Source: Thereva unica (lineage: Eukaryota; Arthropoda; Insecta; Diptera; Therevidae). From it: DNA of 64,000 bases. Below are positions 1-64,000 of this stretch, piece by piece. A program made the translations under genes and the position numbers. The notes beneath the pieces were generated by a model. That model was not told where the DNA came from. It saw nothing but the letters and a program-made list of their open reading frames with translations, and ran no database searches. The stretch is taken from assembly GCA_949987705.1 (NCBI GenBank), contig OX465281.1, positions 164,872,393 through 164,936,392 on the forward strand, written 5' to 3'. Positions within the stretch are counted from its first letter, which is position 1. Every line of letters starts with the position of its first letter.

Positions 1-240
1 CGTTTCTAACGCCTTTGCGAAGGTGGTCAAACGTTTTCAGCGTTTGACCACTCGTCATTATCAAATTTCACTAGAACAACCGCGAAAAATGATCTAACTT
101 CGTGATGCGTATCTTTTGAAATTGTAAAAAAAAAATTTACGCATTTTGAGAGGTGGTCAAACGTCAAATTACGTTTCTAACGCCTTTGCGAAGGTGGTCA
201 AACGTTTTCAGCGTTTGATCACTTGTCATTATCAAATTTC
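1..240 (-). repeat. 171-bp tandem repeat, left inverted arm
   Basis: GTCATTATC recurs at 54 and 225, a 171-base period. The unit is the reverse complement of the units at 2311-2945. Each unit contains the palindromic pair CGTTTGACCAC / GTGGTCAAACG. Confidence 0.85.
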
Positions 241-559
241 AAATTTCAATATTCAATTTTTTTTTACTCTTTGCAATGATAGTATTATCTATTAATATAA
301 TATTGATTTATTTTTCTATCAATATAATTAGTATTTATTCATAGTAAAAGGTAGTTAGGGATTGGCTAGTTTGTTGCGAGTAAATGGCCACTTCACGACG
401 AGGCACTCGTAAGTTTCTGGCTAAACAAACTATACTACTTAAACTTATCTACGGCCTTTGTAGTTTCGGAGACCAGAAAAAAAATTTCAAATTGGATATG
501 TTTTATTTTCGTACGTTAATATCGATACCAACAAATTTCTCTTGGCCATATGTTATCAA

Positions 560-860
560 ATTGGGATAAATAAGGCAGTTTCGGAATTTAATAGAAATCG
601 GAAGACAAATAGCCAAACTTGTTATAAATTTTGATCATAATTTCGTTATTTGTTACCTTAAAACCTGACTATACCGAATTTTATTGGGATCGGAACACAA
701 TTGGCAGACTCGTTCCCGATATCGGCGCGGCCATTTTTAATAAAAAAAGTTTAAAACCTCCAGAATACAATTGACTAAATTCGTCCGCCGTACTAGACTC
801 GCCTTTTGGAAATTATAAGTTTTGATCATAAATTCGCTATTTGCTACTATACCGTTTTTC
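560..860. repeat. Degenerate ~110-bp repeats (part 1)
   Basis: The recurring string is roughly 'cattggaatcgga ... caaattcg ... ggccatattgg ... gccattttgaat ... tttgacca ... attcgttatttgc'. Here about two diverged units are seen. The same array resumes at 1560-1990, so the LINE fragment at 866-1290 lies within or beside it. No coding capacity. Confidence 0.55.
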
Positions 861-865
861 ATTAG

Positions 866-1290
866 AATCAGGTCTACTCCGGTTTTCTAAATCGCCGTGT
901 GTCGTTTAAAGAGACTGATTATAATCAGAGAGGGCCACCTCTTTTACATATCAACACCTCTAACACGAATTACGGTCGTTTTGAACCTGTAAATCGCTTG
1001 CATATAAACGTGAATAAAAATATTAATGTCTTTAGCGAGACCATTAGTAAAGATGTCCTTAAAAGGAGTCTTTTTTATCTCACGTGACTACTTATGTGGG
1101 TTGCATTTAATGTTTTTTTTTTGTTTATTTGTTTTTCGTTTTCCATTTTTATTTGAATTTTATTTGTTACTTTTATGTTTGCTGAGCCCACGTGACGGTA
1201 GTAAATGTTTCTCAGCCTACCTGAGAAGTGCGCCTTACGCTTCTGCGTTAGAAGGGTTAACTATATTATTATATATTATTATTATTATAG
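866..1290 (+). pseudogene. 5'-truncated LINE fragment (ORF2 C-terminus and 3' UTR)
   Basis: The translation from about 899 contains RGPPLLHINTSNTNYGRFE, nearly the same as the end of the LINE ORF2 at 14540-14763 (RGPPLLQINSSNTNYGRFE). The following 3' UTR also matches, including 'aagtgcgcctt...agaagggttaact' near 1226-1262, and ends in an ATT-rich tail. It is a dead 3' fragment, typical of 5'-truncated target-primed insertion, lying inside the foldback element. Confidence 0.8.
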
Positions 1291-1311
1291 AATACAATCG
1301 GCGATTTGTAG

Positions 1312-1460
1312 AAAATTTTCAACAAAGCTGTCCATGACAGCGCCACCTAGAAGTGGCTTTAGAAAGTAATAGAATAACCTATTTTTTAAGTTTTATTGTA
1401 AATAACACATGGTTAAAATTTCATTAAGATCGGTTGCACGGTGTAGGAGCGTGTTCGGAA
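1312..1460 (+). repeat. ~145-bp direct repeat, copy 1
   Basis: The block 'ttttcaacaaagctgtccatg...cagcgccacctagaagtg...ctttagaaagtaatagaat' recurs at 2066-2205 with about 80% identity by eye. It is non-coding and part of the interior of the foldback-like element. Confidence 0.7.
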
Positions 1461-1559
1461 AATATTTTGCACTGCACCCAACATTAAAATATTTGAAATT
1501 AATCCAAATCTTCAAAATTAAACATAACCAACTATTCTAATAAAAGTCTGAGACATTAG

Positions 1560-1990
1560 GTTCAGAATGCAAGTTTTCATTGGAAGCGGAACAAAATTTG
1601 CAAATTCGATGGCAATATTGGCGTGGCCTTTTTAAATTCATAAGTTTTGACTACAAATTTGTTATTTGCGACGTTAAAAACCTTTAAGTCGTCCGCCATA
1701 TTGGCCCCGACATTTTGAATTCATAACTTCTGACCATAAATTCGTTATTTGCTACCTTAAGAAATCCCGGATACCGATTTTCATTGGAATCGGAAAACAA
1801 TTTGCAAATTTGTCGGCCATATTGGGGCAGCCATTTTGAATCTATAAGTTTTGACAACAAATTCGTTATTTGCGACCAGAAAACCCTCTATATACCCACT
1901 TTCATTGGAATCGGAATAAAATTGGCAAATTCAACCATATTTCTGTGGCCATTTTTAATTTTGATCATATTTCGACGGCCATTTTGAATT
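1560..1990. repeat. Degenerate ~110-bp repeats (part 2)
   Basis: Three to four further units of the repeat seen at 560-860, recognised by 'cattggaa(t/g)cgga', 'ggccat(a/t)tt', 'gccattttgaat' and 'attcgttatttgc'. They are diverged from each other and have no open frame of interest. Confidence 0.6.
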
Positions 1991-2065
1991 TCGAAAATTG
2001 GTCTTAGAGGTGCTTCATGGGAGACCCCACGGACCTTTATGCAGAAATGCAAAGGTCTGCGATGA

Positions 2066-2205
2066 TTTTCAACGAAGCTCTCCATGCAGCGCCATCTAGG
2101 AGTGTCTTTAGAAAGTAATAGAATAGCGTATGTTCTAAGTTTTACTGTCAATAGAACTTGGTTTAAAATTCATCAACATCGGTTTTACGGTATAGGAGCC
2201 TATTG
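2066..2205 (+). repeat. ~145-bp direct repeat, copy 2
   Basis: Second copy of the block at 1312-1460 ('ttttcaacgaagctctccatg...cagcgccatctaggagtg'). Same orientation. Confidence 0.7.
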
Positions 2206-2310
2206 CGAACATACATATACATACATAAGGTGGCTCTCAAAATTATTGGCACACCCAAGGGAGTCTACAACAAAGGAAGATATTAAAAAATCAGACTATG
2301 TTATAATTCG

Positions 2311-2945
2311 ATAATGACGAGCGGTCAAACGTTTAAAACGTTTGACCACCTTCGCAACGGCGTTAGAAACGTAATTTGACGTTTGACCACCTCTCAACAT
2401 GCGTAAAAATTTTTTTTACAATTTCAAAAGAGACGCATCACGAAGTTAGATCATTTTTCGCGGTTGTTCTAGTGAAATTTGATAATGACGAGTGGTCAAA
2501 CGCTGAAAACGTTTGACCACCTTCGCAAAGGCGTTAGAAACGTAATTTGACGTTTGACCACCTCTCAAAATGCGTAAAATTTTTTTTTACAATTTCAAAA
2601 GAGACGCATCACGAAGTTAGATCATTTTTCGCGGTTGTTCTAGTGAAATTTGATAATGACGAGTGGTCAAACGCTGAAAACGTTTGACCACCTTCGCAAA
2701 GGCGTTTGAAACGTAATTTGACGTTTGACCACCTCTCAAAATGCGTAAAAAAAAATTTTTACAATTTCAAAAGAGACGCATCACGAAGTTAGATCATTTT
2801 TCGCGGTTGTTCTAGTGAAATTTGATAATGACGAGTGGTCAAACGCTGAAAACGTTTGACCACCTTCGCAAAGGCGTTAGAAACGTAATTTGAAGTTTGA
2901 CCACCTCTGAAAACGCGTCAAAAAAATTTTAAACAATTTCAAATG
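2311..2945 (+). repeat. 171-bp tandem repeat, right arm, ~3.7 units
   Basis: ATAATGACGAG recurs at 2311, 2482, 2653 and 2825 (periods 171, 171, 172). Units are nearly identical except the last, which decays after about 2890. Each carries GTGGTCAAACG, an inverted CGTTTGACCAC about 18 bases on, and a further CGTTTGACCAC, so the GGTCAAACG box occurs three times per unit. Confidence 0.9.
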
Positions 2946-3069
2946 AGACATTCAAGTTAATTATACAAAATGTTAGAGAACGGCGCTTAAAATTTTGGAG
3001 AAACTGCTCGTTGCATTTCGAATTCTTTCGCAGGTGACTAATACATTAAAATTTTTTTTTTTTGTAAAA

Positions 3070-3290
3070 TTGGAGGGTGGTCAAGCGACATATTTTGGTG
3101 GTCAATAATGGTCAAAAAGTGGTCAATCCTTTTCCGATTTAACATTATCGAAATATCAAACTCGGGGGGCTAGCGTGAAGTTAGCCCCCCAAAGTTGTTT
3201 TGATTGTTTCTCGAAAATGGCGGGTGGTCAAACGAAAGTTAATGGTGGTCAATAATGGTCAAAAAATGGTCAATCGATTCCCCCAGTACA
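3070..3290 (+). repeat. GGTCAA-box cluster outside the arms
   Basis: Two modules (about 3073-3128 and 3224-3275) each read GGTGGTCAA(a/g)CG, TGGTGGTCAATAATGGTCAA and TGGTCAATC. They use the same GGTCAA core as the 171-bp units but in a different arrangement. Between them lies the hairpin at 3164-3190. Confidence 0.6.
3164..3190. other. Perfect GC-rich hairpin
   Basis: GGGGGGCTA (3164-3172) and TAGCCCCCC (3182-3190) pair perfectly over 9 bp around a 9-base loop. It stands out in AT-rich surroundings. No terminator role is claimed. Confidence 0.8.
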
Positions 3291-3299
3291 AATTTGAAA

Positions 3300-4200
3300 T
3301 TCGCAATTCAGGGGGCCAACTTCACACAGCTGCGCCTTTTCATTGTATATATGTACTTCTACAATCATTATGAAATTTGATTTGATTCAAAGAGTTGCTA
3401 TCACGGCAGCAAATAAATTTCTTGAAATACCATCATTATTTTGGTTAGTAGATTAGTTATTAGTAGACTCAAGAAGAGCATCGATTCCTTTTTTGCTTAC
3501 TTTTGCAGCAATGACAAAAAAAATACTTCACTTCTTTGCCATTAATAGACATTTTGAGATCTGTATAGAAATAAATATAATGAATTTAAATTAAATGAAT
3601 TACGCAATAGGGAAATATAATCAAACCTTAATCGGATAAAAATTTATGATGAAAATCAAACACTTATATGTAACTTTCAAACAAAAAAATTAACTAGCAG
3701 GAAATATTTTAAATCTGAACGTTTGTTGCGGACGAAGTCGAGTGTCAACAAATATTAATGTAACTTTTGAACCGGAGGACATTTTGATCTGAAAATTTAC
3801 AGAAAACTGCCTTAAGTAATCGACGATTTTTATTAATTATATATTGCGCGAAATCGACGATTTTTATTAACACATGATATCATCGTTGCACCGAAGTTTT
3901 TCTTTTCAGTATTACAAAAAAAGTGTTTTCAAATTTCACGCTTTCGACATGGTTTTCTGTAGATTTTGGCATGCTGAAAACGATCCCGTTGTCCTATTTG
4001 CCCTATCATTCCAAAGTTTTGAGATACTTAACGCGCAAAAGTGCAAAAAACACGATTTTTGGCACTTTTAGGTTAGGATTGCTCAAAATCCTGACGTGAT
4101 AGGGCAATTTGGCCAACGGATTCGGATTCAGCGCGAAAAAATACATATATATACGACTATTAAATTGAAAAGAAAAAAATGACCCGTTTTTTGCAGGCCT
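3300..4200. other. Non-coding stretch, nothing recognised
   Basis: AT-rich DNA with no convincing ORF. The only pattern noted is an 18-base direct repeat ATCGACGATTTTTATTAA at about 3821 and 3853. Confidence 0.5.
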
Positions 4201-4239
4201 GTGTAATTTCTCCATTAAGGATAATGCATCGAGCAATGC

Positions 4240-6012
4240 CTATATGATCGACAACCTATCCAAGATCATGAGATTTAAATTGAATTCCATTAGCTCGTGC
4301 ATTAAGAAGATAAAAATCAATACGAACAATGATCCATGTATTAAGCACGAGCAATCACAGCTAATCCCCAAAATCTGCGACTCTTTCGACAAGCTTTCTT
4401 TAGTGGACAACACCATGACTCAGCTTAAAGCCGCTGCTCGCAACATATTGCGTTTCCTCTTTATCTCATCTTCAACAAATCTTTATCGTTAGGAAAGTTT
4501 CCCAAGCTGTGGAAGAAATCCTACCTAACGCCAATCTATAAATCCGGTGACAAGCACTCGGTAGACAACTATAGGGGCATTGCCATTTTATCATCAATTC
4601 CTAAACTTTTTGAAAAACTTGTTCATGACAATCCTCTTATCGATCCATACGTAAACGAACAACAACATGGTTTTCGGAAAGGACGTTCAACAACTTCTAA
4701 CCTTATGGTCCTTATCTCCGAATCGTTATGCGGTATGGAGAGCGGCCATCAATTGGATGCTAAGTACACTGATTTCAGCAAGGCCTTCGATCAAGTGGAC
4801 CAGGCCATCCTAATCGCAAAATTATTACAGTTTGGAATATCAGGTTCTGCCCTGGAATGGTTAAAATCATATCTGAACGGAAGAACACAGGTTATGAGAT
4901 TCCAAAGATTTCTATCTAATAAGATCGAAGTAACCTCTGGTGTTCCTCAGGGTAGTCATCTCGGTCCCCTACTCTTCAATATTTTCATCTCCGATCTATC
5001 CGATAAATTAGCAAATATTCCACATCTCTTTTACGCGGATGACCTCAAAATTTATAGTGTCATTAAGACCCAAACTGATGCTTCCTTCTTGCAGACAAAA
5101 CTCAATGCCCTACACGACTGGTGCACCATGAACAATTCTGCAACTTAACACCAGGAAATGTCATGCAATTACCTTCTACCGCTTAAAAAACACACGGAAC
5201 CATAACTATTATCTCAATGGCATAATGTTGAATCAGGTTGACCATATCGCAGCGCTAGGCGACGTCCTAGACAAAAAACTCAATTTCAACCTGCATTACG
5301 ATAATATAATTGCCAGAGCCAACAAACTTCTTGGTTTCATCAAGAGGAGAGCCAAAGAATTCGGTAATGTATGGGTCACAAAAACACTCTTCTGTTCTTT
5401 AGTCCGCCCTATCCTGGAATATGCGTGTCCTATCTGGGATCCTATATTCCAAGTGAGCAGCAGGATAATCGAATCCATTCAAAAGAGATTTCTTCTCTTT
5501 GCCCTGAGACATCTACACAACCCCCATGACTACCAAACCCTGCCGCACTACTTGGACAGGCTCAAAGTGCTTGATCTCATGCCGCTGTCTAGCAGGAGGA
5601 AACTGCTCATATCTTGCGTTGCCTTTGACGTCCTAAGTGGAAAGCTTAAAGTTCAGTTGCTGTCAGACAGAATCAAATTGAATGATGTAGGCCGACACAC
5701 ACGACACACTAAACTACTTAGGGAATATCCACACCGCACAGATTAAGCAAGGAACGAGCCCGTCAACAGATGCTGTATGGTTTTTAATAGCCATAGCTCC
5801 TCTTTCTCCCCTTCCCTCAACAAGGCATCCTATAAAAAAATACTCAAATCCCTACTAACATAACCCCCTCTCTGACAATAGTAGGTTTTTAGTAGCTATC
5901 AGTAGTTATAGTAAAAAAGACTGTACACTATGTTTTTTAATCTAAGTATATGTATACCCAGTTTAAGTGTGCCTTGTTTGGCGAATTAATATATGTATAA
6001 ATAAATAAATAA
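4240..6012 (+). pseudogene. Broken non-LTR retrotransposon (LINE 1), RT and C-terminus
   Basis: From about 4470 the frame reads a LINE reverse transcriptase: [60 protein letters not shown] and the catalytic FYADDLKIY (about 5029-5055). A frame break near 5147 separates this from the thumb and C-terminal part (5225-5746; KLLGFIKRRAKEFG, PILEYACPIWDP). There is a further shift near 4450, and the 82-codon ORF at 4244-4492 upstream is not RT; it may be ORF1 joined by an internal deletion. The 3' end is an ATAAATAAATAA tail at about 5999-6012. Jockey/CR1/I group by motif; exact clade not resolved. Endonuclease absent. Dead copy. Confidence 0.85.
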
Positions 6013-6380
6013 TGATGAGCTACTTCTTCTAGGCGATTTCAATTTACCCAATATCCAGTGGGTATATGTTGACGATGACGATAACTACCTTCCTGAAGGC
6101 AGCCTTAATTCTAAGGAATCGTGTTTTCTCGATTCCTTATTCTCACTTGGCTTGAGTCAAATGAGCGGTGTGACTAATGTATTAGGAAGGCAGTTGGATC
6201 TTATATTCTTTACTGACTCAGTCAACATGACTGTAAAACCCAGTGCAATAGTCATGTCCACTGTTGACGATTACCACCCTCCTATCTTGCTCAATTACTG
6301 CTTCAATTCAGTTAATACTCCTTGTCCGGAGGTGGTAACCTACTCATTTAACTTTAAAAAGGCTAACTTTAATGAGCTGT
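6013..6380 (+). pseudogene. LINE 2 endonuclease fragment (5' part, before LTR insertion)
   Basis: The frame reads LLLLGDFNLPNIQW, LDLIFF and a DDYHPP segment, matching the C-terminal half of an apurinic-type (EEP) LINE endonuclease. It begins directly after the A-rich tail of LINE 1, so LINE 2 is 5' truncated. The frame stops at the LTR element inserted at 6381 and resumes in the same frame at 12648 once one CTGT copy is discounted, so the two pieces are one element. Confidence 0.85.
6377..6380. repeat. 4-bp target-site duplication (left), CTGT
   Basis: CTGT precedes the left LTR and is repeated at 12644-12647 after the right LTR. Removing the element and one copy restores the LINE 2 reading frame. 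Confidence 0.85.
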
Positions 6381-7995
6381 TGTAACGGTCGGAATTATCA
6401 TTTATTTGAGTTGGGAAATTTATTTTGGGAATCACCTTGTAAAGGGAAATTTTGGAAAAATCACTGTGCGGAATCAGGAAAATTTTAAAAAAGATAGGCG
6501 AGGAAAAAAATAATAATAGAAAGGAGTTCTGTTTTGAAAACGAAAAAAAAAAAAACAGTTGGAATTTAGACGGCTGGCTGAATTTTCTGAGGGGAAAAAT
6601 ATAAAATATAAAAAAAAAATCAGTTTTTTTAAGAATATCTTTGGCTGGAAGACCAATACCTCCAGTATCCAGTCCATTGGAGGACAAAAACTACATTTTT
6701 GCTTCAAGTCAGCATTAATCAGGAATAGTTCGGTGCTGTGAAGCCGATGCGGTAATCCAAGCAAGTTTAGGCACCCCATTTGTAAAGGAGTTTGGAGAGG
6801 TACCGAAGCGGATACTACCACTACCAACAAAACTTGGTTCGTTTGGCCCATAGTTGAGGGAGCAGGATACGAAGTTTTTGGTGTTATTTTTGACGAAATT
6901 TGGTCAAGTCCCGGTGGTGTTAATACGCTTCGTTTGTCCGTCACCAAAAGTGTATGAAAAAACGAGACAACCGTGAAGAGAACTGGCGGAAGGCATTGGA
7001 GAGAAGGTGTATGGCGATACAGGCGTAAAATCAGAAGACTAACAGGCGAAAGTTATATAAAATTGCTTGAATTTGGGTTAGATAGTTGCCGGGAACTTAG
7101 AGGATAGGGATCGAGCTGCAGACCTTAGTATCTGGAGAGCGTCAGGTAATTAAGCCATAATCATAGTGCATCCACACCAGCTGGATCAGAAAAATACACA
7201 CGAAAAACAACAAAAAATTTCCACTATATAAAATTACAAAAAATTTTCTTTTTATTGCTTTAATTTTAAAAACACACAGAAAAATTTATTCATAAAATCT
7301 TAATTATAATAGTAGTTATTAATACCGTTGTAATATTTTTTTATAATTATTGGTGAATTTGTGTTGCTCCGTGTCGGATATTTGTTGTTCTTAATTGGTT
7401 CCGAGAAAGTGTTTTCTACTAATTGATTTCTTTGGATTGTAATCATTTGTACAAAGCGAGGGGTATTGGCCAATGCTGCGCGCTTTATGGTTATCTTGCC
7501 GACTCATGTGCACGTAATTCGTAGGTTGTTTTGATTTGTATTCGTTTGTATTCGTTCACGGTCAGTATTTGATTCATCAAATTGTGATTGTTAATGCTCC
7601 CATGTAATGTTTGGGATGATATTGTATTAGAGGATTATATTTATTAAAATGACCATGCATTAAATTTGTTTCTTGTGGAGTGGGTGAGGTAGGGGGTCGT
7701 TCTTTTTCAGGGTGATGCGGCTCAGGCGATGACGGGAGGATGATGGACGGAGGTCAAAATTGCACTGGCCCAGGTAAGTGGTGAACCAACCGCGGTAAGC
7801 CCCGGCCACACACCCCACGACCCCTCCGGCGAGCTAGACAACTCCGTGTGGCCGGCGTAGGAGTTCCGGATTTTCTTTTCATTTCTTATGTATGGTGTTG
7901 GCTCCTTGGCCATGCTCTTCCGGGCTTGTGGCTAAGGGGGTAACACCTCGCATAAGTGGCGCCCACTATTTATATCGCGCCATTATGCTGGTACA
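6381..7995 (+). repeat. 5' LTR (1615 bp)
   Basis: Starts TGTAACGGTCGG and ends ATGCTGGTACA. It matches 11034-12643 nearly base for base. On the minus strand it has ORFs of 157 (6474-6947) and 63 codons (7722-7913), both also present in the other LTR; these could be chance. I did not identify a definite TATA box or poly(A) site. Confidence 0.9.
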
Positions 7996-7999
7996 TAAA

Positions 8000-8012
8000 T
8001 GGCGCCCAACGT
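8000..8012 (+). other. Primer-binding site, tRNA-Lys type
   Basis: TGGCGCCCAACGT lies four bases after the LTR end and is complementary to the 3' end (including CCA) of insect tRNA-Lys(CTT) as I know it. Minus-strand DNA synthesis would start here. Confidence 0.75.
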
Positions 8013-8301
8013 AGCTTTTAAAGCCCGTTGACTGTCCTATACGGACCTTGAAGTTTAAATTTTTTTTGGTTTAGTACCACTTGTGCCTTCACGGACAACA
8101 TTTGATTTTTTGTTTATGGTTCACCACTTTTACCCAGCGCTCGCTGTGGGCTAAGGTAGTACCGCGAGGCCTTAGCCTTTGTCTGTTTTGCCGAATTTTT
8201 TTTTCAGCGCTTGTCCAAATTCTAGGTGAATTTTTATTTGTCTTCGCTTTTAGGCCTACCCGTTCACTTACGCGGTAACTTCTTCGTTTTGGAGTAGCTT
8301 C

Positions 8302-8375
8302 GAACCATGCTGACCTGCACGGCTTGCTAACAAGCGGTGTTCGCTTGGCTATGCGTGCAGGTGTAGTAGTGGTTC
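8302..8375 (+). promoter_or_regulatory. Structured leader RNA, domain I
   Basis: Nested pairings: GAACCA (8302-8307) with TGGTTC (8370-8375), then ACCTGCACG (8313-8321) with CGTGCAGGT (8354-8362). Inside are two mutually exclusive hairpins, GCTTG-CTAA-CAAGC (8322-8335) and CAAGCG-GTGTT-CGCTTG (8331-8347). This is far more perfect pairing than expected by chance in 74 bases. The role (packaging, dimerisation or translation control) is inference. Confidence 0.6.
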
Positions 8376-8456
8376 ATCCCTGTCCTGCTTCTAGGGTCGG
8401 CGACTCTGGTATCAGGCGTGATACCGCCTGCCACTGCGTCGGTCCGTGAACAGGAT
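8376..8456 (+). promoter_or_regulatory. Structured leader RNA, domain II
   Basis: Inner hairpin CAGGCG (8413-8418) - TGATAC - CGCCTG (8425-8430), with an alternative stem GGTATCA (8408-8414) / TGATACC (8419-8425). An outer stem is possible between ATCCCTGT (8376-8383) and ACAGGAT (8450-8456) with one bulged C. The 30-base core repeats in domain III. Confidence 0.6.
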
Positions 8457-8490
8457 CTTCTTTTAATTTTCCTGGTGGAAGGTGAAGTTG

Positions 8491-8554
8491 GTACAAGGGC
8501 TTAACCGTCTTTGGTAACAGGCGTGTTAACGCCTGCCACTGCGCCCCTTGTTCC
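8491..8554 (+). promoter_or_regulatory. Structured leader RNA, domain III
   Basis: Inner hairpin CAGGCG (8518-8523) - TGTTAA - CGCCTG (8530-8535) is closed by ACAAGGG (8493-8499) / CCCTTGT (8545-8551). The core is a second copy of domain II, with the same CGCCTGCCACTGCG 3' flank. Relative to domain II, a T-A pair of the alternative stem becomes A-T, while the outer stems have unrelated sequences. That pattern suggests conserved RNA structure. Confidence 0.6.
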
Positions 8555-8821
8555 TTCTGAAGGTCTATTCAGATTATTAAATTCTATTTTTTTGTTTTGT
8601 CCTGAATCGTTTTTTTTCGTCTGTTCCTCCCAACTGATTGATTTTCCGAAAGGTAGCTCAGTTGTGGTTGAACAGCGGATTCCCCAAATTTTTTTTATTT
8701 TTTGAAGAAGTTTCCTTTCCTTTCGTGGCGATGCGATTTTGAGTTCCGTTTCCGTCCTTCTTTCGGGTCGACCTGAAGCTGGGTCGGCGACCTGGATGAC
8801 ACTTGGTGATGACTATGCTTC

Positions 8822-8895
8822 ATGGTTTTCACCAACTGGCATTGAGGCCATCGACATGCGGGAGCCCTGGGGGGATTATCGTCTGCCTCAACCAT
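8822..8895 (+). promoter_or_regulatory. Further paired leader segment
   Basis: TTGAGGC (8842-8848) pairs with GCCTCAA (8885-8891), and ATGGT (8822-8826) with ACCAT (8891-8895), the last base being shared between the two options. Weaker case than domains I-III. The remainder of 8560-9449 shows no clear ORF; a T-run lies at about 9319-9339. Confidence 0.4.
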
Positions 8896-9449
8896 TCCAC
8901 ACTTAGATTGAATTAAAGCTAATCACTCACTCTTATACACTAATATATATAGACATTAATACACTTTGATTGTTTTATCACTACACACTAATCGGTGTTG
9001 ATTTTGATTCTTTGAGGTACACACAATAGTAATAATATCTATTGGATTTGTTAATAACACCTTGTTGTTACTCTACTTGTAGCTGGGTTTTTTTTGGGAG
9101 GGGTCCTCAATACAGTATCTGATCTTGTGAATTGTGATCATTTGTTGCGACCTTTCGCTAATGGTTTTGTTTTGATTATGCCAGAGGTGAAGTTTCTTCC
9201 AAGCTCAATCGTACCGAAAATGTTAGGTTGAAGTTGTTTTGAATTGACATCATCAGTTATTTATACGACATTAATTATTTACTGCCTCTAGATCAAGGAT
9301 TTGACGATTATTTGTAATTTTTTTTTTTTTTTTTTTTTTCGACTTTTGCTTGGAAATTAAATAACATATATCCTGGAAGATATAAACGCATTAGTGTAAT
9401 CTAGCTTTTATTTCGTTGGTATATTCAAGTTGATTTATAGTGATCAAAT

Positions 9450-10241
9450 ATGAAGGAAACCAGTGGTCATACTTATTATGGGTTACCCATAATACAGAAA
9501 GTATTACGTCGGCCACATTTCTTGTCCTCACTATCCCCGCTCGCGAAGGAGTTTGTTCCAAAAGGTAGGTACCATTCTGTAGTGAATGGTTCTTATACGG
9601 TTCCTAAGGTAGAACCGAGTCCAAAGCCACCAATGACGGTAATCTGGGAGGCAACACCCGACGAAAACCTGGCAATGGTGTACGCTGTGAATATAGTCAA
9701 TCGGTTATATGTTTATCCGGGACTCTTCGATACTGGGGCTTCTCGAGCGTTAACTTACTTGGCGTGTTTCAAGAATAATCCTATTGTAATAAGTCACCTC
9801 ATCGAAATTATTTTTTTCAAATCTATCTCCGAAACTAAATTCAGTATTATGGGATCGAAACTGTACAGTCTACTGGACTCGTTATATGCGAGGAAGGACA
9901 ATCTGTTTAGGAAATTGTTTAGGCTCCTTCTGGCGTATTATTGTGAGGAACATACTGAATGCCGTATCTCAGGAGTTCACCCGCAAAGTGGGATACTGGT
10001 ATTCTTGTCGGAGTTATATTGGAAGTTGTCGAAGAGCGGAGAGCTGAGGAAAGAGATGGCGCATAGTATTGTGGTTACCATGAACCGGTTACTTCGAGAA
10101 CCAACCCCTGGAAATGTAGAAGGCGTTAGGCATGCCTTGAAATTAACAGGTCCAATTTTAGTCATGTATTGTCCGGCAGATCTACGTGCGCTACGATGTA
10201 GAGTAGCAAAATTACTGCCGCATACCTCTTGTCTCGGTTAA
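9450..10241 (+). CDS. PAIP1-like protein (PAM2 motif + MIF4G-type domain)
   Basis: An uninterrupted 263-codon ORF. Residues 27-37 (SLSPLAKEFVP) fit the PAM2 consensus L-N-x-x-A-x-E-F-x-P, which binds the MLLE domain of poly(A)-binding protein. Residues about 70-235 resemble the MIF4G domain of PABP-interacting protein 1: a YPGLFDT segment, then FSIMGSKL, LFRKLFRLLL, GILVFLSELYWKL and HALKLTGPIL in the family's order and spacing. PAIP1 proteins bridge PABP and eIF4A/eIF3 to stimulate cap-dependent translation in the cytoplasm; by inference this protein could promote translation, or PABP-mediated handling, of the element's own RNA. It lies alone in the LTR interior with no introns, consistent with capture of a host cDNA. 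The C-terminal acidic PABP-binding segment of host PAIP1 seems missing. The first ATG was used. The residual risk is that it is a generic MIF4G/HEAT protein. Confidence 0.7.
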   Translation: MKETSGHTYYGLPIIQKVLRRPHFLSSLSPLAKEFVPKGRYHSVVNGSYTVPKVEPSPKPPMTVIWEATPDENLAMVYAVNIVNRLYVYPGLFDTGASRALTYLACFKNNPIVISHLIEIIFFKSISETKFSIMGSKLYSLLDSLYARKDNLFRKLFRLLLAYYCEEHTECRISGVHPQSGILVFLSELYWKLSKSGELRKEMAHSIVVTMNRLLREPTPGNVEGVRHALKLTGPILVMYCPADLRALRCRVAKLLPHTSCLG

Positions 10242-10390
10242 CCTTGTGTTGTTTTTAGCTATAAAGTATTTATGTGGGATTATTTCAATGCAATTTTTTT
10301 GTTTCTGAATATTGTTGAATACAGTGGCAGTGTTAGGTAATAATGGGGGTTGATTAGCAGAACCGGTATTAGTAGTTAAATTATTTTTTT

Positions 10391-10903
10391 TTGCACAATG
10401 AATTCAAATATGTGTTATGTTTTTCTGAAAGGATCATGGTAGTTCAACTTCTTATTGATGGGCGACTGACTCTTCCGGTTGTTGCTTTACGTTCATTTAT
10501 GCTATCCCAGATCAACTCACGGAGGCATGGTCACCTAGGGGGGTGTTTCTATTTCAATTTTTGGGTCAGTCTGGAGAAGTTCTCTCAGCAGCCTGTTTTG
10601 CTGTCGTTCCACCGGGGGGGAGTCAAAGGCTATGTGGTATTGCGGGAGACTGGCCCGATGGAGCGAAAGCAAACTGAGTTTGTATGTAAATGTTTGGAGA
10701 CTTGTGGATGTCCGTCGGGGGACAATGTGGTATTGTCTTCCGCCGGTTATTCGCAACTCCAAATATTTCCCCGGGAGATTTTCCATACTGGCCATCGCCA
10801 TTACGATTGCAATTATGGGCCTAAATTACAGTTAGCTTTTCATCCGTTTTTTTTGTTACCAGGCAGTTCAGGTAGCCCGGCTAGCTCAGTCACTAGAGCA
10901 TGA
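10391..10903 (+). CDS. Hypothetical 170-codon ORF in LTR element
   Basis: An open frame downstream of the PAIP1-like ORF. I recognise no family. It contains a CKCLETCGC cluster and a basic middle, and has no clear signal or membrane segment. Its last codons run into the tRNA-like sequence at 10875, which argues that part of the frame is fortuitous. It may be a real second protein, or chance in a 3' non-coding region. Confidence 0.25.
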   Translation: MHNEFKYVLCFSERIMVVQLLIDGRLTLPVVALRSFMLSQINSRRHGHLGGCFYFNFWVSLEKFSQQPVLLSFHRGGVKGYVVLRETGPMERKQTEFVCKCLETCGCPSGDNVVLSSAGYSQLQIFPREIFHTGHRHYDCNYGPKLQLAFHPFFLLPGSSGSPASSVTRA

Positions 10904-10947
10904 GACTCCTATTCTCAGGTCGTGAGTCGAGTCCCACATTGGCGCCA
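10875..10947 (+). pseudogene. tRNA-Lys-like sequence with encoded CCA
   Basis: GCCCGGCTAGCTCAGTC, GAGCATGAGACT and TCGAGTCCCAC follow insect tRNA-Lys(CTT) closely. The anticodon loop reads CTCCTAT, so the triplet is CCT, not CTT. The T arm is short by one or two bases, and the 3' end is GGCGCCA with the CCA written in DNA. It is not a functional tRNA gene. Encoded CCA implies reverse transcription of a mature tRNA. Its 3' end is complementary to the start of the element's own primer site. Confidence 0.75.
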
Positions 10948-11033
10948 AAAATGTTAGGTCTTTTGGTATAAAAACCGTCCGTTTTTTTCGGCTCCTCACT
11001 GCCTCGCGAGTCGGCCTTGTGGACCCGAGGGTA

Positions 11034-12643
11034 TGTAACGGTCGGAATTATCATTTATTTGAGTTGGGAAATTTATTTTGGGAATCACCTTGTAAAGGGA
11101 AATTTTGGAAAAATCACTGTGCGGAATCAGGAAAATTTTAAAAAAGATAGGCGAGGAAAAAAATAATAATAGAAAGGAGTTCTGTTTTGAAAACGAAAAA
11201 AAAACAGTTGGAATTTAGACGGCTGGCTGAATTTTCTGAGGGGAAAAATATAAAATATAAAAAAAAATCAGTTTTTTTAAGAATATCTTTGGCTGGAAGA
11301 CCAATACCTCCAGTATCCAGTCCATTGGAGGACAAAAACTACATTTTTGCTTCAAGTCAGCATTAATCAGGAATAGTTCGGTGCTGTGAAGCCGATGCGG
11401 TAATCCAAGCAAGTTTAGGCACCCCATTTGTAAAGGAGTTTGGAGAGGTACCGAAGCGGATACTACCACTACCAACAAAACTTGGTTCGTTTGGCCCATA
11501 GTTGAGGGAGCAGGATACGAAGTTTTTGGTGTTATTTTTGACGAAATTTGGTCAAGTCCCGGTGGTGTTAATACGCTTCGTTTGTCCGTCACCAAAAGTG
11601 TAGGAAAAAACGTGACAACCGTGAAGAGAACTGGCGGAAGGCATTGGAGAGAAGGTGTATGGCGATACAGGCGTAAAATCAGAAGACTAACAGGCGAAAG
11701 TTATATAAAATTGCTTGAATTTGGGTTAGATAGTTGCCGGGAACTTAGAGGATAGGGATCGAGCTGCAGACCTTAGTATCTGGAGAGCGTCAGGTAATTA
11801 AGCCATAATCATAGTGCATCCACACCAGCTGGATCAGAAAAATACACACGAAAAACAACAAAAAATTTCCACTAAATAAAATTACAAAAAATTTTCTTTT
11901 TATTGCTTTAATTTTAAAAACACACAGAAAAATTTATTCATAAAATCTTAATTATAATAGTAGTTATTAATACCGTTGTAATATTTTTTTATAATTATTG
12001 GTGAATTTGTGTTGCTCCGTGTCGGATATTTGTTGTTCTTAATTGGTTCCGAGAAAGTGTTTTCTACTAATTGATTTCTTTGGATTGTAATCATTTGTAC
12101 AAAGCGAGGGGTATTGGCCAATGCTGCGCGCTTTATGGTTATCTTGCCGACTCATGTGCACGTAATTCGCAGGTTGTTTTGATTTGTATTCGTTTGTATT
12201 CGTTCACGGTCAGTATTTGATTCATCAAATTGTGATTGTTAATGCTCCCATGTAATGTTTGGGATGATATTGTATTAGAGGATTATATTTATTAAAATGA
12301 CCATGCATTAAATTTGTTTCTTGTGGAGTGGGTGAGGTAGGGGGTCGTTCTTTTTCAGGGTGATGCGGCTCAGGCGATGACGGGAGGATGATGGACGGAG
12401 GTCAAAATTGCACTGGCCCAGGTAAGTGGTGAACCAACCGCGGTAAGCCCCGGCCACACACCCCACGACCCCTCCGGCGAGCTAGACAACTCCGTGTGGC
12501 CGGCGTAGGAGTTCCGGATTTTCTTTTCATTTCTTATGTATGGTGTTGGCTCCTTGGCCATGCTCTTCCGGGCTTGTGGCTAAGGGGGTAACACCTCGCA
12601 TAAGTGGCGCCCACTATTTATATCGCGCCATTATGCTGGTACA
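11034..12643 (+). repeat. 3' LTR (1610 bp)
   Basis: Near-identical to 6381-7995. Differences seen include ATGAAAAAACGAG versus AGGAAAAAACGTG, TATATAAAA versus TAAATAAAA, CGTAGG versus CGCAGG, and A-run lengths. Followed by the CTGT duplication. Confidence 0.9.
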
Positions 12644-13899
12644 CTGTCATCTAAACTTGCCATGGTTGATTTCAACAACTTACTTTCCGCAAACGAGTTG
12701 GATTTCGATGTAGCACGGTTTTATGGCGTACTATACGAAGCCCTCGTTTCTTGCGTTCCCTATCTTTCGGATCTGGAGACTTTCAGCCTGACGACAATAA
12801 TTTTCGTCACATTATTCCTAACCGAGAGGCTCATTTTTTACCTCTCTCAATTACCATTGCCGATATCGTGAAACATATTGACGATCTTCCATTTGACTTT
12901 ACTTTTGACCCCGACGGTATTCCTCCTGCTGTCCTTAAGGCCTGTGTGGAGGTTCTCCAGCCTCCACTGAAAATCCTTTTTCTAAAATCCCTGGATAAAG
13001 GGTACTTCCCCACTCTTTGGAAGAATTCGTTCATAATTCCTATTCACAAAAGTGGTTGCAAGAGCGAAATATCGAATTATAGGCCAGTTGCTAAGTTGTC
13101 TGCTATACCGAAACTTTCTGAATCAATTTATCTATTCTACACTCGTTCATATCTGCAAGAGGCTGGTCTCCACGAATCACCATGGTTTTCTTGCAGCTCG
13201 TTCCACTACCACCAATCTTCTTGAGTTCGCTGCACATGCTGTTGAAGGCTTCGTTTCCGGTTGTCAAACTGATTGTGTTTACACGGATTTTAGTAAGGCA
13301 TTCGACCAGCTCTCCCATTACATTACTATTCTGAAATTAAGAATGTTAGGCTTTCCGCAAGACCTTCTAGTATGGTTCCAGTCTTACTTAACTGACCGGA
13401 CCTACCAAGTTCTTTTTCGTGGATCCAAATCAGTAACCATTGAAGCGACATCCGGTGTCCCTCAAGGAAGTCATCTTGGCCCTCTCCTCTTTATCTTATC
13501 AATTGATGACATTGTTCCCTTACTAAGATACTGTAGAATATTGATTTACGCTGATGACATCAAATTGTATCGTCACATAAAGAGTATGGAGGATTGCAAA
13601 CTTCTGCAGGTTGACCTCGACACCTTTTACTCTTGGTGTTCTAACAACAACCTGGTTCTTAATATTGGTAAATGCGAAGTCATGACTTTTAGTAGGAGAC
13701 GTGATCCTATAATTTTTAACTACACCTTTTCTGATGAGGGTATCCCTCGTGGTAATTTGGTTAAAGATCTCGGGATTACATTTGATAGTAAACTGGATTT
13801 CTCCACTCACATCAACTATATCACTTCCAGAGGTAGTTTAGTCTTGGGCTTTATAAAAAGGTGGTCCAAAGAATTTAATAACCCGTTGGTTACTAAACA

Positions 13900-13901
<2 letters not shown>

Positions 13902-13968
<67 letters not shown>

Positions 13969-13984
13969 CTTGTCAGACCATTAC

Positions 13985-14062
<78 letters not shown>

Positions 14063-14064
14063 CT
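13902..14064. repeat. Two (AT)n microsatellites in LINE 2 with flank duplication
   Basis: (AT)n at 13902-13960 and 13989-14054, each followed by the same 'gtatatatcttgtcagacc...ttacttgaatat' segment (13961-13992 and 14055-14086). The second copy leads back into the LINE coding frame. Expansion plus duplication of about 94 bp within one exon-like sequence. Confidence 0.9.
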
Positions 14065-14286
14065 TGTCAGACCATTACTTGAATATGCCTCCCAGGTTTG
14101 GTCTCCTCACTATTCTTCGCATGTTAGAACTATTGAATCGGTTCAACGAAGATTCGTTCGATTCGCACTGAATCATCTTCCTTGGGAAAACCCAATAGTT
14201 CTTCCATCATATGAATCTTGGCTTAAGTTACTCAACTTAAGCTCTCTTCACAAGCGTCGATAGGTGGCCGATGTTGTATTTCGAGC

Positions 14287-14533
14287 CCTTCCCGCCGTTT
14301 TATCGTAAGCGACATTTTTTCGAAAATTCGTTTTTTACCGCAAACGACGTTAATTTAACCTTCGAAACATACCACCAATTTTTACATTAATCGGATAATA
14401 AACTAGCCTAACTAATAAAATAATTAGCCTAACTAATTTCAGCCCATTACAAATAACAGATACAAAAATAAGTAAGAAAAACCTTCTCCTGTAAAATTTA
14501 CTTTTTGTCGGTTACGATAAAACGGCGGGAAGG
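14287..14533. mobile_element. MITE inserted in LINE 2 ORF
   Basis: About 247 bp with terminal inverted repeats CCTTCCCGCCGTTTTATCGT (the right end is the reverse complement). Left of it the LINE reads ...CGAGC and right of it GCTCTATTT..., so removing it with one GC restores ADVV-FRAL-FVHQLE in frame. A GC target duplication is the simplest reading, although the GAGCCC...GGGCTC symmetry leaves the exact ends uncertain. No ORF. Superfamily unknown. Confidence 0.8.
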
Positions 14534-14828
14534 GCTCTATTTGTTCATCAGCTGGAATCAATGGAAAGGTCGACTCAGGTTTTCTAGGTCGCCGTGTGTC
14601 GTTTAGAGAGAGTCGTTATAATCTGAGAGGTCCACCTCTTTTACAAATCAACTCCTCTAATACGAATTACGGCAGATTTGAACCTGTAAACCGCAAGTTC
14701 ATTTATGTTAACAATAATATTTATGTCTTTAGTAAAGCATTAGTAAAGATGGCCTTAAAATGAGTCTTTTAAATCTCACGTGACCACATATGTTTCATGT
14801 TGCTTGCGTGGGTTATATGTAAATATGT

Positions 14829-15237
14829 ACAGGAATACCTCGCATAGTACGGTCAATCGGTTCCACCATTTTGCCGTACTATTTGAAACCGGACTAATCG
14901 AGGCACTCGGGCCCTATGCGCCTATTTACATGCCCTATACCCCTATGAAGGAGGTTAAAGGACATGATGATGATAATCGAGTCAAAAAGCTATAATTTGT
15001 TACATACATACATATATGTAATTTGTTTTTCTGCGTTTCAATAAAAAACGAGAGTATGTAGTACATATGTATGTATGTGCATATGTATATTCAATTTAAA
15101 AAAAAATTGTTTTGAAAATTTAATTTTATTATTTTTTTTAGAACAATTTTTTCCAAGAACAATTTTTTTTTTAAATTTCAAACCCGTACTATAGAGAAAC
15201 CGTACTGATCGAAGCGGTACTATGCGAGGTATTCCTG
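14829..15237. mobile_element. pogo/Tigger-like non-autonomous element
   Basis: 409 bp with terminal inverted repeats CAGGAATACCTCGCATAGTA (left, 14829) and its inverse at the right end, flanked by TA on both sides. TA duplication and a CAGG-ATACCTCG terminus are typical of pogo/Tigger elements. The small ORF inside (14780-14995) looks spurious. Inserted in the LINE 2 3' UTR. Confidence 0.75.
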
Positions 15238-15299
15238 TATCGATTTTTGTTCTTATATACTAATTTTTATGTTTGCATGCTTAGTTGTGATCCTCATCT

Positions 15300-15785
15300 C
15301 AGCGCTTGGTGGTGCTGAGTAGGTAAATCTTTCATAGCCCAGCTAAGAAGTGAGCCATCTGTATTAGAAGGTCCTAAAAGCATTTTAAGCAAAAATTTGA
15401 GAGGAAGTACATTTTTTTTATGTGATAGACTAGAGGCTTAGGGAAAGCCCCTTTGTACTGTTCGACAATCTATTTTTATTTTTATTTTTTCGTATAAAAT
15501 GTCGAACAACAGCTCTAGCCGGAAGATAGATACATAGTAGAAAGAGAGAGAGAAGTAGGAAGGAGCTGCCACAACCTAGCCGACATATTTTGTTGCACCT
15601 ACTTCCAACCATTTCGCGACTCTGGCATCGGGACATTTGAGAAACAACTCGCTGGAGTGTTATGCCTAATGAAACTAGTTGAATCTCATCAGCCAACATG
15701 CGTTTGGTGGAGTGGTGCTGAGTAGGTAAATTTTTCTTGGCCCAGCTAAGTAGTGCGCCTTTTGTATTAGAAGGGTTAACTCTAT
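15300..15785 (+). mobile_element. LINE 2 3' UTR end, duplicated around a SINE/HINE piece
   Basis: The tail 'gtgctgagtaggtaaat...cccagctaag...tgtattagaagg' occurs at about 15312-15372 and again at 15716-15785. Between the copies lie 39 bases of HINE sequence (15373-15411) and a truncated SINE (15412-15715). The second copy ends in the TTAACTCTATTA tail seen also at 1259-1272. Confidence 0.7.
15412..15715 (-). mobile_element. tRNA-derived SINE, 5'-truncated copy (minus)
   Basis: Matches the body and poly(A) end (here poly(T) at 15412) of the SINE at 31705-32200 in reverse. It lacks the tRNA head and breaks off at 'cttggtgg', where the LINE tail begins. Together with its HINE flank it resembles the copy at 19925-20359. 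Confidence 0.8.
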
Positions 15786-15948
15786 TACTAAAATAATTTA
15801 ACTATAATTATGCGAAACATTTCTCATCCTTAAATTTAAAATAATTTAAAAACAAAGCAGAACAAATTTCTTTTGAATAAGAGATGAGATTACATTATAC
15901 AAATTATTTCTGTAGCAAATGTATAAAATAAAAAAACCTTAAAATAAT
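15786..15948 (-). repeat. Old dispersed repeat, copy A part 1
   Basis: In reverse it matches 23540-23870: 'tttaaattattttaaattta', 'gatgagaaat(g/a)ttt(c/t)gcataa' and 'tgctacagaaataattt'. The other end of the same copy is at 17090-17215, so HINE and MITE insertions have split it. Confidence 0.55.
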
Positions 15949-16104
15949 ATACAGGGTGTCCCACATAAACTTACAAAGCGGCCGGCTGTGGATAGGTCTT
16001 GGATAGACGAACAAAAAATCGTATGGGTGGGGGGAAATCGTAACGGTTTAGCCGCTAGGGCGTTTTGAAGTTTTTTTGCTAGAGTTTTACATATCACCCT
16101 GTAT
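15949..16104. mobile_element. Short MITE with ATACAGGGTG termini
   Basis: ATACAGGGTG (15949-15958) and CACCCTGTAT (16095-16104) are inverted ends of a 156-bp non-coding segment. The ACAGGGTG-type end is common on small insect DNA elements. TA duplication is possible but embedded in AT-rich flanks. Confidence 0.65.
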
Positions 16105-16610
16105 TTTTGTAACCGTGTAACCCATTTTCATGATTATGGTACCGATGTACGCAGAATTCCCCCACCTATCTACGACGGTAAAAATAATGGTACGACGGTA
16201 AAGTTATAATTAACCCACTTTTTAAACAATCTAAGGTGAAATTTTTTTTTCCAAAAAAAAATTTTTTTTAAGTTGCGAAAAATTGTTGAATTTCTCACTT
16301 TTTTTTAGATTTTTTAGGTTCAAGTAGAAAAGAATTTAATCCTGAATACAACCAATTTTGTCTCGTTTCGATAGGACGTTAAATTTTGTTCCTATCTTTC
16401 CCGCCACACGACACATGCACGCTCGAGGCGCCTCGGCGAAATGCTTGTACCCGGCATATTATGACATATATGTTAATGAAAAAATTTGAGAAAAATGTTG
16501 AAATATATAACAATAATACCTGAAAGTTTCGTTTCAATTAAATATTTATTTCCTTCCCTAAAAATTCCTCAAAAAAATAGATTTTTTGAAGCCTCTAAAG
16601 CAGGCTCCCC
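16105..16610. other. Non-coding stretch, nothing recognised
   Basis: AT-rich sequence with A and T runs and no credible ORF. A short direct repeat 'tacgacggtaaa' occurs at about 16182 and 16191. Confidence 0.5.
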
Positions 16611-17072
16611 CCTTAAGTGATTTTTGTACCTGCACGATATCGCCCGAACCACGAAAGATATTCACTTACTTGAGGTGCCGTTCGAAGCGTATTAGCGACA
16701 ATATAAACTGAAAAGATTTTTATAATCTTCGGTCCAGCGGTTTTTTGGTGTAAATGACTTAAGTGATTTTTGTACCTGCACGATACCGCGCAAACTAAAA
16801 ACTATATCGACTTCATTGAGGTTCCGAAAAACATTAATACATCAATTTTATGTACATTTTCGTCATCCTAATCTTGTAAGTGCGCACATTTAGTTTGACA
16901 TTTTAGCGAAATTATTAATAAACAATTGTGACAAATTCTCGGTATTATACATATATTCTACAATTGCCTATTGTTCATTTATTATTAAAATATCCAATCA
17001 TAATATTCAACATCCATCATACTGGGAAGTTGATCGTGTGGACCGAACGGGTCGAACCCACATCCCAACTAG
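16611..17072 (+). mobile_element. HINE copy, 5'-truncated
   Basis: Two tandem units with CCTGCACGATATCGC, then the family 3' end 'catactgggaagttgatcgtgtggaccg', 'gggtcgaacccacatcccaa' and CTAG followed by TT. HINE is used here for the Helentron-like family described at 41112-42150. Confidence 0.7.
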
Positions 17073-17089
17073 TTTAAATTAATAGTTAA

Positions 17090-17215
17090 ACTGCTAGAAA
17101 AATACACCACCCTCTAGCAATACGCAGTCGTGACTGATTAAATGGCAGCAAGTGATTTGATAGGAGGAGTTAAATGAAGCTTTGTTCGAGCTTTTAAACA
17201 TTTTTAAGAGTTTTG
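17090..17215 (-). repeat. Old dispersed repeat, copy A part 2
   Basis: The reverse complement matches 23362-23485 closely, including CTCTTAAAAATGTTTAAAAG, AACTCCTCCTATCAAATCAC and TTGCTGCCAT. Non-coding. Confidence 0.8.
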
Positions 17216-17264
17216 TACCCCAGCATACGCGGAATGTCTCGACGTTTGAAGAGATCTACACCTG

Positions 17265-19240
17265 CACGATATCGTCCCAACCACAAAACATATCGGCTTA
17301 CAGGTGCAGTTCGAAGAGTATTAACCAAAATATGATCTGAAAAGATTTTCATAAAATTCGGTCGTTTTTTTTGTTTAAACGACCTTCGTGATTTTGGTAC
17401 TTGCACGATACCGCTCAAACCAAAAACTATATCGACTTCTTTGAGGTGCCGAAAGAAGAATATTAACGAAACTTTTCTAATATCTAATAAACTTGATGGA
17501 AGGAGACCCGCTCTAAAGGAAGTGAAATTTTTGTATTCTGCTCAGCGATAGATATCCAACAAAACATCACTTGTCAAAACCCGACAAACTTTAAAAATCA
17601 AAAAATTACGTTACCCTTTACAATGTCCGACAGTTTCAGGAAATTGCGCTTCAACCCAGGATTTCCAGTTGCAGTCACCTGTTCTTTTGGGTCAAGTTTG
17701 ACAAGTACTTTACATTGATTAGTTTTGCTAATATCTCCGGAAAGTTTTAGAATTTCCAAATGAACTCATTCGCTTCCCAGTCTATCAACGGCGCACAGTA
17801 GGATAAAGTGCCGAAACGCAGGCCAAAACCCCTAAAATGGAGATTCTATTTCGGGACTTTCTCTTTGCGGAATTTTAAGTAGAGGCCCCGAGGGTCTCAG
17901 AACATCTGTCCTCGGGGTACAGGTACGTTTTCTCTCTTTGTAGGATCAGTTCGAAAGTATCCGTTTCACGAGACGCAGCTATTGAAATTTCTAACACATA
18001 TTGTGGTTTGAAATTAACTAACAATTAATGCTTTTGAGAAGTTTCAAAATGGATTCTGTTCGTGAAGGTGAGTGGAATTAAATCGAATACGTATAATCGT
18101 GAAATGTTCATTGCAGAATTATTGATATAGTTATATCAAAATGCTTACAAGATAAAAGCGCATTTTTATCTATCGAAAATGCATTCTTATCCACAAGTAT
18201 CAAATTACATTAAGAATAAAAATGTCCCTTGCAGACTGATCGTCAGCAAATTTTATGATTAAGAGTCGGCTGCAATATCATGTTGCATCCGCCTCAGTGA
18301 CATCCATATATTCTCATTACTGATAGATTTAGAGATTTAAGTTAGTTGCTTTTCATCATCCTTGTATTACGGTCTCTAAACTTCGTTCCACCTTTTTTTT
18401 TTGTTAGATTACTGTTTTTTTTTTAACGTCTTTATTGTGTTTTCTAAAATAAAGAACAATAGTGGAAAAAATGTGTTCCATTTAATCATTATTATATAAA
18501 TTTAAATAAATCAACTTTTTTACAAAACGCAGAGAAAAACTAATTTTTCAAATAACTTAAAGTTTATTAGTCGTCCTCGCTCGTTTTTTTTTTTTTCACT
18601 TGTCATAGTCTAAATAAAAAAACAAGAACTAAATTAACGTGCGAATTTGGAGATACAATTTTTTTTCTGAAATCGCGAAAAAATCGTGGCAGAGCAGACA
18701 AAAAGTTCCGAAATGGCAAGGAATCTCTTGGAAACTATATAACCAGGGGTTTTCGAGGTCGCTGATTACGAATTTGACATTATTTTTTCAAAAAACACAC
18801 TGAAGATGAAACTGATGTGTCAGCGACCTCGAAAACCGCCGGGTACAGAATTTTATCCGCGAATATGAATTTTTTCATGTAGTCGTCCGCCATATTGGAT
18901 CCGCCATCTTGTTTTCTAAAAAAATAATATCAAATTCGTAATCAGCGACCTCGAAAACCTCCGAGTATACAATTTCACGAAGATTACTTAACTTTTTGAT
19001 GTTTTGGCCGGCTTTTTGGCAATTTGTCCTACTGTGCGGCGCTTCAACACGCTCAATACGAATTCGAACACCCACTTTAGGGTAGCGAACGAAGTACGAA
19101 GGAAATGTTTGTTTGCTAACGTTTAGGAAAAACAAATTCTCTAGAAAAATCTTATAGATTTACCTGTATTATAGTTATTTGAACTAGCTTCTCTCAGGAT
19201 TACTTTGCCATCAGTTCTGATACTAATCAATTTCCCTCTA
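17265..19240 (+). mobile_element. HINE fragment interrupted by a Transib-like element
   Basis: Units with CTGCACGATATCG run from 17265. The non-repeat 3' body ('aacaaaacatcacttgtcaaa', 'cgcttcccag') runs to 17793, is broken by the insertion at 17794-19036, and continues at 19037 ('cggcgcttcaacacgctcaa') to about 19240, where it decays before the family 3' end. Confidence 0.7.
17794..19036. mobile_element. Transib-like non-autonomous DNA transposon
   Basis: 1243 bp. The ends are CACAGTAGGATAAAGTGCCG and, inverted, CACAGTAGGACAAATTGCCA; similarity continues through GGCCAAAAC, so the imperfect TIR is about 36 bp. It is flanked by CGGCG at 17789-17793 and 19037-19041, and other HINE copies show the empty site CAACGGCGCTT. 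A GC-rich 5-bp duplication and a CAC-start terminus fit Transib, the group related to RAG1 recombinase. No transposase ORF. Interior inverted repeats occur at about 18747-18800 and 18913-18965 (sharing 'tttcgaggtcgctgattacg'). Confidence 0.75.
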
Positions 19241-19241
19241 G

Positions 19242-19856
19242 TGCTAATAGTCCATGGAAATGGTACTTTAACATTGCAAAAATGCAGGACAAGGTTTTAT
19301 TTTTGTAATGTCTAGGGCCGGGGGGGGGGGGGTCAGTGATAGCTTAAGCTTGAGTTTTCGGAACTCTAACTCTCCCCTTTGGCTACTATATGAGCCGTTT
19401 ATTTTGAAAGTGGCATAAATCAATCACTTTGTTTTTAAAATTTGTTTGTTTAAAAAAGAAAAGATACCGTTCAATTGTATTTAGTGTTGCCATTAACTCG
19501 ATTTTTTTGAAAAAGTGACTTATGCCACTTTCAAAATAAACGGCTCATATGTCCTAAAAGATATTACAGAAAATTTGATGGAACATTTTTTGTTTAGAAT
19601 TAAATTATCTACAATTTACTAGCAAGAAATTTTGTGGTAAAATGAATAATTAAGAAGTTATAAGCCTTAGAACACAAAAATTAGTCACAATGTTTTCTTT
19701 TAAAGGCTTTAACCTTTTTTCCTTCAACTTAAAAAAAAAAATAATAACAAGTTTGTCGATGTTTGAGTAATGTAATAAAATTTTTTCGCATTTTTTCGGG
19801 TTTTTATTGCTGTTGTGCTATGTTTTACAAGGCACGATATGGTTTAAAATAAAATT
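19242..19856. other. Non-coding stretch with MITE and G-tract
   Basis: No ORF of interest. Contains a run of G at about 19319-19332 and the small inverted-repeat element at 19390-19549. Otherwise unassigned AT-rich DNA. Confidence 0.5.
19390..19549. mobile_element. MITE with TGAGCCGTTTATTTTGAAAG termini
   Basis: TGAGCCGTTTATTTTGAAAG at the left is mirrored by CTTTCAAAATAAACGGCTCA at the right, and pairing extends into GTGGCATAA. TA flanks both sides, as for mariner-like MITEs. About 160 bp, non-coding. Confidence 0.8.
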
Positions 19857-21453
19857 CTTTGAAATTTTCAACCTTCATTTTTCAAGGTCCCAAAAGCATT
19901 TTAAGCAAAAATTTGAGAGGAAGTACATTTTTTTTGTGATAGACTAGAGGCTTAGGGAAAGCCCCTTTGTACTGTTCGACAATCTATTTTTTTTTTTTTC
20001 GTATAAAATGTCGAACAACAGCTCTAGCCGGAAGATAGATAGTAGAAAGAGAGAGAGAAGTAGGAAGGAGCTAGCCGACATATTTTGTTGCACCTACTTC
20101 CAATCATTTCGCGACTCTGGCATCGGGGCATTTGAGAAACAACTCGCTGGAGTGTTATGCCTCCTGAAACGATTTGAATCTCATCAGCGGGGAAGGCTAT
20201 AACAGGAGAAATCAGGAATGTAAAGAAGGGAGAAGAAAGAAGGAAAGTTATGTGGGTGGGAAAGTGGAAAAGGCGAAGGACCGTTGGGGTGCCCGGGATT
20301 TGAACCTGGGACCTCTGGGATAGTAGTCAGGCGCCATACCCCTAGCCTACCGAGGCCCCATATGTGTGTGTGTGTGCGTACGAATGTAGTCATTTTTTCC
20401 TGCACGATATCGCGCGAACCAAAAAAAATAAAGATTTTGGGGTGTCGTTCGAAGCGTACTAACTACAATATAATTTGGAGATTTTTATAATATTCTGTCG
20501 AGCCGTTGTTTGGTTTAAAGCACATAAGTGATTTTTGTACCTGCACGATATCGAGCTAACTTTGAGGTGCGTTTTGAAGAATATTAACCAAAATATGATC
20601 TCAAAAGATTTTCATAAAATTCAATCGAACCGCTTTTTGTTCAAACGACGTTCGTTATTTTTGTACTTGCACGATACCGCGCGAACCAAAAACTGTACCG
20701 ACTTCTTTGAGGTGCCGACAGAATGAGGTGCCCTGAAAAAAAAAACTTCATAAAATTCGGTCGGGCACTTTTTTGTTGAAATGGAAAAACTTCGGATAGG
20801 TAAGTGTCAGCAAGACCTTAAATTAATAAGTTTTGCTAATATCTAATAAGCTCGACGGAATGAGACACGTTATAAGCGATGTGATCTTTTTTGGATTCTG
20901 CACAACGATAGCCTTCGAACAAAACATCACTTGTCAAAATCCGACAATTTTTATAAATCGTACAAAAATTTCGTTACCCTTTACAAACATCACGAATTTT
21001 TCTAACCTTGGGTGAGCATTTTTTTGACGGGGAATTGTTTGTTTCAGGAAATTGCGGTTCATCCCGGCATTCCCAGTAGTTACCGAAAATTTTTTTCTTT
21101 TTGGTCAAGTCTGACAAGTACCTACTATCTCCGGAAAGCTTTCCAAATGAAGTCATTCTCTCCCCAGTTTATCGGCGGCGCTTCAATACGCTCAATACGA
21201 ATTCGAACACTCGCGAACGAAGTACAAACGTAAAAACATTTTCTTTGGAAAAATGTTTTAGATTAACTACTATTACAGTTATTTGAACTAACTTCTCTCA
21301 GAATTACTTTAACACCAGTTCTGATACTAGTCAATTTTCCGCTAGTGCTTAACGTATTGATATTTTGTAAGAAGACACTTTATTCCGTCTACGCTCATCA
21401 TACTGGGAACTTGATCGTGTGGACCGAAGGGGTCAAACCCACATCCCAACTAG
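19857..21453 (+). mobile_element. HINE copy with nested SINE
   Basis: Begins in the 5' region ('tttttcaaggtccc', 'gcattttaagcaaaaattt'), is interrupted by the SINE at 19925-20359, and resumes in the GT microsatellite and CCTGCACGATATCGCG units. The unique body follows (about 20860-21330) and it ends at CTAG (21450-21453) followed by TT. The 5' terminus itself is degraded. Confidence 0.75.
19925..20359 (-). mobile_element. tRNA-derived SINE (minus)
   Basis: In reverse: a tRNA-like head starting GGGGCCTCGG with A-box-like TAGGCTAGGGGTA and B box GGTTCAAATCC, then a body shared with 31705-32200, ending in poly(A) (here poly(T), about 19925-19932). Pol III promoter boxes are inferred. Not a tRNA gene, since acceptor pairing is poor. 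Confidence 0.85.
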
Positions 21454-24160
21454 TTGCTTCTTTGGTTCATTATTATAAGATTCATTGAGATGCAATAATT
21501 ATGTAACAGTTTATTTGGGTAATGAATTTTTCGTTCTAGTTAGTTCTTAATTTTTGTAACTCTTTTAGTGTCTCTTTTATGTTTTAACAGCAATCTGCCA
21601 CTGTTATGATTATGAAGACTACAAACAAACTGAAAACTGTTTATAGTTTAACTTTAAAATATTTCTAGCAAACTTCCATTATTCCTAATTAATTTTTGTT
21701 CATATTACATTAAATGTAACACATTTCTAAAATAATTTTTGGTGATCGATCTTATTTTAACTGATTTTTTTGATTAATTGTGGCGGATCTTAACTTGGAG
21801 AGTTTTCCTTCTTTGTTTTAAAGATGCAATTACAGAAGCATAATAAAAGTCTCTATGCACTACTTCTGAAACAAATAACTTAAATGGAGAAACCTTAATC
21901 CTAAGTTTCATTCTTCTACTCCGATCTTCCACGCCATAAAACCGTAGATGCCCTTAACAAACAAAATTAAAATATTTGAGCACGAGAAGACTGATTGTCT
22001 TGTTCGTTCTTAAAGTCACAATGTATATACAGTTTTACGAGTATGTGACAAAAAACGAAACCCCTAAAAAATCACCACCTTTCATGTATGCATGTATGTA
22101 TATTCGTACCACCCCACGTTACTGCATTAACTGACTTCAAATCTCAACAAATAATGATACTTCATGCTGCGAAGCGTGTTCCGTTGAGCTGTAATAATCC
22201 TGGTTGGAAGTATTAACAACAAGTAGCTATCTGCTTCGGCTGCTTATGTATTTTGAAACTCCCTGACATTTTCAGGACGTGATTCCCAGAGGAACTTCCA
22301 TAACATGTTGTTGCTAAAACCATACTGAAAACCTTATTCATACACTAGCTTGTTACAATTTAAAGTTCTAAAGAAGTAGGGTGGGATGCTTAACTGTGTC
22401 ACCCCCTCCTCCCGGTTAGAAGCACCAAAAAATCAATATCCTGACCAATAAAACCAATTATTGCTTTTGTTACGAAATGGTGATAAGTATTTTGAAATTA
22501 GGATAACATTTCCCCTCAGGTGTAGTCGAGTTTGTGAGCAAAAATTGCTAAACATCGCTGTAGACCCATTTTAATTTCCCGCAAACAGACTCGTTTCTGG
22601 GGTGAAAAAGTGGTTTTGAAAAGGCTTTTTCTGTTACCATAAAACTTTTCGCAAGAAGTCTTTCACGTTATGTCAATAAATCTGGCTATATTGCATATAA
22701 AAAGAGACTTTCTGGTGGAATTTTCAAAGTTTTTTAATCTTTTGTGTTTGCTTGTTTTTTATTTCGTGGAAAAAATATGTTTGCGAATGCGGTAAGATTC
22801 TGATGAGGATACTGTGTTTTTAAACAATTTCACTTTGAACAGCGGTAACGATTTTTTGAAAGAGTGCGCCATTAAGTTAAATTGATAAGGAGACTTTACT
22901 GAAGTTGTTTAACAGCTCGAAGAGAGATTATTAAATTGATATAATACTATGTACATTTAGTTTAACCGAAAAGGTTTCCATAGACGCAGTTATTAGTAAA
23001 GCTATCCATTAACTCTTAATGAGCCTGACTTTAAGGATCTCACTACTTACTACCCAGCTAGCATTGAATTAAATTTGTAACCAATTTTTGTTACAATTAT
23101 GTCGAAATCCAGTTTTTTTAAACAATTGTAGTCACATGTAAATTGTATTATTGCTTCGAATTAGCAATTTGCAACAAATAATCCGGTACACTACAGTTTT
23201 AATTTTGTTACGAAAAAATGCACTTGTTGTAAAATGTTCCCATAAAATATGCAAAAAAATATGGCATATTTAAATTAAATTAAAGTTATTAAAATATTTC
23301 TCCTGTCACAAATAGAGGTATAGTTGTTTTCAAACCTCGTGACATCCCGCGCATGTTCCCCAGCTAAGCTCTTAAAAATGTTTAAAAGTTCAAACAAAAG
23401 CTTCAGTTAACTCCTCCTATCAAATCACTTGCTGCCATGTAATCAGTCGCGACTGCGTATTGCAACCGGGAGGTGTATCTTTCTGGGACTTCAATGATTA
23501 TTTAAAAAATTTACAAATTATGACTGAAAAACACCCGTTTTTATATATTTTTTTTTATTTAAGGTTATTATATTTTACACATATGCTACAGAAATAATTT
23601 CTACTAAAAAATACGAAATTTGTGTTTTTATCACTTTGATTACTAGATTGTTGACATTTCCTGCCAGTCGCACACGCGCTTCTGCCCGGGAAGGTTGTGT
23701 TGCTTGCGACTGGGGAACTGTCGGTTTATGAAAGAAAACGCTCATTTATTCAAAGGAATTTTTTTCAGCATTTTTTTTAAATTATTTTAAATTTAGAAAT
23801 GAGAAATATTTTGCATAAATAAAGTAAAATTATGCTTATTATGTTGAATAAACTGCCTTTGTTGAGCAGGGGCTTTACATGTATTTAAAAGCTCTGCTCA
23901 ACACATAGAAAGATAAATTAACTTTATTCATTCGGCATGCGCGCATCCCTTCCCAAATTATTTTGTTGAGTTTTTTCAGTGTTTGTTGCCGTTTTAACTA
24001 AAAAAAGGGGAAATGATAGAACATTATTTCTAAAATTTGGCAACGAGGTGCGCAGAACTGCTCAAATTTTTGGTGTCACGGAGTTTAAAAAATTCTATAC
24101 TAGGTAGCAACCTTAGTGTGACTAAGTTGTTGTAAGTTTTTATCAAGTCAGTGTTACATT
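21454..24160. other. 2.7-kb non-coding stretch, one old repeat only
   Basis: No ORF above background and no terminal repeats recognised. Content is the dispersed repeat at 23362-23870 and scattered A/T runs. It may be old decayed elements or genuine intergenic DNA. Confidence 0.5.
23362..23870 (+). repeat. Old dispersed repeat, copy B
   Basis: Homologous in inverted orientation to 17090-17215 (its first 125 bases) and to 15786-15948 (its last 330 bases, patchily). It shows what the disrupted copy A looked like before the MITE and HINE insertions. No ORF. Confidence 0.6.
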
Positions 24161-24164
24161 TTAA

Positions 24165-24500
24165 GGCTACGTTCAGACGACGATTATTCGATTCGAGTCT
24201 TTCACGAATACGTTTTTATCGAATACGAGACGATAATTCACACGGGACTATTCGATTCGATTGTTTCACGTTCTGGGTACATGCTCTATTAAGGGAATGG
24301 TCCACAACGACAAAAAAAAATTAAAAAACTTTTTCAGATCTTGAGAAATGACGAACTGAAGTTTTTTAATTATTTTCGTATGTCGATAGCTAGCTTTGAC
24401 GATTTATTAGCAAGATTAGAAAATTCGACTCTTCCGCGTATAAATACAAATATGAGGCTATGCATCAGTACGAAAATTAAAGTAGCCGCCGAGTTTACTC
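24165..24500 (+). pseudogene. PIF/Harbinger transposase 5' fragment
   Basis: The translation of 24329-24490 contains FFNYFRMSIASFDDLLARL and NTNMRLCIS, characteristic of the N-terminal part of HARBI1-like (DDE_Tnp_4) transposases in insects. Upstream at about 24166 'ggctacgttcagacgacgat' resembles a terminal inverted repeat. The catalytic region is missing; a LINE fragment in the opposite orientation follows at 24600. Confidence 0.6.
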
Positions 24501-24599
24501 CGCGGAATAGAACCTGGTGGGTTCTGTCGGCTAGGTACGACTGGAACCATACTACAAGGGAATGCGGAAAACCTAATTTCTTTAGTTTAAGAACTATTA

Positions 24600-25310
24600 T
24601 AGAGTGAGAGAGCTTGTCGAAAGCCTTACTGAAGTCTGTATAAACACAGTCAGTTTGGCAACCAGTGACAAAGCCTCAGACTGTGTGTGAAGAGAACTCT
24701 AGTAAATTAGTAGTAGTGGAACGAGCTGCAAGAAATCCATGTTGGTTTGTTGAGATAAGTCTCTTGCAGATAGGGGAGATAGCAGAACAAATAATAGATT
24801 CGAAGAGTTTTGGTATAGACGATAACTTCGCAATTAGAGATTTCGTTCTTACAGCCCATTTTATGGACAGATATTATAAAAGAGTTCTTCCATAAGGTTG
24901 GGAAGCGCCCTTTATTTAGGGATTTTTGAAATAAACATAGTAGAGGAGACAGTAGATCCTCTGCACAGGATTTTAAAACAGCTGGAGGGACTCCATCAGG
25001 GCCGGACAAAAATCTTGTGGAATTTCATTCATATGTTTTGAGAACTTTGAAAAGGTACCAGGAGGCCAGAGCGTGGCTCCAGGTGGCCAGAACCAAAAGC
25101 TTTTCAGCGGTATTGGGCGGTGCAGTCAAGATGAAAGACGCAACCGGTTTGGAGACATTGCTGACCTTCCTACAGAAGACTGTAGCAGGATTAATAGCTT
25201 TCCCCATTAGGTATTCTTTAATTGCCTCGCACGTAGTTTCAGGGGAGAAACGCGAAATGAAAATTGTTGATAGAGTAAAACGATCGGTGAGATGTGTTGA
25301 AGACCGCACA
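24600..25310 (-). pseudogene. LINE 2-family fragment, ORF1 end joined to RT
   Basis: Read on the minus strand, 25310-25025 encodes an ORF1-like C-terminus (FSPETTCEAIKEYLMG, PPNTAEKLLVLATW), and 25010-24600 encodes RT segments GPDGVPPAVLKSCAEDL, GRFPTLWKNSFI, then disrupted palm sequence. The endonuclease that should lie between them is absent, so there is a large internal deletion. Its RT is close to LINE 2. Confidence 0.75.
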
Positions 25311-25317
25311 ACTACAA

Positions 25318-26313
25318 CACGTTTGACCCCTTCGGTCCACACGATTAACTTCCCAGTATGATGAACGAAGATGGAATAAACTGACTTCCTACAAAATAGT
25401 AATACGTTTAGAACTAGTGGAAAATTGGCTAGTAGCAGAACTGATGACAAACAATCCTGAGAGAAGCTAGTTCAAATAACTATAATAGTATTAAATCCAC
25501 AAGATTTTTGTAGAGAATTTGTTTTTCCTGAACGTAAGCAAACAAACATGTCCTTCGTATTTCGTTCGCTGCACTAAAGCGGGTGTTCAAATTCGTATTG
25601 AGCGTGCTGAAGAGCCGTTGACAAACTGAGAAGCGAATGACTTCATTTGGAAATTCCAAAGCTTTCCGGAGATATTAGCAAAACTGTAACTGTTAAGCAC
25701 TTGTCAGACTTGACCAAAAAGAACAAATTTTGCGGTTCCCGGGATGAACCGCAATTTCCTGAAACTGTATCTCGTGTAGAAAACAATTCCCCGTCAAAAG
25801 AGGAAGAGGAAGAGCCAAGGTTTGAAAAATTCGCGCTGTTTGTAAAGGCTAACAAAATTTTGGACGATTTTGAAAGGTTGCCGGATTTTGAAAAGTGATG
25901 TTTTGTTCGAAGGCTATCCCTGTGAAGAACGCTGAAATATCACTTCGTTTAGAACGGGTCTCATTCCATCGAGTTTATTAGATATTAGCAAAACTTGTCA
26001 ATTTAAGGTCTTTCTGACAATTAGCCGTAGTTATTCTATTCAAACAAAAAATACCCGACCGAAGATTATGAAATTTTTTCTGAGCATTTCTTCGTTAATA
26101 TTCTTTTTTCGGCACCTCAATGAAGTCAATCTAGATTTTAGTTCGCGCGGTATCGTGCAGGAACAAAAATCATAAACTTCGTTTAAACAAAAAAAAAAAA
26201 CGGTTCGACCGAATCTTATGAAAATCTTTTCAGATCATAGTTTGGGTAATACTCTTCGAACGACACGTCAACTAAGTCGATATCTTTTATAGTTCGCGCG
26301 ATATCATGCAGGT
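25318..26313 (-). mobile_element. HINE copy, truncated at both ends (minus)
   Basis: Starts in 'ttgaccccttcggtccacac' (3' end without its CTAG), passes through the unique body and ends after two tandem units (TATCGTGCAGG at about 26153; ATATCATGCAGG at about 26303), where LINE 3 begins. The 83-codon ORF at 25647-25898 lies in the body and is not recognised. Confidence 0.7.
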
Positions 26314-26410
26314 GAGTCTGGACTGTGCCTCGGTGAAGTGCGCAAAAAACTGAAACAATAAATATAACTACAAAAACAACACAAAAAACAAAAAAAACTT
26401 ATAACACATA

Positions 26411-26441
<31 letters not shown>

Positions 26442-29400
26442 AAACAAATTAATAAACCACCAAAATAATAACATAAATCACAAAACAAACAATAACATAA
26501 AAAATAATAATTATAAAACATAAACAAAAAACCAAGCGAAGGCCACCAACAACAACAATAACCGAAGGACCGACGGACAACACGTAAGTTTCTTCCACCC
26601 GCTTCCCGCGCTTCCTGCCGGTCGCTCCGGCGCTGCAGCCTTAATCGGTCAGCTGATAGGAGTCGTCTTGTTTTAGCAGGCATAACACTGCAACAAGGCT
26701 ACTCCCGTTAGCTCCGATGGATGCATCGCCGGTGCGGCCGGCTATAAATGAGGTCATGGACCTCACGCAAAACAGTCCCCAATGTGACAATGATTTTATA
26801 ATCAATTTTTGTAACATTCGGGGACTGAATGCGAACTTCCTGGCCGTTACGTGCGAGTTACTCCTCCATACCCCTGCTATTTTCGCACTGAGTGAAACCC
26901 AAGTGTTACCAGATCTTGATTTAGATCGATTTCAGGTGACAGGGTATAACTTCGTGCACAACTTTTCCGCCCATAGGGGATTAGCCATATATATTAGGAA
27001 TGACGTGGCCTTTTAGAAGGTGTACAGTAGTACATCCTCTGATTTTAATCATCTTTGGATTAAAATAATTATCCACAGCCACGTCATATTTTTCTGTTTT
27101 TTATATAGGACTCCTAATATTAGTAATGAGGCCACCACCTCAGCCTTCGATGCTATTTCCGAACAGATTTCCGGATTTTTATTTTCCCACCCGGAAAGCG
27201 AAATCATTGTTGCGGGTGATTTCAAAGTTCACAATGTACATTGGCTAAATTACTCAAATGGCACCAGTGTTCCTGGCAAAGACGCCGAGCTCTTTGCGAG
27301 CCTCTACAACTTGCACCGAATTGTCAAATGTCCGACGAGAGTCCCTGATATTCCAGGTCAAGGAGCCCATCTCCTTGACCTGTTTCTTACTTCCCATCCG
27401 ACGCGGTACTCCATCAAGGTTAGCTCACCCCTTGGCAACTCGGACCATAAACTAATTAGCGCTTATTTCCCATATCCATCCTCGACCACAACCACCACAG
27501 CTCCTAAAAGAACTGTGTGGCACTATGGGAAAGCCAACTGGTTGGGTCTTATTCGCTTCTTCCAGGCCACTGACTGGGATTTGTGTTTCCGTAATGCCAA
27601 TGCGAACTATGCGGCCCTCTGTGTCACCAAAATTATTCGAGCGGGTATGCGCTTGTTCATCCCTCACTCTACCAAATCTGTGAAGCCTAGGCCGAACAAA
27701 TGGTTCAATTGGGAATGTATGAACGCAATCAAAGCTAAAGAAGCCGCCTATAGAGCATACAGACGTTCGCCTAATGAGCCACTTCGTCGTGAGTACATCA
27801 AACTGAGAAACTCCTGTAACTCCATCATCAGGAAAGTCAAATCATCATTTGATGATAGATTGAGAAGTAAGATTCTTAACTCCACTACAGGCAGCAAAAA
27901 CTTCTGGTCCTTGGTAACCGCCATCAAGAAGAATTTTACTTCCTCCTCAACACCTCCTTTTAATCACAACAAGGAAGTGATAACAGAAAGCAAACCCAAG
28001 GCCGACCTATTAGCTTCTCTGTTCGCCGCAAATTCTTCTTTACACGATGCTGCTATGTCACCCCCCACTCTCGAGAATACCACCCACTCAATGGGCGGAG
28101 TTCACTTCAGGACTCGCGAGGTGTTTAGGTGTCTCAAGGAACTCGACGCCAATAAATCCATTGGTCCCGACAAAATCCCCCCTATGGTACTTAAAAAATG
28201 TGCCCCACCTTTGGCTAAGCCCCTGCGCAAACTTTTTGCCCTGTCTTACTTCTCCGGAGTGTATCCCGACTCTTGGAAACTAGCTCATGTTCAGCCAATC
28301 CCAAAAAAAGGTGAAGCAAGCGACCCCTTAAACTACCGCCCAATAGCAATTACTTCTGTTCTCTCCAAAATCATGGAGACAATAATCAATAAAAGGCTGA
28401 TGAAATATCTAGATTCCAACCAAATTATACACGACAGGCAATACGGCTTCAGATCTAAACGGTCTACTGGCGATTTGCTTGTGTGTTTAACTGAGCGTAT
28501 CAACCAAAGCATTCACAGCTTTGGTGAGTCTAGCCTGGTTGCTCTAGATATATCAAAGGCTTTTGACAGAGTATGGCACCCAGCTCTGTTGAATAAACTC
28601 CAAGCTATTGGTATACACTTAGTTCTAAGGAACTGGATTAAGAGCTTTCTTTCATGCCGTACAATCAAGGTAGTATTGGATGGCGTCGAATCCAACCCCC
28701 ACGCCATTTCGGCCGGAGTTCCCCAGGGGTCAATTCTTTCACCCGCACTTTTTCTAATCTTCATTAATGATCTGCTCTCAATCCCCTCCAACAAACTTCA
28801 CTGCTTCGCTGATGACGGTACTCTGAATTTCTCTTACTCCTTCGACAATATAAGACAAGCACGTGCCAGACCTTGTCTTTACCACCGTTAACTGATGTCG
28901 GCTTCGATCAACCGGGATATCAAATCGATTCTTCATTGGGGCGAAATGAATCGCGTCGAATTCAATGCCACAAAAACGAAGCACTGTCTGATCTCCAACA
29001 AAAATTGTACCGACCTTCCTCCTGTCTCGGTGGATGGAGAGAATCTAACGGCTGACTCAACTCTCAACATCCTAGGGGTAACTTTAACGGAGCATTTGCG
29101 TTGGAACGATCACATATTCCAAATCGCCAAACAAGCCTCCCAATGCCTTGGATTTCTCAAGAGATGCAAGTTCCTCCTCCAGCCAGCCGCATTGGCTACA
29201 ATATACAAATCCTACATTCGGCCGCGCCTCGAATACAACTCGCATATCTGGGCAGGCGCCCCAAAAACCACCTTGGCTTGTCTCGACAAGGTGCAAAATC
29301 GTGCCCTCAAACTCATTGGTGATGGCCCCTTTCGCGCCTCCATAGACACCTTGAGCCACCGTAGGAATGTAGCAGCCCTCTCCATACTTTATCGCTATTA

Positions 29401-29650
29401 CCATGGCGAGTGTTCCACCGAAATTCAGAACATCCTGCCTGCACGGCAATACTTTTCCCGCAACACAAAACTAGCCCGCTCGGCTCACCCTCATACCCTA
29501 CAGCCCCTCGTTCACGCACAATACGGTTTAGAAGTTCGTTTATGAATAGAACAACTCGACTCGCAGTCAGTATTTCCGAACTCGTACAACACCTTAAAGT
29601 TCAAACGTGAGGTTCATCGTCATTTTCTTCTACACCCTCCAGACCCCCTC
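26314..29650 (+). pseudogene. Non-LTR retrotransposon (LINE 3), endonuclease-RT, nearly full ORF2
   Basis: The endonuclease starts at 26717 (NFCNIRGLNANF, FALSETQVL) and continues through an in-frame stop at 27014-27016 to VAGDFKVHNVHW and NSDHKLISAYF. RT follows: SIGPDKIPPMVLKKC, NYRPIAITSVLSKI, QYGFRSKRSTGDLLV, LDISKAFDRVW, SAGVPQGSILSPALF and catalytic CFADDGTLN (about 28802-28828). A frameshift near 28875 separates the C-terminal 216 codons (28895-29545; FLKRCKFLL, YIRPRLEYNSHIW). The 5' region 26314-26716 has an A-run (about 26418-26444) and no ORF1. Different lineage from LINES 1 and 2 (FADD rather than YADD). One stop and one shift: recently dead or mis-read. Confidence 0.9.
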
Positions 29651-29734
29651 TAACCTTTCCTACTCTCCTCTATTCTTCAAACCAAGCTACTACTAGACAT
29701 TGCACCATGAACTGAACGACATGACGGACTGGTA

Positions 29735-30560
29735 GTACAAAGGGTTACACCTAAGCTTGCAGCCAGAATCAATGGTTATGGAGCCAAAATAATTGATAAC
29801 ATAATCAAAAATCATGCCATCAAAAAGAGAAAGAGAGATTTGTCCACATTGTTCTCTCAAAATTCACAATCGGAAATAAATAGAGTTTTAATTATTTTTG
29901 CACCAGAAGTTACCAACAAATTAAAAAACATTTTTAGAAGAAACAACATGCTAATGGTGTTTTCCAATCCTTTCAGATTAAAAAATCAATTTTTTTTTCC
30001 TAAAAGACAGAAAAGACCCCTTAGATAAACCAGGGATTTATGAGATCACTTGCAACGACTGCAACCGTAAGTATTATGGACAAACGAAACGAAACGTACG
30101 AAAAAGATTTAAAGAACATATGAACTACATACATAAAAAACAATGAAGCCAACAAATCTTCTTTTGCCAGCCATGTTTTAGGTGAAAAGCATTTTTCCAC
30201 ATCCGAAGCCAACGTTCGTCTATTACAACACATAACGGACAACAGAAAATTAGACGCATACGAAAGTTTTTACATACACAGAAATACGGACTCCTTAAAT
30301 GCAGACAAAGGAAATATAGATTCGTATTTATTTAATTTGAATTACATAGCATAACAGTTGTTTTGTATACCGTTATTCCATTCAAACAAAAGAAATATAG
30401 ATCCTTTTTTCCTTTAAATAGACTTAGTATACCGTTAGTATACATACTATATTAGGTGTAATTACAAATCCCTAGACCTTTAGTGCTAGCCGTGTTGCTG
30501 ATGATGACCGATTACATCGGTTGAAATGCATTCGACAAATTAAATTGTTTGTTAAATTAA
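29735..30560 (+). pseudogene. Penelope-like element, C-terminal fragment with GIY-YIG endonuclease
   Basis: The frame from about 30020 reads KPGIYEITCNDCNRKYYGQT and RKRFKEHM, the GIY-YIG motif with the CxxC typical of Penelope-like elements. A frameshift at about 30145 is followed by SFASHVLGEKHF and LDAYESFYIHRN, the rest of that domain. Upstream (29735-30020) is the linker after RT. The 3' end ('gctgatgatgaccgatt...cggttgaaatgc', about 30495-30530) also fits. RT itself is missing. Confidence 0.85.
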
Positions 30561-30659
30561 TTTTAATAAACGTAAATTTTGTACATTCTATAAAAAAGGT
30601 GTTGTTAATATCTTAATATGTTGTTAATTTTAACGTAACCTAAGCTTGGTTTTTTCATA

Positions 30660-31084
30660 TAAAAAAAAAGGTACAAAAATCACTTATGTCATTTAAACCA
30701 AAAAATCGCTCGACCGAATATATAAATCTTTTCAGATTATATTGTCGCTAATACGCTTCGAACGGCACCTCAAGTAAGTCAATATCCTTCGTGGTTCGGG
30801 CGATATCGTGCAGGTACAAAAATCACTTACGCCGCTTAAACAAAAAAACGGTTCGACCGAATTTTATGAAAATCTTTTCAGATCATATTTCGGTTAATAC
30901 GCTTCGAACGACACTTCAACGAAGTCGATATCTTTTTTGGTTCGCGCGATATCGTGCAGGAAAAAATGACCACATCCGTTCGCACACACACACATACTTC
31001 CTCCCAATTTTTTGCTTAAAATGCCTTGAAAGATGAAAATACGTCGAAATTTTCGATTGCAATAACTTCCTATACTGGGAAGTT
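30660..31084 (-). mobile_element. HINE copy, 3'-truncated (minus)
   Basis: Two tandem units with CGATATCGTGCAGG, then the CA microsatellite and the family 5' end CTTCCTATACTGGGAAGTT at 31066-31084, followed by AA (TT on its own strand). About 100 bases of unassigned sequence lie before it. Confidence 0.75.
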
Positions 31085-31227
31085 AATAAAACTTAATGTG
31101 TGGTTATTGTCGTGTTTATTGTCACTCCGCATTAATGCTCGTATCTTCTACATATTTATACAATTATTTATTGCTTAATTAGCAATAACAAAGTTATTGC
31201 ACCTGAATGCGTAAGTCAAGAGTTGAT

Positions 31228-31690
31228 TCAGCAATTGGTATCCAATTCGACATTTCCGACACAGGTGATTCCTAAATCTGTTGTTTTTCTTTTTAATTTA
31301 AGTAGTTGAGCACTTCTTTCTGTAATAAATGATACTTCTGATCCTGGATCTACCAAGGCTCTAAGGGTGATAGTACCAGCTTCAGTGCTGTGTACCTTAA
31401 TAAGAGCTGTGGCGAGGAGCGTACTGGTGTGTGTTGGTTTCTTTGCTAGGTAGGTGTGCACAGGTGTCGTGGCCAAGTGATCTGGATCAGTTTGAGGAGT
31501 ATTGTTTCGAGGTGAGGCATTAATCTTATCAAGATGTAAGAAAGTGTTGTGTTTCTTTTGGCATTTATGGCATGAGGAGGTTTTTGGGCAGTGACTTGTA
31601 ATGTGTGTATTCCCAAAACAGTTGCAGCACAGACCCTTGCGTTGAGTGTAATTAAGACGCTGGTTGGGGTTCATTTTTATAAACTGTGGG
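31228..31690 (-). pseudogene. BEL/Pao gag-protease fragment (element 2)
   Basis: Minus-strand translation: CCNCFGNTHITSHC and CHKCQKKHNTFLH are retroviral-type zinc knuckles, followed by an aspartic protease core LRALVDPGSEVSFITE (DPGS in place of the usual D-S/T-G). It ends in a stop at 31228 and is cut at its 5' side by the SINE at 31705. Its sequence differs from the BEL gag at 43240-43975, so it is a second element or subfamily. Confidence 0.75.
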
Positions 31691-31704
31691 CATTCACGAA
31701 ACAG

Positions 31705-32167
31705 GGGGCCTCGGTAGTCTAGGGGTAAGGCGCCTGACTACTATCCCCAGAGGTCCCGGGTTCGAATCCCGGTGGTGCCACGGTCCTAGCCTTTCCCAAT
31801 TTCCCGCCTACATAACTTTCCTTCTTTCTTCTTCCCTCTTTACATTCCTGATTCCTCCTGTCATAGCCTTCACTAGTTCTCTTCCACGCTCCACCAAGCG
31901 CATGCCATCGGTTGGTTGAAGAGATTCAACTCGTTTCAGGAGGCATAACACTCCAGCGAGTTGTTCTCGATGCCCCGATGTCAGAGTCGCGAAATGGTTG
32001 AGAGTTGGTGGAATAAAAATATCGCAGCCAGGTTGTGACAGTTCCTTCCTCTCTTCTTTCTCTCTCTTCTCTCTATCTTCCGGCTAGAGCTGCTGTTCGA
32101 CGGTGTATACGGAAAAAAATAGATTGTCGACAGTACAAAGGGACTTTCCCTAAGCCTCTAGTCTGCC

Positions 32168-32200
<33 letters not shown>
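31705..32200 (+). mobile_element. tRNA-derived SINE, full-length (~496 bp)
   Basis: The head GGGGCCTCGGTAGTCTAGGG includes an A box, and GGTTCGAATCC at 31759-31769 is a good B box. The body has pyrimidine-rich stretches ('ttccttctttcttcttccct'), ends near 'agcctctagtctgccac' and is followed by A(29) at 32172-32200. Reverse copies are at 19925 and 15412. Pol III transcription and LINE-driven mobility are inferred. Confidence 0.85.
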
Positions 32201-32203
<3 letters not shown>

Positions 32204-32323
32204 CAGAGTGAATCGACCCGTTCAGGTGAATGAGCTTTTGATTCAGCATTTTAATTTATTGATTGTTTTTCATATAATAACAGAAATTAGGAATTGGCCT
32301 AAATCTTAATATTATTTGATGTG

Positions 32324-34263
32324 TTATGTGCTGCGCACATTCTCCTCCGTCGAAATTGAGAGACGATATATCGCAAGAGAAGTCGTCGTCCTTGATTTTC
32401 TGCGACCTTCTAGGAGCTGGCTGCGGCCCCTCTCCCTCGGTATTCTCCTCTGAATCCTTAGAACCCCCTGCTTCTTATACTTGCAGTACACCAGTATGAG
32501 GATGACAATGGTAACTAGCGTATACATGCTGAAGTAATGATGTAGGTGGTGGTGGTTTAAGGTTGGCAGATCGTTGATATGTTGCTGCTGTTTCTTGAGT
32601 GCACCGCGTAACTCGTCTAGATCCAGGTTGTCCACCTTCTTGACGATCTGTGATGCGAAGGATAGATTTCCTTCCCTCATCTTGTAGGTTAGATTAAGAT
32701 GAGCAGAAGTTACTTGTGTTTCAGGTATGAATGATGTTCTGAGCCTTCCCCTGACCTTGTTGTTGGCTTGTATAGACAGCGTCGGGTGATTGATCATGCA
32801 AGTTGGTTGAAGTTGGATAATACCGGACTCACTAAGGGTTAGCGGGTGCACAGCTTCAAGACAAATTATATCGAAGTGAGTTTCTTCATCCATGATGAAT
32901 ATCCATGTACTTGGTGCACTAAGTTTGATGAACATCTTCTTCGGATTCGTACTTCTGAGACGGTGACAGTTGTTTCTGGTTACTAAGTAGACTGATCTCA
33001 CAGCGGCGTTGATTCGAACTTGTGGTGAAAATTGGCTGTTTCAGATGGCAGGTTAACTGATGGATCGCATTTAGTTGACAGGCACTTAGCTCCTGCTCAT
33101 TCATTGGCCTGAAGGGGTCTCTGTGATGATTTACAGCTAAATAAGTATTTGACAACTGGATAGAGATAAAATTGTCTGAACGATGTACAGAAATCGGTAT
33201 TAATTTATATAAACTGAATGTCAAACAAAACCCTTGTATCAGTTATTCCCATTCTCACATGCATTATGTTGTATATTTCCAATAACGAGGATGATCCGCC
33301 TTCTCCAGGCATTCTTACCTGCGGTAGGTGCTCTCGGATGAATTTGATCTGTTCAGTGAGCTGCGATGGTGTCTACAGTAATGTGTTGAGACGTCCGTGT
33401 TTGGTATCTCTTACAATCGATAGGATGTTTCTTTGTATCTGCTGGAAGCTTATTATGTTTAGCGTAATCAGAATGGCAGCAGAAGTGAATGTTTGAGATA
33501 CCATGAGCGTTTGTTGGGAATCATTCATAGCGTTGGTAATTGCTTCGAAATGACGTTCGACTGTGTGGAACTGATTCTGTATGGTGTCGTGATTCTTCTT
33601 GAAGACATTTAGAGAACTCTCTACAATTATTGTAGTTTGATTTCTCAAGAGTTCACGAAGAAGTGTTTCGTTTTCATTTATAACATTGATTTGTTCTTCA
33701 AGGTTTCTAGGGTTCAAGAATTCCGAATAATTTATTTGCTATAGTTCCAACTATTTCTAATGGAGCTCTCTTACTTCGAATCGTTGTCTTCTCATTTTGC
33801 TGATAGAGAACTTCGTTTATGTGTTCTGATTACAGAATGTGGTGTAGTTGTCTAATTGTGGCACATAACTGTTGAGATGTATCTTCCTTTATCGTCCCAT
33901 TGCATGGTTCTGAGAGTCTTCTTACGAATTTTTTAAGGCCGCTGAATTCCTTCCAATAAGTGGAGAGGTCGTAATAGACCAGTAGGTTCGGTTCCATTCG
34001 CTTGTGTATAAATTCAGCTGTCGTACGTCATCGAAGTAGATCCCTTCTTGGTTCTTGAATCTTGTTATGTTGTACGGCGACCATGCATCCTCCCCGACTA
34101 TGAGGAAGAATAACGCCAAAATCATCAAGAAAGCGATGTTGTTTGTGTTGATAGTTCTTGTGGGAGCTGATGTAGACGTTCTTCCGTTGCGTTTGGGCTG
34201 CTTCTTGTAGTCTTGGCTTGATGGACCATTTTCTCCAAAATTCTTTGTGCATTCGTTGGACAC
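32324..34263 (-). pseudogene. Envelope-like gene of BEL/Pao element, broken
   Basis: Four minus-strand ORF pieces in different frames (34263-33922, 33717-33373, 33224-32919, 33001-32324). The first has a hydrophobic leader (AFLMILALFFLIV) and the feature EGIYFDDVRQLNLYTSEWN. A dibasic SKR site lies at about 33768-33779, just before a fusion-domain-like segment. The last piece ends in a membrane span (MYTLVTIVILILVY) and a basic tail. This layout matches the F-type env-like proteins of some insect LTR elements. At least three frame breaks make it inactive. It follows integrase directly, as expected for env. Confidence 0.7.
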
Positions 34264-34267
34264 GATC

Positions 34268-35033
34268 CTACCTTGTCAGCAAACTTGGCCTGTCATACAA
34301 TTGATTTCGATCCGGAAAAGTGAGTAATGGTGAACCAGTGAGAAAGTGACCTGGCGTGAGGGCATCTAAGCTTTCTGGATCTTCAGTTAGTGGGCATAGC
34401 GGACGTGAGTTTAAGCATGCTTCAATTTGCGTCATCAATGTACACATTTCCTCATATGTCAGTATCGCTTCCCCTACTACTCTTCGCATATGATTCTTAA
34501 TTGATTTAACGCCAGCCTCCCATAAGCCTCCAAAATGTGGAAATGATGGTGGAATGAAGTGCCATTGAGTTCCGGTTTCTTGTAAGGCTTGGTTGACATC
34601 GGATTTGTAGGACTGTTGTTTATGAAGGTCAGTGATTACCTTACTCGCCCCAACGAAGTTTGTGGCGTTATCACTGTAAAGGTGAACTACTGGTCCTCTT
34701 CTGCCTGTGAAACGTCTGAAGGCGGCAATGAATGCAGCAGAAGTAAGTTCGGTAACTATCTCTATGTGTATCGCCTTTGTAGATAAAGATTGCGATGTAG
34801 CCCTTGCCTGTTTTCTGACCTCTTGCCCTGTCCAATAATAAATCAAAGGGTCCAGCATAATCAACTCCAGAATGTGTAAATGGTGGACTGGTAATCACCC
34901 TGGCCTTTGGTAGCATGCCCATCATTTGTTGTGACATTTGTGCTTTATAACGATGACAAATGACACATTTATGAATGTGTCCCTTTACTGCCTTGGGTGA
35001 GTGAAGCGTCTCCTTGTGTGCTTTATTGATCAT
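34268..35033 (-). pseudogene. BEL/Pao integrase (broken)
   Basis: Minus strand: HIHKCVICHRYKAQ (zinc-binding Cys pair), then HSGVDYAGPFD with the first catalytic Asp. After a frame break near 34800 come LYSDNATNFVGA with the second Asp and HFGGLWEAGVKSIKNH with the catalytic Glu. The FGGLWEAGVKS block is diagnostic of BEL/Pao. The C-terminus ends near 34268, adjoining env. Confidence 0.9.
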
Positions 35034-36093
35034 GAGAGCAGTCAGCTCGCTCTGGTATGGTAATATTATTGGGTGTTTTCCATCGTATGATACCGTTTTC
35101 TAGACGACCTCCAACCCTGAGGATTCCATCCTTATCGATGAATGGAGTAAGACTTAGTATTCGACTTTGCTTAGAAAGTTCTTTCTTCTTTAACAGATTC
35201 GTTATATCATCCTTAAAATGTGATTCTTGGGTAACCTTTATCAACAATAGTAGAGCAGCATCAATTTCTTTGATTGTTAGTGGAGCGATAATTCTTAATG
35301 CTCTTTGAGTTTTCAAGTTTGCGACGAAGCTAGTACAGTATGCTATTATACGTTGAAGTTTACTTAGAGATGAGTGATTCTTCATTAGTGTCTCTAAGAT
35401 ATTTTCGCTGTCTGTAGTTATCGTGGCTACCGTTATATGTTTTCCTTCTAAGTCCGTTTGTGGTAGTTTCGTTGACGGGAATTCAATTTTCTGTTCCTGT
35501 AGCCAATGTGGTCCCTCCCACCAGATCTTGTAGTCGTTCAGGAGGGCAGGATAAATCCCTCGAGATGCCACATCTGCAGGATTTTCTTGTGACTTCACAT
35601 GAAACCATTTGCTGCTATCGGTCTGTCGTTGAATTTCAGCTACTCTGTTTCCTACGAATGTTTTCCATTTATGTGGGTCTTCCCGTATCCAAGCAAGAAC
35701 AATTGTGGAGTCCGTCCATGCGAAGTATGGAATATTTCCAATTTCTAGGCTGTCTCTAACCTGCTTCAGTAGATTCGCTAGCAGTGTTGCACCGCATAGT
35801 TCCAGTCGTGGCAGTGAGAGCTTGGATTCTAGTGGGGCAACCTTCGTTTTGGCGGTGAGTAGATTTGATGAGACCGTTTCACCTTGTAGGATGCGAATGT
35901 AGATGGCTGCACTATATGCTCTCTCAGATGCATCTGAGAAGCCATGTAGCTCACATACGCCAATTCTTCCTATGTATCCGACCCACCTAGGAATTTCGAT
36001 TCGTTGCAGAGCTGCTAATTCGTTCAGTATTCTGCTCCATATCTGCACTATATGCTGTGGTAGAGCCTCGTCCAGGAGGATTTCTGGATCCAA
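35023..36093 (-). pseudogene. BEL/Pao RNase H and integrase N-terminus
   Basis: A 356-codon minus-strand frame: ELHGFSDASERAYSAAIYIR begins the RNase H-like domain, FAWTDSTIVLAWI and NPADVASRG are its later motifs, and the tail (KDGILRVGGRLENG) enters the integrase N-terminal region. A frame break at about 35030 separates it from the rest of integrase. Confidence 0.9.
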
Positions 36094-37458
36094 ATATCTT
36101 GTAGCAAAAGTTTTATTTTGATGGTTACTGGAGAGATAATAAGTCCGATTAGATCAAAGATTTTTGCAGCCTCGGATAGTATATTGCGCTTTGTTGCTGC
36201 ACGCTCTGGGTGTATGGTGATTTGAATCCTGAATTTGTCTGTGGTTGGGTTCCAGTATAATCCCAACAATTTAAATGTCTTTTCTTGACCGAAGTCACGA
36301 TCAGTTGCGGCTTCTCGTAAATCCCATGGTATGTGCTTCATCAATTTTCTATTATTACTTGACCACTTTCTTAACTTAAAACCACCACCGTCAAGCAGTT
36401 TGATCAATTGATCGCTTTCAATAGTTGCTTCCTTTAGTGAGTTTCCTTCAGATACCATATCATCAACGTATGTATCATGTAGTATTATACGAGATGCTCT
36501 AGGAAATTTGCTTTCGTCATCCTTGGTCAGCTGCTGAAGAGTTCAAATTGCTAGATATGGCGCTGATGCGGTTCCGTAAGTGACGGTTGCTAACTTGTAT
36601 TCACGAATTGGGTCTTTGGGTGATTCTCTCCACAGTATTCGTTGGTAGCCTTGATCTTGAACATCGATTCTGATCTGGCGGTACGTCTTTTCGATATCTG
36701 CGGTAAATACGATTTTGTGTTTCCTCCATCTAAGCAAGATTGACAGTAATTTCTATTGTATTTGTGGGCCGACCATCATGAGTTCGTTTAAGCTTTTCGT
36801 ATTATTCCGTTTGGCTGAGGCATCAAATACAACTCTTAGTTTTGTCGTTGTCTTGCTTTAGCACGGCATGGTGTGGCAAGTAATATGTCCCCTGCAGAGT
36901 ATCCTCAGTTGGTACCATGTGTCCTAGACGTAGGTATTCGTTCATGAAGTCCTTATAAATCAAATATTTGGTTATTTTCAAATTTCCGTTCCATTTGGAA
37001 TAGTCGTACGAGGGCTAGTTCTCTTGTACGGTGCAGGTTTTCAGCTTGGTCAGGATTTTCTCGAAATGGAATTCTGACTGTATATCGACTGTCAGAGCTT
37101 CGCTTATGTATCGTTCTGAAGTGTGTTTCATAGGCAATCTCCTCGCTTGTCATGATTGGCTCGCGATGGAGTTCCTCCACCTCCCAAAATTTGCAAAGGT
37201 CCTTGTTGATATCTATTTCTGATATCATGCAGTGTAATCCTGTATTGCTTTTACTATTTGTTTTAATTTCACCAGATAGAATCCAACCCAATTTCGTCTT
37301 TTGTGCAATTGGAGACCCTTCAGATCCGAGTAGAACTTTCTTCATCATGATCTTTCCTAGAACTCCAACTCCAAGAATTACATCGATTCGTCCTGGTGTG
37401 TCGAAATGAGGATCTGCTAGTCTTAAATTCCGTGTATGTTCCCATACCGATGGTGTTA
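36048..37458 (-). pseudogene. BEL/Pao protease end and reverse transcriptase
   Basis: Minus strand from the hAT junction: SVWEHTRNLRLADPHFDT, VILGVGVLGKIM, TKLGWILSGEI (region after protease), then LRVVFDASAK, FTADIEKTYRQIRIDVQDQG, REYKLATVTYGTASAPYL and the catalytic YVDD (reverse strand 36459-36470). Several stops and shifts (near 36740, 36545). The N-terminal continuation is on the far side of the hAT-like insertion, at 43239. Confidence 0.9.
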
Positions 37459-37459
37459 C
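37452..37459. repeat. 8-bp target-site duplication GGTGTTAC (left)
   Basis: GGTGTTAC at 37452-37459 repeats at 43239-43246. Removing the element and one copy joins the BEL frame (SEKVTP to SVWEHT). Confidence 0.9.
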
Positions 37460-37474
37460 CAGCCGCGGATTCAA

Positions 37475-37500
37475 GGGGGGGTCACGGGGGTCATGACCCC
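37475..37500. other. Poly(G)/poly(C) hairpin near hAT-like left end
   Basis: GGGGGGGTCA and TGACCCCCCC can pair over 10 bp around CGGGGGTCA, and the C run continues to about 37510. The right end carries TGTGACCCCCCCCCCC (43197-43212). Confidence 0.75.
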
Positions 37501-37510
37501 CCCCCCCCCC

Positions 37511-38640
37511 AAAACAGCCCGCATTTCAAAAAATAGAGCTGAAACAATATTTTGCAAACCGAAAAACAAAAAAAAAATCAAACGAACAAAACCTAGTTTT
37601 TGCAAACATAAAAACCCGAAACTAACGAAATTAACTTACTTTTTTGCACTATGAAACACTCTGCACTCTGACTAATTTTCTTACACAAGACTGACTTTTT
37701 TATTATTTTTTCTATATTTGGATTGTAGCTATACTTTATACTATCATCTAAAGGTGCCTGTAAACGAGCAACATTTTTCAGCATTGTGTGGCCGGCAATA
37801 CTCGCTGAACGACATTGCTGAAAATTCAGCATTATTTCCATCAATATGTTCAAACTTGCCGGCAATATATCCGTATAGCCTGACGATACTGGCCATATTG
37901 CAACTACTCTCCGGCATGTTGCCTTTAATATCGGTCGTAGAGCGAAAATATTTGAACATTGCCGGCTATTTAAAAATAATTTCTAACTTTTCTTTGGACT
38001 AAAAGTATGTTAGTATGGCCTAAAGATGGCATAGTTGTGGACCGTGTAGGATGTACATTGTCTGGGTTCGGGATCCATGAACTTATATGTAGTATCCAGC
38101 GAACAAACCCCGCCCAAATTCGTGCAGAGTTCCAGGAGATCCCCTTGACTAAGTCCATGGCGTTTCCCAGCCATAGGCTGCATTTTGCCTTCAATTTATA
38201 ATTTGGCAATTCTTACAGTAAGATATCGTAAATGATTATATGCGGATAAGTTCATCATCCTTTATCCGTAAGACCCTAGAACACATCTTAGTTATGTACC
38301 TTAAAAATTCTATACCATAGCACGCATATTGTAAAGGAAAATTGATTGATACCGTACCGGATGAAGTAGCGCTTTCAACAATGCCAACATGGTATCTACA
38401 ATGGTTTAAGTTAGTGGATCATCCGCATTCTCAGAACTCTGATATTTAACAAACGCTTAGAGAAGAGTAGAGTGGTAAACACAGGTGCCTCTGCATACCG
38501 CAGGATGGAGTCCTGTCACCGCTGTTTAGGCTTATGGTTGTTTTGTCTATAAATTTTTAAGGCCACCCTTCGTCATTCTAATGAAATTTCTGAACAAGTA
38601 ACTACATATTTAGAATTAGCTCATTCTTTGTTTTTTTTTT
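37511..38640. other. Interior of hAT-like element, little recognised
   Basis: Non-coding except a possible RT remnant: at about 38479-38547 one frame reads CIPQDGVLSPLFRLMVV, similar to the PQGGVLSPLL block of LINE reverse transcriptases. GTAAACGAGCAACA at 37760-37773 is repeated inverted at 40627-40640, so a nested DNA element may span that interval. Confidence 0.35.
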
Positions 38641-38660
38641 AAATTCTTTTATTTAACTTA

Positions 38661-39467
38661 CACTGTTTGTCGTCAAATCTTGGAAGTTAAATTTGACCCA
38701 CTTCCCGGTTTCGGATAGAGCTGAAATTTTGCATACACGTTTAGTTTGGATGACAATGCAATCTGGCCATTTTGTAAAAATATCAAGATGGCGGTTCCAA
38801 AATGGCGCCCGATTTTTGAAATTGTGCTCCGCGGCCCTGTGACATGGGTATCAAATGAAAGGATATGACAGGTAGAACACAATAAGCTATGTGGCGTCAT
38901 TCCAAATTCAAAATGGCGGCCAACACTTACACTGTTTGTCATCAAATCTTGGAAGTTAAATTTGACCCACTTCCCGGTTTCGGATAGAGCTGAAATTTTG
39001 CATACACGTTTAGTTTGGATGACAATGCAATCTGGCCATTTTGTAAAAATATCAAGATGGCGGTTCCAAAATGGCGCCCGATTTTTGAAATTGTGCTCCG
39101 CGGCCCTGTGACATGGGTATCAAGTGAAAGGATATGACAGGTAGAACACAATAAGCTATGTGGCGTCATTCCAAATTCAAAATGGCGGCCAACACTTACA
39201 CTGTTTGTCGTCAAATCTTGGAAGTTAAATTTGACCCACTTCCCGGTTTCGGATAGAGCTGAAATTTTGCATACACGTTTAGTTTGGATGACAATGCAAT
39301 CTGGCCATTTTGTAAAAATATCAAGATAGCGGTTCCAAAATGGTGCCCGATTTTTGAAATTGTGCTCCGCGGCCCTCTGACATGGGTATCAAATGAAAGG
39401 ATATGACATGTAGAACACTATAAGCTATGTGGCGTCATTCCAAATTCAAAATGGCGGCCAACACCAA
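38661..39467 (+). repeat. 269-bp tandem repeat, 3 units
   Basis: CACTGTTTGTCGTCAAATC starts at 38661, 38930 and 39199. Units are about 97% alike and contain AAGATGGCGGTTCCAAAATG and GACATGGGTATCAAATGAAA. Minus-strand 90-codon ORFs in each unit are identical by-products of the repeat, not genes. Diverged unit-like sequence continues to about 40010. Confidence 0.95.
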
Positions 39468-40023
39468 ATTGCGGAAAGCTTATAATAGACTAAAAAGTAG
39501 AAAATATAACCGATCAACTTCCAATTTTGCACACACTCGTAGTTCGGGTGGTTAATGTGTATGAATGATGAGATGAATAGTTGAGGTAAGGGTGAGTTGA
39601 TAATAAAGAAGCAATACACGTTACAAAAAATCACAAACAAACACAGAGATGCTGCTGTCAACTAAATTCAACTACTCAAATACTGAACTCATGTCCGTAT
39701 GCATAATTTCAACTAAACCCAGGTAGCAGAGCTGAGTTGAGTTCAGTCAACCTTAACCCAACTCGACTCCCGTTTACATGTAGTTAGACTTGGGTTCAAC
39801 TTGAGTTCAACTCATCATGTATAAGTACTAAATGCAATCTGACCTTTTTGTAAAAAAATCAAGAAGACGGTTCCGAGATGGCGGCCGTTTTTGCAATCAT
39901 GTTCCACCGAGCCCACGACATGGGTATCAAATGAATACAGTAAACTGTGTGACGTAATTTTAAATCTAATAGAATTGCCATCATAAAATGGCGGAATACA
40001 TATAATAAACTCAAAAGTAGAAA
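39468..40023. repeat. Diverged flank of the 269-bp repeat element
   Basis: Contains 'aagatggcgg'-like and 'gacatgggtatcaaatgaa' motifs (about 39918) and two copies of 'ata(a/g)actaaaaagtagaaaata' (about 39484 and 40003). Homologous, inverted, to 46907-47125. No gene. Confidence 0.55.
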
Positions 40024-40423
40024 ATAAAAAAAGGGTTAAAAAAAATTTTTAAAAAAAATTCTTTTCATTAACTAAAAAATGTACTGAAAAGTAAAAATTA
40101 AAAAACATTTTAAAGAAAGCGTGAAATTTCAATTTTAATGAAAAAGTTAATTAAAAGAATGGCGCATTTTTCATCAAAAATTTTTGTTAGAATTTGAAAT
40201 TAACAAAGCAAAAAATTGAGGGTTATTGTAAATCTCACGCGATTTACAGTTATATTTTCAATTTTTGATGAAAAATGCGCCATTCTTTTAATTAACTTTT
40301 TCATTAAAATTGAAATTTCACGTTTTCTTTAAAATATTTTTTAATTTTTACTTTTCAGTACATTTTTTAGTTAATGAAAAGAATTTTTTTTTTTAAATTT
40401 TTTTAACCATTTATTTTATTTTT
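40024..40423. mobile_element. 400-bp palindromic (foldback) element
   Basis: Arms of about 165-190 bp (40024-40205 and 40250-40423) are near-perfect inverted copies, e.g. AAAATGCGCCATTCTTTTAA on the right and its inverse on the left. The short loop contains 'ctcacgcgatttacag'. Non-coding. Confidence 0.85.
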
Positions 40424-40718
40424 AATAAGCAAACAATGTATGTTTCACTTACAAATACTTCAGCCATTGTCATACGTGTACGCGTGAAATTCTCGGGCAA
40501 CACAGTAACCCAAACATTGCGAAAACATGTCTGACTACAAGTTGCCCAGCGATAGTATCGGCCACACATTTTCAAACATATAGCCGGGCCATCTTTTTTT
40601 GAAATATTACCTGCAATGTGCATTTTTTGTTGCTCGTTTACTTAAGGTTATTCTGATTTTGTTTTTTATTCATTGAAAAAATTCGGCTAGTGTTGTTTAC
40701 TTGGTTATATTTGTTATT
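40424..40718. other. Unassigned 295 bp
   Basis: A 70-codon minus-strand ORF (40411-40623) reads MCGRYYRWATCSQTCFRNVW with several Cys, but no family is recognised. The inverted GTAAACGAGCAACA copy is at its upper end. Confidence 0.3.
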
Positions 40719-43184
40719 AACTTCCCAGTATAGGAAGCTATTGTAATCGGTTCGAAAAACGAAATCGAAATTTTCGACGTATTTTCATCTTTCAAGGTCC
40801 CAGGAGCATTTTAAGCAAAAACTTGGGAGGAATGTGTGTGTGTGTGCGCGCGTACTTAAGTTGCCATTTTTTCCTGCACGATATCGCGTGAACCAAAAAA
40901 GATATCGAATTCATTGAGGTGTCGTTTGAAGTGTATTAACCGAAATATGATCTGAAAAGATTTTCATAAGACTCGGTCGAACCGTTTGTTCGTTTAAGCG
41001 GCGTAAGTGATTTTTGTACCTGCACGATATCGCTCGAACCACGAAAGATATTGATTTAGTTGAGGTGCCATTCGAAGCGTATTAGCGACAATATTATCTG
41101 AAAAGATTTTTAACTTCCCAGTATAGGAAGTCATTGTAATCGGTCGGAAAATCGAAATCGAAAATTTCAACGTATTTTTATCTTTCAAGGTCCCAGGAGC
41201 ATTTTAAGCAAAAAATTGGGAGGAAGTTTGTGTGTGTGTGTATGTGCGTACGGATGTGGTCATTTTTTCCTGCACGATATCGCGCGAACCAAAACTGATA
41301 TCGACTTCGTTGAGGTGTCGTTCGAAGCGTATCAACCGAAATATGATCTGAAAAGATTTACATGAAATTCGGTCCAGCCGTTTTTTTGATTAAGCGACGT
41401 AAGTGATTTTTGTACCTGCACGATATCGCCCGAGCCACGAAAGATATTGACTTACTTGAGGTGCCGTTCGAAGCGTATTAGCGACAATATAATCTGAAAA
41501 GATTTTTATAATATTCGGTCCAGCGGTTTTTTGGTTTAAATGACTTAAGTGATTGTTGTACCTGCACGATATCCCGCGAACTATAAAAGATATCGACTTA
41601 GTTGACGTGCCGTTCGAAGAGTATTAACCAAAATATGATCTGAAAAGATTTTCATAAAATTCGGTCAAGCCGTTTTTTTTGCTTAAGCCGCGTAAGTGAT
41701 TTTTGTACCTGCACGATATGGACCGAACCATAAAAGATATTGATTTACTTGAGGTGCCGTTCGAAGCGTATTAGCGACAATATAATCTGAAAAGATTTTT
41801 ATAATATTCCGTCCAGCGGTTTTTTGGTTTAAATGACTTAAGTGATTTTTGTACCTGCACGATACCGCGCGAACTAAAAACTATTTCGACTTCATTGAGG
41901 TGCCGAAAAACATTAACACATCAATTTTATATTCATTTTCGTCATCCTAATCTTGTAGGTGCGCACATTTAGTTTGACATTTTAGCGAAAATATTGATAA
42001 ACAATTGTGACAAATTCTCAGTATTATACATATATTCTATATTGCCTATTGTTCATTTATTATTAAAATATCCAATCATAATATTCAACATCCATCATAC
42101 TGGGAAGTTGATCGTGTGGACCGAACGGGTCGAACCCACATCCCAACTAGTTATAATATTCGGTCGAGCGGTTTTTTGGTTTAAATGACATAAGTGATTT
42201 TTGTACCTGCCCGATTTCGCGCGAACTATAAAACATATCGACTTAGTTGACGTGCCGTTCGAAGAGTATAAACCAAAATATGGTCTGAAAAGATTTTCAT
42301 AAGATTCCGTCGAACCGTTTTCTTGTTTAAACGACGTACGTGAATTTTGTACCTGCACGAAACCGCGCCAACCAAAAACTATATGGACTTCTTTGAGGTG
42401 CCGAAAAAAGAATATTAACGAAGAAATGTTCTGAAAAAAATTTCATATTATTCGGTCGGGTCTTTTTTGTTTAAATAGAAAAACTTCGGCTAATTGTCAG
42501 AAAGACCTTAAATTGACAAGTTGCGCTAATATCTAATAAACTCGATAGAATGAAATCAACGAAGTGACCTTTTTTGGGTTCTTCACAGCGATAGCCTTCG
42601 AACAAAACATCACTTTTCAAAATCCGACAACCTTTAAAAATCGTGCAAAAATTTCGATATCTTTTACAAACATTACGAATTTTTCAAACCTTGGATTAGC
42701 ACTTTTTGACGGGGAATTGTTTTATACGCGTGATACAGTTTGAGGAAATTGTGGTTCATCACAGGATTTCCAGTAGTTACTGCAAAATTTGTTCTTTTTG
42801 GTAAATTTGGCTAATATCTCCGGAAAGTCTTGGAATTTCCAATTGAAGTCGTTCGCTTCCCAGTTTGTCAACGGCGCTTGAGCACGCTGAGTACGAATTT
42901 GAACACCCGTTTTAGTGCAACGAATGAAATTCGGAGAAAATGTTTGTTTGCTAACGTTCAGGAAAAAGAAATTCTCTAGAAAAATCTTGTGGATTTACCA
43001 CTATTATAGTTACTTGAACTAGCTTCTCTCGGGATTGCTTTGTCATCAGTTCTGATACTAGCCAATTTTCCACTAGTGCTAAACGTATAACTATTTTGTA
43101 AGAAGTCAGTTTATTCCATCTACGTTCATCATACTGGAAAGTTAATCGTGTGGACCGAAAGGGTCAAACCCAAATCCAAACTAG
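40719..43184 (+). mobile_element. HINE copy 2, full-length, containing another HINE
   Basis: Begins AACTTCCCAGTATAGGAAG after TT and ends CTAG (43181-43184) before TT. It holds a (GT)n tract, ~146-bp tandem units with CCTGCACGATATCGC, the nested copy at 41112-42150, then the unique body (about 42480-43090) and the 3' hairpin region. The interrupted sequence GATTTTT / ATAATATTCGG is intact in other copies, which proves the nesting. Confidence 0.85.
41112..42150 (+). mobile_element. HINE copy 1 (1039 bp), inserted in copy 2
   Basis: A Helentron-like layout. The 5' end is AACTTCCCAGTATAGGAAG, the 3' end ATCCCAACTAG; the short subterminal inverted repeat ACTTCCCAGTAT lies at both ends. There is a GT microsatellite and a central tandem array, and near the 3' end GACC/GGTC and TGTGG/CCACA stems. 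It sits between TT and TT, and the empty site in other copies has a single TT. No ORF. It is absent of TIRs at the very ends, so a MITE is less likely. Family assignment (HINE/DINE-1 type) is inference. Confidence 0.75.
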
Positions 43185-43239
43185 TTTTTTCTATACTGTG
43201 ACCCCCCCCCCCGGAAAAAAATCCTAGATTCGCGCCTGG

Positions 43240-43975
43240 GTGTTACTTTCTCTGAGGGTAAAACTCTAGTTAACTTCTTGAGTATAAGTGCTGTGGTTAC
43301 CAGCTCGAACGTTGAAGCGAATGTTGGTTTAATTGTTAACTCTACACAAGTGCGGATGGTTCCCAATTTTACTTGTCCTCTATTTGTTTCTAATTTTGGC
43401 AATCCCAGTCTCTGTACTGCGTCTTCAGTTATGAAAGAGCCTTGAGAGCCTTGGTCTATCAGTGATCTTAATGCGACGACCTGACCATTTTTTGTGGATG
43501 CATGGATGACTGCTGTAGGAAGCATCTCAGTGCATGGTCCGTTGGTTGCTTCTGTGTAAGTACCAACTTCAGTAGAGTTTGATGGTTGCCCTTTGTTATT
43601 AGCTGGTTTATCGGCTTCAGTCCGAGCGTTTGTTGAGGTTGGATGAAGAAGTGTATGATGTTTCCTCTTACACACTTTGCACAGTCTCCAGCTTTTGCAT
43701 GTATTTGTCATATTCCCCTTGACCAAGCAATTGGTACAAAGACTTGATTTTCGTACTGCATCATTTCTTTGTTAGACAGACATTTTTGCTAGTTTCTCAC
43801 AGGAGTATATTTTATGATTTCCCTTGCAGATTGGACAGAGAGTTTGCATTGTGATGGAGCCATGATGTATTTTTAACTCTTTGCCCTTCCAGGGCGTAAA
43901 CTTTTGTTTGGTCGGACCTTGCTTTAAGTCCTCGATAGGGTCGATCACTTCTAAGGTGTAGAACCGCCTTTCCAA
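43240..43975 (-). pseudogene. BEL/Pao gag zinc knuckles and protease N-part
   Basis: Minus strand: CPICKGNHKIYSC, then after a frame break at about 43770 CTNCLVKGN and CKVCKRKHHTLLH, zinc knuckles of Pao gag. Protease core LRSLIDQGSQGSFITED follows, with DQGS at the active site. The frame runs to SEKVTP at the 8-bp duplication and continues at 37458. Confidence 0.85.
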
Positions 43976-44915
43976 GAACTCGATTAATTGGCTAATGTTC
44001 TCTACTTCTGTTTGATTTTTTAAAGACTGTTAGACTGCACTATAGTGTGCGGCTTTCCCTGTCCAGCTTCTGTGTAAGTAGAAATACTATGAGTGAATCC
44101 CAATTCGATGTGTTAATCCCAGAGTTTCTGAGGGCTTGCAGACACTCTGTTGTAGTGTCGTGGAGTCTTTTGAGTCCCTGCTGGGATTCTTTATTGAGAG
44201 CAGGTTGATTCAGAAGAAAGCGCAGTTGAGCGTTTACTAGGGCTCTTTCGTTTTGATATCGCTTGTTGAGGATCTTCCAGGCGGTATCAAAGTTTTCCTG
44301 CAGATGGTCCACTAGTTCACTTGGTTCACCCATCAGATTTGCTTTCAAGTAGAATAGTTTCTCAGTATTGCTCAGATTCGTGTCATTTCGAATTAACTCG
44401 GTGAATATATTTTTAAATGTTGGCCATTTTAAATAGTCATCATCAAATGTTGGGACATCTATCTGCTTTATTTACCTTTTTTACATCTATCTGCTTTAAA
44501 TGTTCCCAGGCTCATTATTTCTCCATGTATGTCAACCACACGTTCCCAATAATCACTTATTATTTTGGCTTTCTGCGAATAGTATGCGGTTGACTTCGGC
44601 GCTGCAATTTCGCTTTCTGTTCTCTCAGTCGTCCGTTTTAAAGAATTTATCATGGCGTTCTGCCTTTTAATTTTCCTAAATTGATCTTCAACGCGTTCTG
44701 ATGTTTGTTGTTTCTCAACGGCTGCACGGAGAGCATCTTCCATCAAATCTCTAGTTTGCTCGCATAAACTTTCCACTTTTTCGAAGTTCTCTTTGAAGTA
44801 CTTATGTTCTGGATTCTCGCCTTTTAGCTGCTCCAGTTCACTGTGTTGATACTCGAACTCAGCCCATGCCGATTGCAGTGATTGTAATCGAATTTGGACA
44901 TAGTCTGTTTAAAAG
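43976..44915 (-). pseudogene. BEL/Pao gag N-terminal part
   Basis: Minus-strand frames 44905-44468 (AWAEFEYQHSELEQLKGE, a coiled-coil-rich gag start) and 44348-44040 (LQENFDTAWKILNKRYQNER, typical Pao gag capsid-like region). Between them 'catctatctgcttta' is duplicated (44456 and 44486), an insertion that disrupts the frame. No in-frame ATG at the start; the sequence is cut at about 44915 with no LTR seen upstream. Confidence 0.8.
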
Positions 44916-44937
44916 CAAGTTAATTGGGAATTAGAAT

Positions 44938-46920
44938 AAAAAATATATAGTTTAAAAAACTAAAAAATACGCTTTTATTTTAAAATGAACTAAAAAGTAA
45001 ACTAGTTGGGATGTGGGTTTGACCCCTTCGGTCCACACGATTAACTTCCCAGTATGATGAACGAAGATGGAATAAACTGACTTCTTACAAAATAGTTATA
45101 CGTTTAGCACTAGTGGAAAATTGGCTAGTATCAGAACTGATGACAAAGCAATCCCGAGAGAAGCTAGTTCAAATAACTATAATAGTAGTAAATCCACAAG
45201 CTTTTTCTAGAGAATTTGTTTTTCCTGAACGTTAGCAAACAAACATTTCCTCCGTATTTCGTTCGCTGCACTAAAGCGGGTGTTCAAATTCGTATTGAGC
45301 ATGCTGAAGCGCCGTTGACGAGCTGAGAAGCGAATGACTTCATTTGGAAATTCCACAGCTTTCCGGAGATATTAGCAAAACTGTAACCGTTAAGTACTTG
45401 TCAGACTTGACCAAAAAGAACAAATTTTACGGTAACTACTGGAAATCCCGCGATGAACCGTAATTTCCTGAAACTGTATCACGCGTAGAAAACAATTCCC
45501 CGTCAAAAAGTGCTAATCCAAGGTTTGAAAATTCGCGCTGTTTGTAACGAAATTTTTGCACGATTTTGAAAGGTTGTCGGATATTTACAAGTGATGTTTT
45601 GTTCGAAGGCTATCTCTGTGCAGAACCCAAAAAAGATCACTTCGTTTAGAACGGGTCTCATTCCATCGAGTTTAGTAGATATGTATTAGCAAAACTTGTC
45701 TTTCTGACAATTAGCCGAATTTTTGTATTTAAACAAAAAAGGCCTGACCGAATATTATTAAATTTTTTTCAGAGCATTTCTTCGTTAATATTATATTTTC
45801 GGCACCTCAATGAAGTCGATATAGTTTTTAGTTCGTGCGGTATCGTGCAGGTACGAAAATCATAAACGTCGTTTAAACAAAAACAAAAACGGTTCGACCG
45901 AATTTTATGAAAATCTTTTCAGATCATATTTTGGTTAATACTCTTCGAACGGCACGTCAACTAAGTCGATATCTTTTATAGTTCGCGCACTATCGTGCAG
46001 GTACATAAATCACTTATGTCATTTAAACCAAAAAACCCCTCTACCAAATTATATAAAAATCTTTTCAGATTATATTGTCGCTAATGCGCTTCGAACGGCG
46101 CCTCAAGTAAGTCAATATCTTTCGAGGTTCGGGCGATATCGTGCAGGTACAAAAATCACTTATGTCATTGAAACCAAAAAACCGCTCGACCAAATATTAT
46201 AAAAATCTTTTCAGCTTATATTGTCGCTAATACACTTCGAACGGCACCTCAAGTAAGTCAGTATCTTTCGTGGTTCGGGCGATATCGTGCAGGTACAAAA
46301 ACCACTTACTTCGCTTAAACAAAAAAACGGCTGGACCGAATCTCATGAAAATCTTTTCAAATCATATTTAGGTTAATACGCTTCGAACGACACCTCAACC
46401 AACTCGATATCAGTTTTGGTTCGCGCGATATCGTGCAGGAAAAAATGACCACATCCGTACGCACATACACACACACATACTTCCTCCCAGTTTTTTGCTT
46501 AAAATGCTCCTGGGACCTTGAAAGATGAAAATACGTTGAAATTTTCGATTTCGATTTTCGGACCGATTACAATAACTTCCTATACTGGGAAGTTAAAAAT
46601 AATTTTTAATCTAAAGTTTTTATTGCTCCAGCCAGTATATGGGAACAACCTACGTTTCGAAATGTAAAAAAGCGTGGGGCTCCTTAACTATTTTCTTATT
46701 TTATTAACATTGGAACTAATTTCTTACCTATTTTCTTATTTTATTAACATTGGAACTTTTCGTTAGCGCCCCACGCTTTTTTACATTTCGAAACGTAGGT
46801 TGTTCCCATATACTGGCTGGAGCAATAAAAACTTTAGATTAAAAATTATTTTTTACTTTTTAGTTCATTTTAAAATAAAAGCGTATTTTTTAGTTTTTTT
46901 AAACTATATATTTTATTTTC
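44938..46920. mobile_element. Foldback element with a HINE in its left arm
   Basis: Right arm 46767-46920 (GCCCCACGCTTTTTTACATT...) is the inverse of left arm 46680-46595 plus 45000-44938. The left arm is interrupted by the HINE at 45002-46594. The loop (46681-46766) has a direct repeat 'ctattttcttattttattaa'. The intact right arm gives the pre-insertion sequence of the left one. Confidence 0.8.
45002..46594 (-). mobile_element. HINE copy, full-length (1593 bp, minus)
   Basis: Most complete copy: 3' end CTAG (reverse, 45002-45005), 'gggatgtgggtttgacccct', a ~780-bp unique body, then five tandem units (TATCGTGCAGG at 45841, 45991, 46137, 46283 and 46428; period ~146), a CA microsatellite, and 5' end CTTCCTATACTGGGAAGTT (46576-46594). 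Flanked by AA/AA (TT on its strand). Compared with the intact foldback arm, only the TT is duplicated. Confidence 0.85.
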
Positions 46921-47310
46921 TACTTTTTAGTCTATTATATGGCTTCTACCATTTTCTTGTCACCACCATGTTAGATTTAAAATGGTGCCACACAGATTAC
47001 TGTTCTATACTCGTCATACACTTTCATTTCCTGTCCATATCGAGCGCGTTGTAAAGAAAAAGATAATCCGCCAATTTGTGTTGGTCGCCATTTTGAATTC
47101 CGAATGACGCTAAACAGCTAATATTATACCAACTTTTCAGTCTTAAAATAACTTTAGCATGTTTATTACTGATTCAGAATACATTAAAAGTTCGCTTAGT
47201 TAGGATTTTTAACAGTTTTATAATAATTAAATATATTACAATATTTACATATTTACAAATAAAATACACACATAGTCTCAACGTGACTATTCACATGAGT
47301 AAGAAGTCTG
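46921..47310. repeat. Diverged 269-bp-family sequence and Helitron 3' flank
   Basis: 46907-47125 matches, inverted, the flank at 39880-40020 and part of the 269-bp unit ('ttgtgttgg(t/c)cgccattttg', 'gaatgacgc'). From about 47130 to 47310 is AT-rich DNA just 3' of the Helitron helicase gene; a Helitron 3' end was not identified. Confidence 0.55.
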
Positions 47311-47314
47311 TGTT

Positions 47315-48555
47315 TTATTGTTCCCTTATGTTACTTTCACGGTTTAGCGCATGGAAATTCAATCTCTGAGTGCGCATTCTTTCCATTTCCGCCAATGCGT
47401 CAGTGTTGCAAGGATCCTCGCCCATGAGCTTTGAGCAGTCCAGTTCCTCAATCTGAAGTCCATTTAGCGATTTTACCCGACTTAAAGCAACGTATGCTTG
47501 CCCAGAAGCAAAAGTACGAGGTCCCAAATAGACTACTGCATAATCCACCGTACATCCTTGCATCTTATGCACTGTCGACGCCCAACTCAGAATCAATGGC
47601 AACATGCGCCTTTCAACAGTGCCATGACTATATGTATTTGGCGGGGAATTGTTTTGCTATTGGCCTAATTACATGTTCGCCATCCTTGCCAAAGTTTACT
47701 CTTAATGACGGAATGTCGGTGTCATACATTTGGTCTCGACGAAAATGAGGCCAGATGATTTCCGAGATGAAGCCAATGTTTCCATTGACGAGCCCTTTCT
47801 CCACGTCAATGTTAGATCGCAACATTATTTTCGCACTTACAAAAATTGTCAGTTTACTTGGGAGTCCACCAGTTTTATTCATGTCCTGAGGAATGATTGA
47901 CTCTAAACCATTGTTTCCCAGGTTGCGAGTTGCATCAATAATTTGATCCTGGGCCTTGATTTGATACATTCGAATACCTTTCAGTTTGAAATATTTAAGC
48001 ACTTTATCGTTGTGCTTGTCCACTTGGTCGTTTGTAGGATATATTCTTAATGCTTTATGTATCGCGAGCTCACCAGTAATATTCGTCGATATTTTACCAA
48101 GAAGAACTGCAAGGTGTTCGCTTTTTATATTTCCTACTCTCAAAGCATTTAAAATGTCAGCAAATGTAGTGTCTCCTTGTTGTCGCATGTTTTCGGTAAG
48201 TTCTACTAATGTGAATAGCCGCCATAAATGAGTAGCTGGCCTCATGTGTTCTGGTTGTTGAAACACTTGTTTTCCTCTCACTGGAGGCAGTTGCATCAGA
48301 TCACCAAAAAGCATGAGGTTTATGCCTCCGAACGGTTCGTTACAGTTCTTCAATTGACGCACACGGGCGTCGATCATGCACAACATCTCATAAGGTACCA
48401 TTGAAATTTCGTCAACAAACAAGAACTCTACGTGTTGCCATTCCTGGCGCATGACTCTTAAGTAATTACCTGTGAGGAGAGGCATGTTTACAATGACACC
48501 GTCTTTCTGCACTGGGAACTTTAGTAAGCTATGTAACGTAGAACCGCCTACTAAA
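47315..48555 (-). pseudogene. Helitron helicase domain, C-terminal part
   Basis: Minus strand from the LTR junction: the frame resumes as AARLVGGSTLHSLLKFP, then FLFVDEISMVPYEML (Walker B), LMLFGDLMQLPPV and LVELTENMRQ, as in Pif1-type helicases. A frame break near 47620 precedes the last motif ([30 protein letters not shown]) and the stop at 47315. The N-terminal half lies beyond the provirus at 53549. Helitrons replicate by rolling circle with this Rep-helicase. Confidence 0.9.
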
Positions 48556-48559
48556 CGCG
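48556..48559. repeat. 4-bp target duplication CGCG (left)
   Basis: CGCG precedes the left LTR and recurs at 53545-53548. It fits the YRYR preference of errantivirus-type integrases. Confidence 0.85.
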
Positions 48560-48863
48560 AGTTACATACTTAGAGTTGAAAAATGCAACAAATGCACAAT
48601 TTAATCAACCGGACGTATCCGATACATTAAAAATAAAGCCAAAAGAAAAACCATTAGCTTGGTAGATTATATTCCACACTGCATCCGATAAAACTGCTGA
48701 CTTAGGAAAAGATAAGAAAAGTAAAATGTAATTTTTGAATAAGGATAGTCAGTCTGTCGGAAATTATATTAGAGTTCGGTTTGTTCTATTAATAAAGTTA
48801 AATAAATTTGAAGTGAGCTTTTTATTTCTCTAATTGATCAATAATTATCCAAAATATATTACT
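48560..48863 (+). repeat. 5' LTR of errantivirus-like provirus
   Basis: 304 bp, identical by eye to 53241-53544. Contains AATAAAG at 48790-48796 as a possible poly(A) signal. Its first ~105 bases equal the env C-terminal codons found in the 3' LTR. Confidence 0.9.
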
Positions 48864-48882
48864 GGCGCAGTCGGTAGGATCC
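48863..48882 (+). other. Primer-binding site, tRNA-Ser type
   Basis: TGGCGCAGTCGGTAGGATCC starts at the last LTR base. This string is the usual tRNA-Ser primer site of gypsy/17.6-like errantiviruses. Confidence 0.85.
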
Positions 48883-49078
48883 AGTTAATTGGATCCAGTG
48901 ATACGAATTTATCGCAAAAATTTGTTTAATCAAAAGTGATTAAGTGTGGAAGGTGTGATACGAAGTAGTTTAATTTACATTTAATAAGCTACGAAGAAAC
49001 AACCACCAAAACACAGAAAGAAAAGTCATCCTGGAAAGAAGGCGACGACGTAATTTAACAGCAGATCAAAACAGAAGA

Positions 49079-50071
49079 ATGGCTCAAGGAGTGCAACAAA
49101 ACCAACCAAATATGATGGAGCAATGCTTAGCCCTATTAACCGAGATAGTGCACCGGCAGACTCAGCCACCATCGTTGAGAAGACGAATTGAAAAAGAAAT
49201 CAAATTTTTACCAGCCTTTGAGGGAAAACCTGGAAGTCTACCAACATTCATAAATGCAGTTGAACGAGTTTTAGCGGAGTATGGAGATCAAGCACCGCAA
49301 GTCTATACAGTGATCTACAATGAGAAGATTTTGGGTCCACCAAAAAATTATTTAGAAACGGCACCACCAACAACGTGGGAACAATGTAAAGCAAAGCTGA
49401 AGATTCACTATAAACCTAGCAAAGATCAAGGGAGGATTATGCAAGAAATTTCAACTTTAAAAGTAAGTTCAATCACTGATTTGTTAGATAAGCTTAGATT
49501 TTTAGTAGACGATATTTCAGAGTGTGGAATTTTCAGTGAACACCAAAATGAAATCGTTAATCATTTAAGTAGTGTTTTATCATTAAAAATAAAAGAGCTT
49601 ACTGCGGGAGCCCTAGCGGCGGAATTAAATGATAAATTTAGTTTAGAGCAAATGAGAATAATACTTAATAAATACGTTGGCCAAGATGAATATAATTTAA
49701 AATCTTATAAACAAAATTTTTATGTACGAGATGGACTAAAATTTAGACAAAATATACAGACGAAGATTAACCAAAACTGTGGACAGGACAAAAACATTTC
49801 AAGAAGAGACAATAATTATAATAATTCCTCAGGACAATATCGTAATCAAAATAATTATAATAATTCCTCGGGACAATATCGTAATAACTATAATAATTTT
49901 TCCGGACAATTCCGCAGAGATTTTAACCACAATGTACGTAATAACGGTAACAGTGCACAACAAAGAAATTCGCAACCAACTAATCTTAATATAAGTCAAC
50001 CGATGGATGTTGACAATATAAATGCTCAAAGTGATGTAAACGATACAAATAGAGAATTTTTTACCAATTAG
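49079..50071 (+). CDS. gag: Errantivirus-like Gag
   Basis: 330 codons, intact. The N-terminal half (KFLPAFEGKPGSLPTFINAV) fits the capsid-like Gag of gypsy-group elements. There is no zinc knuckle, as in errantiviruses. The C-terminus (about 245-330) is Asn/Gln/Tyr-rich with three imperfect repeats of NYNNSSGQYRN, likely RNA-binding and disordered. The first ATG after the leader was used. It overlaps the pol frame by 32 bases (50040-50071). Confidence 0.85.
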   Translation: MAQGVQQNQPNMMEQCLALLTEIVHRQTQPPSLRRRIEKEIKFLPAFEGKPGSLPTFINAVERVLAEYGDQAPQVYTVIYNEKILGPPKNYLETAPPTTWEQCKAKLKIHYKPSKDQGRIMQEISTLKVSSITDLLDKLRFLVDDISECGIFSEHQNEIVNHLSSVLSLKIKELTAGALAAELNDKFSLEQMRIILNKYVGQDEYNLKSYKQNFYVRDGLKFRQNIQTKINQNCGQDKNISRRDNNYNNSSGQYRNQNNYNNSSGQYRNNYNNFSGQFRRDFNHNVRNNGNSAQQRNSQPTNLNISQPMDVDNINAQSDVNDTNREFFTN

Positions 50072-51908
50072 CCTCGGAAAAAAAAAGATTTATATACCTA
50101 TAACTATAAATAACAAAAAATTTTGTGCTAAGATGGATACGGGTTCTACTGTTAGTTTATTGAATTCTAGGAAAGTACCAAGTTATATTTATGAATTATT
50201 AAAAGGAAGCGTCAAAATTAATACAATTGATGGGGAAGTTAATAAGGAGACTGAATTTGTAAAAACTCACTGTCCTATAGAATTCCAACAGCCGGTTAAT
50301 GCTCGAATGCGATGGGTTAAAATTAGCTTGGACAAACAATATGATTTTCTTGTAGGCATGGATTGGATAGAAAAGAACGTGAAAGGTATTGAGGTAGAGG
50401 ATAAAGAGATTGTTTTGAAAAATGGGGCAAGGGTTCCGTTTCTGAGTAGAATTGTGGAAGAAGAAGTAAATGTCCTGGAAGAAGAAGTAAATGTCCTGGA
50501 AGAAAGTGAATTAGGTAATATAAAATTGAATCATTTGAACGACAAAGAACAAAACAGTCCTCAAATAAACACCGATAATAGTAGTGAATCCAACATGGAC
50601 CTATCGAATTCGGTACATTCCAATGAGGAACAGTTATTAGATCATATTATGATTAAAGAAGGAATAGTCAACATATATAAAACGCAAATAATATTGACTT
50701 ACAGTCCTAGTAAAGAAGTAGAAACTAAACATAAGAGAACGATTATACAAATTAATCCACGAGTTGAGGAGGAAATTATTAATGAAATGTTAAAGAAATA
50801 TATAAAATCAGGTCGTATCGGGATATATTCTGAAGTACAAGATACAGATTACAATAAAGTCCAGCAATGCATTATTAAGTTATTTTCAGGAAATAAAAAT
50901 TTCAAATTCATTAAAGCTACAAAGAGAGCCAGAGAAATAGAAAACGAGGAGGATTGTCACAAACAAATTGCACTTTACCATACGAAGGAGTCGTTACACA
51001 GCGGGATTAACGAAACATATAGAACCTTAAAAGACAAAATTTATTACCCTAAATTACAAGAGCAAATACAAATCGTTATCAATAATTGTGAAAAATGTAA
51101 GGGAATCAAATACGATAGAAAGCCGATTAAACCAATTTTTCATTTAACGGAGACACCATGTAACAAGAACGATATTATCCACTTGGATATCTTTCACTAC
51201 AAGAAGCAATCATTTGTCACTATTATCGATAAGTTAACTAAATTTTCGGTGGGTTATTTGATAAACGATAGAAATTGGGCCAAGAAAATTGCAATATTAG
51301 AAGGGTATGTCGCTACTTTTGGTAAACCTAATAAGATTATCATGGATAATGAATTTAAATCTGAACAACTTAAGAAGTATATTCAAGAAAACGGAATAGA
51401 GGTCCATTGGACCAAGCCCAACAGCCATACCGGGAATGCGGATGTAGAAAGACTCCATTCCACACTAATAGAAAAATTGCAAGCTATTGAAGAAGAAATG
51501 ACCCTCGAGCAAAAAATGCAAAAGGCAATTGGTAATTATAATGATAGGTACCATACCACAATTGAAATGACTCCAAGGCAAGCAAATAATTTAACTAACA
51601 TTGATATACTAATAGATAAAATAAATAAAAAGAAAATCTGGAATATTAATAAGCTAAATAGAAATAGGGAACACTATGTGGAAACGAGACAAGAAGGTTT
51701 CATTAAAAATTATAAACGAGTTAGACATAAGGACGAACCGTATTTTAGAAAATATCAATTAAGGAATGTAAATCCAATTAATATTAAACGACCATCCAAA
51801 TTTTCAGGTCATAGGGCTAATCTTTCTTTGGCTGATAACGACAGTACAAGGAGCATTACAGGTACATCCTATTCAAGAAGAAATAGGATATGTCAAGATA
51901 AAAATTAA
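50040..51908 (+). CDS. pol: Pol with protease and integrase only
   Basis: The frame is open from 50040; the first ATG is 50133. Counting from that ATG: protease active site DTGS at 2-5; a duplicated EEEVNVL at about 109-122; a short low-complexity join at about 135-165 where RT and RNase H should be; integrase zinc finger H283-H289-C319-C322; catalytic D352, D405 and E439; and a basic C-terminus. Pol in this group is usually about 1000 residues, so some 400-450 are missing, without a stop. The frame is +1 (or -2) relative to gag, so expression needs frameshifting or reinitiation. Protease and integrase look competent. Confidence 0.85.
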   Translation, partial: TIQIENFLPISLGKKKIYIPITINNKKFCAKMDTGSTVSLLNSRKVPSYIYELLKGSVKINTIDGEVNKETEFVKTHCPIEFQQPVNARMRWVKISLDKQYDFLVGMDWIEKNVKGIEVEDKEIVLKNGARVPFLSRIVEEEVNVLEEEVNVLEESELGNIKLNHLNDKEQNSPQINTDNSSESNMDLSNSVHSNEEQLLDHIMIKEGIVNIYKTQIILTYSPSKEVETKHKRTIIQINPRVEEEIINEMLKKYIKSGRIGIYSEVQDTDYNKVQQCIIKLFSGNKNFKFIKATKRAREIENEEDCHKQIALYHTKESLHSGINETYRTLKDKIYYPKLQEQIQIVINNCEKCKGIKYDRKPIKPIFHLTETPCNKNDIIHLDIFHYKKQSFVTIIDKLTKFSVGYLINDRNWAKKIAILEGYVATFGKPNKIIMDNEFKSEQLKKYIQENGIEVHWTKPNSHTGNADVERLHSTLIEKLQAIEEEMTLEQKMQKAIGNYNDRYHTTIEMTPRQANNLTNIDILIDKINKKKIWNINKLNRNREHYVETRQEGFIKNYKRVRHKDEPYFRKYQLRNVNPINIKRPSKFSGHRANLSLADNDSTRSITGTSYSRRNRICQDKN

Positions 51909-53346
51909 ACAAGTGGAGATAGCCAATGAAACAGACACTATATTGCATCTAATAAACCCTCCAGAAATGGTAAATATTTTAAACACTTTAGAGCGTAATA
52001 TAGAATATTTAAGGACAGATGACAAAAAATCGCTGTATACCGAAATTAAAATAATCAAAAGTAAACTTAGATCAATACAAAATCCAGCTAGACAAAAGAG
52101 AGGACTAATTAATATAGTAGGTCAAAGTATGAATTGGTTATTTGGAACTATGGATGATAGCGATAGACAGGAAATAATAGAGCATTTAGCAGCCGTGGAA
52201 GCAAATAATCACAAAGCTATTCAAAATCTGAACGAACAGATTAAAATAAATGAACATTATAGTAAAGCATTATCCGATTTAAAAGTATTACTTGAAGACG
52301 ACCGACAGAAAATTTTAAAAGCACTTAATGACACTAACGAAACTCTACATGAATTAAATTACAAAGTTTTGTTTTTAGATCAGGAAACCAAGCTTAGATA
52401 TTTAGAAAATAAAGTAAATCAGATTCTAGACAATATAATGGCCACAAAACATAATATTTTCCACCCTAGTATGCTTACTTTGCAAGAATTGGATACTTAT
52501 CAAATAGATATTCATAAACTAAAACTCCTTAAAGCAGGCATTATGGAATATAAAAACCAATATTTAATATTCGCTATAAAAATTCCAAAATATTACATAT
52601 TAAAAGATGTACATTTAATTAAATCAATAACTAATTCGGAAAATTTTGAAATTAGAGAATCCGATGAACAAGTTATAGAAATAAATAATAAAATCTATCA
52701 CTATGATGGAGAAGTAGAAATAAAGGATTTAAAATTAAGCAATAACTGTGTTTTTCAAAATTCTTGTACATTAATATATAATAATGTTACTAGTGTAGAA
52801 GAGCTAGATGAAGAAACTATTTTAGTAAAAAATATGTACCAAGAAACACTATTACAAAATTGCGATAAAAGAAGCATTAAGTTAAATGGTAATTATTTAA
52901 TAAATTTTAATAATTGTACGATAGGCATAAGAAATCAAAAATTTTCGAACAAAAAAATAACATTCTTAGATAAGTATTACTATCCCTCTGCAATTAATAA
53001 TACTAAGTTCGCAAAACCAATAGATTTTGATGATATTGTACTAAATAAAATAAATAATATACAAGAAATTCAAGAAATTAAGTATCAAAAGAGAATGATG
53101 TATGGGACAAGTATAGGAACATTTATCGTATGGATAATCACTTTTGTAATTATAATTTCGTATGCATTGTGGAAGAATAAAAAGAACAAGATCAATATAA
53201 TAAATTTGAAGTCGGAGACTTCTGACCCAAACCGGGGAAGAGTTACATACTTAGAGTTGAAAAATGCAACAAATGCACAATTTAATCAACCGGACGTATC
53301 CGATACATTAAAAATAAAGCCAAAAGAAAAACCATTAGCTTGGTAG
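51772..53346 (+). CDS. env: Env-like (F-type) glycoprotein of errantivirus-like provirus
   Basis: Open from 51772 to the stop at 53346, overlapping the end of pol in another frame. No ATG lies in the N-terminal stretch. A hydrophobic signal-like segment (about 51808-51855) is preceded by TTTTCAG (51801-51807), a plausible splice acceptor, so the start codon is probably supplied by a spliced leader exon. A furin-type RQKR site precedes a fusion-type segment, and there is a membrane span near the C-terminus (TFIVWIITFVIII). The last ~35 codons are encoded inside the 3' LTR. The gene seems uninterrupted; function is not tested. Confidence 0.75.
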   Translation: MQLILNDHPNFQVIGLIFLWLITTVQGALQVHPIQEEIGYVKIKIKQVEIANETDTILHLINPPEMVNILNTLERNIEYLRTDDKKSLYTEIKIIKSKLRSIQNPARQKRGLINIVGQSMNWLFGTMDDSDRQEIIEHLAAVEANNHKAIQNLNEQIKINEHYSKALSDLKVLLEDDRQKILKALNDTNETLHELNYKVLFLDQETKLRYLENKVNQILDNIMATKHNIFHPSMLTLQELDTYQIDIHKLKLLKAGIMEYKNQYLIFAIKIPKYYILKDVHLIKSITNSENFEIRESDEQVIEINNKIYHYDGEVEIKDLKLSNNCVFQNSCTLIYNNVTSVEELDEETILVKNMYQETLLQNCDKRSIKLNGNYLINFNNCTIGIRNQKFSNKKITFLDKYYYPSAINNTKFAKPIDFDDIVLNKINNIQEIQEIKYQKRMMYGTSIGTFIVWIITFVIIISYALWKNKKNKINIINLKSETSDPNRGRVTYLELKNATNAQFNQPDVSDTLKIKPKEKPLAW

Positions 53347-53544
53347 ATTATATTCCACACTGCATCCGATAAAACTGCTGACTTAGGAAAAGATAAGAAA
53401 AGTAAAATGTAATTTTTGAATAAGGATAGTCAGTCTGTCGGAAATTATATTAGAGTTCGGTTTGTTCTATTAATAAAGTTAAATAAATTTGAAGTGAGCT
53501 TTTTATTTCTCTAATTGATCAATAATTATCCAAAATATATTACT
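53241..53544 (+). repeat. 3' LTR of errantivirus-like provirus
   Basis: 304 bp, identical by eye to the 5' LTR, preceded by a purine-rich ACCGGGGAAG tract (53231-53240) that can serve as the plus-strand primer. Followed by CGCG (53545-53548). Confidence 0.9.
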
Positions 53545-53548
53545 CGCG

Positions 53549-54401
53549 CTGCTACTCCGGTTAGGGCACCCACCTTCACCACCTGCTTTCCGTAGCATCG
53601 ATTAACTTGGTTCTTAAGCAAGTTAAATTGGAAGGTTTTGCCTGTACCTGCACCACCGGTTATGAATAGGTTCTCCCGCCGTTGGTCGCCATTTTGTTTA
53701 GCTTGTATGCTCATCGTGATGTAATTGAACAATTGTCTTTGGTCCATATTCATAGCCTGACGTGCTGACTCGAACTGTTCATTTGGCATGACTTGTTCTG
53801 GCATTACATCTTCGTTATAATCAATATTTGTTGACGCGTGTTCCTCTAGAATTTCGAACGCATGCACTTGATTGAAAGCAATCTCTAGCTGCCGGTCGCG
53901 CTCTCTATGTTGTTCCATGTGAATGCTGATTGCTTTCAACTGTTCTTCTCGGGCTAAGAAAGCGGTTCTTGCGTCATGAAACCCTTCTAACAATTCCGTC
54001 TCCGAGCGGTAAGGCGTGTATTGAAGTAATAAACTGTAATAGAAATTCTCAGGATCTGTCATAGCTACAAAATATGGTACTCTTACAGTTGCAGGTACAT
54101 TTCTCACAGCCATTTTAGAATTATCTGTCAATGTAATCAATTGTCTACGGGTTCTCGATGGTATTTCATTTTCTTCTTGATCAACGCTTTTTTCTGTCGC
54201 ATCTGGTCTTTTTTGGTAATAGGCTTCTAAGAGCATTGCAAATTCTGTTAAACTCATTCTTGAAAAGTCATAATTTGGGTGCTGCAACGGACGCTTCTCG
54301 TACCTTTCGAAGAGATTGCTACAGTATCCAGTTGCTTGTCCTCGCTCATCAAAACGCAACACTCTGTAGCGCTGCTCTGGCTTTCGGGTATTCAGGAACA
54401 C
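53549..54401 (-). pseudogene. Helitron helicase, N-terminal part with Walker A
   Basis: Minus strand: RYRVLRFDERGQATGYC and the linker, then NLFITGGAGTGKTFQFNLL (Walker A, GGAGTGKT) and VGALTGVAAR, where the provirus interrupts. The downstream half starts again at 48555. A frame break at about 54395 separates it from Rep. Confidence 0.9.
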
Positions 54402-55355
54402 ACAACTACGAGAACTATCACGTAGCGGTAAGTGACATAATCGATAGGCACATTCAGGAGCTGATACTTGCCTTTCGTGAAGAAAGAAATACGGAAGAGT
54501 CGGCGAGATATGTCTGATTCATTGCGTTGTATTTGTTGGATAGCCTGTGCTACTCCCTTATCTAAACTAGTTGGTTCTCCTTTGGACAAATACTTCGCAA
54601 TGTAAAAGGCGATTGCCTCATTAGACCCACAAGGTTGTATGTCCATATTACCAGTCCACAATTTTAATAAATCTGGATTGTAATTATTTACCCAAGCATC
54701 TTCTTTTCGACGTTCGACGAAGTAAACATATTCTTCCTCCGCTACGTATAAAATCGTCAGACGAATGAGAGATTATTCGAGTCTTATTACATTCTTGTCG
54801 TGGAAAATTGAATCGACATGCTACTGTAGTGTTATTCTTTGTACATGTATGGGTGTGTCTGTGGATCTGACATTTTGTTACAAGTTTGTGAAGTTCTGGA
54901 TTCTCGCCATGGGAAGGTAATTTACAAGAAGCCACTCGATCAAGCTGTTGGATACCTTCATCAGTGTCAAATCCTGGGTGGTTTTCAATCCTTACTAGCA
55001 TGTGTAGGTGAGGACTACCACGATTCTGAAATTCGATACGCCACCAGTGGTCCTTCACTTTGCCACCTATGATTTCATCATTATTCTTAATGTATTTTAT
55101 CAACGCTCTAACTCGGACCATGAAGTGTCGACTCAATATGATTGGATATTTCTCGATGAGACATTGAGTCTCATATATAGTCAAAGAACTGGGGTCCACT
55201 TCGGGTCTACTGTCAGCAATCAGAAGAGCTTTACGTTGATCTAACCAATTTAGATCGTTTGAACTAAAAGTCAGAAAATATGTGGGGGGCCCCAGAGTTC
55301 TAATTTGAGCTAAGAGGTCGTTTAACCAGCTCTCCAGTAAGCCGCCGAACCACGT
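54392..55355 (-). pseudogene. Helitron Rep (HUH endonuclease), N-terminally truncated
   Basis: Minus strand: WLNDLLAQIRTLGPPTYF and FLTFSSNDLNWLDQRKALL, then WRIEFQNRGSPHLHMLVRI with the HLH of the HUH motif, and after a break near 54690 NEAIAFYIAKYLSKG with the two catalytic tyrosines (YIAKY). Rep nicks and joins single strands at Helitron ends. The N-terminal zinc-finger region is lost where the CACTG-ended element starts (55370). Confidence 0.9.
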
Positions 55356-55369
55356 AAATTTTTAATGTA

Positions 55370-56590
55370 CACTGTTAAAAAAGATTGTAAATTTACTAAA
55401 CATTTACAACATAAATGTATAGGAAAATTACAATTTTGAGTATATAAATTTAAAATTACAATACAATTTACAAAAATTTAGGTTGCGTGTTTGTAAATAT
55501 CCAAAAAAAATTTGGAATTTTAATCCTTTCTTGTAATCATAAAACACGTATTGTAATTTTTCTAATTATGCATATTGTACTTTGAAATTTTACTATACAC
55601 ATACATATTAAAGTTACGAACATTTACTAGTAAATTGAAATAGTTTCAAATATGTATTTTAAAATTTCTAGAATTCGGAATTCGGCAGAATTCCACATAG
55701 ATTTAATTTCTCCGCGCCGCCTGCTGTTTGTGTTAGCACATAATACGAGTATTTTAAACGATATTCCCGTTACCGCCAAGTGTGTTTGCGCCTATTTCAG
55801 TTCTTGGAAATGAAATATAATTGGGGCTTGGGTGATCATTTCATTTCCCCCTTACACCCTGTCTTCGCAAAACCACTTTTTCATTATATTTTTGTTCGTC
55901 CGCTGTATCCCGTGTAAAAGGTTGAATAAAATATAAGTGACCTGTGCATGTGCTTGTTGTGTGGTCTTGTGTGTTTTTTGGCATTTGAGTCTATATCGCC
56001 CGCGCAATACAGAAAAATTTAAAGTAGACCACCATATTCAGTGTGTATTAAATCTTATTTGTAGGTATTAGTGAACTGTTTTCTGAATTCTGGAGAAATT
56101 GAAAGTAGGTCAAGGCGTTCGGGAACAATCTGTTAGCTCGAGCTAAAATTTGAAAGCAAATATTTCTATCAATCAGAATTGAATACGTGTCAGTTTGAGA
56201 CGAACGAAACAGCGCACGTACGAAACAGCGCCAGTCTTATTTATGTGTATAAAAAATAAATTTAAATAAAATCAATTTTATTTGTGTATTAGTGAACTGT
56301 CGGATTACTCATATTGCAGAGAAAAATGTAAGTAATTTTATTAGTTTACTTTAATATTGCTAATAATATTAATTAGTTTTGCATGACTATTAGTTACAGA
56401 CTTATTTAAGTCCTTTCGAATCAACAAGTGCTATTACAATTGAGCTGTCTTTTCTTATAAAAATATTTGAAAAGCGATCGGATTACTTATATTGGAGAGA
56501 GAGATGTAAGTAATTTTAATAGTTTAGTTTAATATTGTTAGTTCATCAATGCACTAACTTCTGATAATCCTTGTAGTTAAAATAATTAAT
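55370..56590 (+). promoter_or_regulatory. 5' non-coding region of TNP2-like gene with duplicated exon-like block
   Basis: AT-rich. The block 'cggattact(c/t)atattg(c/g)agag...atgtaagtaatttta' occurs at about 56302-56345 and 56479-56525. Each carries ATGTAAGTA, a strong 5' splice-site match, and TTAATTACAG ends at 56595 just before the coding ATG. Two alternative first exons spliced to 56596 are inferred. Confidence 0.45.
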
Positions 56591-56608
56591 TACAGAAATC
56601 GTGGAATC

Positions 56609-58972
56609 ATGTTTTATTGTGAGTTTTGCAATTATTCAAATTTGCTATTGAATAATTACCTCAAACATTCTGGAGAACATTCTGCTTTGATGAAAAAGTT
56701 TATATGCGGGTTTGAGCGTTGTAAAAAAACTTATACAGTTATATCATCTTTGAAAAGTCATGTAAATCGTTTCCATAACTATAAAGGGACAAATAATATT
56801 TCTACTACTGCGAATGACAAAATTAGTTGTAATGTTTCACATTGCGCACAAAAGTGTAAGGATCTTAAGGAAATGATCAAACATTTAAAACAACACATTG
56901 AAGAAAATATAACGATACGATGTTGTTTTCCTAACTGTGTGAAAACTTACAGCGTGTTAAATTCATTTACTTGTCATCTTAGCAAATGTCATCGCAATGA
57001 GAAAATTACACTTTCTTCATGTTCAACTGCTGCTGAATGTTCCACAGACCCTATTGCAATAGCTGATATTCATACGATTAATGAAATCTTTTCAGAAGAC
57101 GAGCATCAATATAATCACGAAAATATTCCCGAAAATAATTTTTTAACAAATTTTGCCCATTTTTTTCTTAATTTAGAATTCAAGTTATTAATGCCAGCCT
57201 CAACAGTTCAATATGTTGCCAGTGAAGTTCTTAAAATGCTTCGACAAAATAAAGAAATTACGGAAAATAAAGTATTAAAATATTTACAAAAAATTGGTTT
57301 GTCAACAGAATCAATAGAAGATATAATTGTTAGTTCTTTAAATATTAAGGAATTTAATAACATTGAAAGGTTATTTGGAACGTCATACAAACGTAATAAA
57401 TTTTATAAAGAGAATTTTCCTTACGTAGAACCAATGCAAATTCCATTGGGTATTGTAAATCGTAAAAAGCGTTTTTTTCACTATATACCAATTAAAGAAA
57501 CGTTACAGAAATTATTTCATAATAAATCATTTAGTGATAAATTAATTTTTGACCGTCCAAATAATGAGAGCGATATTTTAAGAGACTTCACTGATGGCAT
57601 TGTCTTTAAGGATAATATTTTCTTTAAAAATAATCCTGATGCTCTTCAACTGATTTTATATCAAGATAGCTTTGAGGTGGTAAATCCATTAGGTTCTGCT
57701 AAATCAAAATATAAGATATTAGCTGTTTATTTAAGCATAGGAAATTTTCCAGAAACAATAAGATCACATGTAAATTCCATGCAACTTGTAGCGTTATGTA
57801 AAGAAAAAATATTTGATCACTCTAAAGTTTATGGTAAAATCGTTAAAGACTTAAGAGATATTGAAACTATAGGAATTCAATTACCTACAGGTAAAATCAT
57901 CAAAGGATCGTTAGTTTTTATAACTGGAGATAATCTTGGTAGTCACTCATTAGGAGGGTTTACTGAAAATTTTAGTAGGACCCAGTATTTTTGTAGATAT
58001 TGTTTAGTCTCTCGAGATTTATTTCATACTAATGATGGTATATTTACAACGTATCCTAATAGAACTGTTGAATCATATAAAAAAATAATAAATCGCTTAA
58101 ATAGGGTAAAAAGTAATTCGGTAAAGAAAAAAACTATAACAAATAATAAAAAACCATTATTGATAAAAGGGATTAAATTTAACTCTGTCTTCAATCAATT
58201 AAAATTTTATCATGTTTGTCTTCCGGGGTTACCACCTTGTCTTGGACACGATATATTTGAAGGTGTACTAGCTTATGATGTAAAATTATTTATTGATGAT
58301 CTTATTAAAAAAAAATGGTTCTCATATAAATTACTAAATTACAGAATTGAAAGTTTTAAATACTGCGTAGAAGATAAGCGCGATCAAATTTGTTTAGTTT
58401 TAAAAAACTCCAAAAGGCTTTCAGGTGGTGCCTGTCAATTATGGAATTTTATTCGATTATTACCATTATTGATTTCAGATAGAATTGACAATATTTATGA
58501 TGACAGCCTGAAATGTATTTTATTACTCTCTGAAATAATTGAAATAATATGTGCCCCAGCTATACATAAGTCTAATATTGCGTACTTAGATTTACTTATT
58601 TACGATTATATTTATTTTCGTAAATCATTGTTTGAAGAACCACTTCGTCCAAAACACCATTATTTAGTCCATTACCCTTCCCTTATTTTAATGTTTGGAC
58701 CTTTAATGAAAGTATGGACACTTCGATTCGAGAGTAAACATTGCTTTTTCAAACAATCTATACGATCTATACGCAATTTTATTAATATCACAAAATCACT
58801 TAGTATCAAACATGAGTTATATCAATGTTTCGTTCGTCTTGGAGGAGAGATTACATTTGATATTGAATTAAAGAATGAAGTCAAATTTCATAAAAAATTA
58901 TATAATGAAAACATTCAGCAAGCCCTAAAAATATGCCATTATTTCATGACACAATGGAATGCCATAAAATAA
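56609..58972 (+). CDS. C2H2 zinc-finger TNP2/CACTA-like transposase
   Basis: 787 codons without a stop. Four N-terminal C2H2-type fingers (C4-C7-H20-H24; C33-C38; C74-C79; C105-C110), a linker, then a core with ILYQDSFEVVNPLGSAKSKY (D353), VFITGDNLGSHSLGGF (D441), CRYC (462-465), CLGHDIFEGVL (E551) and the C-terminal block KHHYLVHYPSLILMFGPL / RFESKHCFFKQ. These match the TNP2-like family found with paired partner genes in animal genomes; the D-D-E assignment is inference. The start is the first ATG, 14 bases after a predicted acceptor. The C-terminal extension continues in the next ORF. Confidence 0.7.
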   Translation: MFYCEFCNYSNLLLNNYLKHSGEHSALMKKFICGFERCKKTYTVISSLKSHVNRFHNYKGTNNISTTANDKISCNVSHCAQKCKDLKEMIKHLKQHIEENITIRCCFPNCVKTYSVLNSFTCHLSKCHRNEKITLSSCSTAAECSTDPIAIADIHTINEIFSEDEHQYNHENIPENNFLTNFAHFFLNLEFKLLMPASTVQYVASEVLKMLRQNKEITENKVLKYLQKIGLSTESIEDIIVSSLNIKEFNNIERLFGTSYKRNKFYKENFPYVEPMQIPLGIVNRKKRFFHYIPIKETLQKLFHNKSFSDKLIFDRPNNESDILRDFTDGIVFKDNIFFKNNPDALQLILYQDSFEVVNPLGSAKSKYKILAVYLSIGNFPETIRSHVNSMQLVALCKEKIFDHSKVYGKIVKDLRDIETIGIQLPTGKIIKGSLVFITGDNLGSHSLGGFTENFSRTQYFCRYCLVSRDLFHTNDGIFTTYPNRTVESYKKIINRLNRVKSNSVKKKTITNNKKPLLIKGIKFNSVFNQLKFYHVCLPGLPPCLGHDIFEGVLAYDVKLFIDDLIKKKWFSYKLLNYRIESFKYCVEDKRDQICLVLKNSKRLSGGACQLWNFIRLLPLLISDRIDNIYDDSLKCILLLSEIIEIICAPAIHKSNIAYLDLLIYDYIYFRKSLFEEPLRPKHHYLVHYPSLILMFGPLMKVWTLRFESKHCFFKQSIRSIRNFINITKSLSIKHELYQCFVRLGGEITFDIELKNEVKFHKKLYNENIQQALKICHYFMTQWNAIK

Positions 58973-59277
58973 TAAAAAATGGTACATCTTATCGTACTGG
59001 AGATAATCTATTTATTTCTCAGAAAGATTATCACTATGAAATATTTGTTGGAAAGATTGTTTTAATATTATATAATGAACCTGATGTATATTTTGTCTTG
59101 GAGGTTTTACAAACAGAATTTATTCCGCATTTGGGTGTATATAAGTTAGGAAAAGTTATTGAGTATAAAAGTATATCATACAATCAACTTATTAGCTTCG
59201 AAAAATTACATACTTATGTCATAAATTCTTTTTTATATGTTAAGCCAAAATTTGGATTAGTTGAAAATATTTTGTAA
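58933..59277 (+). CDS. C-terminal extension of TNP2-like transposase in -1 frame
   Basis: 114 codons overlapping the end of the transposase by 40 bases in the -1 frame. From about residue 14 (IKNGTSYRTGDNLFIS) it resembles the small C-terminal domain that follows the transposase core in related proteins (GKIVLILYNE, VYKLGKVIEY). Either one frameshift mutation, a programmed shift, or an unseen intron joins the two. No classical slippery heptamer was found in the overlap. Confidence 0.5.
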   Translation: MPLFHDTMECHKIIKNGTSYRTGDNLFISQKDYHYEIFVGKIVLILYNEPDVYFVLEVLQTEFIPHLGVYKLGKVIEYKSISYNQLISFEKLHTYVINSFLYVKPKFGLVENIL

Positions 59278-59433
59278 GATTACTGGTTACTGTTAATCTA
59301 TTATAAATAATGTAATAAGAGCTCATAATAAAAATAATTTCTACACAATTTGTACACAGTCGAATTAACTTGGTGTATATATAAAAAAATAATTATAAAG
59401 CTTATTGATAACAGCGCTGATCCCTGATCCACA

Positions 59434-60540
59434 ATGGCATTATTTAAAATATCTCGACATGATAAGCTTGAGAAAAAAATTTTGAAGGCTTCAACAATAG
59501 ATGAGCTAATAGAAGGTGCCAAAGAAAAGTTACATCTATCCGGTGAAAAATATAAGGTATCACATTTCTTTTCGTTTTTTCTCTTTGTAATAATCAAATT
59601 TCTTTCTGAGAAGATTTATCTGGATGATTATACAGAAATCGATGAAGATAATATATTAATAGAAATGGCACAGCAAGCTAAAGAAATCCTCACATTGGTC
59701 ATTGTACCAGATGGAATTCAATGGAACAGAGAGTCGTATCACTGTATTTCTTCTTCATCAAAATGTAAGTTTAATTATATCACCTGTCGTTATTATAATT
59801 GCAAATATTCAACTCGTTTGATTGATAAAAATTTCAAAAAAATACTTGTTAGTTCATATTTTCTATAATAATTGATTACAGCTGACAATTTTCCTGTACA
59901 TGTACAACCATGCACTTCAACACAAAACCAAACGAACCATGTAGCTCGAATTTTTCCAAAATTGGGAAGTCAATTACAAAATGATCTACGTGATGGAAAA
60001 TTGATTGATAAAAAATCTAGAAAATCAATGATCAGCGTAATTGTCGACTACCTGATGGCAGACTTGAAGGATTTTCGTCGTGGAACAGCACAGCTGATCA
60101 GTCAACAATTCTATGAAGCATATCCAGGCACATTATGCATCAAAATTAGTGGCCAAACACTCGATACAGGAGTTGAAACTTTAAGACAACAAATATACGA
60201 TGCACTCAATTTTAGAAAAGGCTCATCAAAACATTCATTGCCATCATCTATTACTTTGGATGAAATTGTTAATGAAGGACTTACTACGAAGCATAACAAA
60301 CAAGATGAGTACGGTTGTGTAGCGTACTTGCCTGATTTCCCATCTTCAGAAACTACTCAATCTCAAGAAGAAAAGAAGTTAAATTTAATGGACCTGTGGA
60401 TATCTTCAACAGATGTGAATGATAAAATCTTAAATCTTATGAAAGAAACATATTATTTACAGCGTCAACAGATACACAACGAAAAAGATCTAACCAAAAT
60501 ATTCACTGATTGGCCATATTTCAATAATTATAACATACTA
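59434..60540 (+). CDS. Partner gene of TNP2-like transposon (exons 1-3), CIDE-N-like N-terminus
   Basis: Predicted exons: 59434-59556, 59611-59764 and 59882-60540. Introns are 54 and 117 bases with GT...AG ends (AAG|GTATCA...CTGAG; AAAT|GTAAGT...TTACAG), and splicing keeps the frame. Residues about 1-90 (KISRHDKLEKKILKA, YLDDYTEIDEDNIL) resemble a CIDE-N/PB1-type ubiquitin-like fold, a protein-interaction module. Exon 3 has a helical block (KKSRKSMISVIVDYLM, QLISQQFYEAYPG) known from the second protein of such elements. Exon 3 is cut at 60540 by the 128-bp-repeat element; its last eight codons before the stop are element sequence. The role, perhaps a transposase partner, is inferred. Confidence 0.55.
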
Positions 60541-60698
60541 GCTGGGACCCGGTGCGCCTACGCTGCACCCATAAGCCAATAGTAAACAATAAAAACCATC
60601 CATTGACTTAATATTTTTTGAGATATGAATTTTACACAGATGAAATGCCTCAAAGAACATGGGTCTTGCGTCGGCTTCCATGAATCGGTATATTGAGT

Positions 60699-61570
60699 CT
60701 ACTACATTGCTTATTGTATTCTACTTATCATACCCTTTAATGTGATACCCATGTTGAGGGGGTTGTGAAGAAAGTTGTAATCAGGCCTCTTTAGACGGCC
60801 GCCATGGATCTAAAGATATATTTTGTATACTACATTGCTTATTGTATTCTACTTATCATACCCTTTCATTTGATACCCATGTCGAGGTGGTTGTGAAGAA
60901 AGTGGTAATTCGGCCTCTTGAGACGGCCGCCATGGATCTAAAGATATATTTTGTATACTACATTGCTTATTGTATTCTACTTATCATACCCTTTCATTTG
61001 ATACCCATGTCGAGGTGGTTGTGAAGAAAGTGGTACCCCGCCCTCTTGAGACGGCCGCCACGGATCTAAAGATATATTTTGTATACTACATTGCTTATTG
61101 TATTCTACTTAACATACCCTTTCATTTGATACCCATGTTGAGGTGGTTGTGAAGAAAGTGGTAATCCGGCCTCTTGAGACGGCCGCCATGGATCTAAAGA
61201 TATATTTTGTATACTACATTGCTTATTGTATTCTACTTATCATACCCTTTCATTTGATACCCATGTCGAGGTGGTTGTGAAGAAAGTGGTACCCCGCCAT
61301 CTTGAGACGGCCTCCATGGATCTAAAGATATATTTTGTATACATTGCTTATTGTATTGTACTTAACATACCCTTTCATTTGATACCCATGTTGAGGTGGT
61401 TGTGAAGAAAGTGGTAATCCGGCCTCTTGAGACGGCCGCCATGGATCTAAAGATATATTTTGTATACTACATTGCTTATTGTATTCTACTTATCATACCC
61501 TTTCATTTGATACCCATGTCGAGGTGGTTGTGAAGAAAGTGGTAAACCGCCTTCTTGAGACGGCCGCCAT
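60699..61570 (+). repeat. 128-bp tandem array, ~7 units
   Basis: GATACCCATGT occurs at about 60740, 60868, 60997, 61125, 61255, 61379 and 61508. Units alternate between two types: 'cttatcat...gtcgagg...taccccgcc' and 'cttaacat...gttgagg...taatccggcc'. The 60-codon ORFs across units are a by-product. Confidence 0.95.
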
Positions 61571-61579
61571 GGATCATTT

Positions 61580-61716
61580 TAGTTTCAATAGCGTCATGGC
61601 CTACCTATTGTTTGACAGCTGCGTAAATTTGAAATTTTCATTAAATGTAATGATTCATTTTAATGACAATTTTACATTTGTCAAACAATAGGTAGGCCAT
61701 GAAGCTATTGAAACTA
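61580..61716. mobile_element. 137-bp hairpin MITE
   Basis: TAGTTTCAATAGCGTCATGG at the left pairs with CCATGAAGCTATTGAAACTA at the right, with further pairing through CCTACCTATTGTTTGACA. It occurs at the same relative place in copy B (63456-63592), so it was present before the element duplicated or moved. Confidence 0.85.
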
Positions 61717-62074
61717 AATTGAAGTGAAAATTCCTAAAATTACCATTTTTTTTGGATTTTGCAGCTGTTTTTTTGGTTAAAGGTATAAAAAATAGCCTAC
61801 GACCTATTCTCAGACCTACCAAATATACACAAAAAATTTCATGCAAATTGGTCAACCCGTTTCGGAGGAGTACGGTAACAAACACTGTGACACGAGATTT
61901 TTATATATATACTAGCTGGGACCCGGTGCGCCTACGCTGCACCCATAAGTCAATAGTAAACAATAAAAACCATCCATTGACTTAATATTTTTCGAGATAT
62001 GAATTTTACACAGATGAAATGCCTCAAAGAACATGGGTCTTGCGTCGGCCGCCATGAATCGGTATATTGAGTCT

Positions 62075-63447
62075 ACTACATTGCTTATTGTATTCTACTT
62101 ATCATACTCTTTAATTTGATACCCATGTTAAGGGGGTTGTGAAGAAAGTGGTAATCCGGCCTCTTTAGACGGCCGCCATGGATCTAAAGATATATTTTGT
62201 ATACTACATTGTTTATTGTATTCTACTTATCATACCCTTTCATTTGATACCCATGTTGAGGTGGTTGTGAAGAAAGTGGTAATCCGGCCTCTTGAGACGG
62301 CCGCCATGGATCTAAAGATATATTTTGTATACTACATTGCTTATTGTATTCTACTTATCATACCCTTTCATTTGATACCCATGTCGAGGTGGTTGTGAAG
62401 AAAGTGGTAATTCGGCCACTTGAGACGGCCGCCATGGATCTAAAGATATATTTTGCTTATTGTATTCTACTTATCATACCCTTTCATTTGATACCCATGT
62501 CGAGGTGGTTGTGAAGAAAGTGGTGCCCGCCCTCTTGAGACGGCCGCCATGGATCTAAAGATATCTTTTGTATACTACATTGCTTATTGTATTCTACTTA
62601 ACATACCCTTTTATTTGATACCCGTGTTGAGGTGGTTGTGAAGAAAGTGGTAATCCGGCCCCTTGAGACGGCCCCCTTGGATCTAAAGATATATTTTGTA
62701 TACTACATTGCTTATTGTATTCTACTTATCATACCCTTTCATTTGATACCCATGTCGAGGTGGTTGTGAAGAAAGTAGTACCCCGCCCTCTTGAGACGGC
62801 CGCCATGGATCTAAAGATATATTTTGTATACTACATTGCTTATTGTATTCTACTTAACATACCCTTTCATTTGATACCCATGTTGAGGTGGTTGTGAAGA
62901 AAGTGGTAATCCGGCCTCTTGAGATGGCCGCCATGGATCTAAAGATATATTTTGTATACTACATTGCTTATTGTATTCTACTTATCATACCCTTTCATTT
63001 GATACCAATGTCGAGGTGGTTGTGAAGAAAGTGGTACCCCGCCCTCTTGAGACGGCCGCCATGGATCTAAAGATATATTTTGTGTACTACATTGCTTATT
63101 GTATTGTACTTAACATACCCTTTCATTTGATACCCATGTTGAGGTGGTTGTGAAGAAAGTGGTAATCCGGCCTCTTGAGACGGCCTCCATGGATCTTAAG
63201 ATATATTTTGTATACTACATTGCTTATTGTATTCTACTTATCATACCCTTTCATTTGATACCCATGTCGAGGTGGTTGTGAAGAAAGTGGTACCCCGCCC
63301 TCTTGAGACGGCCGCCATGGATCTAAAGATATATTTTGTATACTACATTGCTTATTGTATTCTACTTATCATACCCTTTCATTTGATACCCATGTCGAGG
63401 TGGTTGTGAAGAAAGTGGTACACCGCCCTCTTGAGACGGCCGCCATG
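62075..63447 (+). repeat. 128-bp tandem array, ~11 units
   Basis: GATACCCATGT or a close variant recurs from 62117 to 63382 about every 128 bases (one unit near 62440 is shortened). The two unit types alternate over most of the array, giving a 256-bp higher-order repeat. Confidence 0.95.
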
Positions 63448-63455
63448 GATCATTT

Positions 63456-63592
63456 TAGTTTCAATATCGTCATGGCCTACCTATTGTTTGACAGCTGCGT
63501 AAATTTGAAATTTTCATTAAATGTAATGATTCAATTTAATGACAATTTTACATTTGTCGAACAATAGGTAGGCCATGAAGCTATTGAAACTA
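63456..63592. mobile_element. 137-bp hairpin MITE (second copy)
   Basis: Same as 61580-61716 with a few substitutions (e.g. AATATCGTC for AATAGCGTC). Confidence 0.85.
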
Positions 63593-63786
63593 CAATGAAG
63601 TGAAAATTCCTAAAATTACCATTTTTTTTGGATTTTGCAGCTGTTTTTTTTGGTTAACGGTATAAAAAATAGCGTACGACCTATTCTCAGACCTACCAAA
63701 TATACACAAAAAATTTCATGCAAATTGGTCAACCCGTTTCGGAGGAGTACGGTAACAAACACTGTGACACGAGATTTTTATAGATA

Positions 63787-64000
63787 TAGATTAATTAACC
63801 ATGCAAATCAACTTCTGGACAAACCCAATGACACAATCTGGAATGAATCTTTGGGAACCCTCTCTAAACCAATTAATATATATTTCAAAACTGCTGAAAT
63901 CGCTAGAGAATATGGTTTAAGAAATAAAAAGAAATCAGATAAACGCGAGAATACAGATAAACGCGAGAATACTGTAGCAAATCAATTTATTCGGAACAAA
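63787..64000 (+). CDS. Partner gene of TNP2-like transposon, exon 3 continued (partial)
   Basis: Open frame of about 70 codons to the window end: LINHANQLLDKPNDTIWNES, YFKTAEIAREYGLRNKK, then an 18-base tandem duplication (GATAAACGCGAGAATACA at about 63938 and 63956) giving DKRENT twice. The reading fits the continuation of the protein interrupted at 60540, with the 3.2-kb repeat block between them as an insertion. No stop is reached. Confidence 0.5.

Follow-up and report, generated by a model that had tools for sequence, protein, structure and literature searches.

A 6,263-bp LTR retrotransposon of Thereva unica encodes a protein derived from PAIP1, a host translation factor that assists ribosomes in using RNAs with poly(A) tails, and the element is almost certainly, in both structure and ancestry, a member of an extensive group of non-autonomous LTR elements in the same genome. 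It lies in the window, by which is meant the whole 64-kb stretch of DNA that was analysed, and its PAIP1-like ORF spans positions 9450-10241 of the forward strand (263 codons; the encoded protein is referred to below as P0001). Judging from sequence comparisons, non-autonomous derivatives of a Ty3 element appear to have exchanged gag-pol for PAIP1. Together with the mechanism proposed below, this origin is the best explanation overall of what was found, and probably the correct one.

Architecture of the element

The characteristic features of a non-autonomous LTR retrotransposon are present, namely a pair of LTRs with TG...CA ends, a target-site duplication (TSD) and a primer binding site (PBS). 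The element is inserted in a LINE, the reading frame of which is continuous across the site when the two flanks are translated separately and read by eye. The individual features, numbered by position in the window, are as follows.

6377..6380, no strand: left TSD, CTGT (right copy at 12644-12647)
6381..7995, + strand: 5′ LTR, starting TGTAACGGTC and finishing GGTACA, as does the 3′ LTR; 99.44% identical to the 3′ LTR
7771..7779, + strand: putative 5′ splice donor CAG/GTAAGT within the LTR, found in 13 of 13 LTRs
8000..8011, + strand: PBS TGGCGCCCAACG, complementary to the 3′ end of tRNA-Lys
8012..9055, + strand: non-coding leader, common to the gag-pol Ty3 partner
9438..9440, + strand: putative acceptor-like TAG, 9 nt before the ORF start
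9450..10241, + strand: PAIP1-like ORF of 263 codons (PDB PAIP1 match, profile search, Pfam)
9525..9566, + strand: PAM2 motif, residues 26-39 (Pfam)
9681..10160, + strand: PAIP1 MIF4G-like domain, residues 78-237 (PDB match, profile, fold search)
10561..10796, + strand: 3′ UTR segment common to the Ty3 partner (77%)
10875..10947, + strand: tRNA-Lys-like sequence ending GCGCCA (Rfam tRNA over 10882-10937, 28.9 bits against a gathering score of 29; extent set by eye)
10989..11014, + strand: conserved hairpin-like CGGCTC...GAGTCGG (pairing by eye)
11034..12643, + strand: 3′ LTR, 99.44% identical to the 5′ LTR
12644..12647, no strand: right TSD, CTGT

The primer site TGGCGCCCAACG is what we take to be the tRNA-Lys type. 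Where a polypurine tract would be expected (11019-11033), there is a conserved GTGGACCCGAGGGTA and not a plain purine run. The tRNA-Lys-like segment at 10875-10947, located just 5′ of the 3′ LTR, resembles the primer tRNA itself, and it is conserved in the aligned PAIP1 elements (as a variant in L033-L035, where L0xx are locus labels in the source genome) as well as in the Ty3 partner. The leader also contains two similar hairpins, at 8408-8432 (GGTATCA..TGATACC) and 8513-8537 (GGTAACA..TGTTAAC), each followed by GCCTGCC and possibly forming pseudoknots.

Homology of the ORF to PAIP1

A chance origin of the 263-codon ORF is ruled out by shuffling of the element’s internal region, where none of 1000 shuffles gave an ATG ORF of at least 263 codons in six frames (the longest ORF averaged 88 codons, with a maximum of 188). 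A second ORF of 155 codons, at 10436-10903, was rejected as a further gene; it is probably a product of chance, since no ORF of at least 110 codons is listed at that place in L021, a 97% identical copy.

Residues 26-39 of P0001 form a PAM2 motif (Pfam E = 5.6e-4, with 19.9 bits falling slightly short of the cutoff of 20), and a single-sequence search of the PDB aligns its residues 78-237 with human PAIP1 (E = 2.3e-4). By itself, P0001 gives no match to Pfam MIF4G even at E ≤ 10. A profile built from nine element ORFs, with the host gene omitted, finds human PAIP1 at E = 1.4e-14, followed by eIF4G at 3.7e-4, and addition of the host-like gene L036 to the profile brings the PAIP1 match to 1.6e-15. 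Six of the nine element representatives, P0001 not among them, match Pfam MIF4G at E ≤ 0.001 (best 4.2e-11), and four match Pfam PAM2 at the same limit; with L036 included and a looser limit of E ≤ 1, the respective counts are 9 of 10 and 6 of 10. Across the nine representatives, 48 columns are invariant, with PAM2 and MIF4G positions included. The single-sequence structure model of P0001 is weak (pLDDT 55), and when it was compared to a library of 350,542 chains, both PAIP1 chains ranked first and second (E = 0.013 and 0.045), with no match below 0.001. The motif DTGAS (residues 94-98) was considered as a retroviral protease motif and set aside: the PAIP1 alignment passes through it, and its glycine is missing in nine of ten A1 alignment rows.

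The first-pass annotation, made from the letters of the window, had described this ORF as lying inside an LTR retrotransposon, and the LTR pair, TSD and PBS bear this out. Its coordinates, intact frame and PAM2 motif are likewise upheld, as is its proposal that the downstream segment follows the PAIP1 MIF4G domain, for which the nine-element profile (1.4e-14) and the six Pfam matches speak; MIF4G, without which by profile or structure that reading was to be given up, is found by profile. It had also called this the only long ORF of the element, which holds in the sense that it is the only conserved one, the 155-codon frame being a further, probably chance, ORF.

As in PAIP1, the element ORFs have PAM2 followed by the MIF4G/HEAT middle domain. 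They differ from PAIP1, which has an acidic PAM1-like C-terminus, in that this tail is absent from all fetched element ORFs (it is present in L036), and in that they sit in mobile elements as many diverging copies. Because of the missing tail, the ORF is termed PAIP1-derived and not a full PAIP1; from the alignments, the elements would carry the N-terminal and middle part of host PAIP1, i.e., PAM2 plus MIF4G. Homologues of P0001 were found neither in viral contigs nor in phages, and a protein search with P0001 had none at E ≤ 10 among 610 candidates, a result of low sensitivity that says little.

Copies in the genome

A search of the 910-Mb source genome with P0001 gave 206 matches (279 candidates, 145 scored). 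Among the 150 listed of these 206, nine have stops inside the aligned part, and at least 41 stop-free matches span residue 4 or lower to residue 240 or higher, a count that includes the window’s own row and leaves out the host row (L036). Many genomic copies therefore carry an intact ORF, contrary to the outcome that the first-pass annotation would have counted against its reading (other copies without the ORF, or with it broken everywhere). Identities to P0001 among the matches listed fall mainly in groups near 97, 92, 52, 47, 40 and 37%.

With 20 longer stretches and the window taken together, 4-bp TSDs occur in all 13 elements that are readable at both outer ends (the window, L021, L022, L024-L027, L029-L031 and L037-L039); L023, L028, L032-L035 and L040, which are tandem, disrupted or cut off, were left out of this count, along with L036, since the latter is not an element. 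In the 11 elements compared over their whole length, the two LTRs are 99.0-99.9% identical, and those of L025 match in two blocks, at 99.6 and 100%.

Most of the fetched families still have both PAM2 and MIF4G, and EFV is kept in 27 of the 30 element proteins for which the N-terminus was read. In L029-L031, EVVL replaces EFVP with loss of the PAM2 phenylalanine, and to judge from this change PAM2 is probably dead in this recently amplified subfamily (LTRs 99.7-99.9%). Other subfamilies of ~185-195 codons (L048, L051) have a truncated MIF4G, yet they have also been amplified.

Two arrangements of the ORF stand apart. At C4:58686964-58702764, four PAIP1 ORF copies of equal score are spaced exactly 5059 bp apart, forming a tandem array of LTR-internal units. 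In L049, the N-terminal half of PAIP1 runs on into an unrelated open frame of ~75 codons.

Host PAIP1 and its capture

When the source genome was searched with the MIF4G domain of human PAIP1, 91 matches at E ≤ 1 were obtained, the best of which (2.8e-7, at C2:155517069) is L036; the next-ranked matches, among those inspected, are mostly ORFs of the element family. The 409-codon ORF of L036 ends in an acidic C-terminus and contains PAM2 at 18.4 bits (cutoff 20) and MIF4G at 33.7 bits (cutoff 30.8), and exact LTR, PBS or 3′ end motifs are absent from the 9.9 kb around it. It is taken here as host PAIP1 or a retrogene of it.

One element, L035, retains 78 bp resembling the 5′ UTR of L036 (81%, E = 4.8e-11), and the remaining 11 elements examined match this stretch over no more than 12 bases. 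When human PAIP1 is included in a tree, L036 forms a polytomy with the element clades at the base, a topology compatible with one capture or with several; the window copy groups with L021 and L023 in a starred clade. The backbone shared by the elements favours a single capture.

A gag-pol partner of the Ty3 type

The first 411 bases of the leader, around the PBS, were used as a query and gave 920 candidates in the genome, of which 40 were scored, all at 96-100%. Eight of these 40 leader copies have a PAIP1 ORF within ~2 kb, one is an ambiguous case at ~5 kb, and at most 31 have none listed near; the figure of 31 is an upper bound, given that 56 of the 206 PAIP1 matches lie outside the listed 150. 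One of the 31, at C4:63307108 (L055/L056), was read in part and found to encode gag and pol, with an in-frame stop. Its domains in L055 are Ty3_capsid, a protease-like stretch, RVT_1, RNase H and an integrase zinc domain, and no PAIP1 ORF occurs in the two stretches read.

This Ty3 element and the PAIP1 elements have in common the leader with its PBS, part of the 3′ UTR, the tRNA-like segment, the 3′ end and the start of the LTR, and they differ in what lies between. The partner leader is 99% identical to that of the window, its 3′ end (tRNA-like segment plus LTR start) is 96% identical, and the 3′ UTR segment at 10561-10796 is 77% identical. Leader similarity stops at window position 9055, and in L039 it stops ~30 nt before the PAIP1 start. 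Searches by tblastn with partner gag and pol pieces found no remnants of these genes in eight element internals. The replacement of gag-pol by PAIP1 is thus drawn from the leader and 3′ end held in common with a gag-pol element, from the absence of a gag or pol remnant in those internals and from the absence of PAIP1 in the partner stretches read, the partner evidence being that of one copy.

Reshuffled modules

LTR cores have been reshuffled against leader and ORF. Between families, leaders are 81-91% identical, ORFs 54-73% (89% for L037/L039) and LTRs 51-68%. Between the window copy and L021, ORFs are 99%, leaders 95% and LTRs only 55% identical, each copy having its own matching LTR pair. 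LTRs of different families typically share approximately their first 130 and last 285-370 bases and have largely unrelated cores, with longer shared parts in some pairs. L022 is a hybrid, in which the 3′ LTR is 93% identical to that of the window over its whole length and similarity of the 5′ LTR is confined to its last ~370 bases (87%); AGTT is found on both flanks despite the two different LTRs. This hybrid, together with the discordant identities of LTR, leader and ORF, suggests that template switching or gene conversion among elements is behind the reshuffling. It is conceivable that L022, with its foreign 5′ LTR core, represents an LTR exchange caught in a single copy.

Expression and proposed mechanism

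The donor CAG/GTAAGT, present in 13 of 13 LTRs at 224-226 nt before the LTR end, is part of a conserved LTR stretch, so that its conservation is not independent evidence; an acceptor-like AG is found a few bases 5′ of the ORF in the element families listed. Both sites resemble splice signals and point to a spliced mRNA as the source of the ORF product. Depletion of upstream ATGs in the leader was considered as a sign of scanning and rejected, with no clear depletion in ten elements (10-16 upstream ATGs per element).

PAM2 is reported to bind the C-terminal domain of PABP, and PAM1 to bind RRM1/2 (PMC8167360). In the mechanism proposed here, gag and pol would be supplied in trans by the Ty3 partner. 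The ORF would be read from an mRNA in which splicing joins the LTR donor to the acceptor before the ATG, and the unspliced RNA with its leader would be the packaged form. The element protein would bind PABP via PAM2 and eIF4A/eIF3 via MIF4G, and in this way it could make its own encoding RNA more stable or better translated (in cis), and perhaps the partner RNA as well. Its likeliest role is to bring initiation factors to poly(A) RNA, with the RNA from which it is made as the target. The mechanism as a whole is advanced as a tentative but plausible proposal, and a strict function in linking PABP to initiation factors is weakened by the two amplified subfamilies with damaged PAM2 and truncated MIF4G. 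A wider and more speculative extension is that the captured PABP-binding factor, as the lineage’s only gene, serves as a cis-preferring translation booster, and that the families have diversified by template-switch swapping of LTR cores, leaders and PAIP1 variants in a PABP arms race with the host.

The chief rival to a translation-boosting role is a dominant-negative one, in which the tail-less protein competes with host PAIP1 or eIF4G, thereby lowering translation of host or element RNA and shifting element RNA from ribosomes to packaging. The absence of the host acidic tail from every fetched element ORF would fit this role, as would the different PABP parts bound by PAM1 and PAM2 (PMC8167360). 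However, PAM2 and MIF4G are both kept in most fetched families, and we regard a dominant-negative role as unlikely.

Less probable again is the possibility that the protein raises Gag-Pol output of the partner via the shared leader, such that the derivative feeds its own helper. The leader and 3′ end, at 96-99% identity to the gag-pol element, are consistent with such assistance in trans, but PAIP1 is not known to bind RNA in a leader-specific manner, and selection acting on single copies could hardly preserve a factor that diffuses freely.

Selection on the ORF

Rates of dN/dS (omega) were estimated by NG86 for 66 pairs, of which four were saturated; many between-family dS values exceed 1, and some pairs include L036. 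Synonymous change is in excess between families, and there are signs of purifying selection: omega is 0.15-0.57 where computable, at dS from 0.19 to above 1. For example, L024/L028 has a dS of 0.67, a dN of 0.24 and an omega of 0.36 (Fisher p = 6e-9), and L037/L039 has an omega of 0.57 (p = 0.013). Within subfamilies, values are 0.37 for L028/L029 (p = 0.026), 0.46 for L029/L032, 0.89 for L028/L032 and a non-significant 0.53 for L033/L035 (p = 0.11). In the window’s own subfamily, omega is 1.4-2.1 on 10-24 changes, showing no constraint, and the two window pairs tested are compatible with neutrality. A dN/dS test among copies, proposed in the first-pass annotation, hence gives signs of constraint between families and none among the window’s closest relatives. 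Were there several captures, some of the purifying selection seen between deep clades might go back to the host gene.

These data bear on whether the ORF is passive cargo, a processed transcript that was trapped between LTRs and has been hitchhiking since, intact by virtue of its youth. LTRs that are 99-100% identical in most fully compared copies, the omega above 1 in the window’s subfamily and the amplification of subfamilies with damaged PAM2 or truncated MIF4G all accord with this explanation. Even so, it is improbable: frames have stayed open between families across the dS and omega values given above, with significance in L024/L028 and L037/L039, whereas neutral simulation at half the L024-L028 distance left only 1 of 2000 ORFs stop-free, with ~8 stops expected. 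That the ORF is mainly a translated stretch shielding the RNA from decay, its sequence hardly mattering, would suit the conserved frame at large divergence (down to ~40% identity), but it is very improbable in light of the 48 invariant columns and the omega below 1 between families.

Relationship to known systems

Large retrotransposon derivatives (LARDs) and transduction of host genes by LTR elements are already known, and they likewise place host or non-coding DNA between LTRs, to be mobilized in trans by an autonomous element (PMC6431247). There the DNA consists of gene fragments or non-coding sequence, whereas the elements reported here carry just one ORF, which is of host origin and which between families shows signs of purifying selection. 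The Helenus TRIMs are also non-autonomous LTR elements with tRNA-like sequence, and in animals they have 4-bp TSDs; the tRNA-like part of Helenus (TRIMp3) is in the LTRs, in elements of up to 1263 bp, and here it is internal (10875-10947) to a 6.3-kb element (PMC10886601). The SUD of SARS-CoV provides a parallel in function, where expression of a parasite’s RNA is aided through PAIP1, with the difference that the virus binds host Paip1 and the element encodes a PAIP1-like protein of its own (PMC8167360). As far as titles and the beginnings of abstracts show, no retrotransposon with a PAIP1, PAM2 or MIF4G component has been published.

On the usual view, a non-autonomous element has no need to encode any protein. 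Here a group numbering hundreds of matches retains a captured host translation factor where gag-pol would be, and it shows signs of selection; this would mean that control over PABP and initiation factors can be a selfish advantage, and it suggests that a translation helper on board can assist the spread of mobile DNA. The group also makes selection on the protein of a non-autonomous element tractable to study, and its diverged PAIP1 variants form a natural series in which the importance of individual contacts can be tested.

Finally, another LTR element is found in the window, at 48559-53549. No reverse transcriptase match was seen in the three of its ORFs that were scanned, and it possesses 310-bp LTRs (99.7%) together with gag-like, protease-integrase and Baculo_F-like ORFs.
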